DNA from: an uncultured Desulfosoma sp.
GTDB lineage: Bacteria > Desulfobacterota > Syntrophobacteria > Syntrophobacterales > DSM-9756
Reading direction: 5' to 3'
DNA: 48,903 nt
Assembly: GCA_937960435.1 (NCBI GenBank)
Contig: CALGPN010000023.1
Span: 1-48,903 of the forward strand
The number at the start of each line of letters is the position of its first letter. Position 1 is the first letter of the stretch. Made by a program: the position numbers and the translations under genes. Below are positions 1 through 48,903 of the stretch, one piece after another. The notes below the pieces were generated by a model. The model did no database searches, was not told where the DNA came from, and saw nothing but the letters and a program-made list of their open reading frames with translations.

Positions 1-28
1 CACATGTCGGACGGAAGGGGGAAAGATT

Positions 29-661
29 ATGTCACAAATCCTGGTGTGTCGGAGCAAGGAAGGCATTGTGCTCGGTGTGGATTCCAAAGCTGTGGACGTG
101 GATCTTCAAGGCAATGTGGTACACAGCGTCGTAGAGCGCCTTTTTCCCCTTGGCACCCATGCCGCCGTCGCGGCGGGCGGCGCATCCGAGGGGGCGGAGA
201 TGGCAAGGATGCTGAGCCGATTTGTCGCCGAGGAGAATCTCAGCGATGTCACGGAAATTTACACGACCTCCTTGGCTTTTCTCTCCTCCCATTTTACGGA
301 ATTCATGCGCAAGATGTGCCGCGTCGTTCCGGTGGATCCTCTCCATCAGGTTCATTTCATCCTGGCCGGCCTTTCCGATCAGGATCCCCAAAATCCTTTT
401 AAAATGTACCTCCTTTGGACGAAGAAAAAACATCCCCAATTGGATGGGGACGAAATTCGCCATGCCTTCACGGTGCCTCGGCGCATGGCTTTAGAATACC
501 GGCTGAACATGATGGCGCAGCGCGGGGCCTCCACGGAGGAGGTCCTCAAGGAGGTGCGTTCCGCCATGGAATCCCTGACCTGGTACAAGGAAGAAGTCGG
601 CCCGCCGTATCGTTTCGCCGTAATTTCTCAGGAACAGGGATACCAAGAGGTGTCCTCGTAG
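29..661 (+). CDS. Proteasome-fold (Ntn-hydrolase-like) protein
   Basis: The 210-residue product opens with a short strand followed by KEGIVLGVDSKAV and then a GTHAAVAAGG segment. This resembles the start of 20S proteasome alpha/beta and HslV folds, where DGVVLAAD and an AG-containing second strand occur. Unlike catalytic beta subunits there is no threonine near the N-terminus, so threonine-protease activity is doubtful and the match may be to the fold only. The start is the ATG preceded by a purine-rich GGAAGGGGG ribosome site. The downstream neighbours are membrane-quality genes (NfeD and SPFH) on the same strand after a 68-bp gap. The family assignment is from motif memory and the function is unknown. 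Confidence 0.55.
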   Translation: MSQILVCRSKEGIVLGVDSKAVDVDLQGNVVHSVVERLFPLGTHAAVAAGGASEGAEMARMLSRFVAEENLSDVTEIYTTSLAFLSSHFTEFMRKMCRVVPVDPLHQVHFILAGLSDQDPQNPFKMYLLWTKKKHPQLDGDEIRHAFTVPRRMALEYRLNMMAQRGASTEEVLKEVRSAMESLTWYKEEVGPPYRFAVISQEQGYQEVSS

Positions 662-729
662 GGGCTTATGCAAGGGCGCCCGGTCGTGCAATGCGGCGCT
701 CCAGGCTCGACGGGGCAGGGGGGAATGCC

Positions 730-1176
730 GTGAAATACTGGATGTGGATCGCCCTCGGCATGGTTTTGGCCATTCTGGAAATATTCGTTCCCAACTTTGT
801 GGTCATCTGGTTCGGTCTTTCCGCCGTGGTTGTGGGTGTGGCGTTGCTCATGGTCCCATTGTCTCTGACGGCCCAGCTCCTGCTGTGGGCTTTGGGTTCG
901 GCGTTTTGGGTCATGGTGTGGTTTTTGTGGGTGAAGCCGCGCATGGCCGATCGCACCACCGCCGGCCAAGCCCGGGAAGCGCTTCTGGGGGCCGTGGGCA
1001 CGATCATCGACCCACCTCGGGAGGGCCACCGAGGGAAAATCCGTTTTCCGGCGCCTTTTTTAGGGTCGGACGAATGGCCGTGCATTGTTGAAGGCGAGAA
1101 AACCCTCGCGGTGGGGGACCGCGCCGTGGTGGTTGAACTGGCGGGGAACACCGTGATCGTCAAACGCAAACCGTGA
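730..1176 (+). CDS. NfeD-like membrane protein
   Basis: The 148-residue product has two or three hydrophobic helices in residues 1-70, including IALGMVLAILEIFVPNFVV, followed by a soluble C-terminal beta-barrel-like region with GAVGTIIDPP and GDRAVVVELAGNTVIVKR. This is the layout of short NfeD proteins with an OB-fold tail. I chose the GTG at 730 because a strong AGGGGGGAA ribosome site lies just before it; the open frame extends upstream but would overlap the previous gene. NfeD proteins are usually encoded beside an SPFH protein and are thought to act with it at the inner membrane. That is exactly the arrangement here, with only 14 bp to the next start. Confidence 0.85.
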   Translation: MKYWMWIALGMVLAILEIFVPNFVVIWFGLSAVVVGVALLMVPLSLTAQLLLWALGSAFWVMVWFLWVKPRMADRTTAGQAREALLGAVGTIIDPPREGHRGKIRFPAPFLGSDEWPCIVEGEKTLAVGDRAVVVELAGNTVIVKRKP

Positions 1177-1190
1177 AAAAGGGGGCGCCC

Positions 1191-2042
1191 ATGAGTCCCG
1201 GCTTGATTCTCGTTGTCGTTTTTTTCGTTCTCGTGCTCGTTACCATCGTCATGGGGATCCGCATCGTGCCCCAAGGCTATAAGCACGTGGTCCAACGCCT
1301 CGGCAAGTATCATCGCACTCTTTCACCGGGCTTGAACGTCATCGTTCCTTACATGGACAGCGTCGCCTTCAAAGTGCCCACAAAAGACCTGGTGCTGGAC
1401 ATTCCCACTCAGGAAGTCATCACCCGGGACAATGCCGTCATCAAAGCCAACGCCGTCGCTTACATCAACATCGTCTCTCCGGAAAAAGCGGTCTACGGCG
1501 TCGAAGACTACCGGCTCGCCATCCAAAACCTGGTGCAAACGTCCTTGCGCTCCATTATCGGCGAGATGGATTTGGACGACGCCCTCTCTTCCCGGGAGCT
1601 CATCAAGACCAAACTGAAGACCGCCATTTCCGATGACATCGCCGATTGGGGCATCATGGTCAAGACGGTGGAAATTCAGGATATCGCCCCGTCGTCGACC
1701 ATGCAGCAGGCCATGGAAGAGCAGGCCGCCGCCGAAAGACAGCGGCGTGCGACGGTGACCCGAGCGGAAGGGGAGAAAACGGCGGCCATCCTCCAAGCCG
1801 AAGGACGCCTGGAGGCGTCCCGGAGGGATGCGGAAGCCAAAATCGTCCTCGCCCAAGCCAACCAGAAAGCCATTCAGCTCGTCATCGAAGCCGCCAAGGA
1901 CAACCCCTTGCCGCTCTTGTTCATCCTCGGCGAGCGCTACGTGGATGCCGTCAAGAGCTTGGCTGCGTCGGAAAACGCGAAAATCGTCGCCCTTCCCGCG
2001 GACCTTCCGGCCGCGTTGAAAGGGATTTTGGGTGCACGGTGA
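1191..2042 (+). CDS. SPFH/Band 7 (stomatin, QmcA-like) membrane protein
   Basis: The product is 283 residues. One N-terminal membrane helix (about residues 4-22) is followed by VPQGYKHVVQRLGKY, the classical start of a Band 7 domain, then LDIPTQEVITRDNA and a long charged coiled coil (about 165-230) rich in AEGEKTAAILQAEG. This matches stomatin/QmcA proteins, which oligomerise in membrane microdomains and often regulate FtsH-type proteolysis. The ATG at 1191 has a GGGGG ribosome site. A GTG at 1173 overlaps the NfeD stop and would add six residues, but it is less likely. The gene follows the NfeD gene and is probably co-transcribed with it. Confidence 0.9.
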   Translation: MSPGLILVVVFFVLVLVTIVMGIRIVPQGYKHVVQRLGKYHRTLSPGLNVIVPYMDSVAFKVPTKDLVLDIPTQEVITRDNAVIKANAVAYINIVSPEKAVYGVEDYRLAIQNLVQTSLRSIIGEMDLDDALSSRELIKTKLKTAISDDIADWGIMVKTVEIQDIAPSSTMQQAMEEQAAAERQRRATVTRAEGEKTAAILQAEGRLEASRRDAEAKIVLAQANQKAIQLVIEAAKDNPLPLLFILGERYVDAVKSLAASENAKIVALPADLPAALKGILGAR

Positions 2043-2074
2043 AGCCTGCGGCGGCAAAGACTTTCGGGTTGGAA

Positions 2075-2407
2075 TCAGGGCACTTCGGTGCGCGTGTTTT
2101 CCGCCACCCAAGCCAGATAGGGCGGGAAGCCGCGTTCTACCGGCACAGCGATGATTTCCGGGACTTCATAGCTGTGCAGCGCCTTGACGCGGGCTTCCAG
2201 AAGCGGGAAAGCCGCCCGTGTCGTCTTGGCGACGAGGAGGCATTCGGGATCGTCGCAGATCTCCCCTTTCCATCGATACACGGATCGGACGGCGGGGACG
2301 ATGTTGACGCAGGCGGCAAGGTTCTCTTCAACCACTGTTTTGGCGAGGCGGTAAGCCTGATCCTGATCGGGCACGGTGATCAAAACGACCAAGACATCGG
2401 ACGCCAT
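2075..2407 (-). CDS. cutA: Divalent-cation tolerance protein CutA
   Basis: The 110-residue product has the full CutA1 pattern: LITVPDQDQAYRLAKTVVEE, then AACVNIVPAVRSVYRWKGEI and a C-terminal VKALHSYEVPEIIAVPVERG. CutA forms very stable trimers with a ferredoxin-like fold. It is linked genetically to copper tolerance in E. coli, although its biochemical role is still unclear. The length is normal for the family. The gene stands alone on this strand, converging with the SPFH gene 32 bp away and diverging from the cysteine-cluster gene across 74 bp. Confidence 0.95.
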   Translation of the reverse strand: MASDVLVVLITVPDQDQAYRLAKTVVEENLAACVNIVPAVRSVYRWKGEICDDPECLLVAKTTRAAFPLLEARVKALHSYEVPEIIAVPVERGFPPYLAWVAENTRTEVP

Positions 2408-2481
2408 GACGAAACCTCCATGGGCACAGGGTTCACCATCGGTCTGGGACGCGTGGAACCACGATCACGATAGCGAAAGCC

Positions 2482-3117
2482 ATGAGCGAATACAACCGGG
2501 AGCAATGGCAGAGCTTTACCGCCGTGAAAGCGGCCATAGAAAAGATGACGGAAGAGGAGCTCGCCGCCTTGCGTTTCGCCGTGGAACCTTATCTCGCGTT
2601 TCGCCGGCAACTGCACGCGTTCCATGAAAAATATTTCACCCTGCACTGTGCAGGTCGGTGTTTCGAAACCGGCCTGAGCGCCTGCTGCGGTTTCGAAAGC
2701 ATCTTTACCTTTTTCGCCGACCAGGTGGCCACCTATCTTGTCTCAGACCAAGAAGCCAGGGATCGGATTTTTCATGCGCTTTTGCGCCCTTACCGTTCGG
2801 ACCGCTGCGTTTATTTGGGCCCGAAGGGCTGTGTGTGGAGCGTGCCGCCGATTTCCTGCGCTTTTTTCTATTGTGAGGCGTTAAAAGAAGAAGTTTTCGC
2901 GGCTCATCCGGAAGCGGCCTCGGTGTGGCAAAGGCTTCGGGAGGCGGAAAAGGCCTTCACCTATCCCGACCGGCCGGTTCTCTTTGATACGCTGGAGGCA
3001 TTGTTTTGCGAAAAAGGAGTGGATTCGCCCCACATGTATTTTCACAAGAGTCCAGGACTCCTTCGTATCAAAAAGGAAGCCGGGCTTGTCGCGGGTTCTG
3101 TCAACCGGCGCCGCTGA
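2482..3117 (+). CDS. Cysteine-cluster protein, possibly YkgJ-like
   Basis: The 211-residue product is not firmly recognised. An N-terminal helical part of about 50 residues is followed by a dense cysteine set: C56, C60, the pair C68-C69, C109, C117, C126 and C131, with the segment CVYLGPKGCVW. This spacing suggests a metal or iron-sulfur cluster, as in the YkgJ/Fe-S zinc-type cysteine-cluster family, where C-rich blocks around a G-C-x-W-x-x-x-P motif are common. No membrane segment or signal peptide is visible, so a cytoplasmic location is likely. It diverges from cutA and is followed by repeat DNA. The metal type and function are unknown. Confidence 0.5.
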   Translation: MSEYNREQWQSFTAVKAAIEKMTEEELAALRFAVEPYLAFRRQLHAFHEKYFTLHCAGRCFETGLSACCGFESIFTFFADQVATYLVSDQEARDRIFHALLRPYRSDRCVYLGPKGCVWSVPPISCAFFYCEALKEEVFAAHPEAASVWQRLREAEKAFTYPDRPVLFDTLEALFCEKGVDSPHMYFHKSPGLLRIKKEAGLVAGSVNRRR

Positions 3118-3132
3118 ACCTGAAGCAGATTT

Positions 3133-3159
3133 CGGGCGGGCACAAGGCCCGCCCCTACA
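3133..3159 (+). repeat. Interspersed GC-rich inverted-repeat element, copy 1
   Basis: The 27-bp unit begins CGGGCGGGCACAAGGCCCG and ends CCCCTACA. Its GGGCGGGC and GCCCGCCC arms can form a hairpin. The reverse complement occurs at 48850-48876 with one mismatch, and a shorter variant sits at 3243-3265. It lies 15 bp after the stop of the cysteine-cluster gene. Confidence 0.75.
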
Positions 3160-3242
3160 GTGGGTAGAATGGCCGGCGGACGGGGCGGGCGGGCAGGAAG
3201 GTGCGGGCGGATGCGGGCGGGCCCAAGGCCCAAGGAAACAAA

Positions 3243-3265
3243 GCGGGCCCAAGGCCCGCCCCTAC
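3243..3265 (+). repeat. Interspersed GC-rich inverted-repeat element, copy 2 (variant)
   Basis: This copy reads GCGGGCCCAAGGCCCGCCCC and then TAC. It is preceded at 3214-3234 by a truncated relative. The 280-bp gap at 3118-3397 is therefore largely built of decayed copies of one repeat, and I see no gene in it. Confidence 0.65.
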
Positions 3266-3397
3266 GGGTTTCGCGAGCGCGGTGTTGCGGCGAGCAAGGA
3301 GTGCCGCCCCGGTGTTTCGAACGGCCCAACATAATCCGAATCTGGCACCTGGAATCTCTCTGAGACACTTGAACGGCTTTATTCTGGAGATTGCGCC

Positions 3398-3712
3398 ATG
3401 GGTCCGGAGCTTCTTTCGCCCGATCGGGTGGTTTTGGGGAGCGTCAATGCTTCCGTGCCCCATGAAATTTCCATCGAGGTTCTGATTGAAGCCATCAAGG
3501 GGACCACTGCCGCGGATTCTTGGCGGCCCCACCTTGTGGCGTTTTTTACCGAGGTTTCGTTCGATGTCTTGGATCGGTTTCTAAGACGACATGGGATCCG
3601 AGCGGAAGAGGCTCTGCAATGCTACCTCAGGTATGTCAAACCCACCGATGCCAAGCCCCTCGTCGAGGAGTGGTTGCATGAGCGACGAGACTTGGAAGAT
3701 TCTGTTGCGTGA
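3398..3712 (+). CDS. Probable partner (antitoxin-like) of AbiEii-type nucleotidyltransferase
   Basis: The 104-residue hypothetical protein is acidic at its C-terminus (EEWLHERRDLEDSVA) and has no recognisable domain. Its gene overlaps the next one by 35 bp in a different frame, a coupling typical of toxin-antitoxin and small two-gene defence modules, where the first gene is often the antitoxin. A GGAGATTGCGCC leader provides a ribosome site. The antitoxin label is inferred only from position beside an AbiEii-type protein; the sequence itself does not show an HTH motif that I can call. Confidence 0.5.
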   Translation: MGPELLSPDRVVLGSVNASVPHEISIEVLIEAIKGTTAADSWRPHLVAFFTEVSFDVLDRFLRRHGIRAEEALQCYLRYVKPTDAKPLVEEWLHERRDLEDSVA

Positions 3713-4328
3713 GGCTTTAGCATGCATCGACACGTTGCCGCGAAGCCTTGAGCCGGTCTGGAGTTTTGGGGGCGGAACGGTGCTCATGCTCCATTACGAG
3801 CATCGAATGAGCAAGGATATTGACATCTTTATTCGTGATGCCCAATACCTAACATTTCTGTCGCCTCGGCTCAATGATCGCGTCGCAGCCCTTTCGGAGG
3901 ACTACGACGAACAATCGACCTTTCTGAAACTGCGGATATCCCCTGGAGAAATCGATTTCATCGTGGCGCCGACTTTGACGAGCCCGGGGTGGGAAAAGTG
4001 GTGTTTCGAGGGGCGGGTTCTTCGCAAGGAAACCCCCGCCGAAGTAGGCGCAAAGAAAGTGTTTTATCGGGCCTCGGAACTCAAGGTGCGGGACGTGCTG
4101 GATCTGGCCTTCGTTCTGGAGCACAACCTCCCCGAAGTCATGGCCAACAAGGAGGTTTTTTTTGCCAAGGCGGACATTCTGCGCTCCCGTCTCATCCTGC
4201 TGGAAAAGAATTTCGAGAAATTGGCCTTGGAGCAGATCGCGTTACTCCCCCGGGGAATGACGATGCTGCCCTCGGCCTGGGCGAGAGTCTGGTCGTTTTT
4301 CGCCGGTGGAAAAACACGAAAGGGATAA
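3678..4328 (+). CDS. AbiEii/AbiGii-type nucleotidyltransferase (toxin)
   Basis: The 216-residue product has the minimal nucleotidyltransferase signature: GGGT at residues 31-34, then R43-M-S and the catalytic pair D47-x-D49 (SKDIDIFI). This matches the DUF1814/AbiEii family, whose members transfer nucleotides to targets such as tRNA acceptor stems and act as toxins or phage-abortive factors. A KVRDVLDLAFVLEHN segment in the C-terminal half is also typical of the family. The ATG at 3678 gives a normal N-terminus; longer in-frame starts lie inside the upstream gene. It is translated from within the end of that gene, which suggests a two-gene system. Confidence 0.8.
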   Translation: MSDETWKILLREALACIDTLPRSLEPVWSFGGGTVLMLHYEHRMSKDIDIFIRDAQYLTFLSPRLNDRVAALSEDYDEQSTFLKLRISPGEIDFIVAPTLTSPGWEKWCFEGRVLRKETPAEVGAKKVFYRASELKVRDVLDLAFVLEHNLPEVMANKEVFFAKADILRSRLILLEKNFEKLALEQIALLPRGMTMLPSAWARVWSFFAGGKTRKG

Positions 4329-4450
4329 GAAACCCCGCCTCATTGTCAGGCCGGTCATGCGGCACCGTTGATTTTGGCCAAATTGGGGGGAGGTGGATGA
4401 ACCCAGGAGCTCTTGCCATGAAATCCGCGCGGGTGTTCGTGAAACGGGAT

Positions 4451-5842
4451 TTAGTAGGCGTTCTCGCTTTTCCAAACTTGAAACACGGTGAGGAAAAGGA
4501 TCTTGATGTCAAGCCACAAAGACCAGGAACGCAGGTATTCCAGGTCGAATTCCACCCGTTTTTGCATTTTTTCCAAAGTATCTGTTTCTCCGCGCCAGCC
4601 TTTGATTTGCGCCAACCCGGTGATCCCGGGGCGAACTTTATGGCGAAGCATGTAGCCGAAAACTTTCTTCCGGAATTCCTCGTTTAAAGCCACCGGGTGC
4701 GGCCTCGGGCCCACAAGGGACAGACGGCCTTGGATGACGTTGATGAGCTGGGGCAACTCATCGAGAGAGGTCTTGCGCAAAAACCGCCCCAGAGGGGTCA
4801 CACGGGGGTCCCCTTTAGTGGCTTGCTTGAAGGTGTAGCCGTCTTCGCAGACGCTCATGGTTCGGAACTTGTACACCTTGATGGGCTGTCCGTCCAAGCC
4901 GTAGCGCCATTGCTTGAAAAGGATCGGCCCTGGGGAGGTGAGTTTGACCAAGACGGCGATGACCGCCATGACGGGCGCGGCCATGAGGAGCGCCAGGCTG
5001 CCAAAGATAAGGTCTTCGGCGCGTTTGAGCAGGTTGTTGACTCCGATATGCGGGGAATCCCAAAGCCCCACGAAGGCCATATTGTCCAATCGGATAATGT
5101 GACCGCCGAGGAATACGTCCAAGAGAAAAAGGTCGGGCACCACAAAGACCGAAGCCGTGGTGTCGGCCAATTCCCGCACCAGCCATTCCGTTTTCTCATA
5201 AGCCTTGGTCGGCAAGGCCAAATAGACCTGGTGAACGTTTTTTTCCTTCACGTACTGGGGAAGGTCCTTGAGCGGCCCCAGATAGGGAAGAGTGTCCAAA
5301 GGCGCTTCGCTCTTATCGTCAAAAAAGCCCACGATCTGGGCGCCGATCCATGGATTTTCCTTGAACCACGCGATGAGATGCTCGGCCAGATGACCGCGGC
5401 CGGCCACCACGGCGCTCCGGATGTTCCAGCCCTTGGCACGCAAGCGGCGCACGATGGTGCGCAAAACGATTCTTTCGGAACACAGGAGAATCGGCAAAAC
5501 GACCATCCACGACAAGACGACTTCCCGTTCGTAGATGGCACTCAGTTTAAGGGCGTAGGCGAGGATGAGCGAGCTGCTGAAAAGGATCAAACAGCCCAGA
5601 AGCACGCGGTAGAGCTCCTGGCGCAAAGGGGTGCCCCGCCAGGAACGATAGATTCCGGCAAGGTGGAAGATGCCGAAACCTTGAAGAAAGATGACGCTGG
5701 CGGCCGCCGGGTACAGGGGTTCATGATAGGTGCGGTAATAGATGCTCAGGACCAGAAACACGAGAGCGGCCCCCAGGGGATCCAAAACCCGGTGCGTGGA
5801 GATGAGCAGCGGTTCGTAAGAGCGAAGGCGTCCCTCACTCAT
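4451..5842 (-). CDS. Undecaprenyl-phosphate sugar phosphotransferase (WcaJ-like)
   Basis: The 463-residue product has about four membrane helices in residues 10-120, a CoA-binding-like middle domain with VVAGRGHLAEHL, and a C-terminal bacterial sugar-transferase domain. That domain is introduced by KRAEDLIFGSLALLMAAP and carries SPGPILFKQ, KVYKFRTM, TSLDELPQL and VGPRPHPV. These are hallmarks of polyprenyl-P hexose-1-P transferases that start a polysaccharide repeat on undecaprenyl phosphate at the inner membrane. The start is the ATG at 5842, 5 bp after the previous stop. It is the last gene of the exopolysaccharide operon. The sugar is probably glucose or galactose, but the sequence does not decide this. 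Confidence 0.92.
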   Translation of the reverse strand: MSEGRLRSYEPLLISTHRVLDPLGAALVFLVLSIYYRTYHEPLYPAAASVIFLQGFGIFHLAGIYRSWRGTPLRQELYRVLLGCLILFSSSLILAYALKLSAIYEREVVLSWMVVLPILLCSERIVLRTIVRRLRAKGWNIRSAVVAGRGHLAEHLIAWFKENPWIGAQIVGFFDDKSEAPLDTLPYLGPLKDLPQYVKEKNVHQVYLALPTKAYEKTEWLVRELADTTASVFVVPDLFLLDVFLGGHIIRLDNMAFVGLWDSPHIGVNNLLKRAEDLIFGSLALLMAAPVMAVIAVLVKLTSPGPILFKQWRYGLDGQPIKVYKFRTMSVCEDGYTFKQATKGDPRVTPLGRFLRKTSLDELPQLINVIQGRLSLVGPRPHPVALNEEFRKKVFGYMLRHKVRPGITGLAQIKGWRGETDTLEKMQKRVEFDLEYLRSWSLWLDIKILFLTVFQVWKSENAY

Positions 5843-5847
5843 AGGGT

Positions 5848-6621
5848 TTATCCTCGACCAATGGGCCGGCGAAGAATCCGACGGGACGTGAATTCCGCCG
5901 CCACAAGCCCGGTTAGGTAGAAAGGTTCCACAAGGTACCTTTTCCACAAACGCTTCGGCTCGCTCATGAGCCGGTAGAGCCACTCCAAACCCAAGCGCCC
6001 CAACCACCGGGGCGGCATGGGCACGACCCCGGCCACAAAATCGAAACACGCCCCGGAGTTCAAGATCACGTGGGTGCGCAACGCATGGAAATTGTCCAGA
6101 ACCCAGGACTCCTGCCGGGGCATTCCCATGCCCACCATGAGGAGATGCGGACGATACCGAGCGATGATGTCGAGCACGGCGTCGTTTTCCGGGCCGGTAG
6201 GGTCGAAATAGCCGTGATGGGTTTGAATATCCAACCCGGGAGCCGCTTGTCGCAGCACCGCCGCGGCCTTTTCCCCCACCCCGGGGCGGCCGCCCAAATG
6301 GAAGACCCGATAATGTCTGCGGGCGGCCTGTTCCATGAGGGGGAAAACCCAGTCCACATAGGTGGTGCGGTGAGCGGCGGTGAGCGGCACACCTAAGAGC
6401 TTGGCCAGCATGACCAAAGACATGCCGTCCACATGGATGATGTGGGCGGCATCGCAAAAGGCGCGGAATTTCGGGTTGTGGTGGTAAAGGTAGACACTGT
6501 GAAGGTTGTGGTTGGCCACCACGATCTTTTGCCCGTCTTCCACCGCACGAATGACGCATTGGGTGAGTTCGTCGGTTGTCAGCCGATGCACCGTCACACC
6601 CAGAAAACGAACGAATTCCAT
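5848..6621 (-). CDS. WecG/TagA/CpsF-family glycosyltransferase
   Basis: The 257-residue product has the family pattern VVANHNLHSVYLYHHN, AHIIHVDGMSLV (including the conserved Asp), VFHLGG and LLMVGMGMPRQESWV. The family (GT26) usually adds the second sugar, often N-acetylmannosamine or its uronate, to a lipid-linked monosaccharide made by a WcaJ- or WecA-type enzyme, which is encoded next. The ATG at 6621 overlaps the upstream stop in a TAATG arrangement, so translation is coupled. A longer in-frame extension upstream lies within the previous gene and is rejected. Confidence 0.9.
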   Translation of the reverse strand: MEFVRFLGVTVHRLTTDELTQCVIRAVEDGQKIVVANHNLHSVYLYHHNPKFRAFCDAAHIIHVDGMSLVMLAKLLGVPLTAAHRTTYVDWVFPLMEQAARRHYRVFHLGGRPGVGEKAAAVLRQAAPGLDIQTHHGYFDPTGPENDAVLDIIARYRPHLLMVGMGMPRQESWVLDNFHALRTHVILNSGACFDFVAGVVPMPPRWLGRLGLEWLYRLMSEPKRLWKRYLVEPFYLTGLVAAEFTSRRILRRPIGRG

Positions 6622-7814
6622 TACGTATTCCTCTGAGACAAGATCCGTTCCACCTCTTGAATAAGGTGGGTGACACGCACCTCCCATCCATGCCGGCTCA
6701 GCACCTGGCGACGGGCCGCGACTCCCATAGCTTCCCAACGATCGCGTCGGCGCAGGGCTTCGGTCAAGACCGCTTTGAGCTCGCCCATGGATTCCGGAGC
6801 GAAAAGCCAGCCCGTCTCGCCGGGTTCGACGGCGCGCAACGCGTCCTCATAGGCGGCGGCGATCACGGGCTTTGCCATGGCCAGGTATTCGTAAAGCTTC
6901 AGCGGGGAATGATACATCGTGCCGATCTTAAGGGGCACCTGTCCCGAATAGCCGACATCGACGCGCCCGAGCACCGTGGGGACCTCTTCCCAAGGGACAC
7001 TGCCGAGAAAAAAGACTCGGTCCGCTACGCCTCGTTCCCGAGCGAGCTTTTCCCATGAGGCACGTTCGGGGCCGTCACCGGCGACGACCAAGGCCCAATG
7101 GATCCCCTCCTCTTTGAGTTCGGCGAGGGCCGTGATGAGTCGATCCAAGCCCTGCCAGGCAATGAGGCTTCCCACGAAGCCCAAGGTCGGCATGGCAAAA
7201 TAGCGAGACCCGTCGGCTTTGGACGGGTCGAACCGTTGCGTATCCACACCGTTGGGGACAAGGACGATCTTGTCTTCCGGCACGCCGGCTTCCCGGACAA
7301 TGATGTCCCGAAGAGGGCTCGTGATGCACACCAGCACGTCGCAATCGCGGTACGCCTGGATCTCCAGACGGCGCGCCACGGCGCTCAGCGCAATGCTTCG
7401 CCGCTCCGTTTTGGCTTCATAGAAGAAAGGTCCGTTGGTTTCCAAAATCCAGGGGATGCCCCTTTGCTGAAAAGCGCGCCCCAAGGATTGAAACACCCCG
7501 AACCGTTCGTAGACCCAATCCACAGAGCCGATTTCTTTCCAAGCGGCATGCCGGTTGCGCCATGCCAAAACCAGGCGCACCATATCGGCGGCGCTTCGAT
7601 GCAAAACCCCGCGGCGCAATCTCTGTTCCGACCCCGAAGTCACCCAACCGGCGGGCATGCGGTCGCCGACAATGAATGGGCGGACCTCCCAACCGAGCTT
7701 CCGAAAGGCTCCGATGAAGCCGAGAATATGCGACTTGGGGCCGCTCGCTTCCGCCTCGGGCCTGGTGGAAACGCGCGGGGCTCCTGAAAGATATCCCAGT
7801 GTTCTGCGCCTCAT
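6621..7814 (-). CDS. GT4-type glycosyltransferase (second of two)
   Basis: The 397-residue product has the two-domain GT-B layout. The N-terminal half has LGYLSGAPRVST and GFIGAFRKLGWEV; the C-terminal half has VPNGVDTQRFDP, GFVGSLIAWQGLDRLI, VVAGDGPE and the SPLKLYEYLAMAKPVIA motif with its acceptor/donor glutamate. These are standard for nucleotide-sugar-dependent retaining transferases acting on lipid-linked intermediates. The ATG at 7814 overlaps the previous stop as ATGA. The sugar specificity cannot be read. It belongs to the exopolysaccharide operon. Confidence 0.9.
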   Translation of the reverse strand: MRRRTLGYLSGAPRVSTRPEAEASGPKSHILGFIGAFRKLGWEVRPFIVGDRMPAGWVTSGSEQRLRRGVLHRSAADMVRLVLAWRNRHAAWKEIGSVDWVYERFGVFQSLGRAFQQRGIPWILETNGPFFYEAKTERRSIALSAVARRLEIQAYRDCDVLVCITSPLRDIIVREAGVPEDKIVLVPNGVDTQRFDPSKADGSRYFAMPTLGFVGSLIAWQGLDRLITALAELKEEGIHWALVVAGDGPERASWEKLARERGVADRVFFLGSVPWEEVPTVLGRVDVGYSGQVPLKIGTMYHSPLKLYEYLAMAKPVIAAAYEDALRAVEPGETGWLFAPESMGELKAVLTEALRRRDRWEAMGVAARRQVLSRHGWEVRVTHLIQEVERILSQRNT

Positions 7815-8971
7815 CGCGAGCCCCCCTCCCGGCAGACCCGCCGGTAAAGATTTTCCAGCTCTTGATTTTGTCGCCGGCGGTCGAAATGCCTTTCGACCCA
7901 CGAACGCCCCGCTTGGCCCATGGCATTCCTTAAATCGGGATTTTCCAAAAAGGTCTTAAGAAAATCCGAAAGAGCCCCCACATTGCCTTCATCGGCAAGG
8001 AAGCCCGTTTCCCCGTGGACCACCACCTCCGGAATGCCCCCGACGGCATAAGCCGCCACAGGCACACCGCAGGCTTGGGCTTCAAGAAAAACCATGCCGA
8101 AACTTTCCGCTTCGCCGTTGGGCATGCTGATGCTCGGCATGGAAAACACATAAGCCCTTTGCATTTCTTCGCGCACCACGTGATGCGGTTGCGCCCCCAG
8201 GAACGCACAGGCCCCGCCGAGTTTTCGCTCGGCCAAGCTTTGGTAGAACGTCCTGTCCGGGCCGTCCCCCACGACCACCAGCCGAGCTTGAGGAAAAGAC
8301 TCCCGTATCCGGGAGACGGCTTCGATGAGATGGTGGAGCCCCTTGAGTTCCACAAGACGACCGACGAAGAGAATTCGGCCGTATTCCGGCTGCGAACCAG
8401 GTCGGAACCGCTCCACGTCGATACCATGCGGAATGACGACGATTTTCTCTTCAGGGATCCCTTGGCGTGCCGCAGCCATTCTCTTCACGAACCGGCTCGG
8501 AGCCACGAAAGCCCGAGCCGTGCGGGCCAGTTTTTTGCGCCGAAGCCGGTAGAGCCGATGGCCCACGTAAGATCCCCAGGCGTATTCGTCCTTCACGGTG
8601 GCGTCGCTTCCGTGATAACTGACGATGAGCGGCACGCCGAGCCTTCGGGCCAGAGGCATCGCCAAAGATCCGTCCGGGCCGAAATGGGCGTGAAGAAGGA
8701 CGGGTCGCAGCGACCGGCACCATTCCAGAATGTCTTTGGGAATCCAGCCGAAAAATTTGAAAAGGATTTCTCGAAGAAGGCCGCGGCGGCCCCCCGAGTT
8801 GATAAGGCGCAACCTTTCTTGAGGCAGGACGATATGCGGAGGGGGACCGGGCTTGGATCCGACCAAGAAGGCGTCGAAACTCTCCAGACCTAAAGTCTGG
8901 TTCACGACAAAGGTTTCGCTCAAAGGTAAAAGGTGGTCTCTGTAGACCAAAACACGTGGCCGATGCATCAT
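7811..8971 (-). CDS. GT4-type glycosyltransferase (first of two)
   Basis: The 386-residue GT-B enzyme contains LLHAHFGPDGSLAMPLARRL and VSYHGSDATV in its N-terminal half. The C-terminal half has VIPHGIDVERFRPG, ILFVGRLVELKGLHHLI, VVGDGPDR and ESFGMVFLEAQACGVPVAA, the donor-binding E-x7-E type motif. ATGA overlaps on both sides show tight coupling with the Wzy-like gene before it and the second GT4 gene after it. It is likely to extend the oligosaccharide repeat on the cytoplasmic face. Donor and acceptor are unknown. Confidence 0.92.
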   Translation of the reverse strand: MMHRPRVLVYRDHLLPLSETFVVNQTLGLESFDAFLVGSKPGPPPHIVLPQERLRLINSGGRRGLLREILFKFFGWIPKDILEWCRSLRPVLLHAHFGPDGSLAMPLARRLGVPLIVSYHGSDATVKDEYAWGSYVGHRLYRLRRKKLARTARAFVAPSRFVKRMAAARQGIPEEKIVVIPHGIDVERFRPGSQPEYGRILFVGRLVELKGLHHLIEAVSRIRESFPQARLVVVGDGPDRTFYQSLAERKLGGACAFLGAQPHHVVREEMQRAYVFSMPSISMPNGEAESFGMVFLEAQACGVPVAAYAVGGIPEVVVHGETGFLADEGNVGALSDFLKTFLENPDLRNAMGQAGRSWVERHFDRRRQNQELENLYRRVCREGGSR

Positions 8972-10188
8972 AGGCCCTTTTCCTGCATCTCCGGCGCTGT
9001 GGCCGCGGCGACGGCCAAGAGCCAGAGGATGCCGTTGGGTCTCATGAAATACGATTCCGGTAGGTTATAGAGCAAAACGAACAGCCCGAGAAGCACCCAA
9101 AAAACCGCCAGGGGACGTCCTTGCATGGCGGCTCGCCCGTGAAAGGCCAAGGGACTGAGCAGCACCCCCAGGCCAAGGAGGACGCCGACGCAGCCCAATT
9201 CAAGCCACAAGTCCAAAAAACCGTTGTGGGCATGTTCCGGAAACCACGTCATGACCTTGTACACTTCGGCGGAGGGCCCTTCCCAGCCCAACCAGAAAGC
9301 GCGAAAGCCGTACCCGGTCCAGAAACGGTCGTGGAGGATGGGCAAAAGCGCCGCCCAGAGGGGGGTGCGTCCGGTCAAAGTGACGTCCCGCTTCAGAAGC
9401 TGCAGGATGAGATCGAAGTTCAACACCGCATAAAACCCCACCGTGGCCAGGCCCAAGGCGACAACAAGGCTTACGGAACCGCTCAACCCGCCCCTTTTCG
9501 GCAGTTCCCGAAGGGCGATTCCCACCCCCGCAAGAACACAGACAAGCACCAGCGACGAGGCGGATTCGGAGCGCCACAAGCACACCGCCGCCAAGACAAG
9601 AGCCCCGATCCACAGAGCCCGGCGGTCATCGATCCAGCATAGAAAAGCGAAAAAGAGAATGCCCAGAGCCGCAATGCGGCCGAGCACGTTCTTGTGGAGA
9701 AAAGCGCCGTTCCATGCCCCTTCGTGAGGAAACTCCATCACGGCCCAGTGGGGCGCCACACCCACAAGGACAAGGCTCGTTCCCAAAGCGACCAAAACCG
9801 TCCACCCCAGGAGTCGCGAGAAATCCGTATCGGAAAAGCGGATGCGCAAAGCGACGGCGTAAACCGCGGCCAGCGTTACACCGACGGTTCGACGAAGGGT
9901 CATCTCCGGCGCCTCGGACCAAAAGAACGATAAGGCCGCCCAGAGGAGAAGCGCCCACAAAAGAAGCGTGCGCCGCGCCGTGCGGACGGACTTCCACGGG
10001 GCCGTGACCCCGACGAAAGTCGTAAAGGCGAGGATAAACCCCACCATGAAGACCTGCTCGGGCTCCATGCCCGGTGCGTCCTCGATGCCCCTCATTTCGT
10101 TCCATAAAGGAAGGAAAAAATCCATGAAGAGCAAAAGCACGACCATGTGCAGGATTTTTTCAGCAACTTCGAAAAGACGCTTAACCAT
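8968..10188 (-). CDS. O-antigen ligase/polymerase family membrane protein (Wzy-like)
   Basis: The 406-residue polytopic protein has roughly ten membrane helices. The Wzy_C/O-antigen-ligase family signatures are visible: HKNVLGR before a hydrophobic stretch, LTGRTPLW, GYGFRAFW and a periplasmic loop ending in HAHNGFLDLWLELG. Within an exopolysaccharide operon that also has a flippase and a Wzz-like protein, polymerase (Wzy) is more likely than lipid-A ligase, but the family covers both. It overlaps the flippase gene by 8 bp and the next gene as ATGA. Confidence 0.85.
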   Translation of the reverse strand: MVKRLFEVAEKILHMVVLLLFMDFFLPLWNEMRGIEDAPGMEPEQVFMVGFILAFTTFVGVTAPWKSVRTARRTLLLWALLLWAALSFFWSEAPEMTLRRTVGVTLAAVYAVALRIRFSDTDFSRLLGWTVLVALGTSLVLVGVAPHWAVMEFPHEGAWNGAFLHKNVLGRIAALGILFFAFLCWIDDRRALWIGALVLAAVCLWRSESASSLVLVCVLAGVGIALRELPKRGGLSGSVSLVVALGLATVGFYAVLNFDLILQLLKRDVTLTGRTPLWAALLPILHDRFWTGYGFRAFWLGWEGPSAEVYKVMTWFPEHAHNGFLDLWLELGCVGVLLGLGVLLSPLAFHGRAAMQGRPLAVFWVLLGLFVLLYNLPESYFMRPNGILWLLAVAAATAPEMQEKGL

Positions 10189-11440
10189 GGCGTTTTCTCA
10201 GGAACCCAGCCAAGACCCATAAGCCGACGGCCAACGCCCCGTCGGAAACGAGACTGCTCCAGGCGGCCCCCAGCCACCCGTAACGCGGAATCCACCAAAG
10301 GTTCAAAGCCAGGTTGAGGGCGGCGACGCCCACCTGGGCGGCGCTCCGATGTCCCTGGTAGCCCGACCCCGTCAAGGCGTCTGCGGCAAGAAAATGGACC
10401 GTGCGGATCAAAAGAAGCGGTGCCAGCCAGGGGATCATGCTCGGCGTCATGGCATAATCTTTCCCCAGAATGAAGGGGAAAAGCGGCGCACAGACCGCGA
10501 GGCCCAACCACGCCACAAGACCATAGCCGCAAGACCAGGGCACAAGCTTTCGCGAAAACTGTAGCGCCGCTCCCAGCCCTTTGGCGCCTTCCTGAAAGAA
10601 TCGGGGATAAGTGGAAGCGAGCAGGGCCTTAATGGGGGTAAAGCCGGCATCCACGAGACGATAACAGGCCGCATAGGCCCCGGCCGTGTCCCCCGTGCCG
10701 AATCTCAGCAAAAGTGTTTTGTCGATGTCGTTATAAGCCCCTTGGGCCGAAAGACTGATGGCAAAATAAAAGCCCTCCCGCCACTGTCCCCGAAGGGGTT
10801 TCAGCGACCACGGAGAACTCCCCCACAAGGCGCGAACCCAAAACACGCCGAAAAGGCCCGATCCGAGCCCGCTTAGCATGTAAAAGAAAGACCACAGAGC
10901 CGCCGTTTTCTCCAGAGGAAGCAACCCTAGGGCGACGGCGCCGGCTAGGCGCAACACACTGACGGCGCTCCAAATGACCGAGGTCCCGGAAAGCTTTTGT
11001 TGGGCCTGAAAGGCTTGGCTGGCAAGATCGGCACACCGCGTGCCCAACAGGTCGGCCACGGCAATAGGGGCCATGACCGTCAAGGCGAGTTGAGGGGAAA
11101 ACAGGAGAAAGCCGATACCGACGGCGCCGGCGATGAGAACGAGGCCTGAGAGGAGCGCCGTCAGCAGCGCCGCCCCCCAATAGGCCGAAAATAAGGCGGG
11201 GGTCCGGGCCGTGTGCTTGATCAGAATGTTGCCCGTGCCCCATGTGGCGAACGGCACCAGCACGGACACCACGGCAAGGCACCCCGAAAAAACCCCGAAG
11301 GCTTCCGGTTTCAGCACACGGGCCACGACGACGAACGTGGCGAATTGCACACCAAGTCGAAAGCCGAAACCGCCCAGCATCCACAGTGTGTTTCGAATCA
11401 GCGACCCAGACGCCGACGTTCCCAAAGGCTGCCTCACCAA
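10181..11440 (-). CDS. Oligosaccharide flippase (Wzx-like, MOP superfamily)
   Basis: The 419-residue polytopic membrane protein has about twelve hydrophobic helices. Its N-terminal segment is typical of polysaccharide flippases: LIRNTLWMLGGFGFRLGVQF, then ARVLKPEAFGVFSG. The central FAISLSAQGAYNDIDKTLLL and the later AGAYAACYRLVD also match. Proteins of this kind translocate undecaprenyl-PP-oligosaccharides across the inner membrane. It is separated from the decarboxylase gene by 146 bp, in which I find no clear promoter, so read-through from the wzz-like promoter is plausible. Confidence 0.88.
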   Translation of the reverse strand: MVRQPLGTSASGSLIRNTLWMLGGFGFRLGVQFATFVVVARVLKPEAFGVFSGCLAVVSVLVPFATWGTGNILIKHTARTPALFSAYWGAALLTALLSGLVLIAGAVGIGFLLFSPQLALTVMAPIAVADLLGTRCADLASQAFQAQQKLSGTSVIWSAVSVLRLAGAVALGLLPLEKTAALWSFFYMLSGLGSGLFGVFWVRALWGSSPWSLKPLRGQWREGFYFAISLSAQGAYNDIDKTLLLRFGTGDTAGAYAACYRLVDAGFTPIKALLASTYPRFFQEGAKGLGAALQFSRKLVPWSCGYGLVAWLGLAVCAPLFPFILGKDYAMTPSMIPWLAPLLLIRTVHFLAADALTGSGYQGHRSAAQVGVAALNLALNLWWIPRYGWLGAAWSSLVSDGALAVGLWVLAGFLRKRHG

Positions 11441-11586
11441 CCCCTAGCCGGTTTCCCGTCCCGAAAATTTCCTCGAAACCCCGTTGACACCCCTCTTTTC
11501 TTCCTCGCGCGGGCCACCACGCACCGAAGCCCTGCGCCCCGGTAAGCCCACGCCTCCGAGCGGGACCGTCATCGACGGGAAAACCG

Positions 11587-12588
11587 TTAAAATCCTGCGG
11601 AACTCTTGCGTTCGGCCTGGGAAACGTCCCCCGTCAGCCCCCGTTCCCGAAGAAAATCGTCAAAATAGTCGATGGTCTTTCGGAGCCCTTCTCGCAGGGG
11701 CACCGTCGGGGACCATCCGAGAAGTTGTCGCGCTCGGGTAATGTCCGGGCGGCGCCGCACGGGGTCGTCCTTGGGCAGAGGTTCAAAACGGATCTCGGAT
11801 CGGGACCCGGTGAGTTCCAGGACCAATTCCGCGAGTTCCAGAATGGTGAATTCGTCGGGATTGCCCAAATTGATGGGACCGGTGACGTCTTCGGGGGACT
11901 CCATGAGCCGGATGAGGCCTTCCACCATGTCGTCCACGTAGCAGAAGGAGCGCGTCTGCGATCCATCGCCGAAAACCGTCAGGGGTTTATGGAGCAAGGC
12001 CTGCACGACGAAATTGCTCACCACCCGCCCGTCGTTGGGATGCATGCGGGGCCCGTAGGTATTGAAAATCCGAGCCACTTTGATGGAAAGCTTGTGTTGG
12101 CGACGGTAGTCGAAAAAGAGGGTTTCGGCACACCGTTTTCCTTCGTCGTAGCACGACCGAGGCCCGATGGGGTTGACGTTGCCTCGGTAGTCTTCGGTTT
12201 GGGGATGGACCGTAGGGTCCCCGTACACTTCCGAGGTGGACGCCTGGAGGATGCGGGCCTTGAGCCGCTTGGCCAGCCCCAGCATGTTGATGGATCCGTG
12301 GACGCACACTTTGGTGGTCTGCACCGGGTCGTTCTGGTAGTGCACAGGAGAGGCCGGACAGGCCATGTTGTAGATTTGATCGACCTCCACGAAAAGCGGG
12401 AACGTGATGTCGTGCCGGTGAAGTTCGAAAAAGGGATTGTTCAAAAGATGAACGATGTTGCCCTTGGTCCCCGTATAGAAATTGTCCACGCACAGGACAT
12501 CGTGGCCCATTTCGAGCAGCCGTTCGCAAAGATGCGAGCCGAGAAAACCGGCGCCGCCTGTGACAAGCACGCGTTTTTGCAGATGCAT
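11587..12588 (-). CDS. UDP-glucuronate decarboxylase (UDP-xylose synthase) type SDR
   Basis: The 333-residue extended SDR has the NAD-binding [10 protein letters not shown] at residues 11-20, STSEVYGDP around 118-125, and the catalytic YxxxK within SCYDEGKR (Y147, K151). [10 protein letters not shown] and [11 protein letters not shown] follow. The YDEGKR variant is characteristic of UDP-glucuronate decarboxylases, which make UDP-xylose. The ATG at 12588 has an AGGAGGG ribosome site six bases upstream; a longer in-frame start lacks one. It lies 30 bp after the Wzz-like gene. It implies that xylose, or a sugar derived from it, is a building block of the polymer. Confidence 0.9.
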
Positions 12589-12618
12589 CAAGGTCCCTCC
12601 TGATTTCACGATTCGGGG

Positions 12619-13587
12619 CTAGCAGGTCGGCGATTTTCGAAGCCGCCGTTCCCGCAGGACTACACCCGCGAGAAGCCCCACAAAAGTCCCCGCGAGGACA
12701 GCGCCGATAAGATGCCATTTCAACTTCGGGCGAACGGGAAAGGCACTGGCCGCGGGAGGAACGACCTGCTCCAGAGGGGTCAGAGCGGCCAGCTTTTGCT
12801 GTTCCAGAGCCTTTTCTGCTTGCAACTGCCGTTTTTTCATGTCCAGACCGTCTCGAGCCAGGATCAGGCTCTCGATCACACGCTTTTCTTCGGCGATTTC
12901 GCTTCGGAGCACCCCGGCGGTTTTTTCATGTTCCAAAAGCACGGTGAGCAGCTGGGGATCGGGATTTTTGCCGGTCATGTCTTGAATGCGCTTTTCCACG
13001 GTTTCCAACACGCGGCTTTTGGCCGCAAGCACTGCGCGTCGTCCTTCGATTTCCCCTTCCAGACCGGGCTTTTCCACCGTGTCCACGTGATTCAAAAGGC
13101 CTTCCACGGCCTGGATCCTTTCTTGAATCTTTTTTGTGGAAACGGCGATGAGGGGTTCTTTTCCCGACGTTTGGTAGTGGTGGAGGAGATTGTCGTAGAA
13201 CTTTTGCAAGATGCGGACTCCCTCGGCGGGATCCGGGTGATAGAGGGTCAAGGTCACCGTGGTGGCGCTTCGGCCCTGCGCCGGGTAAAGAGAGAGCGTT
13301 TTCGTGGAAGACCCGCCCGCTTCGGGAAGAAAGGCCCGGTAGGCGTCTTGGCGGAAAAAGTCCATAACGTCGCCCACGTTCCAGCTTCGGATTTCCTTTC
13401 CCGTCTCATCGAAGGCCGTGATCCCGGGCCGGACCTGCATTTTGACGGCGTAAAGGGGCGTCGCGCGCCAGACATACACCACGGACGCCCCAACGGCGAC
13501 GAGAACGCACACCGCAAGAATCTTCCAGGACGACACCACAAGGTCCACCATATCCGCCACAAACGCGCTGCCTTTTTCAGGGCTCAT
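12619..13587 (-). CDS. Wzz-type polysaccharide chain-length determinant
   Basis: The 322-residue product has the two-helix Wzz layout. TM1 (VVSSWKILAVCVLVAVGASVV) lies near the N-terminus and TM2 (LIGAVLAGTFVGLLAGVVL) near the C-terminus, preceded by a proline-rich PPAASAFPVRPKLKW. The periplasmic part between them is strongly helical and charged. Such proteins set polymer length together with Wzy. No tyrosine-kinase domain is fused. The ATG at 13587 is chosen for its distance to TM1; two upstream in-frame ATGs are possible. It is the first gene of the exopolysaccharide operon. Confidence 0.82.
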   Translation of the reverse strand: MSPEKGSAFVADMVDLVVSSWKILAVCVLVAVGASVVYVWRATPLYAVKMQVRPGITAFDETGKEIRSWNVGDVMDFFRQDAYRAFLPEAGGSSTKTLSLYPAQGRSATTVTLTLYHPDPAEGVRILQKFYDNLLHHYQTSGKEPLIAVSTKKIQERIQAVEGLLNHVDTVEKPGLEGEIEGRRAVLAAKSRVLETVEKRIQDMTGKNPDPQLLTVLLEHEKTAGVLRSEIAEEKRVIESLILARDGLDMKKRQLQAEKALEQQKLAALTPLEQVVPPAASAFPVRPKLKWHLIGAVLAGTFVGLLAGVVLRERRLRKSPTC

Positions 13588-13774
13588 GGCACACGATCTC
13601 TCCCGCCGGTTTCCAATACTCATCCTTCCCTCAGGCCCTGCGACGCTCCGAACCTTGGGCGCCGCCAAGCACCTTTGCAGCCGCACCATCCGGGCACGGT
13701 TCACCGCCGAGGCGCAAGCAGTTTTCCCCGAAGTCCCTGACTTTTGGAAGCAGGGCTAGGGCGATCGGGCGCCA

Positions 13775-13803
13775 TATCTACACGAGCCCGTCTGACGGGT
13801 CAA
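13775..13803 (-). promoter_or_regulatory. Predicted sigma-70 promoter of the exopolysaccharide operon
   Basis: On the minus strand TTGACC (13803-13798) and TAGATA (13780-13775) are separated by 17 bp, close to the consensus. A short inverted repeat, CCCGTC-T-GACGGG, overlaps the -35 side. Transcription would start near 13768, leaving a leader of about 180 nt before the Wzz-like gene. I see no gene in 13588-13860. Confidence 0.5.
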
Positions 13804-13860
13804 TGGGAATCCCGGAGGAAAAAAGGAAAGAGGAGTCGAGATCCTTAGGCGGAGGGGCGT

Positions 13861-14064
13861 TCAGATCTTTTTCTGCTGGACGAGGCGGGCAAAGTGTTCA
13901 AAAGACCGGTCGTAGGTTTTTTCGGCATCCTTGGGAAAGCAACACCCGGGAAGTTGTCGGCTCTTCAAGTGATACTGGAGGCATTCGCAGCACAGGCCTT
14001 TCTTGGCGCACGGTTCGTAGCTGCACAGGCAGACTTCCAGGTTTTTCTCCTTCCGGCATTCCAT
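13861..14064 (-). CDS. DUF6485 small cysteine-rich protein
   Basis: The 67-residue protein starts MECRKEKNLEVCLCSYEPC and carries nine cysteines in its first 42 residues, including C-x-C, CC-x-C and a CC pair, followed by AEKTYDRSFEHF. This pattern matches the small DUF6485 family seen in anaerobic bacteria. A metal- or Fe-S-binding role is likely from the cysteines but not established. A GGGAGGAAAAGG ribosome site precedes the ATG. It lies 25 bp after the small membrane-protein gene and probably shares its transcript. Confidence 0.75.
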   Translation of the reverse strand: MECRKEKNLEVCLCSYEPCAKKGLCCECLQYHLKSRQLPGCCFPKDAEKTYDRSFEHFARLVQQKKI

Positions 14065-14089
14065 GGCCTTTTCCTCCCAGCGGTGCCGA

Positions 14090-14281
14090 TCAATGATGAG
14101 CCTCTTGGGAAGCGTTCTTGTCTCCCTTGGCGATGATGAGGCTCAAGATAAAGAGCAACACGATTTCCCACACGATGACGGCCGTCCATTTTTCGAAGAA
14201 GTGCCAAAAAAGCCCGCCGCCGATAATCGCCGGAACGACGCCCACCACCAACATGCCGATGCGCCATGCCCACCGCGCCAT
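14090..14281 (-). CDS. Small two-helix membrane protein
   Basis: The 63-residue protein has two hydrophobic helices (about residues 4-26 and 32-50) and a charged tail, KGDKNASQEAHH. The ATG at 14281 is preceded by an ideal AAAGGAGGT ribosome site, so it is preferred over the in-frame start further upstream. I do not recognise the family. It lies upstream of the DUF6485 gene and diverges from trkA. Confidence 0.65.
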   Translation of the reverse strand: MARWAWRIGMLVVGVVPAIIGGGLFWHFFEKWTAVIVWEIVLLFILSLIIAKGDKNASQEAHH

Positions 14282-14449
14282 AGGGACCTCCTTTGCGCAC
14301 TTTATTTCACAACGGCGACCTTTATCAAATTCCATCCATTCTTGCAAGAACTTCTCGGCCGGGTTTGTTGCATCCCTCGGCGGCCTTTGCTAGTAGTAGA
14401 CGAGTTCACGAAGAGCCGATGGCTCGAGAGGGTTCGCAGGAGGTGGCCT

Positions 14450-15814
14450 TTGAAGCTGATCATCGTGGGAGCCGGAGAAGTGGGGTTTCATATTGCGCAC
14501 CGGCTGTCGCAGGAAAACAAAGAAGTTGTGGTCATCGACAAAAACCCGGAGGCGCTCAAACGGCTCATGGAATTTTCCGACGTGCAAACCTTGGAAGGTT
14601 CCGGAAGCGACCCTCGCATGCTCCTGGCTGCGGGCATCGAGGATGCCCAAACTTTTCTCGCCGTTACCGATGCCGATGAAACGAACCTCATCGCCTCCTT
14701 TTACGCCAACCTTCTCGCGCCCCAGATCAAGAAATTGGCCCGGATCCGCCATGAGGCCTACACGCAGTTTCGGCCCGGCCTGCTGGAAAAGCATCTCAAC
14801 TTGGACAAGATTATCAACCCCGACGAGGAATTGGTCCACACCATCGAAAGACTCATCGCCGTGCCCGACGCCGAAGACGTCCGGGAGCTGGCCGAAGGAC
14901 GCCTCCAGCTCATGGCCATCCGTGTGCCCTCCGGATCCCCGCTTCGGGGCAAGTCCCTTATGGACTTGGGGCGAATGGCCGAAGGCCTGCCCTACATCAT
15001 CGGCGCCATTTTTCGAGACGAAACCTTGATCGTCCCCACCGGAAAAGACGTGCTGAACGTCGGGGATCTGCTTTACGTGGTGACCGACAAGGACCGCATG
15101 GGCAGGGTGCTGGCTTTTTTCGGGTGCCGAGGTAAACCCCCGGAAAACATTCTCATCATCGGGGGAGGGGATATCGGTTTGAGGCTGGCCCGAAGGCTGG
15201 AACACCGGACCCTACACGTGAGGCTGTTGGAAAAGGACCGAAACCGCTGTGATGCCCTTTCGGAAATGTTGGACAAGACCATCGTTCTTCATGGGGACGG
15301 AACGGATCAGACGATCCTCATGGAGGAAAATATCGCCCAGATGGATCTGGTTCTTTCGCTCACCGGCGATGAAGAGACCAACATCCTGTGTTCCCTTTTG
15401 TCCCAGAGGTTGGGAGCCCGCAGACTCATCACGCGCATCAGTAAATTCGCCTACATGCCCATCGCCCAGGCCATCGGCTTGGGGCGGGTCGTCAACCCCA
15501 GGCTTTCCGCCATCAACAGCATTTTGCAGTACGTGAGACGCGGGAAGATTCTCTCGGCGGTGTCTTTGAAAGGCGAGGAGGCGGAGGTTTTGGAGGCCGA
15601 GGCCATTGCCGATTCCCCGATGGTCGGTCGTCCCCTGAGAGATGTCAAATTTCCCAAAGCCGCTTTGGTGCTGGCGGTGGTCCGAGGCGAGAAACTCGCC
15701 ATCGCCACGGGCCAAACGGTCATCGAGCCGGGGGATCGCGTTGTGGTCCTCTGCGCGCGCAAGGCCGTACCCCAGGTGGAAAAACACCTTTCGGTGCCCG
15801 TGAGGCGCTCATGA
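14450..15814 (+). CDS. trkA: Trk potassium uptake NAD-binding protein TrkA
   Basis: The 454-residue product has two tandem RCK units. The first Rossmann motif is IIVGAGEVGFHIA at the extreme N-terminus and the second is ILIIGGGDIGLRLA near residue 235; each is followed by a TrkA_C regulatory domain. TrkA binds NAD(H) and nucleotides and gates TrkH. The start is a TTG at 14450 directly after a GCAGGAGGTGG ribosome site, which gives the expected N-terminus; the open frame continues upstream without a credible start. The trkH start overlaps its stop as ATGA, so the two are co-translated. Confidence 0.95.
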   Translation: MKLIIVGAGEVGFHIAHRLSQENKEVVVIDKNPEALKRLMEFSDVQTLEGSGSDPRMLLAAGIEDAQTFLAVTDADETNLIASFYANLLAPQIKKLARIRHEAYTQFRPGLLEKHLNLDKIINPDEELVHTIERLIAVPDAEDVRELAEGRLQLMAIRVPSGSPLRGKSLMDLGRMAEGLPYIIGAIFRDETLIVPTGKDVLNVGDLLYVVTDKDRMGRVLAFFGCRGKPPENILIIGGGDIGLRLARRLEHRTLHVRLLEKDRNRCDALSEMLDKTIVLHGDGTDQTILMEENIAQMDLVLSLTGDEETNILCSLLSQRLGARRLITRISKFAYMPIAQAIGLGRVVNPRLSAINSILQYVRRGKILSAVSLKGEEAEVLEAEAIADSPMVGRPLRDVKFPKAALVLAVVRGEKLAIATGQTVIEPGDRVVVLCARKAVPQVEKHLSVPVRRS

Positions 15815-17262
15815 TGCCGTGGAGCTTTATCAGCCGGGCCCTGGGCGCCCTTTTGTGGTGCATTGGGGCGACGCTCGCGTTGCCGCTGGGTTTTTCCGTG
15901 GCCTACGGGGACGGGGCCCACGGGCCCATTCTCAAAACCATGGGGATATCGGCGGCGGCGGGGGCCATCCTTTTCTTCCCGGCGCGCAAGGCAGCGCCTC
16001 CGATTATCGGACATCGGGAAGGGATCATGGTCGTCGCCTTGGGCTGGATGGGGGCGGCTCTCTTGGGGGCTTTGCCTTTTTGGTTCGGGAAAACTTTTCC
16101 CACCTTCACCGACGCCTTTTTCGAATCCATGTCGGGCTTTACCACCACCGGAGCGTCCGTCCTGACCGACATCGAAAAGGTCCCTCGCGGGCTTCTCCTC
16201 TGGCGGGGCCTTACCCACTGGCTGGGCGGTATGGGCATCATCGTTTTGTCATTGGCCATCCTGCCCTTCTTGGGCGTCGGCGGCATGCAGCTCTACAAGG
16301 CCGAAGTCCCGTCGCCCGTCCCCGACAAGTTGCGCCCGCGCATCAAAGACACCGCCTCCCTTTTGTGGAAGGTCTACATCCTTTTCACGGTAATACAGAC
16401 CGTTCTTCTTATGGCCGGCGGCATGGACGTTGTGGACGCCCTTGCCCACACTTTCGCCACGTTGGCCACGGGGGGCTTTTCCACCCGAAATGCTTCCGTG
16501 GGCCATTATGAGAGCGCCTATCTGGAAGGGGTGATCATCGTCTTCATGCTCATTGCGGGAATTAATTTTTCGCTCCATTATCAATGGCTGAGAGGAAAGC
16601 CCCTGGCTTTGTGGCGGGACCCCGAGTGCCGGTTTTTTCTCTTCGTCGTGCTGTTGTTTGTCATTCTCTGCACAGGCAGCCTTCACGGCGCGGTCTACGA
16701 CACCCTCTCCACCGCGTTCCGGTATGCCGCTTTTCAAGTGGTTTCCATCCTCACCACCACGGGTTTCGCCACGGCGGATTATGAAGCGTGGCCGCCCTTG
16801 ACCCAGGTGATTCTCTTTTTGTGCATGTTTTTGGGAGGATGTGCCGGGTCCACGGGAGGGGGAATCAAATGTTTACGGATTCTCCTGCTCATGAAGCACG
16901 GCTATCGCGAACTGATGCACCTAGTCCATCCCCACGCCGTCTCTCAGGTGAAATTGGGCGGCCGCGTGGTGCCCGCGGAGGTGCTCCACAGCGTTTGGGG
17001 CTTTTTCATTCTCTACGTGGGACTCTTTGTGGCCTTTTCTCTGCTCATGGCCGCGTTGGGTGTGGACATGGTCACCGCCTTTTCGTCCGTGGCGGCCACC
17101 CTGGGCAACATCGGACCGGGATTCGGCCTGGTGGGTCCCGCCGAAAACTACGCCGGGCTGCCATCTTTGGCCAAATGGCTGTTGTCCATGAGCATGCTCT
17201 TGGGGCGTTTGGAAATCTACACGGTGATCGTGCTGCTGATGCCGGAGTTCTGGCGGCCTTGA
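15811..17262 (+). CDS. trkH: Trk potassium transporter TrkH
   Basis: The 483-residue polytopic protein shows the four SKT pore repeats. Examples are FFESMSGFTTTGASVL in the first, FATLATGGFSTRN in the second, SILTTTGFATADYE in the third and AATLGNIGPGFG in the fourth. GGMGIIVLSLAILP and FLGGCAGSTGGGIKC are also typical. With TrkA it forms a gated potassium/cation uptake system in the inner membrane. The ATGA overlap with trkA confirms the start. The length is normal for the family. Confidence 0.96.
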   Translation: MMPWSFISRALGALLWCIGATLALPLGFSVAYGDGAHGPILKTMGISAAAGAILFFPARKAAPPIIGHREGIMVVALGWMGAALLGALPFWFGKTFPTFTDAFFESMSGFTTTGASVLTDIEKVPRGLLLWRGLTHWLGGMGIIVLSLAILPFLGVGGMQLYKAEVPSPVPDKLRPRIKDTASLLWKVYILFTVIQTVLLMAGGMDVVDALAHTFATLATGGFSTRNASVGHYESAYLEGVIIVFMLIAGINFSLHYQWLRGKPLALWRDPECRFFLFVVLLFVILCTGSLHGAVYDTLSTAFRYAAFQVVSILTTTGFATADYEAWPPLTQVILFLCMFLGGCAGSTGGGIKCLRILLLMKHGYRELMHLVHPHAVSQVKLGGRVVPAEVLHSVWGFFILYVGLFVAFSLLMAALGVDMVTAFSSVAATLGNIGPGFGLVGPAENYAGLPSLAKWLLSMSMLLGRLEIYTVIVLLMPEFWRP

Positions 17263-17317
17263 GGGGGCTTTGAGAAGAGGGACGGGTCACGGCGTGCCGC
17301 GCCCCGCCCGATCCGTT

Positions 17318-18964
17318 TTAGCGATACTGTTGGCGCATCACTTTCTTGTCCAGTTTGCCCACGCTGGTCTTAGGCAACATGTCCAAAAAACCGATCTTGT
17401 CGGGCACGGACCACTTGGTAATGGTCCCTTCGTCCACAAAGCGCATGAAATGGTTGCGGATTTCCTCCTCGGTCACTTTCCCTTTGTATTCTTCTTTGAG
17501 GACTACCAAAGCCATGGGGCGTTCTCCCCATTTTTCATCCGGAACACCGATGGCCGCCGCCTCGCTCACCGCAGGATGCTGCATGAGGATATCTTCAAGG
17601 ATCAGCGTGGAAATCCATTCTCCACCCGTTTTGATGACGTCTTTGATGCGGTCGGTGATCTGGAGGTAACCCCGTTCGTCGATGAAGCCCACATCGCCCG
17701 TATGGAGCCAACCGCCCTCCCACAGCTCTTCGGCCCGGTCGGGATCCTTGAAATATCCTTGAGTCAGCCACGGGGCGCGCACCACCACTTCCCCGGTGCT
17801 TTTGCCGTCGTGGGGAAGCGCCACCCCGTCCGGGGTGACCACCCTGAGGTCCACCAACGGGATGGGCTGGCCCGTTCGACACCGCACGGGGATTTGATCA
17901 TCCTTCGGCCATTCCATCATGTCGGGTTGGGGCTGAGACATGGTTAAGATGGGACACGTTTCGGACATGCCGTATCCTGTGGTGAGGTCGATGCCGCGGT
18001 CCATGGCGGCTTTGCACAGTCCCTTGGTCAGAGCCGACCCGCCGATGATGACTTTCCAGCCGCTAAGATCGACGCTCTTGGCTGCCGGGCTGGACAGAAT
18101 CATGTGCAGGATCGTCGGCACGCAGTGGGAAAAGGTGACTTTTTCCGTGACGATCAGTTTGAGGATCATGGCCGGGTCATATCGGCCCGGATAGACCTGC
18201 TTCACACCCAATTGGCCGGCCACAAAGGGAATTCCCCAGGCGTGCACGTGAAACATGGGGGTCAGCGGCATGTACACGTCGTTGGAGCGGAACGTGGCCG
18301 CCGTGTGATAGGACCCGGCGGCGGCCAACACGCCCAGCGTGTGGAGCACCAACTGTCGGTGGCTGAAATAGACCCCTTTGGGAAGTCCCGTGGTGCCCGT
18401 GGTGTAAAAGGTGGTCGCTTTGGCGTTTTCGTCGAAATCGGGAAAATCGTAGGTGTCGGACGCCAGCGAAAGCAGCTCTTCATATTCGCCGTCCAGGCTC
18501 ACGGCACTTTGGGGAGCGTCGCCGCCGTCCTTTAGGAGGACGATCTTTTTGACCGTCTGAAACTGATCCTTGACGGCTTCGACGATGGGCAAAAAATCGG
18601 TATGGACGAAAAGCACGTCGTCTTCGGCGTGGTTGATGGTGTAAAGGATTTGTTCGGGCGAAAGGCGGATGTTCACCGTGTGGAGGATGGCTCCCATCAT
18701 GGGCACGGCGTAGAACAGTTCGAGGTATCGATGGCTGTCCCAATCCATGACGCCCACCGTGGCGCCTTCCTGCACTCCGAGGGATCGGAGCATGTTGGCA
18801 GCTTTGTGAACTCTCTGGTACATGTCGGCATAGGTGAAACGATGCAGGTCCCGGTAGACGATTTCCTGGTTCGGCGTGCAGCGCATGGGCTTGTGCCACA
18901 AATGTTTGATGAGCAGCGGGTACGCGTAGGCGGATGGAGTTCGGTCGATGAGCTTGACTGGCAT
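17318..18964 (-). CDS. Acyl-CoA ligase (AMP-forming), medium/long-chain type
   Basis: The 548-residue ANL-family enzyme has the P-loop TTGTTGLPKGV, a YGMSETCP adenine-binding motif, and LHTGDVGFIDERGYLQITDR followed by KDVIKTGGEW. The C-terminal lid holds TSVGKLDKKVMR with the catalytic lysine. These enzymes activate fatty acids as acyl-AMP and then acyl-CoA. The ATG at 18964 is chosen for its GGAGGG ribosome site. A predicted promoter lies at 19055-19084. It converges with trkH across 55 bp. A role in growth on fatty acids fits a sulfate reducer or syntroph, but that is inference. Confidence 0.92.
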   Translation of the reverse strand: MPVKLIDRTPSAYAYPLLIKHLWHKPMRCTPNQEIVYRDLHRFTYADMYQRVHKAANMLRSLGVQEGATVGVMDWDSHRYLELFYAVPMMGAILHTVNIRLSPEQILYTINHAEDDVLFVHTDFLPIVEAVKDQFQTVKKIVLLKDGGDAPQSAVSLDGEYEELLSLASDTYDFPDFDENAKATTFYTTGTTGLPKGVYFSHRQLVLHTLGVLAAAGSYHTAATFRSNDVYMPLTPMFHVHAWGIPFVAGQLGVKQVYPGRYDPAMILKLIVTEKVTFSHCVPTILHMILSSPAAKSVDLSGWKVIIGGSALTKGLCKAAMDRGIDLTTGYGMSETCPILTMSQPQPDMMEWPKDDQIPVRCRTGQPIPLVDLRVVTPDGVALPHDGKSTGEVVVRAPWLTQGYFKDPDRAEELWEGGWLHTGDVGFIDERGYLQITDRIKDVIKTGGEWISTLILEDILMQHPAVSEAAAIGVPDEKWGERPMALVVLKEEYKGKVTEEEIRNHFMRFVDEGTITKWSVPDKIGFLDMLPKTSVGKLDKKVMRQQYR

Positions 18965-19054
18965 GGATCCCTCCTTCAGTGGTTGGAAAAACGGCACGCG
19001 GGCTCACTCTCCCTTGGGGCAAAAGGCTCCCCTCTGGGGCTTGTAACAGATGGC

Positions 19055-19084
19055 ATAATAGACCATTTGGCACGGAACGGTCAA
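19055..19084 (-). promoter_or_regulatory. Predicted sigma-70 promoter for the acyl-CoA ligase gene
   Basis: On the minus strand TTGACC (19084-19079) and TATTAT (19060-19055) are separated by 18 bp. The -35 element overlaps the stop codon of the upstream nucleotidyltransferase gene. The start point would be near 19048, giving a leader of about 85 nt. Confidence 0.5.
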
Positions 19085-19902
19085 TTCTCGCTTTGACGTA
19101 AACGGTAGATGTCTTGGGCTCGGCGCAACGCCTCCGGGGTATCCACCCCCAGGACCTCCCAGGGTTCGGCCATCCTGAAGGTGATTATAAGATCTCGGTT
19201 TCCAAGGATTTCCACCAAATCCGTGAGGAAATATTCCCGAATGAGGACCATGCGGCCGTCGCGTTCTTTATAAACTTCATGAGGCTTCTCGGCCAATTGG
19301 TCTAGCCCGAGAAGAAGGCTTTCGCGCCGCACCGCATAAACGCCCGCATTGCACGGAGAACCCTCCATGCGCCCGGGCACGCGGCTCCAATATTTCCATT
19401 CCACAATGCGCCGCACCCGGTGGTGGTCGATGTCCAGTTTGCCGTATTGGGCGGGATCGTCAGGATGGAACGCCAAGACCGTCATGTGGGCCTCGACCAG
19501 CCCCTGCAGCAGAAGATGGTAGGTTCGACGGCGGATCAAGGGCACATCGCCCATGGTGAGGATCACGGCCTCCTGCGAAACATTTTCCAAAAAGGATCGG
19601 GCGGCCAAAACGGCGCCGCCCGTGCCGTCCGTCACAGGCTGCTGGATATAGGTGCAGCCGGAGGCCGCCGTTTCACGACGCACATCTTCCGCTCGATGAT
19701 GGACGACCACGCCCTTGGGGCCCGGCGGCAGGTTTTCCAGCACTTCCACGAGCAAGGGGCGGGAACCCACGGTGGGGTCTGGGCCCGAGGGGATGAGGGG
19801 CAAAAGGGTTTTGTTTCCCTCATAGCCCGTCATGCGGCTGCCTTTCCCTGCGGCAAGCACAAGGCTTGCCGCCGTCTGGAAAGTTTCTTCGTTTTTCTTC
19901 AT
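19081..19902 (-). CDS. Sugar-phosphate nucleotidyltransferase-like protein
   Basis: The 273-residue product has the GlmU/NTP-transferase N-terminal motif LVLAAGKGSRMTG, with a GNKTLLPL lysine region, then QPVTDGTGGAVLAA, LTMGDVPLI and NAGVYAVRRE. This resembles the uridylyltransferase half of GlmU, but there is no left-handed beta-helix acetyltransferase domain. The substrate is therefore unknown; UDP-sugar synthesis is most likely. The stop region overlaps the predicted promoter of the next gene. Its start overlaps the mltG stop as ATGA, so it is translated with mltG. Confidence 0.8.
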   Translation of the reverse strand: MKKNEETFQTAASLVLAAGKGSRMTGYEGNKTLLPLIPSGPDPTVGSRPLLVEVLENLPPGPKGVVVHHRAEDVRRETAASGCTYIQQPVTDGTGGAVLAARSFLENVSQEAVILTMGDVPLIRRRTYHLLLQGLVEAHMTVLAFHPDDPAQYGKLDIDHHRVRRIVEWKYWSRVPGRMEGSPCNAGVYAVRRESLLLGLDQLAEKPHEVYKERDGRMVLIREYFLTDLVEILGNRDLIITFRMAEPWEVLGVDTPEALRRAQDIYRLRQSEN

Positions 19903-20987
19903 GGACTGTTTGTGGCCTCCGAATCGTCCGGCGGGGTCGAGGCACCGTTTCGCCGCTCTTCCTTCAGCGCCCGAAGACGGGCCACCCCCCGAAGGTGCTC
20001 GTCATAGCTCGCGGAAAACGTGTGGGACCCGTCGTGGTTGCTGACAAAATAGAGATATGCGTGCGGTGTGGGATCCAAGACGGCGCGCAGGGATTTTTCA
20101 CCCGGGTTGCAAATGGGGCCGGGCGGGAGCCCCTTGTGAAGATAAGTGTTGTAAGGGCTTTCACGGTCCAAGTGTCGGCGCCGGATGGGGCCCTCGAAAT
20201 CCTCCAAATCGTAAACCGCCGTCGGGTCGCTTTGGAGCGGCATGTCCCGCCGCAGCCGATTCAAGAACACGCCGGCGATGACGGGCCGTTCCGCATCCAT
20301 CACCGCTTCCTTTTCCACCAAGGACGCCAAGGTGAGCGCCTGGTGGACCGTAAAGCCCAGTTGTCGGGCTTTGGCTTGCCGTTGCGGGGAAAAACGCCGC
20401 CAAAACTCCAGCACCATGCGCCGCACCATATCCCGGGGCCGATCCGTGCGCCGGAAAAGATAGGTTTCCGGAAACAGGTACCCTTCCAGGGATGTGGCAT
20501 CCCGCACGTCCAAAGACGCCATGAGGCGTCGATCCTGAGCCAGAGCCACGATTTCGTCGGGTTCCACCAGACCCGTTTTGGCCATCAGCCGGGCCACTTC
20601 CCGAAGGGTGGCGCCTTCCGGAATCGTCACCTTGTAAACCATGACCTTGCCCTGAACGAGGGTATCGAGGACGACGCGCGGGGGAACCCCGACGGGGAAG
20701 CGATATTCGCCGGCTTTCATCTTGTCGGCCAGCCGGTGGGTGCGCGCGTACCAATAGAAGAGCGTGCCGCTGGAGACCACCCCTTCCTTTTCCAAAGTCG
20801 CCGCCACGGTTCGAGCGTTCATCCCGGAAGGTATGACGACGGTCGCCGAAGGCCGAACGGCGTTTCCCGGCGTCATGGAGAAAAGGGCCAATCGGATCGA
20901 AAGGGTCGTCGTCACGGCAAGCGCCGCCAGAACGGCCCAGAGCCCAATGACCGCGATCCCGAATGCGTATCCTTTGCCACGACCCAT
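19899..20987 (-). CDS. mltG: Endolytic murein transglycosylase MltG (YceG-like)
   Basis: The 362-residue protein has one N-terminal membrane helix (IAVIGLWAVLAALAVTTTL), a LysM-like VTIPEGATLREVARL segment, SLEGYLFPETY, and the catalytic region LASLVEKEAVMDAERP. GVFLNRL, QSDPTAVYDL and SPYNTYLHKGLPPGPICNPG follow. MltG cleaves nascent glycan strands and sets their length at the periplasmic face. The start at 20987 follows a GAGGTG ribosome site; an in-frame ATG ten codons earlier is possible. It diverges from selB across 230 bp. Confidence 0.94.
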   Translation of the reverse strand: MGRGKGYAFGIAVIGLWAVLAALAVTTTLSIRLALFSMTPGNAVRPSATVVIPSGMNARTVAATLEKEGVVSSGTLFYWYARTHRLADKMKAGEYRFPVGVPPRVVLDTLVQGKVMVYKVTIPEGATLREVARLMAKTGLVEPDEIVALAQDRRLMASLDVRDATSLEGYLFPETYLFRRTDRPRDMVRRMVLEFWRRFSPQRQAKARQLGFTVHQALTLASLVEKEAVMDAERPVIAGVFLNRLRRDMPLQSDPTAVYDLEDFEGPIRRRHLDRESPYNTYLHKGLPPGPICNPGEKSLRAVLDPTPHAYLYFVSNHDGSHTFSASYDEHLRGVARLRALKEERRNGASTPPDDSEATNSP

Positions 20988-21217
20988 CGACACACACCTC
21001 AGACCCATGTGGCGCATCGCGCCACGCTCCTAACACAGCCGCCCGTCTTTCTCAAGCGCTCTTCACGGCGTCCCCCGGCGTTGAATTCCCTTCGTGGATA
21101 TGTCACTATCCCGTCGGTCGGCCTGATCTTCTCGGAACACCGGGGCAAAGGGCCCAGCGTCCACTTTCGGCTTCTCGGCACGCGACGTCGACGATCCGCG
21201 TGAGGAGGTAGTGCACC

Positions 21218-23146
21218 ATGCACCAGGTTGTGCTCGGCACCGCCGGCCATATCGACCACGGCAAGACCTCCTTGATCCGCGCCCTGACCGGCATCGATAC
21301 CGATCGGCTCAAAGAGGAAAAACAGCGGGGCATCACCATCGAACTGGGGTTCGCCTACCTGGACCTCCCTGACGGCACCCGCCTGGGCATCGTCGATGTT
21401 CCCGGACACGAACGGTTCGTCAAGCACATGGTGGCCGGTGCCACGGGGATCGATTTGGTGGCCTTGGTCATCGCCGCCGATGAAGGCGTCATGCCGCAGA
21501 CCCGGGAACATTTGGAAATATGCCATTTGTTGCGCGTCAAAGAAGGCCTCGTCGTGCTCACCAAGATCGACCTGGTGGACGATCCCGAATGGGTCGACAT
21601 GGTGGAAGAAGACATCCGCGAGTTCCTCAAAGGTACTTTTCTCGACAATGCCCCTGTGGTGCGGGTTTCGGCGGTGACCGGAGAAGGCTTGGACGCCCTC
21701 AAGGACGTTCTTTTTCAGATGGTTCCGAAAGTGCCGCCGCGCAGCACCTCGGGCCCCTTCCGCCTGTCCATCGATCGGGTGTTCACCATGAAGGGGTTCG
21801 GTACGGTGGTGACCGGCACAAGCCTTTCGGGGCGGCTTCGCGTGGGCGATCCGGTCACCGTCTATCCGTCGGGAATCGCCACCAAGGTGAGGGGCCTGCA
21901 GGTCCATAACCAGGAAGTCCAGGAAGCTTTCCCCGGTCAACGCACGGCTATCAATTTGCAAGGCGTGGACCGGGATGCGGTTCAACGGGGCGAGGTGGTC
22001 GCCACACCGGATTCTTTGCTCCCGAGTTACATGCTGGATGTCTCCCTGGAGCTTTTGGGCGATGCGCCCCAGCCGCTCAAAGATCGCCAGAAGATCCGGT
22101 TTCATACGGGAACCACCGAAACCGTGGCGACTCTGGTGCTCCTGGACCGGGAACAGCTGGCCCCCGGCGAGAAGACGTACGCCCAAATTCGTCTGGATCG
22201 GCCTTTGGCCGTGCTTCGCGGGGATCGATACGTGCTGCGGTCCTATTCCCCCATCCGGACCTTGGGCGGTGGCGCCGTGCTGCACCCGGTGCCGAAAAAA
22301 CATAAGGGAAAGGACAAAGCGGCCGCGGCTTTAACCCTCGGAATCCTTGAAGACGGTGAGGCCGCGGCTGTGATCCAGTGGCATCTTCGCGATGCCGGAT
22401 GGATGGGTGTTTCGGAAAAGGAGCTGCAGATCCGCGCGAACCTTTTCGGCAAGGCCTTTTCCGAGGCGCTGGAGAGGCTGCTGAACCAAAAGAAAGCCGT
22501 GCTTTACGATCGAGAAAACCGGCGCTTTATCGACCCCGAGGCCCTCGAGGCGCTTCAGGCCAACGTGACGGCCGTTTTGGACGCCTATCACGCCAAGAAC
22601 CCTTTGAAGCCGGGGATGCCCAAGGAGGAGATCCCGGCCCAGATGGATCGGCCCGTGGATCCCAAATTGCTTCACTCCGTCTTGCGGCGCTTGGCGGAAG
22701 AGGGCGTCGTGTTCATGGAAAAGGAATGGGTGCGGCTGTCGGGGCATAAGGGCGATCTGGGCGCCGCAGAAAAGGCGATTCAGGAAAGGCTCGAAGAAAT
22801 TTACCGTAAAGCGGGGCTGCAACCGCCGTTTTTCAAGGATGCGGCTGCGGATCTTCCCGGCTCGCCACGTCAGCACAAAGACGTGCTGGAGTGGATGCTG
22901 AATCAGGGACGCTTGGTCAAGGTCAAGGAAGATCTCTTCTTTCACGCGGACGCCATCGCCGACTTACAGAAGCGGCTCGTGGCGTTTTTGAACGAGCATG
23001 GGGAAATTTCCGCGGCCCAGTTCAAGGACATGACCCAGGCGAGCCGCAAGTACACCATTCCGCTCTTGGAATTCTTCGACGGGCAGAGGCTCACCATTCG
23101 CATCGGGGATGTGAGACGCCTGAGGGAGAGCAAACCTGCGGGCTGA
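21218..23146 (+). CDS. selB: Selenocysteine-specific elongation factor SelB
   Basis: The 642-residue product starts with the SelB-type GTPase motif [13 protein letters not shown], then [31 protein letters not shown] and LTKIDLVD. Beta-barrel domains are followed by a C-terminal third made of winged-helix repeats, ending in the [12 protein letters not shown] type. These C-terminal repeats bind the SECIS hairpin and distinguish SelB from EF-Tu. The GAGGAGGT site at about 21201 fixes the start. It implies that the organism decodes UGA as selenocysteine. selA, selD and selC are not in this window. Confidence 0.97.
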
Positions 23147-23231
23147 AGGCGTTCTCTTCGCAGGGGGAGCGGGCGATGGGGATTGCCCCGAGAGGGCTTT
23201 CATTCGAGAATAGGAAACAACGGAGGATGGG

Positions 23232-23522
23232 ATGATCAAACACGTGGTGGTGATGAAATTCAAACCCGGCATCAGCGAAGCGGACGTCACCCGATTGGAA
23301 CAGGGGCTGGATCGGCTTCCCGGGGCCATCCCGGAAATCCTTTCCTACGATTTCGGCCGTGACATCGTGCACTCGGAAAGATCCTTCGACTTTGGGCTGG
23401 TTTCGAGTTTCAAGGACTTGGAGGCTCTCAAACGCTATCAAGGCCATCCGGAACATGTAAAGGTGCTGGAATTGGTCCGAGCCATGTGCGATCAGATCAT
23501 CGCCGTGGATTTTACCTTTTAA
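23232..23522 (+). CDS. Dabb-family (stress-responsive A/B barrel) protein
   Basis: The 96-residue protein begins MIKHVVVMKFKPGISEADV and contains SYDFGRDIVHSERSFDFGLVSSF, then YQGHPEHVKV. This is the pattern of dimeric alpha/beta-barrel Dabb proteins. The family covers small cytoplasmic proteins of mixed or unknown function. The length is typical. It has a GGAGGATGGG ribosome site and follows selB by 85 bp. Confidence 0.88.
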   Translation: MIKHVVVMKFKPGISEADVTRLEQGLDRLPGAIPEILSYDFGRDIVHSERSFDFGLVSSFKDLEALKRYQGHPEHVKVLELVRAMCDQIIAVDFTF

Positions 23523-23551
23523 ATTCCGGCGCTTCGCAAAGCGGGCGCGGC

Positions 23552-24061
23552 ATGGCGGAGCAGAAACACCTCTACGATTATTACATCGACGCTTACGGGA
23601 ACTGGTTCTGTGAAGGGAACCCGGTGAGTGACCCGGAGCTCTTCCGGATGCTCAGCCGGTCCCTTTTCGAAAAGGACGGCCGATACTACCTGCGCTGCGA
23701 AGGGGAAGTGCATCCCGTGCGGACCGCCGACGCCCCGCTGTGGGTTCGCTACGTCTTCATCCACGAGGATCCCGGCGGCGCCGTTCAAAGCATCGATATC
23801 CAACTGGAGGACGGAAGAAGGGAGCCGCTCCGCCCGGAAACCCTGACCGTAAAAGGCGACAACGCCTTGTATTGCCTTGCGACCCGCAAAAACCTCCTGG
23901 CCCGGTTCGGCAAGTCGGCCTATTACGAGCTGGCGTCGCGATTGACGTTCGATCCGGAAACACAGAGATACACGCTCATCGTCTCCGGGCAGATCTATCG
24001 GCTAGCGCCTTTCAACGACACCTTGCCCGGAAGGCCGGCAAAGCCCGCCTCGGACATCTAG
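23552..24061 (+). CDS. Uncharacterised protein, DUF1285-like
   Basis: The 169-residue product starts MAEQKHLYDYYIDAYGNWFC, then EGNPVSDPELFRMLSRSL, KDGRYYLRCEGEVHPV, DAPLWVRYV and GDNALYCLATRK. The arrangement of WF-x-x-G-x-x-V, DGRYYL and ED/ADAP-type motifs reminds me of DUF1285 proteins, but this is not certain. No membrane segment is visible. The start at 23552 is chosen because the upstream frame overlaps the Dabb gene; its ribosome site is weak. Coupling with the Dabb gene (29-bp gap) is plausible. Confidence 0.6.
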   Translation: MAEQKHLYDYYIDAYGNWFCEGNPVSDPELFRMLSRSLFEKDGRYYLRCEGEVHPVRTADAPLWVRYVFIHEDPGGAVQSIDIQLEDGRREPLRPETLTVKGDNALYCLATRKNLLARFGKSAYYELASRLTFDPETQRYTLIVSGQIYRLAPFNDTLPGRPAKPASDI

Positions 24062-24087
24062 GCAATCAGAGGATCCACGGGAAGAAT

Positions 24088-24119
24088 CCCACGGGGCGAA
24101 GCATCTGCCGCCCCGTGGG
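24088..24119. terminator. Bidirectional hairpin between convergent genes
   Basis: CCCACGGGGCG (24088-24098) pairs perfectly with CGCCCCGTGGG (24109-24119) around a 10-nt loop. It sits in the 71-bp gap between the stops of two converging genes. There is no long T-run on either side, so intrinsic termination would be atypical; an RNA-end-stabilising hairpin is an alternative. Confidence 0.6.
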
Positions 24120-24132
24120 GTGAACGTTCGGG

Positions 24133-25686
24133 TTACATGGGGATGTTGCCGTGCTTTTTGGGTGGCAGGGCTTGGCGTTTGGTCGCCAAGAGCTCGTAGG
24201 CGTCCACGAGCCGTGCCCGCGTCTCGCTGGGGACGATGACGCCGTCGATGTATCCCCGCGATGCGGCAATATACGGGTTATAAAGGAGATTCCGGTACTC
24301 TTCGATTTTTTCCTTCCGTTTGGCCGCGGGATCCGGCGCACTTTGGATGTCCTTACGGAAGATGATGTTGGCGGCCCCTTCGGCGCCCATGACGGCGATT
24401 TCCGCCGTGGGCCAGGCGAGGGCGATATCCGCCCCCAGATCCTTGGAACACATGGCGAGATAGGACCCGCCGTAGTCCTTGCGGATGATGAGCGTGACCT
24501 TGGGGACCGTGGCTTCCGAATAGCACCACAGGAGTTTGGCGCCGTGGCGGATGATGCCGCCCCATTCCTGCTGCTTTCCCGGAAGATAACCGGGCACATC
24601 GGCCAAGGTCAGCAGCGGGATGTTGAAGGCGTCGCAGAACCGGATAAACCGCGTGGCCTTGTCTGAAGAGTCCACATCCAGACAGCCAGCCAAAACTTTG
24701 GGCTGGTTGGCGATAATCCCGATGGGGCGTCCGTTCAGGCGCGCAAACCCCACGACCATGTTTTGCGCATAGCCTTCGTGGACTTCGAAAAAGTCGCCGC
24801 GGTCCACGATGGCGCGAATGACATCTTTCATGTCGTAGGCGCCCATGGGGTTGTCCGGCAAAATGGTGTCCAGTTCCGGCGCCAACCGATAGGGGTCGTC
24901 CCCTGTGTCCACGATGGGAGGATCTTCCATGTTGTTGTCCGGAAGGAAACTCAAAAGCCGCTTGATTTCATCGATGGCGTGTCGATCGTTTTCGCAGGCG
25001 AAATGCGCCACCCCGCTCTTGGTGCTGTGGGCGATGGCGCCGCCCAGTTCTTCCTGGGTGATTTCTTCACCGAGAACGGACTTGATGACGTCCGGGCCGG
25101 TGATGAACATGTAGCTCGTGTTTTTGACCATGAAGACGAAATCCGTCATGGCCGGCGAATAGACGGCGCCTCCGGCGCACGGGCCCATGATGGCGGAAAT
25201 CTGCGGAATGACCCCGGAACTGATGGCGTTGCGGTAAAAGATCTGGCCGTATCCGGAAAGGGCGTCGACGCCTTCCTGAATGCGGGCGCCGCCCGAATCG
25301 TTGAAGCCCACGAAAGGTTTTCCCGCTTTTAGGGCCAAGTCCATCACCTTGCAGATTTTTCGGGAATGCATTTCGCCCAAGGTTCCGGCCCGGGCCGTAA
25401 AATCTTGGGAGAAAGCGAACACCTGCCGACCGTTGACCAGTCCGTAGCCCGTGATGACGCCGTCTGCGGGAATGTCCATCTTGTCCAGACCGAAGAGGGT
25501 GCCGCGGTGCTTGACGAAGATATCCAGTTCGCGAAACGTGCCGGGATCAAAAAAATATTCCAAGCGCTCCCGCGCCGTGAGTTTCCCCCGTTCGTGCTGT
25601 GCGGCGACGGCCTTTTCGCCGCCCATCTCCTTGATCTTTGCTTCCCTCTCTCGCAGTTCCTTGATCTTGTCCGCCACCGTCTGCAT
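24133..25686 (-). CDS. Acyl-CoA carboxylase/methylmalonyl-CoA carboxyltransferase beta subunit
   Basis: The 517-residue product has the carboxyltransferase signature: HERGKLTARERLEYFFDPGTF, FSQDFTARAGTLGEMH, FNDSGGARIQEGVDALSGYG, ISAIMGPCAGGAVYSPAM and a C-terminal GAEGAANIIFRKDI. It matches PccB/MmdA proteins that move carboxyl groups between biotin and propionyl- or methylmalonyl-CoA. In propionate-linked anaerobes this is the 12S-type subunit of transcarboxylase or methylmalonyl-CoA decarboxylase. The biotin carrier and other subunits are not in this window. A good promoter lies upstream. The precise acyl-CoA is inferred only. Confidence 0.92.
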   Translation of the reverse strand: MQTVADKIKELREREAKIKEMGGEKAVAAQHERGKLTARERLEYFFDPGTFRELDIFVKHRGTLFGLDKMDIPADGVITGYGLVNGRQVFAFSQDFTARAGTLGEMHSRKICKVMDLALKAGKPFVGFNDSGGARIQEGVDALSGYGQIFYRNAISSGVIPQISAIMGPCAGGAVYSPAMTDFVFMVKNTSYMFITGPDVIKSVLGEEITQEELGGAIAHSTKSGVAHFACENDRHAIDEIKRLLSFLPDNNMEDPPIVDTGDDPYRLAPELDTILPDNPMGAYDMKDVIRAIVDRGDFFEVHEGYAQNMVVGFARLNGRPIGIIANQPKVLAGCLDVDSSDKATRFIRFCDAFNIPLLTLADVPGYLPGKQQEWGGIIRHGAKLLWCYSEATVPKVTLIIRKDYGGSYLAMCSKDLGADIALAWPTAEIAVMGAEGAANIIFRKDIQSAPDPAAKRKEKIEEYRNLLYNPYIAASRGYIDGVIVPSETRARLVDAYELLATKRQALPPKKHGNIPM

Positions 25687-25755
25687 AAGTGATTCTCCTA
25701 TTGATGCTGGTCACATGGAGGGTTCAGGGCCGTAGCCGTCTTGGGGCTCCGGGCA

Positions 25756-25783
25756 ATTCTATTGGCTTGCCCCGCGATGTCAA
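25756..25783 (-). promoter_or_regulatory. Predicted sigma-70 promoter for the carboxyltransferase gene
   Basis: On the minus strand a perfect TTGACA (25783-25778) is followed after 16 bp by TAGAAT (25761-25756). Transcription would start near 25749, about 62 nt before the ATG, which has an AGGAG site. This is the best sigma-70 match I found in the window. Confidence 0.6.
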
Positions 25784-25894
25784 GCGCTTTGCCCTCAACG
25801 ACCCCTCGCCCCGTGACGCCTTCTGCCTCTCGGGTTTGGCCCCCCTGCCGCCCGCCGACGCCTTAAGGCGACAGACGGGGGCAAGAAGGCGAGC

Positions 25895-27385
25895 TTAAGA
25901 GATTGGATTTTCCCTTGGGAACACATACTGGCAGGCCCGGCCTTTCCCCATGCGCTTGAGCACTCCCCGGTCCACCATGTCCGTCAGTTCGCGAAGGGCC
26001 TGCCGTTCCGAAAGTTCGTTCAGGCGGGCATAGTCACGGTTGGTGATGTATCCGCGGCTCTGGATGAAATCCAAGGCCCGCAGCTGGCGCATTCGCTGCG
26101 GCCCGGGCGGAAGGAGCCGTTCCGCCTCGGTGCGGCGAAGGCTCCCGCTTGCATGACCTTGGGGCCGCTCGTGAAAAGATGGTGTCTCAAATTCCGAAGA
26201 CGCCACGGTGGAAGGGGGCCGAAGCAATTCGCTCGGCAAGTCATCTAAGGAGATTTCTCGGCCCGGGCACAGGATCACCGCCCGTTCCACCACATTTTCC
26301 AGTTCCCGGACGTTCCCCGGCCACGAATAGTCCAATAAGGCCCGCAAGGCCTCGGGGCGGAAGCCCATTTCGTCGCGCCCGGTCTGTTTCTCATATTTTC
26401 GCAAAAAATAGGTTGCCAGAAGCGGGATGTCCCCGGGACGGTCCCGAAGAGGCGGCAGCTGAATGTGGACCACATTCAGCCGAAAGAAGAGGTCGGAACG
26501 GAATCGGCCGGCCGCCACTTCCTCTTTGAGGTTTCGATTGGAAGCGGCGAGGACGCGCACATCCACATGGAGGGTTTCCGTGCCGCCGACACGCTCGAAG
26601 CGCATTTCCTGCAAAGCCCGCAGCAGCTTGACCTGAAGCGGCGGGGACATCTCGCTGATTTCGTCCAAAAAGAGCGTCCCGCCGTGGGCCAGTTCGAATC
26701 GGCCCTTGCGCAACCCCACGGCGCCGGTGAAGGCGCCGCGTTCGTGCCCGAAAAGCTCACTTTCCAAGAGGTTTTCCGGCAGCGCGCCGCAGTTTACCGA
26801 AATGAAAGGGCCCGCCTTTCGAGGGCTATTGAAATGGATGGCCCGGGCGATCAACTCTTTTCCCGTGCCCGATTCTCCTGTGATGAGCACCGTCGCCTTG
26901 GTGGGCGCCACCTTGCGGATAAGGTCGTAGATCCGCTGCATGGGCTCGCTTTTGCCCACAATGTTATGAAAGTGATGGCGCTCTTCCAAGATGCCTTTCA
27001 TCTGCCGGTTCTGGCGAATGATCTGGTGGTGTTCCACGGCCTTTTGGACCAGGACCTTGAGTTCCTCGTTTTCGAAAGGTTTGAGGATGTAATGGAAAGC
27101 CCCCTTTTTCATGGCCTCCACGGCCTTGGCCACCGTGCCGTATGCCGTCATCATGATCACCGGAAGATCGGCATCGATCGTGCGGATCTTTTCCAGAACC
27201 TCCATGCCGTCCATTCCCGGCATTTTCATGTCGGTGAGGACCACGTCCAGGTCACTGTCTTTCACCAGTTCCAACCCTACCGGCCCGCTTTCCGCCGTGA
27301 GCACGTGGTGCCCCTCTTCGGAAAGAAGGTCTTCCAGGATAATGAGATAATTTTTTTCGTCGTCGATAATGAGAATGTTTCCCAT
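25895..27385 (-). CDS. Sigma-54-dependent response regulator with atypical C-terminal domain
   Basis: The 496-residue NtrC-type protein has a receiver domain (phospho-acceptor D52 in [10 protein letters not shown]). A AAA+ domain follows, with Walker A GESGTGKE and the sigma-54 contact loop GAFTGA, plus [20 protein letters not shown] and [16 protein letters not shown]. The last ~110 residues are unusual. After a linker, a segment [20 protein letters not shown], followed by [22 protein letters not shown], looks like a winged helix rather than the usual Fis-type helix-turn-helix. It lies 8 bp after its partner histidine kinase gene, in the rarA operon. Confidence 0.93.
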
Positions 27386-27393
27386 AGGACTCC

Positions 27394-28971
27394 CTATGGC
27401 TTTGGCGGCACCAAGGTATCCGCTTCGCGCCGATTGTCGTCCACATGCTCCGAGGAGCGCGGTTGACGCAGCGGCAAACGCACCACGGCGTTCGTCCCCC
27501 CTTCCGATCGGGGTGTCAGATCCACCGTGCCGTGATGGCTCTGGATAATACTCTGCACAATGGGCAGCCCCAAGCCCGTTCCTTTTTCCCGGGTGGTGAA
27601 AAACGGGTTGAAGATTTTGTTTAAATCCTCCGGCGGAATGCCGGACCCGGTGTCGGCGATGCGCACTTCCACCACGGGGTCTCGGCGACTGTCCAGGCAG
27701 TGAAGCGACGTTTCCACGCGCAGCGTGCCGCTTTCGCCCATGGCCTGGACGGCGTTGACCATGAGGTTCATGAAGGCGCGGTAAAGCAGGTTGGCGTCGG
27801 CTTCCAACTCATAATCCCCGGTTTGGTAGTCCCTTTCGATGCGGATGTTGCGTTTTTGGCATTCCGCCTCGATCACCGTGAGATTCCGCTCCAAGATGTC
27901 TTCCACCCGGCATGGCCGCACCTGGAGGTCTTTGGGCCTGGCGAAGTCCAAAAACTCGGTGACGATGTGATTCAAGCGCGTGGCTTCTTCCACCACGATG
28001 GAGGCCAATTTCTTCCGACGGGGGTCTTCCAGGCGCGTTTCCAACAATTCCGCCGTGCTGCGGATAATCCCTAGGGGATTTTTGATTTCGTGGGACACCC
28101 CGGCGATCATTTCGCCTAAGACCGCGAGTCTTTCCGCCCGGTTCAATTCCTCCTCCAGCTTTTGCCGCTCCCGGGCTCGGGCCTCCAAGATTTTTTCGGC
28201 GCGGCGCACAATCGCCACCAGCGCCGCAAACAAGATGCCCACGAAAGCGGCCACACTGGCAATGATGAGGATCTGAAAACGGGTGATGTTGGCTTGGTCC
28301 GCCGTGATGTCTTGGGTAATTTCAAAGACGCCGATGACGCGCCCGCGCTTCCAACTGAGGGGCATTTCCACCCACATGGGCAGATAGGTGCGCATTTTCT
28401 GCGGCCCTACGGCCCAGGAAACCCCGAGGAAGGAATGCCGGCGTCCTTCCATGACGGAGACGGCGTCCCCCTCCAAGGCTTTCCGGAACGGTTCGCCCAA
28501 GTCTCTTGCTTCCCCCAGCGAGACATCCTCGGTGCTGTAGGTGAGAATCCCTTCGGTGGTGTAAATGTCCACGCGTTCGACGGCCAACCCGTGGATGGCG
28601 CTCTTGACCACCTTGTCCAACCGATCGTATTGGTCTTTTCGGCTCAGGCGAATTTCCCCATCAATCATGAAGGTTGGGGCCGTGAATTGGTAAAAAACCT
28701 GATGGTTCAGGTTTTCCGCCGTCAGGAAGGCGTATTCTTCGCTTTTCTTGACAAGGATTTTTCGAACGCTGTGGGACAGAAACCCGGATAGAAACACCGT
28801 ACTCACCAGAATCACGATCAAACTGGAGACGGCCACATACTTCACCAGTCGGAAGGGTTTGGCCTGAGGGACAGAGGGCATCGTCGGGGACGGAATGGTT
28901 CCGTTCAGCCGCCATGATCGCATAGAATTCGGGCCTCCCAAAGGCACCCCCTGCCCAGGCTCCGGTTTCAT
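27394..28971 (-). CDS. Membrane sensor histidine kinase
   Basis: The 525-residue kinase has TM1 ([21 protein letters not shown]), a periplasmic sensor region of about 170 residues (Cache-like by layout) and TM2 ([20 protein letters not shown]). A DHp domain with the phospho-histidine in [11 protein letters not shown] and a catalytic domain with [19 protein letters not shown] and GTGLGLPIV follow. It phosphorylates the response regulator encoded 8 bp downstream. The ATG at 28971 has a GAGGGGGTG ribosome site and lies 10 bp after the rarA stop; ATG 28923 (GGGAGG site) is a close alternative. The signal sensed is unknown. Confidence 0.9.
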
Positions 28972-28981
28972 CCGCACCCCC

Positions 28982-30322
28982 TCAAGGGTTTTCACGTCCG
29001 ACGCGTTGCCGCCGCCGAGCCAAGGCTTCCTTCCACTTGCCCTCCCAACCTCGAACTTTGGGTTCGTAAAAAACAGTACCCGTCAGAGGCTCAGGAAAAT
29101 AGATCTCCGGTACCCAGCCTTCCGGGTCGTCGTGGGGATACCGGTAGGCTCTGCCGTAACCCAATTCTTTCAAGAGGGCCGTCGGCGCGTTCCTGAGATG
29201 CAGGGGCACGGGTTCGAACGGCGTCTTTCGAGCGGTTTCCCGAGCCGCCTTCAGGGCCTTGTAGACGCTGTTGCTCTTGGGCGCAAGGCTCACATAGACC
29301 ACCGCCTCGGCCAGAGGAAGCTCACCCTCGGGGCTTCCCAGGAGTTCGTAGGCCCGAACGGCGTTCATGGCGAGCACCAGGGCGAACGGGTCGGCCAAGC
29401 CCACATCCTCGGATGCCGCCACCACGAGCCTGCGGCCGATGTAAAGCGGGTCTTCGCCGGCCTCGAGCATCCGCATGTACCAGTAAAGGGCCGCGTCGGG
29501 ATCGCTCCCCCGAAGGCTTTTGTGGAAGGCGGAAATGAGGTTGTAGTGCTCCTCACCGCTTTTGTCGTAATGAGGCGGCCGCTCCATGACGTCCAGTACC
29601 GTGGATGCTTCCACCCGGCGGAGTCCGTCGGCCTGGGGCGGCGTGCTGAGGACGGCGGTTTCCAAAAGATTGAGGGCCACGCGGGCATCGCCTCCGGCCG
29701 TTTCCACAAGAAGCTTGAGGGCCTCGTCGGTCAGGATGGGACGAAGCAGCCCCAGGCCGCGCTCGGCATCGCTCAGGGCCCTTTCGATCACCGTTTTGAG
29801 CTCTTCCGGGCTCAACGGTTCCAACACCAGCACATGACAGCGGCTCAGCAACGGGCGGATGATTTCGAAAGACGGGTTTTCCGTCGTCGCCCCCAGAAGG
29901 AAGACGGTCCCTTTTTCCACATGAGGAAGGAGCACATCCTGCTGGGCTTTGTTCAGCCGGTGGATTTCGTCCATGAATAGCCAAGTGCGTTTTCGGGAGG
30001 CGGCAAAAACCCGGGTGGCTTCGTTGACGGCGTCGCGAATCTCTTTCGTCCCGGCCGTGACGGCCGAAAGAGCCATGAGGTGGCCCTGGGTGTGAGCGGC
30101 GATGACATGCGCCAAGGTCGTCTTGCCGCAGCCGGGCGGCCCCCACAGAATCAAGGACTGAAAAAGCGGTCCGCTGAGGAGCCGATGGAGTATCTTGCCT
30201 TCGCCCAGAAGGTGTTTTTGGCCCACGAATTCCTCCAAAGTCCGCGGGCGCAACCTTTCGGCCAACGGGGCGCTCAGAGGCGGGCCGTCCAACGATGGGG
30301 GCTGACGAAGGCTTTTGGGCAA
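28982..30322 (-). CDS. rarA: Replication-associated recombination protein A (RarA/MgsA)
   Basis: The product is 446 residues from the TTG at 30322. It has LAERLRPRTLEEFVGQKHLL, Walker A GPPGCGKTT, Walker B LFMDEIHRLN, and ATTENPSFEI sensor-type motifs, with the C-terminal ERPPHYDKSGEEHYNLISA and DPDAALYWYMRML typical of RarA. This clamp-loader-like ATPase acts at stalled forks. I prefer the TTG because an AAAGGA ribosome site precedes it and the result has the normal family length. The ATG at 30442 would add 40 residues without family similarity. It starts an operon with a two-component system. Confidence 0.93.
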   Translation of the reverse strand: MPKSLRQPPSLDGPPLSAPLAERLRPRTLEEFVGQKHLLGEGKILHRLLSGPLFQSLILWGPPGCGKTTLAHVIAAHTQGHLMALSAVTAGTKEIRDAVNEATRVFAASRKRTWLFMDEIHRLNKAQQDVLLPHVEKGTVFLLGATTENPSFEIIRPLLSRCHVLVLEPLSPEELKTVIERALSDAERGLGLLRPILTDEALKLLVETAGGDARVALNLLETAVLSTPPQADGLRRVEASTVLDVMERPPHYDKSGEEHYNLISAFHKSLRGSDPDAALYWYMRMLEAGEDPLYIGRRLVVAASEDVGLADPFALVLAMNAVRAYELLGSPEGELPLAEAVVYVSLAPKSNSVYKALKAARETARKTPFEPVPLHLRNAPTALLKELGYGRAYRYPHDDPEGWVPEIYFPEPLTGTVFYEPKVRGWEGKWKEALARRRQRVGRENP

Positions 30323-30438
30323 GGCGATGTTCCTTTCGAGAATTTTTTCGTGCCGATATTTTATACGGGAATTGGTCGAGCTTTCCAACTGGGCAAAGGG
30401 AGGAAAGGGTTCTGGATGCACGAGATTACCTTCTTTGG

Positions 30439-30513
30439 TCAAAACGACGGCCTAAGACCAATGACGATCCTAGAAGGGTCGGTGTCGGTTCGAAGTGAAC
30501 TTGGTCGTTTTGA
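30439..30513. repeat. Inverted repeat upstream of rarA
   Basis: TCAAAACGAC (30439-30448) is repeated inverted as GTCGTTTTGA (30504-30513), with 55 bp between. It lies in the 254-bp gap between the second response regulator's stop and rarA and could be a paired operator or a cruciform. The rest of the gap shows no gene. Confidence 0.4.
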
Positions 30514-30576
30514 TTGTTGGAGAGAAAGACCCAAACTAGGGAACATCGGACATCGTGGTGCAGCGGCCCTACGCCT

Positions 30577-31947
30577 TTATTTGAACCCGTATTTTTTTAA
30601 TTTATACCGGAGCATGCGTTCGCTCAGGCCCAGTCGTTCGGCCGCCCGGCTTTGATTGGACTCCGACGCCATCAGGGCCTCTTGAATCATCTGCCGTTCG
30701 AGCTCGGCGACCGCTTGCTGCAGCGAAGCTTTCGGCTTACTCATCCCTTCGGCTCCGTCATGACTTCCTTTGGAGCCTCCAGCAAAAGGCAGTTCAGCGA
30801 CCGTGATGAGCGGGCCGCGACTGATCACCACGGCCCTTTCCATGATGTTTTCCAGTTCCCGGACGTTGCCCGGGTAGTCATAGCGGATCAGGAGGTCCCG
30901 AGCTTCCCGCGTGATGCCTTCGACAGTTTTGCCGTTGGCTCGGGCGAAACGTTGGAGAAAATAATCCATGAGCACCGGGATGTCCTCGCGACGTTCGCGA
31001 AGCGGGGGGACCTTCAGGCTCACCACATTGATTCGGTAGTAGAAATCTTCCCGGAAACTGCCCTCACGGATTTTGGCCTCCAAATCCCGATGGGTGGCGC
31101 AAATGATCCGCACGTCAGCCTTCACCATGCGGTCGCCGCCGACCCGTTGGAACTGGCGCTCCTGGAGGAAACGCAAGAGCTTCACCTGGACGGCCGGGCT
31201 GAGTTCGCCGATTTCGTCCAAAAACAACGTTCCCCCGTCGGCCTGCCCGCACAGGCCGATGCGACGCTGTGAGGCGCCGGTGAACGCCCCCTTTTCGTGG
31301 CCGAAGAGCTCGCTTTCGATCAGCGTTTCCGGAATGGCGGCGCAGTTGATCGGCACCATTGGACGGTCGGCGCGGGGGCTTAGGTTGTGGATCAACCGGG
31401 CCAGGAGTTCCTTGCCGGTGCCGGTTTCGCCCTGAATGAGCACCGTGGCCTCACTGGCCGCAACCCGTCCGGCGAGATTGATCAGCTCGGCCATCTGCCG
31501 GCTTTGGTATCGCAGGGCATCGCTAGAGACCCCCTTGGCCTGCAAGTGCTCTTTCAGCAACCGGTTTTCCCGGATGAGCCGGCGGTGCTCGGTGATCCGT
31601 TCAATCAGCAAAGTCAGTTGGTCGAAATCGATCGGTTTGGTAATGAAATCCCGGGCGCCGGCCTTCATGGCGGCCACAGCCGTTTCAATGGTGCCGAAGG
31701 CGGTGATGATCACAGCATCGAGTTCGGGATTGAGTCGCTTCAGTTCCTGAAGGAGTTCCAGGCCGTCCATGCCCGGCATCCTGAAATCGAGCAAGACCAG
31801 GTCAAAGAAATGTTTGGCCACCAGCTCAAGGGCTCGCCGGCCGTTTTCCGCCGCCATCACGTGGTGGCCTTCCTGGACCAAAAAATCTGAGAGGATTTCC
31901 CGCTGAAAAGCTTCGTCCTCAACGATCAGCACATCGAGTCCGCTCAT
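30577..31947 (-). CDS. Sigma-54-dependent response regulator (ZraR-like)
   Basis: The 456-residue protein has a receiver domain (D54 in LLDFRMPGMDG), a AAA+ domain with GETGTGKE, GAFTGA and [20 protein letters not shown], and a classical C-terminal Fis-type helix-turn-helix (ESNQSRAAERLGLSERMLRY). This is a complete NtrC/ZraR-type activator. The ATG at 31947 is preceded by AAGGGG. It follows the kinase gene by 44 bp and lies divergent from the ZraP-like/RND operon, whose sigma-54 promoter it probably activates. Confidence 0.94.
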   Translation of the reverse strand: MSGLDVLIVEDEAFQREILSDFLVQEGHHVMAAENGRRALELVAKHFFDLVLLDFRMPGMDGLELLQELKRLNPELDAVIITAFGTIETAVAAMKAGARDFITKPIDFDQLTLLIERITEHRRLIRENRLLKEHLQAKGVSSDALRYQSRQMAELINLAGRVAASEATVLIQGETGTGKELLARLIHNLSPRADRPMVPINCAAIPETLIESELFGHEKGAFTGASQRRIGLCGQADGGTLFLDEIGELSPAVQVKLLRFLQERQFQRVGGDRMVKADVRIICATHRDLEAKIREGSFREDFYYRINVVSLKVPPLRERREDIPVLMDYFLQRFARANGKTVEGITREARDLLIRYDYPGNVRELENIMERAVVISRGPLITVAELPFAGGSKGSHDGAEGMSKPKASLQQAVAELERQMIQEALMASESNQSRAAERLGLSERMLRYKLKKYGFK

Positions 31948-31991
31948 CCCCTTAAGGCTCCTCTCCCGCCCATAGCATCCCGCAGAGGCGC

Positions 31992-33806
31992 TTACGGCTG
32001 CGGAGTTTCCCCCGGCCGCGGCTTTTCGATGTCGGGCATGGGGCCACTGGAGGCCGGCACCGTTGGAAGCAGGACGGTCACCGTCGTTCCGGCTCCTTCC
32101 CGGCTCGTCACCTGAATCTCCCCGCCGTGGGCCGCAATGATCTCGTGGGCAATGGCCAACCCCAATCCCACCCCTTTCGGCTTGGTGGTGTAAAACGGTT
32201 CGAAAATCAGCCCGATTTCCTCTTCCGCCATCCCTGTGCCGGTGTCTCGCACTTGAATCCGCACGCGGTCCTTGCCCTCCGCCTTCCAACTCAAAGTCAC
32301 GCACCCTTCACCGGAAACGGCCTGCATTGCGTTGCGGACAATGTTCAGCAGCGCTTGTTCCATTCCGGCCGGATCCATGGAAATCAACGGGGCGGGCTTT
32401 TCTCCCTCGGTTTGGATGCGGACCCCCGCCGCGTGCGCCTCATCGTGCAACAGGTCCGCGATCCGCTCCAGCAATTCTGCGGGGGAGCCGGGCCGTGGAT
32501 CGATTCGAACGGTACGGGCAAGGCCCAGCACGTTTTCCACCAATCGGTTCAAACGTCCGACTTCCTCACGCAGGACCCGCGTGAGGCGCTGAAAATTTGC
32601 TCGCTTCGGTTCCGATTCCGGCGCAAATTCACGCTGCAGTCGTTGGACCGCCATGCTGATGGCATTCAGGGGGTTTCTGATTTCGTGGGCCACGCTGGCA
32701 GCCAGGCGGCCCATGCCGGCTAGTCGTGAGGCTTGTTGCAAGCGATCCTGAAGGCTCTGAAGCCGGGCCAGGTGACGGTTCTGGCTGTGATAGAGCGCCA
32801 GCATGGCCAGGAGCCCGATCAGGACCATGACCGAGGTCCAGAGGAAAATATGGCGGCGGTTATGAAGCAGCAACCGATCGCTTTCGTGCGTGTTGAGACC
32901 GATTCGGATGGTGCCGAGGGTTTTGCCTTCCGGTCGGAAAGGGTAGGAAATCTGTAACATTTTTAAGTCGCCGATACGCACGCACTGCTGGGAGCCGCCT
33001 CGGGCGTCGAGGGCCGCCTCGGCGGCCAGCAAACACTGTTCGATCGTATCCGCCTGGGCCGTGCCGGCTCGGGCGTAAATCCTGCCCCGGGTGTCTTCCA
33101 ACGCCACATAGGCAAGATCGCTGCTCCAGCGAAACTCCCCCAGAGCCGCCTCAATGGAAGTTTTCCAGGCGTAAAACTCCAGTCCGTGACGGTCCAGGAT
33201 CAAAACCAAGACCCCCTCCCGGGACTGCCTGCGCACCGCCAGATAACCCGACGCACCGTTTCGACCTAGGGCATGGAGCAGGTGAAGGGCGATTTCGTGG
33301 GGCCCCGCGATCAGAGCGGCCACCGCCGGGCCGATATCATCCGGCACGGGGGCGGTGGCGAACATGAGATTGCCTCGGTCGTCATACAGCGCGATCGCCG
33401 CGAGGTCCAGGGCGGCGGCCGTCTCCCGGAGCGCCTGTGGATTCGCGCCCTGCCGGGATGAATCGTGATCGATTCGGCGTGCCGCTTTGAGCAAGCCGGC
33501 AACCAGCCGTTGCTGCAGGGAAAAGGCCGGGTCCTGAAAAGTCGGCTGGCCGTAGAGGCCGGCATCGTCGTCGTGCTGCTCAAGCAACTGTCGATAGTTG
33601 GCACCGGCCATTTGTTCGATCCATTGGACGGCTTCAAGCGACTTGGTCCGCAGTCCGTCCAAAAGCAACTGCTCGATTCGCTTGAAGTCGAGCGTGGCCA
33701 TGACGAAAAAAAGCATCCCAAAAAGGACGAAAACGGCGGCTACGGCCAGGGGCTGCAAAAAACGCCGCCCGAGAGAAGGTCGGGCGAACCGCATCGTCTG
33801 AGGCAT
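31992..33806 (-). CDS. Sensor histidine kinase (ZraS-like)
   Basis: The 604-residue kinase has TM1 near residues 16-38 and a periplasmic region of about 270 residues (dCache-like by size). TM2 (LWTSVMVLIGLLAMLALY) precedes a DHp domain with AASVAHEIRNPLNAI, then NIVRNAMQAV, VRDTGTGMAEEEI and GVGLGLAIAHEI. The ATG at 33806 has an AGGGGAAAAA ribosome site. With the regulator 44 bp downstream it forms a two-component system of the ZraSR/HydHG class, judged by architecture and by the divergent zraP-like gene. The ligand, perhaps a metal or envelope stress, cannot be read. Confidence 0.9.
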   Translation of the reverse strand: MPQTMRFARPSLGRRFLQPLAVAAVFVLFGMLFFVMATLDFKRIEQLLLDGLRTKSLEAVQWIEQMAGANYRQLLEQHDDDAGLYGQPTFQDPAFSLQQRLVAGLLKAARRIDHDSSRQGANPQALRETAAALDLAAIALYDDRGNLMFATAPVPDDIGPAVAALIAGPHEIALHLLHALGRNGASGYLAVRRQSREGVLVLILDRHGLEFYAWKTSIEAALGEFRWSSDLAYVALEDTRGRIYARAGTAQADTIEQCLLAAEAALDARGGSQQCVRIGDLKMLQISYPFRPEGKTLGTIRIGLNTHESDRLLLHNRRHIFLWTSVMVLIGLLAMLALYHSQNRHLARLQSLQDRLQQASRLAGMGRLAASVAHEIRNPLNAISMAVQRLQREFAPESEPKRANFQRLTRVLREEVGRLNRLVENVLGLARTVRIDPRPGSPAELLERIADLLHDEAHAAGVRIQTEGEKPAPLISMDPAGMEQALLNIVRNAMQAVSGEGCVTLSWKAEGKDRVRIQVRDTGTGMAEEEIGLIFEPFYTTKPKGVGLGLAIAHEIIAAHGGEIQVTSREGAGTTVTVLLPTVPASSGPMPDIEKPRPGETPQP

Positions 33807-33966
33807 GGTTTTTCCCCTGATCGGTGTTTTGCTTTCACGGCCGGGTGGCACAAGATTTCCAAGGAGGCCGTTAAACTACGGTCGTTTTGTTCTTTCCTCG
33901 AAAGTGACCTCGACAATAAATATCCGCCTCCACCTATCACGGCTCACCGACAAAAACAACCCGCCA

Positions 33967-33982
33967 TCGACAAAATTGTCGA
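33967..33982. promoter_or_regulatory. Candidate activator site (palindrome) upstream of the RND operon
   Basis: TCGACAA (33967-33973), a 2-bp spacer AA and TTGTCGA (33976-33982) form a perfect inverted repeat. Half-sites with the same or nearly the same sequence occur at 33910-33916 (TCGACAA) and 33947-33953 (CCGACAA). They lie 170-245 bp upstream of the -24 box, within the range used by NtrC-type enhancers. The 412-bp divergent region 33807-34218 holds no gene. Confidence 0.5.
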
Positions 33983-34153
33983 ATTGCCCTTCGGTCTGGG
34001 TCATTTATTTCGCCACCGTCGGGCGCCTTCAATTAGCGGATCTCCTTTCTTCTGCAGAAACTCCTTCGACATTTCTTGCCACTTCGATGCTTTCACCAGG
34101 GGTGGGCCTAGCCGCACAGGCCGAAAACAGAAGGATTCGAGCCCGCTAAAACT

Positions 34154-34168
34154 TGGCATGGCCTTTGC
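34154..34168 (+). promoter_or_regulatory. Predicted sigma-54 (-24/-12) promoter of the ZraP-like/RND operon
   Basis: TGGCAT-GGCCT-TTGC has the GG (34155-34156) and GC (34167-34168) dinucleotides exactly 10 bp apart and differs from the TGGCAC-N5-TTGC consensus at one position. The start point would be near 34180, about 40 nt before the ATG at 34219. Confidence 0.7.
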
Positions 34169-34218
34169 CCTCAATTACAGCGGCTGGGCCGAGTACCGCC
34201 GGCCGGGGAGGAAAAACG

Positions 34219-34677
34219 ATGAAGCAGCTGTTTTTATTGATCATAGTTTTTCTGAGTGCAGCGAACGAGGCCCATTCGGGCGATGCGAGACCGGGGACCC
34301 CGGGCCCGCTCACCAATCCCACCATTGCCTCCGCTCTGCAGCTGACTCCGGCGCAGAAGGCGCGCATGGAAGCTCTTCGGCGAGCTTTTCGGGAGGAAAT
34401 AAACCCGCTGCGCGAGCGTTTGCTCAGTCAGCGCCTGGAACTCGACGAGCTGTGGGCAAAGAGTCCGCTCGACGACGAGGCGATCCGAAGAAAACAGGAC
34501 CAGATTCAAGCCATCGAAAACGAAATGCGCGACCGAATCACTCGGTATCATTTGGAATGCCGAGGGGTGTTGACCGCTGAACAGCAGGAAAAGCTTGGCG
34601 CGTTGCTGGGTGGACACCACGGGGAGCCCGGCTTGCGGGGGGATCCTCAACCCGCTTTGGCGGCACCGCAGCAGTAA
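34219..34677 (+). CDS. ZraP/CpxP-like periplasmic protein
   Basis: The 152-residue product has a signal peptide (MKQLFLLIIVFLSAANEAHS), then LTPAQKARMEALRRAFREEI and a second LTAEQQEKLGALLG. The LTxxQ motifs and an all-helical, charged body mark the Spy/CpxP/ZraP family of periplasmic chaperone or metal-sensor proteins. ZraP in enterobacteria is controlled by ZraSR, and here a similar two-component pair is divergent. GGGGAGG precedes the ATG. A C-terminal HHGEPG contains two histidines that could bind metal. It is the first gene of the predicted sigma-54 operon. Confidence 0.82.
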   Translation: MKQLFLLIIVFLSAANEAHSGDARPGTPGPLTNPTIASALQLTPAQKARMEALRRAFREEINPLRERLLSQRLELDELWAKSPLDDEAIRRKQDQIQAIENEMRDRITRYHLECRGVLTAEQQEKLGALLGGHHGEPGLRGDPQPALAAPQQ

Positions 34678-34787
34678 TTTGGGGGGGGACGGCATCGCCG
34701 GTGCGTCGGCCTGCAGGCGTGACGCTTCAAGGTGGGAGTCGGAAACGGCGGAAAAGAACGCAGAAAGAACAGGGGAGGGAAAACAGG

Positions 34788-36224
34788 TTGAGAAGGGAAA
34801 GCGGTTTGCCGTTGAAAGGCGGCGCAAGATGGAAGCGGTCGGCCTGGCTGCCGCTCCTTTTGATTCTGACCGCATTGGCCGGCTGTGCCGTGTGGCAGCG
34901 GACGGATCCCTATGCCCCGGTCCGGGCGGGCGCTCGCACGTCCGCGATCGGTGGTTATCCACCGGGCGGCGAGCCGCGCGCGGCCGCGGCCCCGCTGGAG
35001 GGGCCTTTGACTTTGGAGCGGTGTGTGGAACTGGCGCTGGCCAATAATCCCGAGTTGGCGGCCACGGTTTGGGACGCCGCCGCTGCCGTCGGACGCCTGG
35101 ATCAGGCTCGAGCCAGCGAGTGGCCCACGGTGACCCTGGAAGGCAATACCAGCCGCTTTCTCGACCCGCAGCGGCTGATCCAGGCCCGTTACAACGGCGA
35201 ACGCGGCTCTTTCGATCGCGACATCCACCGCGCCGATGTGGTCCTCAAACTGCCGCTCTTTGCCGGCGGGCGCATCGTCAACGAAATCGCCGCCGCGGAC
35301 CTCATCCGGCAAGCCGAGGAACACCGTCTCGGGCGGACCCGCGAGGAGCTTATCTTCAATGTCTCCAGCGTGTTCTACGCGATCCTCGGGCAGCGCAAAG
35401 TCATACACTCCTTGGAATTTTCCATCGAAGCCATGGAAGAACACCTCAAGCAGGTTTCCGCGTTATTTGCCGCCCAAAAGGCGGCGAAAGTGGATGTTTT
35501 GAGGACCGAGGTGCGGCTTGCCGATTTGCGCCAGATTCTCGTCAAGGAGCAGAACGTGCTCGCCGTGCAGAAGCGGGTCCTGGCAAACCTCATGGGCCTG
35601 GATTACGTCACCGAGCGTTTTCCCATCGAGGGAAAGCTGACCTTTGAAGGTCGCGCGCTCGATGCCGCGCCTCTGATCGATCTTGCCATGAATCGGCGTG
35701 AGGACTACCTCGCTGCTCGCGCTCGGCTGGAGGCCCAGGCCCGGAAAGTGGATGTCGCCCGCGCCGGGCACTGGCCAACCGTGTCGCTCCTCGGGACCTA
35801 TGGGGTCCGGGCCGATTCTTTGGGCGATGAGGAAGATGTGGGTTCCATCGGCCTCGGGGTGAGTGTGCCGCTGTTCGAGGGTGGTCGGGTCATGGCCAAG
35901 GTCGATGAGGAGCGTCGGTTGCTGGCGGCCGCCCAGGAGCGGTTGCGGAAGCTGGAGCTCCAGATCCGGCAAGATGTGGAAACGGCAGTGTTGGACGTGC
36001 GCTCGAGCGGTGAGCGGGCACGGGCGCTCGAAAAAAGCATTGAACAGGCCAAGGAAAGTTTGCGCATCGAAAGGCAAAAATACGATCTGGGTATGGGCTC
36101 GATGATGGATGTTCTGGATGCCCAGTCCGCCCTGCTCGCCTCGGAAACCGCTTACTATCGAGCCCTGGCCGATTTCCGTACCGCCCTGGCGCGGCTCGAT
36201 CTGGCCACAGGAGGAGCACGATGA
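34788..36224 (+). CDS. Outer-membrane efflux lipoprotein (TolC/OprM type)
   Basis: The 478-residue product has a signal sequence ending in the lipobox LTALAGC, so the mature protein starts at a lipidated cysteine. The body has the OEP repeat pattern: LTLERCVELALANNPEL, ASEWPTVTLEGNTSRF, PLFAGGRIVNEIAAAD, then GHWPTVSLLGTYGVR and VPLFEGGRVMAKV in the second half. It should form the trimeric outer-membrane duct of the RND pump. The start is taken as TTG 34788 after GGGAGGG; a longer ATG frame at 34701 lacks a good ribosome site and would lengthen the signal region. It overlaps the next gene as ATGA. Confidence 0.87.
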   Translation: MRRESGLPLKGGARWKRSAWLPLLLILTALAGCAVWQRTDPYAPVRAGARTSAIGGYPPGGEPRAAAAPLEGPLTLERCVELALANNPELAATVWDAAAAVGRLDQARASEWPTVTLEGNTSRFLDPQRLIQARYNGERGSFDRDIHRADVVLKLPLFAGGRIVNEIAAADLIRQAEEHRLGRTREELIFNVSSVFYAILGQRKVIHSLEFSIEAMEEHLKQVSALFAAQKAAKVDVLRTEVRLADLRQILVKEQNVLAVQKRVLANLMGLDYVTERFPIEGKLTFEGRALDAAPLIDLAMNRREDYLAARARLEAQARKVDVARAGHWPTVSLLGTYGVRADSLGDEEDVGSIGLGVSVPLFEGGRVMAKVDEERRLLAAAQERLRKLELQIRQDVETAVLDVRSSGERARALEKSIEQAKESLRIERQKYDLGMGSMMDVLDAQSALLASETAYYRALADFRTALARLDLATGGAR

Positions 36225-37360
36225 GGCAGAGGATGATCCGCTTTGGGGCGGCCGTGTTGGTGGCCTTCCTCGGCTGCTGCGCCACGGTCACCGCGCACGC
36301 GCAGAAGACACCCGAATCCGATCCCGGCCGAGCGGACGGCTCGGCGCCCTCGCCGGCACTAAAACCGGAAAAGGGCACCTCGGGCGTGGCCGAAGTCGAT
36401 AAGAAGGCCGCGGTCCTGGTGAGCACGGAACCCGTGGTGGCCAAGGCGCTGAACAAGACCCTGGAAGCTACCGGTTCGGTCGTGGCGACCCGGCTGGCGC
36501 GTCTGGCTTCGCCGGTGGAAGGCCCGGTGATGGACTGCCGCGTGCGGGAAGGCGATTTCGTCAAACGCGGCCAAAGGGTCCTCAGTATCGGCCGCAACAC
36601 GGCGGCTCAGGCGCAACTGGCCGCTGCCCAGGCGGCTTTCAAGGAACAGGAGCAGGAGCTGGCTCGGATCACGCAGCTCGTCCGCAGCGGCGCCATTCCT
36701 GCGGCGCAGCTCGAGACCGCCCGGTCCAAGTTCGAGAACGCCCGGGCCCAAGTGGCCAAGGCCAAGGAAAGCGCCAGTGACTACTCGGTGGCCGCGCCAT
36801 GGGACGGCATCGTCAGCAAGGTGCTGGTGCGCGACGGCGATTTCGTGGCCCCCCGGGCGGCGCTGGTGGAAATGTTCGACCCGAGGAGTCTGGTCATTCG
36901 GTTTGCCGTTCCCGAGGTGCAGGCCACCGAATTGCACCCCGACCTGCCTGTGGTGGCCCAGCTCGACGCCTATCCCGGCAAAAGCTTTAGGGGCCGGGTG
37001 CAGCGGGTCTACCCGGAACTCGATACGCGCATGCGCAGCCGCACCGTCGAGGCGGTCTTGGACCAGCCTTTGGAACTCATTCCGGGAATGTTCGCACGCC
37101 TCGTGGTCCATCTGGCATCGGTGCCGGACGCTCTCATGGTGCCTACGGAAGCGGTGCTGGTGACTCCGAAAAATGAGCGAATCCTCTTTGTGGTCCAGGA
37201 CGGTAAGGCAGTCCGTCGGAAGGTTGAGACGGGCATCGAGCAAAGCGGCAGGATTCAGATCGTGACCGGGTTAAAAGCGGGTGAAGAGGTGGTGGTGGCG
37301 GGCAATGAAAAATTAAAAGACGGCGTTGAGGTGCGTGTGCAAGAGGGAGGCAGGCAATGA
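36221..37360 (+). CDS. RND efflux membrane-fusion protein (periplasmic adaptor)
   Basis: The 379-residue product has an N-terminal signal/lipid-like segment, FGAAVLVAFLGCCATVTAHA, then LARLASPVEGPVMDCRVREGDFVKRGQRVLSI (lipoyl/hairpin start) and a coiled coil around 120-180. The second lipoyl half, SVAAPWDGIVSKVLVRDGDFV, leads into beta-barrel and membrane-proximal domains ending in AGEEVVVAGNEKL. It bridges the permease and the outer-membrane factor. ATGA overlaps link it to both neighbours, so one transcript is certain. Confidence 0.92.
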   Translation: MRQRMIRFGAAVLVAFLGCCATVTAHAQKTPESDPGRADGSAPSPALKPEKGTSGVAEVDKKAAVLVSTEPVVAKALNKTLEATGSVVATRLARLASPVEGPVMDCRVREGDFVKRGQRVLSIGRNTAAQAQLAAAQAAFKEQEQELARITQLVRSGAIPAAQLETARSKFENARAQVAKAKESASDYSVAAPWDGIVSKVLVRDGDFVAPRAALVEMFDPRSLVIRFAVPEVQATELHPDLPVVAQLDAYPGKSFRGRVQRVYPELDTRMRSRTVEAVLDQPLELIPGMFARLVVHLASVPDALMVPTEAVLVTPKNERILFVVQDGKAVRRKVETGIEQSGRIQIVTGLKAGEEVVVAGNEKLKDGVEVRVQEGGRQ

Positions 37361-40300
37361 AGATCACCGAACTTTCGGTTAAACGCCGCATCGCGACCAG
37401 CGTCGTCGCCCTGGCCTTGTGCGTGCTCGGGATTTACGGGTTCCTACGACTGCCGGTGAACTTCTTGCCGGATATGACCTATCCCATGATCAAGATCCAT
37501 ATCTGGTGGCGTGGAGCCACCCCGGATGAGATCGAGACCAACCTGGCCGATCCCATCGAGCGCCAGATGGCCACAGTGGACGGGCTCGATTACTTGGAGT
37601 CTTCATCCATCGAAGGGATGTACACCCTGGTGGCCAATTTCCGTTACGGAGTTGACATCGACACCGCCTATCAGGACTCCCTCGCGGCCATGGCCCGCGT
37701 GGCGCGGCAACTACCGAAAGACATTGATCCGCCGATCATCATCAAGGCCGACCCGACGCAGTTGCCGGTGATGCAGATCACGGTCAGTTCCGACCAATGG
37801 GACCTGGTCCAACTGCGGACTTGGGCCGACAACTGGCTGCAGGACCAGCTCCTGGCCGTGCCGGGGGTGGCGGGGACGGAGATCGTCGGCGGCTTGAAAC
37901 GGGAAATTCGGGTACACCTGGACCCCAACGCGTTGGAGAAATACAACCTGAGCCTCCCGACCATCATCAAACGGCTCCAAGAGGAAAACATCGAGCAGTT
38001 TGCCGGCCGCGTCACCGCCGGACGGCGGGAATTCATCGCTCGGACCATGGGCGAATATCGTTCGCTCGACGATATTCGCCGGGTCGTGGTGGCCAAGGCG
38101 GTCACCGCAGCGGTCGGCGCTCGGGACGTGGGACGTGACCTGGGACCGACGGGAGGGGTGGTGACCCTGGGTGATATTGCCACGGTCGAAGACGCACACG
38201 AGGAAGCGCGGGTCATCACGCGGCTGAACGGCAAGGACAGCGTCAAGCTCAGCGTTTTGAAACAAGCCGATGCCAACACCGTGGAGGTGGCCCAGGCGGT
38301 GGCTCGTCGCATCCAGGAGCTGCGGCCGACCCTTCCGGTCGGGGTGGAACTGGGGATCGTGGAGGACCAGGCCGACTACGTGCTGCCGGCTCTCGCCGGG
38401 GTTCGCAACGCCGCCCTGGAGGCCGCCGTTTTCGTGCTGCTCATCATCTTCCTGTTTCTCGGAAGTTGGAGACACGTGGTCATCATGCTCCTGGCCCTCC
38501 CCGTTACGCTGGTGATCAATTTCGGGCTCATGAAGCTCGGGGGCTTCTCGCTCAACATCTTCTCCCTCGGCGGCCTGGTGGTGGCCATCGGCGTGGTGCT
38601 GGACAACTCTACGGTGGTCCTGGAAAACATCACGCGGTTAAGGCACCAAAACCCCGATCAATCATCCGAGGACACGGCCGTGGTGGGCACCGCGCAGGTC
38701 GGGCCGGCCATCCTCGCCGCAACACTGTCTTTTATCGCCTTGTTTATTCCGTTTCTGCTGGTTCCGGGTCTGACCAGTCTCCTGTTCCGGGAGCTGATCC
38801 TAGTCGTTGCGGGGATCGTCTTGACCAGTATCACCGTGGCGGTGACCGTCACGCCGATGCTGGCCGGCGCCATGCTGAAACGGGAGCCTCGCGGGTCCGC
38901 GAAAAACCGCCGGAGCCTCTTCCAGCAGTTATTTTCCCGGCTCGTGGAAGGCTACGGTCGATTGCTCGACGTCGTGGTGCGTTTCCGGTACCTGGTGGTG
39001 CCGCTTTTCCTCGCCGTGGTCCTGGGGGCTGCGCTGCTGATGCCGCGTCTCGGCAGTCAGTTCCTCCCCGCGGTGGATGACGGCCGCGTCGTGGTCAAAG
39101 TGAAGCTGCCCACCGGGGCATCGGTGGCGGAAACGGATCGCGTGCTGCGGGAGATCGAGACCAAGATCGCCGGCGACCCGGTCATTGAGAGCTATTACAC
39201 GCTTTCCGGCGGGAAGGTGTGGGGGCTTTACACGTATGAGATCGCCAACGAGGGCGAGATCAATATCCAGCTCGTGCCTAAGGGAAAACGTTCGCTCAGC
39301 ACGGCGCAATACATTCAACAGCTGCGCCCGATCGTAGCCCGAGTGCCGGTGCTTGGCGGCAAGGCCATGGTCACGCAGGCCAAAATCAAGGGGCTGCGAA
39401 AGTTGGGCGACGCCGACATCGAGGTCAAGATCAAGGGGCAGGAAGTGGGTGAGCTTTTCGATCTGGCCCGGCGCACATCGGACATCATGAACGGGTTGAA
39501 GCAGTTCACCAATGTCTATGTGTCCATGGACATGACCAAGCCGGAACTGCAAATCGTGCTGGATCGAACCCGGGCAGCCGAGCTTGGGGTGTCGGTGGCC
39601 GACGTGGCGACCACCACGCGTTCCCTGGTGACCGGGGCGGTGGCCACGCGCTACCGGGATGGGGACGAGTTCTACAACGTGCGCGTGAAGATCCCGGAGG
39701 ACCGGATCCGCTCAGGGGAAGACATTGCAGGTCTTATTTTGAACTGCGCCCAAGGCGGTTATCTCCGGTTGCGCGATGTGGCCGAGGTGCGTCAGGCGGT
39801 GGGACCGGTCGAGATCGCTCGTGAGGATCAGGTCAAGGAGGTGATTGTGCGCGGCGACGCGGTGACCGGGGTGAGCGTCGGTGAGGCCCTAAGGGCGCTC
39901 AAGGATGCGATGACCAAGATAAAGGTCCCGGTCGGCTACGAAATTTCTTACGGCGGCCAGGCCCAAATGATGGCGGAAATGACGCACAGTGTCCTTCTCA
40001 TCCTTGTTTTCGCGCTGTTTTTTGCCTTCGTGGTCTTGGCCGTGCAGTTCAATAGCCTGAAGCTGCCATTGCTGATTCTGTGCTGCCTGCCCTTTACCCT
40101 TGCCGGCATGGTCTATGCGCTTTACGTGACGGGCCTGCCCATGGGCGCGACGGTGCTGATCGGCATGCTGGTGGTGGTGGCCGCATCGGTCAATCAGGGT
40201 GTCCTCCTTCTCACCTACGCTGAGGAAATGAGAAAAAAAAGCGGGGCCTCCGCTGTGATCGTCGTGCCCGAAGCGGCGAAGATCCGGTTGCGGCCGACCC

Positions 40301-40491
40301 TGATGGTGGCTTTCATGGCCATTGTCGGGTTCATCCCGCTGGCCCTCAACCTGGAGGAAGGCGGCGATATGCTGCAGCCCATGGCGGCCGCGGCCGTCGG
40401 CGGCCTCGGGCTGGGGATCTTCGTGGCGCTTTTCCTCATGCCCTGCCTCTACGTGATCTTCTCGAGAGAAGGGCGCCGTTCGTCAGACTGA
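37357..40491 (+). CDS. RND-family efflux permease
   Basis: The 1044-residue protein shows the RND duplication: two halves, each with an N-terminal helix, a large periplasmic loop and five further helices. Markers are VNFLPDMTYPMI near the start, VNFGLMKLGGFSLNIFSLGGLVVAIGVVLD, AILAATLSFIALFIPFLLVPGL and a later VKLPTGASVAETD. In the TM4 motif D416 is kept but the next residue is N417 where AcrB has a second Asp. At the TM10 position of AcrB's lysine the residues are S944-V945-N946. Such changes occur in several RND subfamilies. The substrate is unknown; metal or hydrophobic compounds are both possible. Confidence 0.94.
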   Translation: MKITELSVKRRIATSVVALALCVLGIYGFLRLPVNFLPDMTYPMIKIHIWWRGATPDEIETNLADPIERQMATVDGLDYLESSSIEGMYTLVANFRYGVDIDTAYQDSLAAMARVARQLPKDIDPPIIIKADPTQLPVMQITVSSDQWDLVQLRTWADNWLQDQLLAVPGVAGTEIVGGLKREIRVHLDPNALEKYNLSLPTIIKRLQEENIEQFAGRVTAGRREFIARTMGEYRSLDDIRRVVVAKAVTAAVGARDVGRDLGPTGGVVTLGDIATVEDAHEEARVITRLNGKDSVKLSVLKQADANTVEVAQAVARRIQELRPTLPVGVELGIVEDQADYVLPALAGVRNAALEAAVFVLLIIFLFLGSWRHVVIMLLALPVTLVINFGLMKLGGFSLNIFSLGGLVVAIGVVLDNSTVVLENITRLRHQNPDQSSEDTAVVGTAQVGPAILAATLSFIALFIPFLLVPGLTSLLFRELILVVAGIVLTSITVAVTVTPMLAGAMLKREPRGSAKNRRSLFQQLFSRLVEGYGRLLDVVVRFRYLVVPLFLAVVLGAALLMPRLGSQFLPAVDDGRVVVKVKLPTGASVAETDRVLREIETKIAGDPVIESYYTLSGGKVWGLYTYEIANEGEINIQLVPKGKRSLSTAQYIQQLRPIVARVPVLGGKAMVTQAKIKGLRKLGDADIEVKIKGQEVGELFDLARRTSDIMNGLKQFTNVYVSMDMTKPELQIVLDRTRAAELGVSVADVATTTRSLVTGAVATRYRDGDEFYNVRVKIPEDRIRSGEDIAGLILNCAQGGYLRLRDVAEVRQAVGPVEIAREDQVKEVIVRGDAVTGVSVGEALRALKDAMTKIKVPVGYEISYGGQAQMMAEMTHSVLLILVFALFFAFVVLAVQFNSLKLPLLILCCLPFTLAGMVYALYVTGLPMGATVLIGMLVVVAASVNQGVLLLTYAEEMRKKSGASAVIVVPEAAKIRLRPTLMVAFMAIVGFIPLALNLEEGGDMLQPMAAAAVGGLGLGIFVALFLMPCLYVIFSREGRRSSD

Positions 40492-40804
40492 CCAGGCCGG
40501 CTTCCCGGCGATCGCCGGGGCGTGCCCGTTCGAGTTTTCCTGGGGCAGGGGGAGGCATCTGTGCGTTGTGGGCCACCTGACCCGTCCGGAAGCCGAGGCG
40601 GTGGTGCCGATAAGCCTGCGGAGGGTTAGCCTTTTGCGGGACAGTGGGACGTGAAACTCTCTTTGCGGGACTGGCAGCTTTCGGCTATCCTGGTCGTGTG
40701 CGGGAGTCTCACCCATCAGCCGAAACCAAGGGGGGTCGGACCCGACCGTGGCAGTGTTCACCCTTGCCATCGGTCTAAAATGGAAGGTGGCATGGAGGTA
40801 TCCT
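40492..40804. other. Non-coding gap after the RND permease, with palindrome
   Basis: No gene is seen in 313 bp. A perfect 16-bp palindrome CCCGGCGATCGCCGGG sits at 40504-40519, 12 bp after the permease stop, and may end or protect the RND transcript. A GGAGGT ribosome site at about 40793 serves the next gene. I could not find a convincing promoter. Confidence 0.5.
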
Positions 40805-41203
40805 ATGGGGAAAAAGCTCGGCGCATTTTGGGGCCTAACCGGATGGGGACTTTTTGATTCATTGCCGGCGCTGGCGCAGCACGCGTGGCAGCCATTCGGC
40901 GTCAATTGGGCGGGTCCGTGGCCTATGCGGTTCAACGGCTGGGGTTTTTGGTGGATCTGTCCGTTCATCATGTTCTTTGTCATCATTATCTGTGTCGCCG
41001 GGTGCTTATTGTCGCGAAGATCCGGCACCGCCCCTCAAAATTGGGAACCGCCATGGCGGAGAACGAACCGGGCGGGGCAGGCCGGAGACGACCGGACCTC
41101 CTCGGCGATACGCATACTCAACGAGCGTTTGGCAAGAGGTGAGATTCAGAAAAAAGAATACGATGAAATCAAGGATGCCATTCTTTCGTCCGGACAGAAT
41201 TAA
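40805..41203 (+). CDS. SHOCT-domain membrane protein
   Basis: The 132-residue protein has an N-terminal tryptophan-rich segment, one strong membrane helix (WICPFIMFFVIIICVAGCLL) near residues 49-69, and a C-terminal SHOCT-type motif (RILNERLARGEIQKKEYDEI) that ends in KDAIL. SHOCT domains are short C-terminal helices found on many small membrane or secreted proteins, probably for oligomerisation. The ATG at 40805 has a GGAGGTATCCT leader. It follows the RND operon by 313 bp on the same strand and may be linked to it functionally, but this is not shown. Confidence 0.8.
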   Translation: MGKKLGAFWGLTGWGLFDSLPALAQHAWQPFGVNWAGPWPMRFNGWGFWWICPFIMFFVIIICVAGCLLSRRSGTAPQNWEPPWRRTNRAGQAGDDRTSSAIRILNERLARGEIQKKEYDEIKDAILSSGQN

Positions 41204-41460
41204 GTCTTCCAATGAATCGGATCTGAACGACATTGTCCGACATTTTGCCGTGGCAGCTCGGTGCCAGGGGAGGCACCCTGGGCATCGCGAGCCTTGAAAC
41301 GCCGCCAGGAGGGGGATGGCGGCATCGACGGATCCTATGGAGGCGTACCCCGGGCCGTTTTCTGTAGGGGAGTTTTCTGTGGCTGGGAAATCCAGCGGCT
41401 GGAGCACGTTTGAGAGTTTTACCAATTGTCAAACCGTAATGCCGACAGAGCCGTTAATCG
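41204..41460. other. Non-coding stretch with a short hairpin
   Basis: No gene is recognised. GGTGCC (41260-41265) and GGCACC (41272-41277) could form a small hairpin, possibly a terminator for the SHOCT gene. The end of the stretch (about 41452-41460) abuts the partial copy of the radical SAM gene. Confidence 0.4.
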
Positions 41461-41920
41461 ATGCAAAATTTCTCCGACAGGCTTCTAGATCGAAAAGGCG
41501 ACGGGCGCTCGGCCGTTCAGGCTTTTGTGCACCGGGCATGCGGCCCCGAGGCACTCCGGGTTTCCCGCCTGCTGGCGGCAGCGCAGCGGGTGTTGGGCCC
41601 GAAGGGGCCGGTCGAGAAGATCGGCGGAAAGTTCGGCGGCTTTTCGGAGCGCGATCCAGGCCTCCCTTTGGCAGCAGCGGGCCGCTTCCAACCCCGCGAT
41701 CTCAGCAAGGACCGCTTGGGTGGCCTGCTGCACCCGGCAGCGCGCCGCACACCATGCAGCACGCTTGGCGTTTAAGAGAAATTCTGACGCCCGGCTCGGG
41801 ACCCTCCACCGTGCTCGCCCCCCCGGCCGGGGCCCGCTGCAGCTTCCGGCGCCACGGCGCAGCCGCACGGGTTTTGAGCCTCCTGGTTGGTTACCGCGCC
41901 GCTTCCGTCAAGCAGAAACA
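41461..41920 (-). pseudogene. Broken partial copy of the radical SAM/DUF5714 gene 3' region
   Basis: 41461-41748 matches 43483-43768 in the same orientation with 8 mismatches in about 288 bp by my count. It then jumps, at a shared GCGCCG-type microhomology, to sequence matching 44203-44375. About 435 bp of the DUF5714 coding region are therefore missing. The frame upstream of the junction does not match that of the intact gene, and radical SAM and methyltransferase coding parts are absent. The C-terminal part (QQATQAVLAEIAGLEAARCC) still reads. It is a non-functional relic of a duplication. Confidence 0.85.
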
Positions 41921-41946
41921 GATTCCGAAAATAAAAGGAAACCGAT

Positions 41947-42245
41947 TTCCTCGAGACACTGCCTCATGAACACGGCAGTGTCGAAATCCGAAGAATACGG
42001 ATCACCACCCAGCTCAATGCTTACCTCAAGTTTCCTTACGTGGGGCAAGCCTTTGTCCTTGAACGGCGCTGGCTGAAAAAAAAGCTGGCAAATCTTTATG
42101 TGAGATTGGCAAGGGGATCACCGGCTGTTTACCCGAGCATGTCGATGCGCAAAATTTCTTGTTGAGGGTTTCAATAGCCATGCCAGCCTTTCTGAACAAG
42201 GTGACCGAACACCCCGGCCAAAAGCTTTCTAGGTCTGCGTTGTGA
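41947..42245 (+). pseudogene. ISAs1-family transposase remnant with frameshift
   Basis: From 41947 the frame reads SVEIRRIRITTQLNAYLKF, then PYVGQAFVLERRWLKKK. After a run of eight A (42076-42083) the reading shifts by -1 to AGKSLCEIGKGITGCLPEHV and DAQNFL, ending at the TGA at 42243-42245. Both parts resemble the middle of ISAs1-type transposases (RIETRR-x-x-x-ST and YGITSL-x-PE-x-ADA). The N- and C-terminal parts are missing, so this is a decayed fragment. I recognise nothing in 42246-42508. Confidence 0.65.
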
Positions 42246-42508
42246 TCCACGCGTTGAAACCTCTGTCTATAGGTTTCTGTCGAAAGAGCGCTGCAGATTT
42301 GCTCGGTGTTGATAAAATGCCTGTTACCGGCTAGAGGCTTGACGATCTTTCCATTTACGATCTAAGTCTAATTGTCAAGGATCACAGATGATATCTTCAA
42401 TGAATCAGCTAGAAAATTCAATTTTGTGAGTCTGTTGCACTCATAGCTGATTTTCGCCTTTCACAGGCGGTTGCCTTGGAGACAGAAATACGCTAAAGTG
42501 CAGCTGAG

Positions 42509-42949
42509 ATGAAAGTCTATCTGGATCTATGCGCAATTCAACGACCACTGGACACACCGAACCAAATCCGGATTCTATTGGAAGCCGAGGCGGTTTTGGG
42601 CATTCTGTCTCTTTGCGAGTCAGGTTTGATCGAATTGATTTCTTCTGAAGCCTTGGTCTATGAGAACGAGCGAAATCCATTGCCAATTCGTCGAGGGTAT
42701 GGGGAAGCCGTGCTTGCCCGGGCCAAAATCATGGTCAATTTAACAGCAAAGGCGAAGGAGAGGGCCTATCAATTCTTACAGGAGGGCGTGAAACCTTTGG
42801 ATGCACTGCATCTGGCTCTGGCCGAAGCTGGCGAAGCAGACTACTTTTGTACTTGTGACGACCGACTAAGGCGTCAAGCAAAACATATCAAGGATTTGGT
42901 CACAAGAGTGGTTTCACCTATTGAGCTGATTCAGGAGATCGAGAAATGA
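42509..42949 (+). CDS. PIN-domain toxin (VapC-like)
   Basis: The 146-residue protein starts MKVYLDLCAIQRPLD (D6) and has acidic E52/E54, then KPLDALHLALAEAGEADYF (D98) and CTCDDRLRRQ (D117/D118). This set of acidic residues marks PIN-domain ribonucleases, whose magnesium centre cleaves RNA. The stop overlaps the next start as ATGA, typical of toxin-antitoxin pairs, although here the toxin comes first. The ribosome site is weak. The surrounding DNA is full of IS remnants, which suggests horizontal transfer. Confidence 0.82.
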   Translation: MKVYLDLCAIQRPLDTPNQIRILLEAEAVLGILSLCESGLIELISSEALVYENERNPLPIRRGYGEAVLARAKIMVNLTAKAKERAYQFLQEGVKPLDALHLALAEAGEADYFCTCDDRLRRQAKHIKDLVTRVVSPIELIQEIEK

Positions 42950-43155
42950 GCGTGAACGTCAAGCCGTTAGCGCAGATCAACCAGAGGGCAATGCCCTTGC
43001 TCTATCGGGAATTGGGGATCGTTGATGCGGTTCGCTTCTTAAAGCAGTTCACGCCTGGGTTTGGGGACTATACCCAGGAACGCGGCGAATTGTTTGCCGA
43101 CAGGACATTGGAGCACATGGTGGATGAGATCGAACAGATGCGCAGATCGGGTTGA
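42946..43155 (+). CDS. Probable antitoxin partner of the PIN-domain protein
   Basis: The 69-residue protein ends in an acidic, helical stretch (RTLEHMVDEIEQMRRSG) and begins MSVNVKPLAQINQRAMPLLY. I do not recognise a DNA-binding fold. The ATGA overlap with the PIN gene and the small size support an antitoxin or partner role; this rests on position only. Confidence 0.55.
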   Translation: MSVNVKPLAQINQRAMPLLYRELGIVDAVRFLKQFTPGFGDYTQERGELFADRTLEHMVDEIEQMRRSG

Positions 43156-43199
43156 GACCCGCCCAACCCGCCCCTGGAGCCAGGGCAGCCTTAGGCGGC

Positions 43200-43456
43200 G
43201 GGGCCGAGGGGCACACCGTGAGCTTGTCAAACCACTTTCCTTTCGGGTCTTTTCCGCCAGCGCCTCAGCGATCGTCTTTTGTCATCCGTCCGTAGCTCAT
43301 GGCCTTGCGCTTGGAAGCATTGGCCTGAACCTTCGTGCCGTCAAGCACCACATGACCAAGCTCCACCAGGCCCGTTTTCAGGATTTGGGCAAAAAGACCG
43401 CCCCGGGCTTTGAGGTGTCTTTCGCTGAGTTTTCAAATCCAGTCATGGTTGGGGTA
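43200..43456 (-). pseudogene. IS1182-like transposase remnant
   Basis: On the minus strand the frame reads RHLKARGGLFAQILKTGLVE, then LGHVVLDGTKVQANASKRKA and MSYGRM, before a stop at 43267-43265. It resumes in another frame as EALAEKTRKE. The DGTKVxANASKxKAMSY block is characteristic of the IS1182 transposase core. Both ends are missing. The remnant abuts the 3' end of the radical SAM gene and fills most of 43156-43506. Confidence 0.75.
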
Positions 43457-43506
43457 CCGGTTTGCCGCGCATATATCGACTAATGCAAAATTTCTCCGAC
43501 AGGCTT

Positions 43507-46500
43507 CTAGATCGAAAAGGCGACGGGCGCTCGGCCGTTCAGGCTTTTGTGCACCGGGCATGCGGCGCCAAGGCACTCCGGGTTTGCCGCCTGCTTGCGG
43601 CAGCGCAGCGGGAGTTCAGCCCGAAGGGGCCGGTCGAGAAGATCGGCGGAAAGTTCGGCGGCTTTTCGGAGTGCGATCCAGGCCTCCCTTTGGCAGCAGC
43701 GGGCCGCTTCCAACCCCGCGATCTCAGCAAGGACCGCTTGGGTGGCCTGCTGCACCCGGCAGCGCGCCCGAGGTTTTACGGGATTGGCCTGGATCAGGAT
43801 GCTGAAGGCGATCCCTACGCCCACGGCGGCGCCGCAGCATCCCATAAAGCCGCAGGTGCCGCCCGGAATTTGGGCCCCTCGACGCAGGGCCGCCCGAAGG
43901 TCGTCGTCCGTTGCGCGCCCGCCCGCATTGCGAGTGGCCGCGATGATCACCGCCGGAACCAGGGCATGGTGTTCCGGCCCGTGGACCGGGACGGCGGGGT
44001 GGCGGCAGATCTTATCCAGCAGGGCGATGAGGTCCGTTTCCGTGGAAGTCAGGCTCAGGTGCTCGATGGCGGTCAGGGCGTCGGCGGAGTGGCAGGTGTC
44101 GCAGACGAAATGGCCGTTTTCGCACAGGGCATTGGCATCGAGGCTCCGGCCGCAGTAGGCGCACGCCGCCGGGGCTTCTCTTTGCCGGTAAACCAGCGGA
44201 GCGCCGCACACCATGCAGCCGGCGTGGCGTTTGAGAGAAATTCTGACGCCCGGCCCGGAGCCCTCCGCAGGGCTCGCCCCTCGCATTGCCCCGCGCCCCG
44301 TCGGAACGTCCGGCGCCACGGCGCAGCCGCAGGGGGTTTGAGCCTCCTGGTTGGTTACCGCGCCTTTTCCGTCGAGAAGAAAAAGGTGCGCATCCAGGGC
44401 CTCGGCTTCCCACCCGGGAATCCGATACACCGGCCCGGGCACCAAGGTGATCCCGCTCGGACTTTGTACCGCCGCGAAAGGGCCCCGATAGACGACGGCC
44501 GTAAGGGAGCTCGAGGCCGGCTTGTGCGCCTCGAAAGTGAGACTGAAAAACGGATTCCCGTGGACCTCGCGATAGGGAAAGCGCTTGAGCAACCGGATGG
44601 GACCGAACCCCGCTTCCTCCAACAACCCCACCAGGTCCCTCTGGGTCAAGGCGCCGCCGATGCACTCCCCATGGAGCACCGGATCGTTGCGGATGGCCGC
44701 TTCGGGTTCCTCGTCACAGACCACGTCGGACACCACCAGACGACCTCCGGGTCGAAGCGCTCGAAAGATTTCGGCGAAGGCCCGGCGCTTGTCCGTGGAA
44801 AGGTTGAGCACACAATTGGAAACCACCAGATCCGCGCAGGCGTCTCTCATGGGCAGCGCTTCCAATAGAGACTGGAGAAAGGTGACATTGGCGTAGCCGA
44901 GATTTCGCGCCGTCGCCTCGGCGCCCGCTCGCGCCTGCCGCAGCATGGCTTCCAGCATGTCGATGCCGATCACCCGCCCGGTCGGCCCCGCCAGCCGGGA
45001 CGCCATCAAACATTCCACCCCGGCCCCGCAGCCGAGATCCACCACCGTTTCTCCCGGCCGAACCCCGGCATCCACGATGGGGCTCCCGCAGCCGTATCCG
45101 CGCACGCGGTAGGGTTCGGGAATGTGCGCCACCAGTTCGCGCGGATAACACACCGGATTTAGGATGTCTTGCTTCACATCCGTTGCGGCGTCGCGATAAT
45201 AATCGCGCACCGCCCCCAGTTTCGACGGCGCCGCCAGGGCGAGCAGGCAATTGGAATGGGTGAAGACCACCCCGCCGCGACCGTCACAGGTTTCCAGCCG
45301 ATCGCCCATCTTCAGGCGCAGGGCGGGCCGTGACGGCCCGTTCCAGTTCGGAGCTCGACGCGCAATGAGCCACAGGGCGAGCTTTTCGTGCAGCTCGAGA
45401 TAGGGGTCGGCGCCCACAAAGACGCGGTGGCGCACGTAACTGTGATCGGGGTCACCGCCGCCCAGCAAGAACCTCAAGGGATGGGTCAGCTTTGCCGCCG
45501 TTTCCCGCCGGATCTGCTCGAGCACGAAGCTGGTTCGCCAGACCTCTTCCAGATCCCGGCACCAATCGCTGGCCAGTTCCGCAAGGCCTACGAGGGCCGC
45601 CGACGGGTACACCCGCCCGTCCGGCCCAAGAGCCAAGGATTCCCACGCCATGCCGGAACCGTCGTGGCGGGTCCCGGTCGGCGCGAAGACTTGGTTCGCC
45701 AGCGCCTGGATATTGTCCACGTTGAGGCCGCGCCGTTCGGCCCGCTCCAATGCCGCACGCACCACGGGGAAGAGTTCACTCGGGTGCACGAATTCTTGCG
45801 CCGCGCCGCGACCGCGCACGAAATACCACATAAAATGCAAATTGGAGGCGCCCACATCGGCTGCCAGATCCACCAAGGGCACGATTTCGTCGAGATTGCG
45901 CCGGGTCGGACATACGGAAACCGTGAAGGGCACCCCCATTGCCGCCAGCCGACGCATTTCGGCCACGGTCCGGGCGAAGGTCCCCGATCCTCGAATGGCG
46001 TCGTGATGTCGTTCGAGACCGTCCAGACTGATTTGGAGATGCAGCCGGGAATAGTCCCAAGCGTGCCTTTGCAGCACGGGGCGGGCGAGAAGACCGTTGG
46101 TGAGGACCACCACATGGGTTTGCGGAAGGGCCAGAAGCTTTGAGACGATCATCGGAAAATCGGGATGCACGAAGGGTTCGCCGCCCGTCAGGGCAAACAC
46201 TCGGCAGCCCAGTCTCGAGGCTTGTTCGGCGGCTTCCAGCACGCGCGCGGCACTCAGTTCCGGGGCCTCTTTGGGCGAGGACCCGAAAAGGCAGTGGGTG
46301 CAGCTCAGGTTGCAGCGGTTGGTCAGGTGAAACCACAGTTCGCGAAGATGAGTAAGCTCGAGCACGCTCGCCCTGCCCGCGTAGGTGGAGTGGGCGGCAT
46401 CAGGCAGGCGATGGAAGAAACGCCCGACACGAGGGTCGTCGACGGGGAGATTTGCGGACGAAACCTGTTTGAGCAGGCGGTCTCCGGCATCGTTGGGCAC

Positions 46501-46584
46501 GAACCAGCAGGGCGGATCGGGGCGCACGTAGATGGGCGTGTCGTCAAATTCGAATCGCTGCCATTGGGAAGGGTCGAAGGCCAT
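43507..46584 (-). CDS. Radical SAM - SAM-methyltransferase - DUF5714 fusion protein
   Basis: The 1025-residue product has three parts. Residues ~70-410 form a radical SAM domain with C91-x3-C95-x2-C98 (TNRCNLSCTHC) and GGEP at 134-137; the SPASM-like region after ~316 (LALGPDGRVYPSAAL, EEVW) lacks most cluster cysteines. Residues ~455-690 form a class I methyltransferase resembling ArsM, with VVDLGCGAG (514-522), SNCVLNLSTDKR and RPGGRLVVSD. Residues ~785-1012 match DUF5714: a zinc-ribbon-like C790/C793/C808/C811, CENGHFVCDTCHS, HGPEHHALVPAV, GGTCGFMGCCGAAVG, RCC and ECLGAACP. The ATG at 46584 has a GGAGGAAAG ribosome site. The substrate is unknown. Confidence 0.85.
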   Translation of the reverse strand: MAFDPSQWQRFEFDDTPIYVRPDPPCWFVPNDAGDRLLKQVSSANLPVDDPRVGRFFHRLPDAAHSTYAGRASVLELTHLRELWFHLTNRCNLSCTHCLFGSSPKEAPELSAARVLEAAEQASRLGCRVFALTGGEPFVHPDFPMIVSKLLALPQTHVVVLTNGLLARPVLQRHAWDYSRLHLQISLDGLERHHDAIRGSGTFARTVAEMRRLAAMGVPFTVSVCPTRRNLDEIVPLVDLAADVGASNLHFMWYFVRGRGAAQEFVHPSELFPVVRAALERAERRGLNVDNIQALANQVFAPTGTRHDGSGMAWESLALGPDGRVYPSAALVGLAELASDWCRDLEEVWRTSFVLEQIRRETAAKLTHPLRFLLGGGDPDHSYVRHRVFVGADPYLELHEKLALWLIARRAPNWNGPSRPALRLKMGDRLETCDGRGGVVFTHSNCLLALAAPSKLGAVRDYYRDAATDVKQDILNPVCYPRELVAHIPEPYRVRGYGCGSPIVDAGVRPGETVVDLGCGAGVECLMASRLAGPTGRVIGIDMLEAMLRQARAGAEATARNLGYANVTFLQSLLEALPMRDACADLVVSNCVLNLSTDKRRAFAEIFRALRPGGRLVVSDVVCDEEPEAAIRNDPVLHGECIGGALTQRDLVGLLEEAGFGPIRLLKRFPYREVHGNPFFSLTFEAHKPASSSLTAVVYRGPFAAVQSPSGITLVPGPVYRIPGWEAEALDAHLFLLDGKGAVTNQEAQTPCGCAVAPDVPTGRGAMRGASPAEGSGPGVRISLKRHAGCMVCGAPLVYRQREAPAACAYCGRSLDANALCENGHFVCDTCHSADALTAIEHLSLTSTETDLIALLDKICRHPAVPVHGPEHHALVPAVIIAATRNAGGRATDDDLRAALRRGAQIPGGTCGFMGCCGAAVGVGIAFSILIQANPVKPRARCRVQQATQAVLAEIAGLEAARCCQREAWIALRKAAELSADLLDRPLRAELPLRCRKQAANPECLGAACPVHKSLNGRAPVAFSI

Positions 46585-46654
46585 TCGGTTCTTTCCTCCA
46601 TCGGGATCGCGTCGGGGCTCGTTTCCCAAGACTCATCACCGCAATACGAGGGTC

Positions 46655-46668
46655 ATGATAAACATCAT
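46655..46668. promoter_or_regulatory. Candidate FNR/CRP-family operator upstream of the fusion gene
   Basis: ATGATAAACATCAT is an inverted repeat with a TGAT-N4-ATCA core, read on either strand, differing from the FNR consensus TTGAT-N4-ATCAA only at the outer bases. It lies about 70 bp before the radical SAM fusion start in a 183-bp gap. Confidence 0.35.
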
Positions 46669-46767
46669 TTCCCAGGTTTCCATGCCGATGGACTCATCCT
46701 GGGGTCAACCAGTTGGTTTCAATGAGGACTTTCTGGGCGTCGCGGCGGCGAGCGTCTTCCGGCCTCA

Positions 46768-48357
46768 TCACCGGCCGGCCGCAAAGCCCCGAACCGCGTC
46801 ACGGCACGCGCTGAAGAGGGCGATGGGGTCCTGCCGTGCAAAGGCCATCCAACACGAAAAGACCTTTCGGATGAAGGGTGTGAGCCGCTTTCGGTTGCAC
46901 AGGTCGGCCGCCTGACGGATGGCCTCGGCCTGTGTCGGATAGGGGTGGATGGTGTTGCCGATGGCAAGAAGACCCAGTCCGTTGACCATGACCACGCCGA
47001 TCTCGCCGATCATTTCTCCCGCGTGACGGGCCACGATGGTCGCCCCAAGGATTTTGTCGCCGCCTTTTTTCACCAGGACTTTGACGAAACCTTCCTCTTC
47101 GCCGTCGACAATCGCCCGATCCACCTCGCCTAGGGGGCGAAGAAAAGTATCGAACCCGATGCCTTTCTTTAGCGCATCCTGTTCGGACAGGCCCACGTGG
47201 GCGATTTCAGGGTCGGTGTAAGTGACCCAAGGGACGGTGAGTCTGCTCCATTTCTTGCGTCCGAGGAAAAGAGCGTTCTGGATCACGAGGCGCGCGGCGG
47301 CATCGGCGGTGTGGGTAAACTTGTATGGCAGGCAAACGTCGCCTGCGGCGAAGATGCGAGGATTGGAGGTTCGCAGCGTGTCGTCCACCTTGACGCCGCT
47401 CTCATGATCGTATTCCACGCCGGCGGCCTCCAGGTTCAAGCTTTCCACGTTGGGGGATCGGCCGACGCCCACGAGAATTTCATCCACGACCAGTTGTTGC
47501 TCGCGGCCGTCTTCTTCATAGACGATGACCTTGCCTTCCGCCGAACGAAAGGTCCTTGTGAGTTTCGCTTTAAAGATGAGTCGAATGCCCTCCCGAAGAA
47601 AAACGCGCTGCAAGATTTCGGCGGCATCGCGGTCTTCGCGCCCCAGCAGGTGCTCGCCCGCCTCGAAAACGGTGACACGGGAACCAAGCCTCTGAAAAGC
47701 TTGGGACAGTTCCGAACCGATGGGGCCGCCGCCGATGACCGCCAGGCGCCGGGGCCGATCCGTGAGTGAAAAGACGGTTTCATTGGTGAGGTACCCCGTT
47801 TCCTCGAGCCCATCGATGGGGGGCGCTGCCGGACGGGCCCCTGTGGCGATGACGGCCTTGCGGAATCGAAGCGTTTCGCCGGCGACCTCCACGGTGTCTG
47901 AGCCCGTGAACCGGGCTTCCCCTAGGAAGACATCGACCCCAAGACTTTTCAACCGATGTGCGGAATCGTGGCGGCCGATTTTCGCGCGGAGTCTTCTCAG
48001 GCGCTCCATGACCTTCGGGAAATCCACCTGCGCGTTTCCCGGAACGTGGATGCCGTAGGAAGGCGAAAGGCGCACGTCGGCGGCTGCGCGGGCTGAGCGA
48101 AGGAGGGCTTTTGAAGGGACGCAGCCGTAGTTGAGGCAATCGCCTCCCAGGAGGTGCTTTTCGATGAGCGCGACCTTGGCGCCGAGCCCTGCGGCCCCGA
48201 CGGCCGTGACCAACCCGGCCGTGCCGCCGCCGATGACCACGAGGTTATACCTTCCAATGGGTTTGGGGTTTTCCCAGTCGGGAGGGCAAACGTGTGCCAC
48301 CAACGCCCGGTTGTGGGGATCCTCCGGCAGGATTTTTTGACCTGCTTCACTCTTCAT
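46768..48357 (-). CDS. MerA-like pyridine nucleotide-disulfide oxidoreductase
   Basis: The 529-residue class I flavoprotein has an FAD motif YNLVVIGGGTAGLVTA, the redox disulfide GGDCLNYGCVPSKAL, an NAD(P) motif LAVIGGGPIGSELSQAF, AAGDVCLPYKFTHTAD, and a dimer interface with HPYPTQAEAIRQAAD. This is the mercuric-reductase/dihydrolipoamide-dehydrogenase family. It has no N-terminal heavy-metal domain and no C-terminal Cys-Cys pair as in true MerA, so mercury reduction is doubtful. The ATG at 48357 follows GGGAGACGAACC. It is upstream of the radical SAM fusion on the same strand. Confidence 0.9.
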   Translation of the reverse strand: MKSEAGQKILPEDPHNRALVAHVCPPDWENPKPIGRYNLVVIGGGTAGLVTAVGAAGLGAKVALIEKHLLGGDCLNYGCVPSKALLRSARAAADVRLSPSYGIHVPGNAQVDFPKVMERLRRLRAKIGRHDSAHRLKSLGVDVFLGEARFTGSDTVEVAGETLRFRKAVIATGARPAAPPIDGLEETGYLTNETVFSLTDRPRRLAVIGGGPIGSELSQAFQRLGSRVTVFEAGEHLLGREDRDAAEILQRVFLREGIRLIFKAKLTRTFRSAEGKVIVYEEDGREQQLVVDEILVGVGRSPNVESLNLEAAGVEYDHESGVKVDDTLRTSNPRIFAAGDVCLPYKFTHTADAAARLVIQNALFLGRKKWSRLTVPWVTYTDPEIAHVGLSEQDALKKGIGFDTFLRPLGEVDRAIVDGEEEGFVKVLVKKGGDKILGATIVARHAGEMIGEIGVVMVNGLGLLAIGNTIHPYPTQAEAIRQAADLCNRKRLTPFIRKVFSCWMAFARQDPIALFSACRDAVRGFAAGR

Positions 48358-48727
48358 GGTTCGTCTCCCTTGGAATCCGCCGCTTGTCATCGCTACGGCC
48401 GGACCCGCCGGTCTAGGTTTGATGGCGTGCCTGTCCATGCGATGGTTTTTGGGTCGTTTGGTTGCAGACTTGTTCCAGAGCGATGGGTTCACGGGGGAGC
48501 GCAAACCCGCCGAAGGCGCGCTTTGCGCCGCTTCCCCCAAAGCCTGGAAGCCAAGGATCGAAGAATCTCGGCGAAACCTTTTGCCAACTCCTGCAGGCCG
48601 ATCACCGAGTGTCGGATCTTCTCATATCGTGGCTCGCTGGTGAAAGAAATCCATGAGAAGCTAAAAGTTAAAAAAATCGTTGGGCTTCGGTTAAAGGCTT
48701 ACGTGGGCGGAACTCCCAAAGGGGGTG
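48358..48727. other. Non-coding stretch upstream of the MerA-like gene
   Basis: No gene is recognised in 370 bp; the small open frames lack ribosome sites and family similarity. It leads into the repeats at the window's end. Confidence 0.5.
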
Positions 48728-48821
48728 GGCTTAAGCCTCAGGTGTTGGGGTTCGCTGCGCTCACCCGAGCCTACGGCTTAAGCCTCAGGTGTTGGGGTTC
48801 GCTGCGCTCACCCCAACCTAC
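48728..48821. repeat. Two tandem copies of a 47-bp repeat
   Basis: Units 48728-48774 and 48775-48821 are nearly identical and contain GGTGTTGGGGTTCGCTGCGC. GGTT(C)-type and ACCCCAACC-type segments can pair, so each unit can form a hairpin. The two copies differ mainly in CCCGAGCC versus CCCCAACC near the end. Similar elements are widespread interspersed repeats in proteobacterial genomes. Confidence 0.8.
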
Positions 48822-48849
48822 GGCTGCTCCATTGAGGCGGGCGCGTCAT

Positions 48850-48876
48850 TGTAGGGGCGGGCCTTGTGCCCGCCCC
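48850..48876 (-). repeat. Interspersed GC-rich inverted-repeat element, copy 3
   Basis: This is the reverse complement of the unit at 3133-3159, with one mismatch at the end. A further partial copy, GTGCCCGCCCG, follows at 48879-48889. The window ends within this repeat cluster. Confidence 0.75.
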
Positions 48877-48903
48877 ATGTGCCCGCCCGAATCAATCGCC
48901 GTA

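Follow-up and report, generated by a model that had tools for sequence, protein, structure and literature searches.

A conserved fusion of radical SAM, ArsM-like and DUF5714 domains as a candidate stand-in for ArsS in bacterial arsenosugar formation

The window, i.e. the whole stretch of 48,903 nucleotides from an uncultured Desulfosoma sp. that was analysed here, carries on its reverse strand (43507..46584) a gene that, by ORF analysis, runs from an ATG start to a TAG stop with no internal stop in frame and encodes a protein of 1025 amino acids, or of 1040 if a TTG start upstream is used instead. This agrees with the 1025-residue chain described in the initial annotation, which had also proposed that a radical SAM, an ArsM-like and a DUF5714 part are joined in it, and profile matches from Pfam and NCBIfam now identify each of the three. 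All features of the protein lie on the same (-) strand. From the N-terminus they comprise a radical SAM domain (residues 87-240; 45865..46326; Pfam PF04055), a conserved stretch that no Pfam family covers (residues 365-460; 45205..45492) holding C433 and C446, which are invariant in the fusion alignment, and an ArsM-type SAM methyltransferase domain delimited by profile matches and structure alignment (residues 456-680; 44545..45219). These are followed by a Cys dyad, C752/C754, of which C754 is invariant (44323..44331), a Cys/His-rich ribbon, invariant in the fusion alignment (44089..44217; C790, C793, C808, C811, C821, H825, C828, C831 and H832), and the DUF5714 domain (residues 840-1011; 43552..44067; Pfam PF18978). 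Upstream of the fusion lies a co-directional FAD-containing disulfide oxidoreductase of the PRK06370 type (46768..48540, - strand), a recurrent neighbor of the fusion across loci. Neither a Pfam scan at E 10 nor a profile search against the PDB gave a meaningful match for the 365-460 stretch or for the N-terminal 80 residues, where a PqqD-like peptide-binding N-terminus had been suspected by eye but no peptide-recognition family was found. A full-length structure model built from nine sequences (mean pLDDT 65, pTM 0.39) was too poor to be used for tunnels or metal sites. PADLOC gave only methyltransferase and viperin-core matches, and a defence function was rejected.

The comparison of domain order across genomes that the initial annotation had called for found the three parts in the same order in 38 single-frame proteins (31 loci of other sampled genomes, the window itself, and six of eight loci from named genomes), which rules out an assembly error joining genes that are normally separate. 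The fusion is interrupted by contig ends in the remaining two named-genome loci and likewise in genome G257, which seems to recur as the named genome of locus L091. In two loci, L069 (G206) and L074 (G265), radical SAM-ArsM occupies one frame and DUF5714 another that overlaps it, the former locus having a run of N. Loci L071 (G298) and L072 (G256) are not split fusions, as the gene adjoining DUF5714 there is a different radical SAM protein, TrsS.

The fusion is a member of the radical SAM superfamily, matching PF04055 at 81.4 bits (cut-off 29.5, E 1.1e-22) and carrying the CX3CX2C motif for a [4Fe-4S] cluster (46291..46314, - strand); this C91-x3-C95-x2-C98 motif, already recognized in the initial annotation, is invariant in 30 aligned fusions. 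Membership in the ArsS family (TIGR04167) was rejected: the fusion scores 57-58 bits vs. a cut-off of 300, aligns with about positions 4-147 of the 303 in the model and is matched better by other radical SAM families, so that any replacement of ArsS would be non-orthologous. The domain resembles peptide and cofactor maturases, e.g. ScmF and the mycofactocin maturase. In SPASM/twitch radical SAM proteins, the radical SAM core is followed by further cysteines that bind clusters; no SPASM family was among the Pfam matches of the fusion up to 0.01, and its consensus reads YPS where the SPASM/twitch motif has Cys, though it may have a degenerate twitch fold.

The description of the middle part as an ArsM-like methyltransferase also stands: Methyltransf_31 is matched at residues 510-659 (E 2.1e-29), the NCBIfam arsenite methyltransferase model NF008823 at 6e-60 (about 203-205.9 bits, below its cut-off of 263), and solved arsenic methyltransferases at 6.8e-40. 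Three cysteines, C499 (45088..45090), C591 (44812..44814) and C641 (44662..44664), align with the arsenic-binding triad C72/C174/C224 of the solved enzymes 4fr0/4kw7, and all three are invariant in the 30 fusions. Such a triad in a SAM methyltransferase, as well as a Cys-rich tail, is shared with ArsM/AS3MT (NF008823; 4fr0, 4kw7, 5evj), whereas the fusion part scores below the curated cut-off, is embedded in a larger chain and has its own group in the ArsM tree. In that tree the fusion domains group together, with those of loci L094 and L096 beside them and the branching not resolved, and show no special kinship with ArsS-linked ArsM. Of 33 carriers, 22 have no ArsM-like match at E 1e-30 other than the fusion itself.

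DUF5714 was identified at 189.8 bits (gathering cut-off 26.2, E 3.9e-56), and 17 of the 36 cysteines of the fusion fall within residues 790-1010, bearing out the earlier view of this part as cysteine-dense. Its predicted structure is confident (pLDDT 82.5); no Foldseek match in the PDB reached an E value of 0.001 (the lowest was 2.3) and VIA-align gave a best Z of only 3.3, which does not prove that the predicted fold is new. The Cys/His ribbon is predicted to bind zinc, and the C752/C754 dyad and DUF5714 may hold or reduce arsenic. The closest DUF5714 relatives are named 'metal-binding' by NCBI, and stand-alone relatives have a Cys-UGA dyad (7 of 10 loci examined) at the place of the Cys dyad of the fusion. 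MbdU (NF045648, 'metal-binding double selenoprotein') and stand-alone DUF5714 proteins resemble the fusion in having the dyad ahead of a Cys ribbon, but have no radical SAM or methyltransferase in frame, and the fusion has cysteines only. Both a selenocysteine-containing fusion and an MbdU identity were rejected: the window gene stops at TAG, has no in-frame TGA and scores 130.5 bits vs. the MbdU cut-off of 600, a cut-off passed in 0 of 297 genomes. TrsS (NF045646) loci likewise pair a radical SAM protein with DUF5714, which in L071 and L072 is a stand-alone protein adjoining TrsS (548.8 bits vs. a cut-off of 490 in L072; L071 assigned by likeness to it); there, however, the genes are separate, the radical SAM family is different and no ArsM-like frame was found. 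Given these pairs, a role of DUF5714 is not necessarily linked to arsenic. Our literature search, whose coverage did not extend to the principal paper on related selenoproteins, found no paper mentioning DUF5714, no description of the three-domain fusion and no published function for it; the initial annotation had regarded such a function as potential counter-evidence.

A sample of 395 genomes (30 fusion carriers and 365 others) was searched for ArsS and TIGR04282; the label of TIGR04282 and TIGR04283 as arsenosugar glycosyltransferases is the NCBI annotation. The sampled genomes are related, so that all p values here are only indicative. TIGR04282 passed its cut-off in 29/30 carriers vs. 156/365 other genomes (p 1.4e-9), and ArsS was present in 1/30 carriers vs. 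118/365 others (p 2.9e-4). When only the 185 TIGR04282-positive genomes are considered, ArsS occurred in 1/29 carriers vs. 112/156 others (p 1.4e-12), and after collapse to the 77 families with TIGR04282 it occurred in 3/15 with the fusion vs. 53/62 without (p 2.4e-6). The phylum-wide ArsS search scored five candidates per genome; when carriers were rerun with all candidates scored, ArsS was found in 1 of 33 carriers (G017, which owns both) and in none of six further DUF5714 genomes. As a control, 22 sampled DUF5714 genomes not counted as carriers had TIGR04282 in nine and ArsS in four, so that DUF5714 alone does not give the association pattern. The eight named genomes had TIGR04282 over the cut-off in six and ArsS in none; the other two, as well as G025 and G046, have the fusion with no TIGR04282 over the cut-off, and of 36 genomes scored for TIGR04283 only 27 passed its cut-off. 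Desulfogranum japonicum DSM 18378, a cultured sulfate reducer with the fusion at locus L090, has TIGR04282 only below the cut-off. The presence of TIGR04282 is not in itself proof of the pathway, as 44 of the 185 genomes positive for it lacked both ArsS and a counted fusion. The genome of the window has a 546-aa frame with TIGR04282 over and TIGR04283 just under the cut-off (176.5/182 bits), and no ArsS with all candidates scored. In 8 of 29 genomes a TIGR04282 gene is found no more than 10 kb from the fusion (positions read by hand; simple binomial 7e-12), and all seven such neighbors scanned pass the NCBI cut-offs. None of four recurrent neighbors lies within 7 kb in 23 of 43 loci, many loci being cut by contig ends.

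In the biosynthesis of arsenosugars and of arsinothricin, C-As bonds are made by radical SAM enzymes (PMC12159101, PMC8552651), and in the latter pathway a radical SAM enzyme and ArsM act in turn on As(III) (PMC8552651). Loci of ArsS with ArsM are like the fusion in that radical SAM and ArsM genes adjoin, and ArsS co-occurs with TIGR04282 as the fusion does, the fusion occurring where ArsS is missing; the ArsS loci examined keep the two as separate genes, whereas the fusion is one chain with a radical SAM part outside the family and DUF5714 added. Taken together, these results make it reasonably probable, in our view, that the fusion is an organoarsenical-forming ArsM and ArsS stand-in for the first arsenosugar steps in bacteria mostly without ArsS. 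The fusion, its conservation, its Cys triad and its gene associations were observed directly; arsenic as the substrate, an adenosyl product, the order of the steps and all roles of DUF5714 are inferred. As(III) would bind the C499/C591/C641 thiols and receive methyl groups from SAM. The radical SAM domain, its [4Fe-4S] cluster held by C91/C95/C98, would then cleave SAM, and the resulting 5'-deoxyadenosyl radical would be added to dimethylated As(III), in the manner of ArsS. The sugar would be completed by TIGR04282/TIGR04283 glycosyltransferases, adjoining or elsewhere in the genome. Between steps, the C752/C754 dyad and DUF5714 may keep hold of the arsenic, hand it over or reduce it again, and the electrons may come from the adjoining FAD oxidoreductase. 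A more far-reaching reading, which we hold only tentatively and think slightly more apt to fail than to succeed, is that this one polypeptide is an ArsS-independent arsenosugar-precursor synthase combining methylation, radical adenosylation and metalloid handling, in which DUF5714 and the Cys/Cys-Sec dyad form an unrecognized arsenic carrier or reductase fold also used by TrsS systems.

Among the alternatives, the formation of another organoarsenical is unlikely but the strongest: the radical SAM domain would transfer a different SAM fragment (e.g. 3-amino-3-carboxypropyl, as ArsL does in arsinothricin) or another carbon radical to arsenic, and the glycosyltransferases would be only partly linked. 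It would fit a radical SAM domain outside ArsS, a match of the ArsM part to the arsinothricin ArsM model (162.6 bits, cut-off 500) and the C-As bonds formed by ArsL/ArsM, which are two separate proteins, unlike the fusion (PMC8552651); the exclusion of ArsS and enrichment of TIGR04282, however, point to the arsenosugar route. We give still less weight to a detoxification enzyme, in which ArsM methylates, DUF5714 and the Cys tail sequester arsenic, and the radical SAM role is unrelated or regulatory. While the Cys triad, the Cys-rich tail with DUF5714 and the FAD oxidoreductase neighbor are all compatible with it, the invariance of CX3CX2C speaks against it, and the glycosyltransferase link and avoidance of ArsS would be left unexplained.

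According to the initial annotation, the protein may serve a dedicated modification pathway whose bound substrate could be a metalloid, a thiol or a peptide. The metalloid is favored by the Cys triad, the co-occurrence with arsenosugar glycosyltransferases and the exclusion of ArsS, while no pointer to a peptide or plain thiol was found. We consider it very improbable that the ArsM-like part methylates a peptide or a soft metal(loid) other than arsenic, even though the 'metal-binding' name of the DUF5714 relatives, the TrsS pairing, the likeness to ScmF and mycofactocin maturase and an N-terminus without a family match would suit such a substrate; the arsenic triad is intact, the N-terminal stretch yielded no peptide-recognition family, and the associations are with arsenosugar genes.

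Few radical SAM enzymes are known to build C-As bonds, with ArsS (arsenosugar) and ArsL (arsinothricin) named in the parts of the literature available. If the ArsS stand-in reading is right, the fusion would join these two as an enzyme that lies outside the ArsS family and has its methyltransferase in the same chain; C-As radical chemistry would then have been recruited again, and would be present in bacteria where ArsS is missing. The fusion would then account for 28 of the 72 sampled TIGR04282-positive genomes without ArsS, and DUF5714 would gain a testable function.

Outside the gene, a decayed partial duplicate of the fusion 3' end lies at 41461..41921 (- strand), matching it at 97% across 286 nt and at 85% in two more blocks, with > 400 nt of the middle missing; this copy, the stretch at about residues 365-460 and the 752/754 dyad are additions to the initial annotation.

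The fusion gene of the window (43507-46584, minus strand) encodes 1025 residues between an ATG start and a TAG stop, with Pfam matches above cut-off to a Radical_SAM domain (residues 87-240), a methyltransferase domain (residues 510-659) and a DUF5714 domain (residues 840-1011). NCBIfam and PDB comparisons assign the middle domain to the arsenite methyltransferase (ArsM) type, and the three-domain description and coordinates of the initial annotation were correct when checked by ORF reading, Pfam, NCBIfam and PDB. Residue invariance was scored over 30 aligned fusions, and the invariant set comprises the radical SAM motif (C91, C95, C98), C433 and C446 within a stretch that has no Pfam family, the ArsM cysteines C499, C591 and C641, which align with C72, C174 and C224 of a solved arsenic methyltransferase, C754, and many Cys and His residues of the C-terminal part, including H868-G-P-E, H873, C911, C917, C963-C964, C995, C1004 and C1009. 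The chain holds 36 cysteines, 17 of them within residues 790-1010. Because the arsinothricin ArsM model covers residues 580-752, reaching close to the profile end, the ArsM part of the fusion seems to include the C-terminal region and to end in a Cys dyad (752/754). A structure model of DUF5714 with its lead-in, built from eight sequences, reached a pLDDT of 82.5 and a pTM of 0.80, and a structure search with it gave no significant PDB match; the full-length model was poor and supports no claim of a tunnel or of domain contacts.

DUF5714 was detected in 10 of the 55 genomes of the window's class (nine times in frames of 988-1077 aa, once as a contig-end scrap) and in 52 of 395 genomes sampled phylum-wide, where we counted the fusion in 30, i.e., 29 with three in-frame domains and one (G306) cut by a contig end. 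In the regions fetched, 31 loci besides the window hold the three domains in a single frame, L019 and L077 among them being cut by contig ends, as do six of eight named loci, the remaining two of which are also cut. The record labels of these six named loci include Thermodesulfobacteriota, Eiseniibacteriota and Fibrobacterota, as well as Myxococcota and Pseudomonadota, filed under 'Deltaproteobacteria' and 'Proteobacteria'; these last two are old names, and their rows cluster with genomes of the window's phylum in the ArsM-domain tree. Locus L091, labelled Thermodesulfobacteriota, lies in genome G438, whose TIGR04282 match equals in place and score that of G257, a genome of the window's phylum; this phylum is therefore probably Thermodesulfobacteriota, and the fusion of G257 appears as two pieces on two contigs. 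Two overlapping frames are found at L069 and L074, one carrying radical SAM and ArsM and the other DUF5714. In the ArsM-domain tree, the 38 fusions require two label changes, a single origin is possible (34% of bootstrap trees), and the window's row groups with L019 from the same family (82% identity).

The fusion co-occurs with TIGR04282, a glycosyltransferase family annotated by NCBI as arsenosugar biosynthesis, and is nearly exclusive with ArsS, the usual arsenosugar radical SAM enzyme. TIGR04282 scored above cut-off in 29/30 carriers vs 156/365 other genomes, whereas ArsS did so in 1/30 vs 118/365; within the 185 TIGR04282-positive genomes, ArsS was present in 1/29 carriers vs 112/156 others, and at family level in 3/15 families with the fusion vs 53/62 without it. 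When all ArsS candidates were scored, ArsS was found in one of 33 carriers and was absent from six further genomes (G206, G256, G257, G265, G298 and G324). Among eight named genomes, TIGR04282 was above cut-off in six and ArsS in none, and across the 36 genomes given, TIGR04282 was above cut-off in 33 and TIGR04283, a second such glycosyltransferase family, in 27. At an E-value threshold of 1e-30, 22 of 33 carriers had no ArsM-like match other than the fusion. These TIGR04282, ArsS and ArsM counts therefore indicate that the fusion occupies the place held elsewhere by ArsS and ArsM. Exceptions are G025, G046 and two named genomes, which lack TIGR04282 above cut-off, and G017, which carries both the fusion and ArsS. 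Neither ArsS nor a counted fusion was found in 44 of the 185 TIGR04282-positive genomes; three of these (G206, G257, G265) carry the fusion in pieces, G324 has a contig-end DUF5714 scrap, G256 has a TrsS pair, and 39 others make up the rest. The remaining 22 DUF5714 genomes, not counted as carriers, include nine with TIGR04282 and four with ArsS.

In the phylum sample, one in-frame TGA is present in many ArsS genes, but the regions of the fusions matched as ArsM and DUF5714 show none. Four carriers have a second, stand-alone ArsM-like gene (G002:C12, G046:C201, G195:C17, G344:C44) with one in-frame TGA each, the pattern expected of Sec-containing ArsM.

Gene neighborhoods were clustered for the window plus 42 other loci (43 in total), a set that includes L071, L072 and several loci truncated at contig ends; of the 42, only 26 have 5 kb or more of flanking sequence on each side, and recurrent neighbors were counted within 7 kb. 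An FAD-containing disulfide oxidoreductase like that encoded at 46768-48540 in the window is found at 12 loci, the window counted (weak and distant in L012, a fragment in L016), a VTT-domain membrane protein near 8 (the domain being a Pfam call on one protein), a TIGR04282 protein near 10 and a TIGR04283 protein near 7, with at least one of these four at 20/43 loci. All seven TIGR04282/TIGR04283-kind neighbors scanned exceed the NCBI cut-offs for arsenosugar biosynthesis glycosyltransferase families. In the window's own genome, TIGR04282 (above cut-off) and TIGR04283 (just below) share one frame on a separate contig.

Radical SAM enzymes are described as making the C-As bond in arsenosugar biosynthesis by adenosylation and in arsinothricin biosynthesis by 3-amino-3-carboxypropyl transfer (PMC12159101, PMC8552651). 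The simplest reading of the fusion is that its ArsM domain would produce dimethylated As(III), which the radical SAM domain would then adenosylate. As judged from sequence, the Cys-rich chain and the adjacent disulfide oxidoreductase gene could plausibly serve in arsenic holding or reduction. The ArsS family model gives the radical SAM part 57 of 300 bits, placing it outside ArsS, and one ArsS protein aligns with it over a portion of the core only, so this part would represent an independent recruitment. Organoarsenical synthesis by radical SAM enzymes and ArsM is known; what is new here is a fused, non-ArsS form with DUF5714 as third domain. Our literature search found no paper that mentions DUF5714 and no description of the fusion, within a scope that excludes Haft and Tolstoy 2025, the main MbdU/TrsS paper.

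DUF5714 also occurs as a stand-alone protein. L072 encodes a 431-aa radical SAM protein identified as TrsS (548.8 bits vs a cut-off of 490), and a DUF5714 gene that stands alone and bears a CC dyad begins 4 bases past its stop. At L071, DUF5714 adjoins a close relative of this TrsS protein (pairs at about 8177-10295 in L072 and about 9314-11441 in L071); in neither locus was a fusion-type radical SAM-ArsM frame found. The radical SAM partners of DUF5714 thus come from two families, and this favors a functional link between DUF5714 and such enzymes, though not arsenic as such. A 'dicluster' oxidoreductase above cut-off lies close by in L072. Among ten stand-alone DUF5714 loci whose genes are close to MbdU, a selenoprotein defined by NCBI, seven (L166, L167, L168, L170, L171, L172, L174) carry a Cys-TGA dyad, with the TGA in frame, 16-28 residues ahead of the Cys ribbon, and this dyad was not seen in L169, L173 and L177. 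The seven frames extend upstream through the TGA, and reading TGA as a stop places their start too far downstream; we infer that it is read as Sec, and these DUF5714 genes are likely selenoproteins. MbdU is listed in a review (PMC13188914) with the motif CU and two selenocysteines and, together with the Cys-TGA pattern, this makes the dyad before DUF5714 look like a common working part at the sequence level, with the fusion carrying Cys-Cys or Cys-x-Cys and its relatives Cys-Sec.

The window encodes SelB, the selenocysteine-specific elongation factor (21218-23146, plus strand), so its genome probably decodes selenocysteine; despite this, the fusion has cysteines only. Consecutive outer-membrane factor, adaptor and RND pump genes (34701-40491, plus strand), preceded by a two-component system, possibly serve metal or drug efflux, and we draw no link from them to the fusion. 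The 3' end of the fusion gene is partially duplicated at 41461-41921 (minus strand), with 97% identity over 286 nt and 85% in two more blocks; more than 400 nt of the middle is absent and the frame is broken. This copy is separated from the fusion gene by a PIN-domain gene (PF01850; 42509-42946, plus strand), which is directly followed by a 69-aa frame that matched no family. An AbiEii-type nucleotidyltransferase is encoded at 3591-4328 (plus strand).
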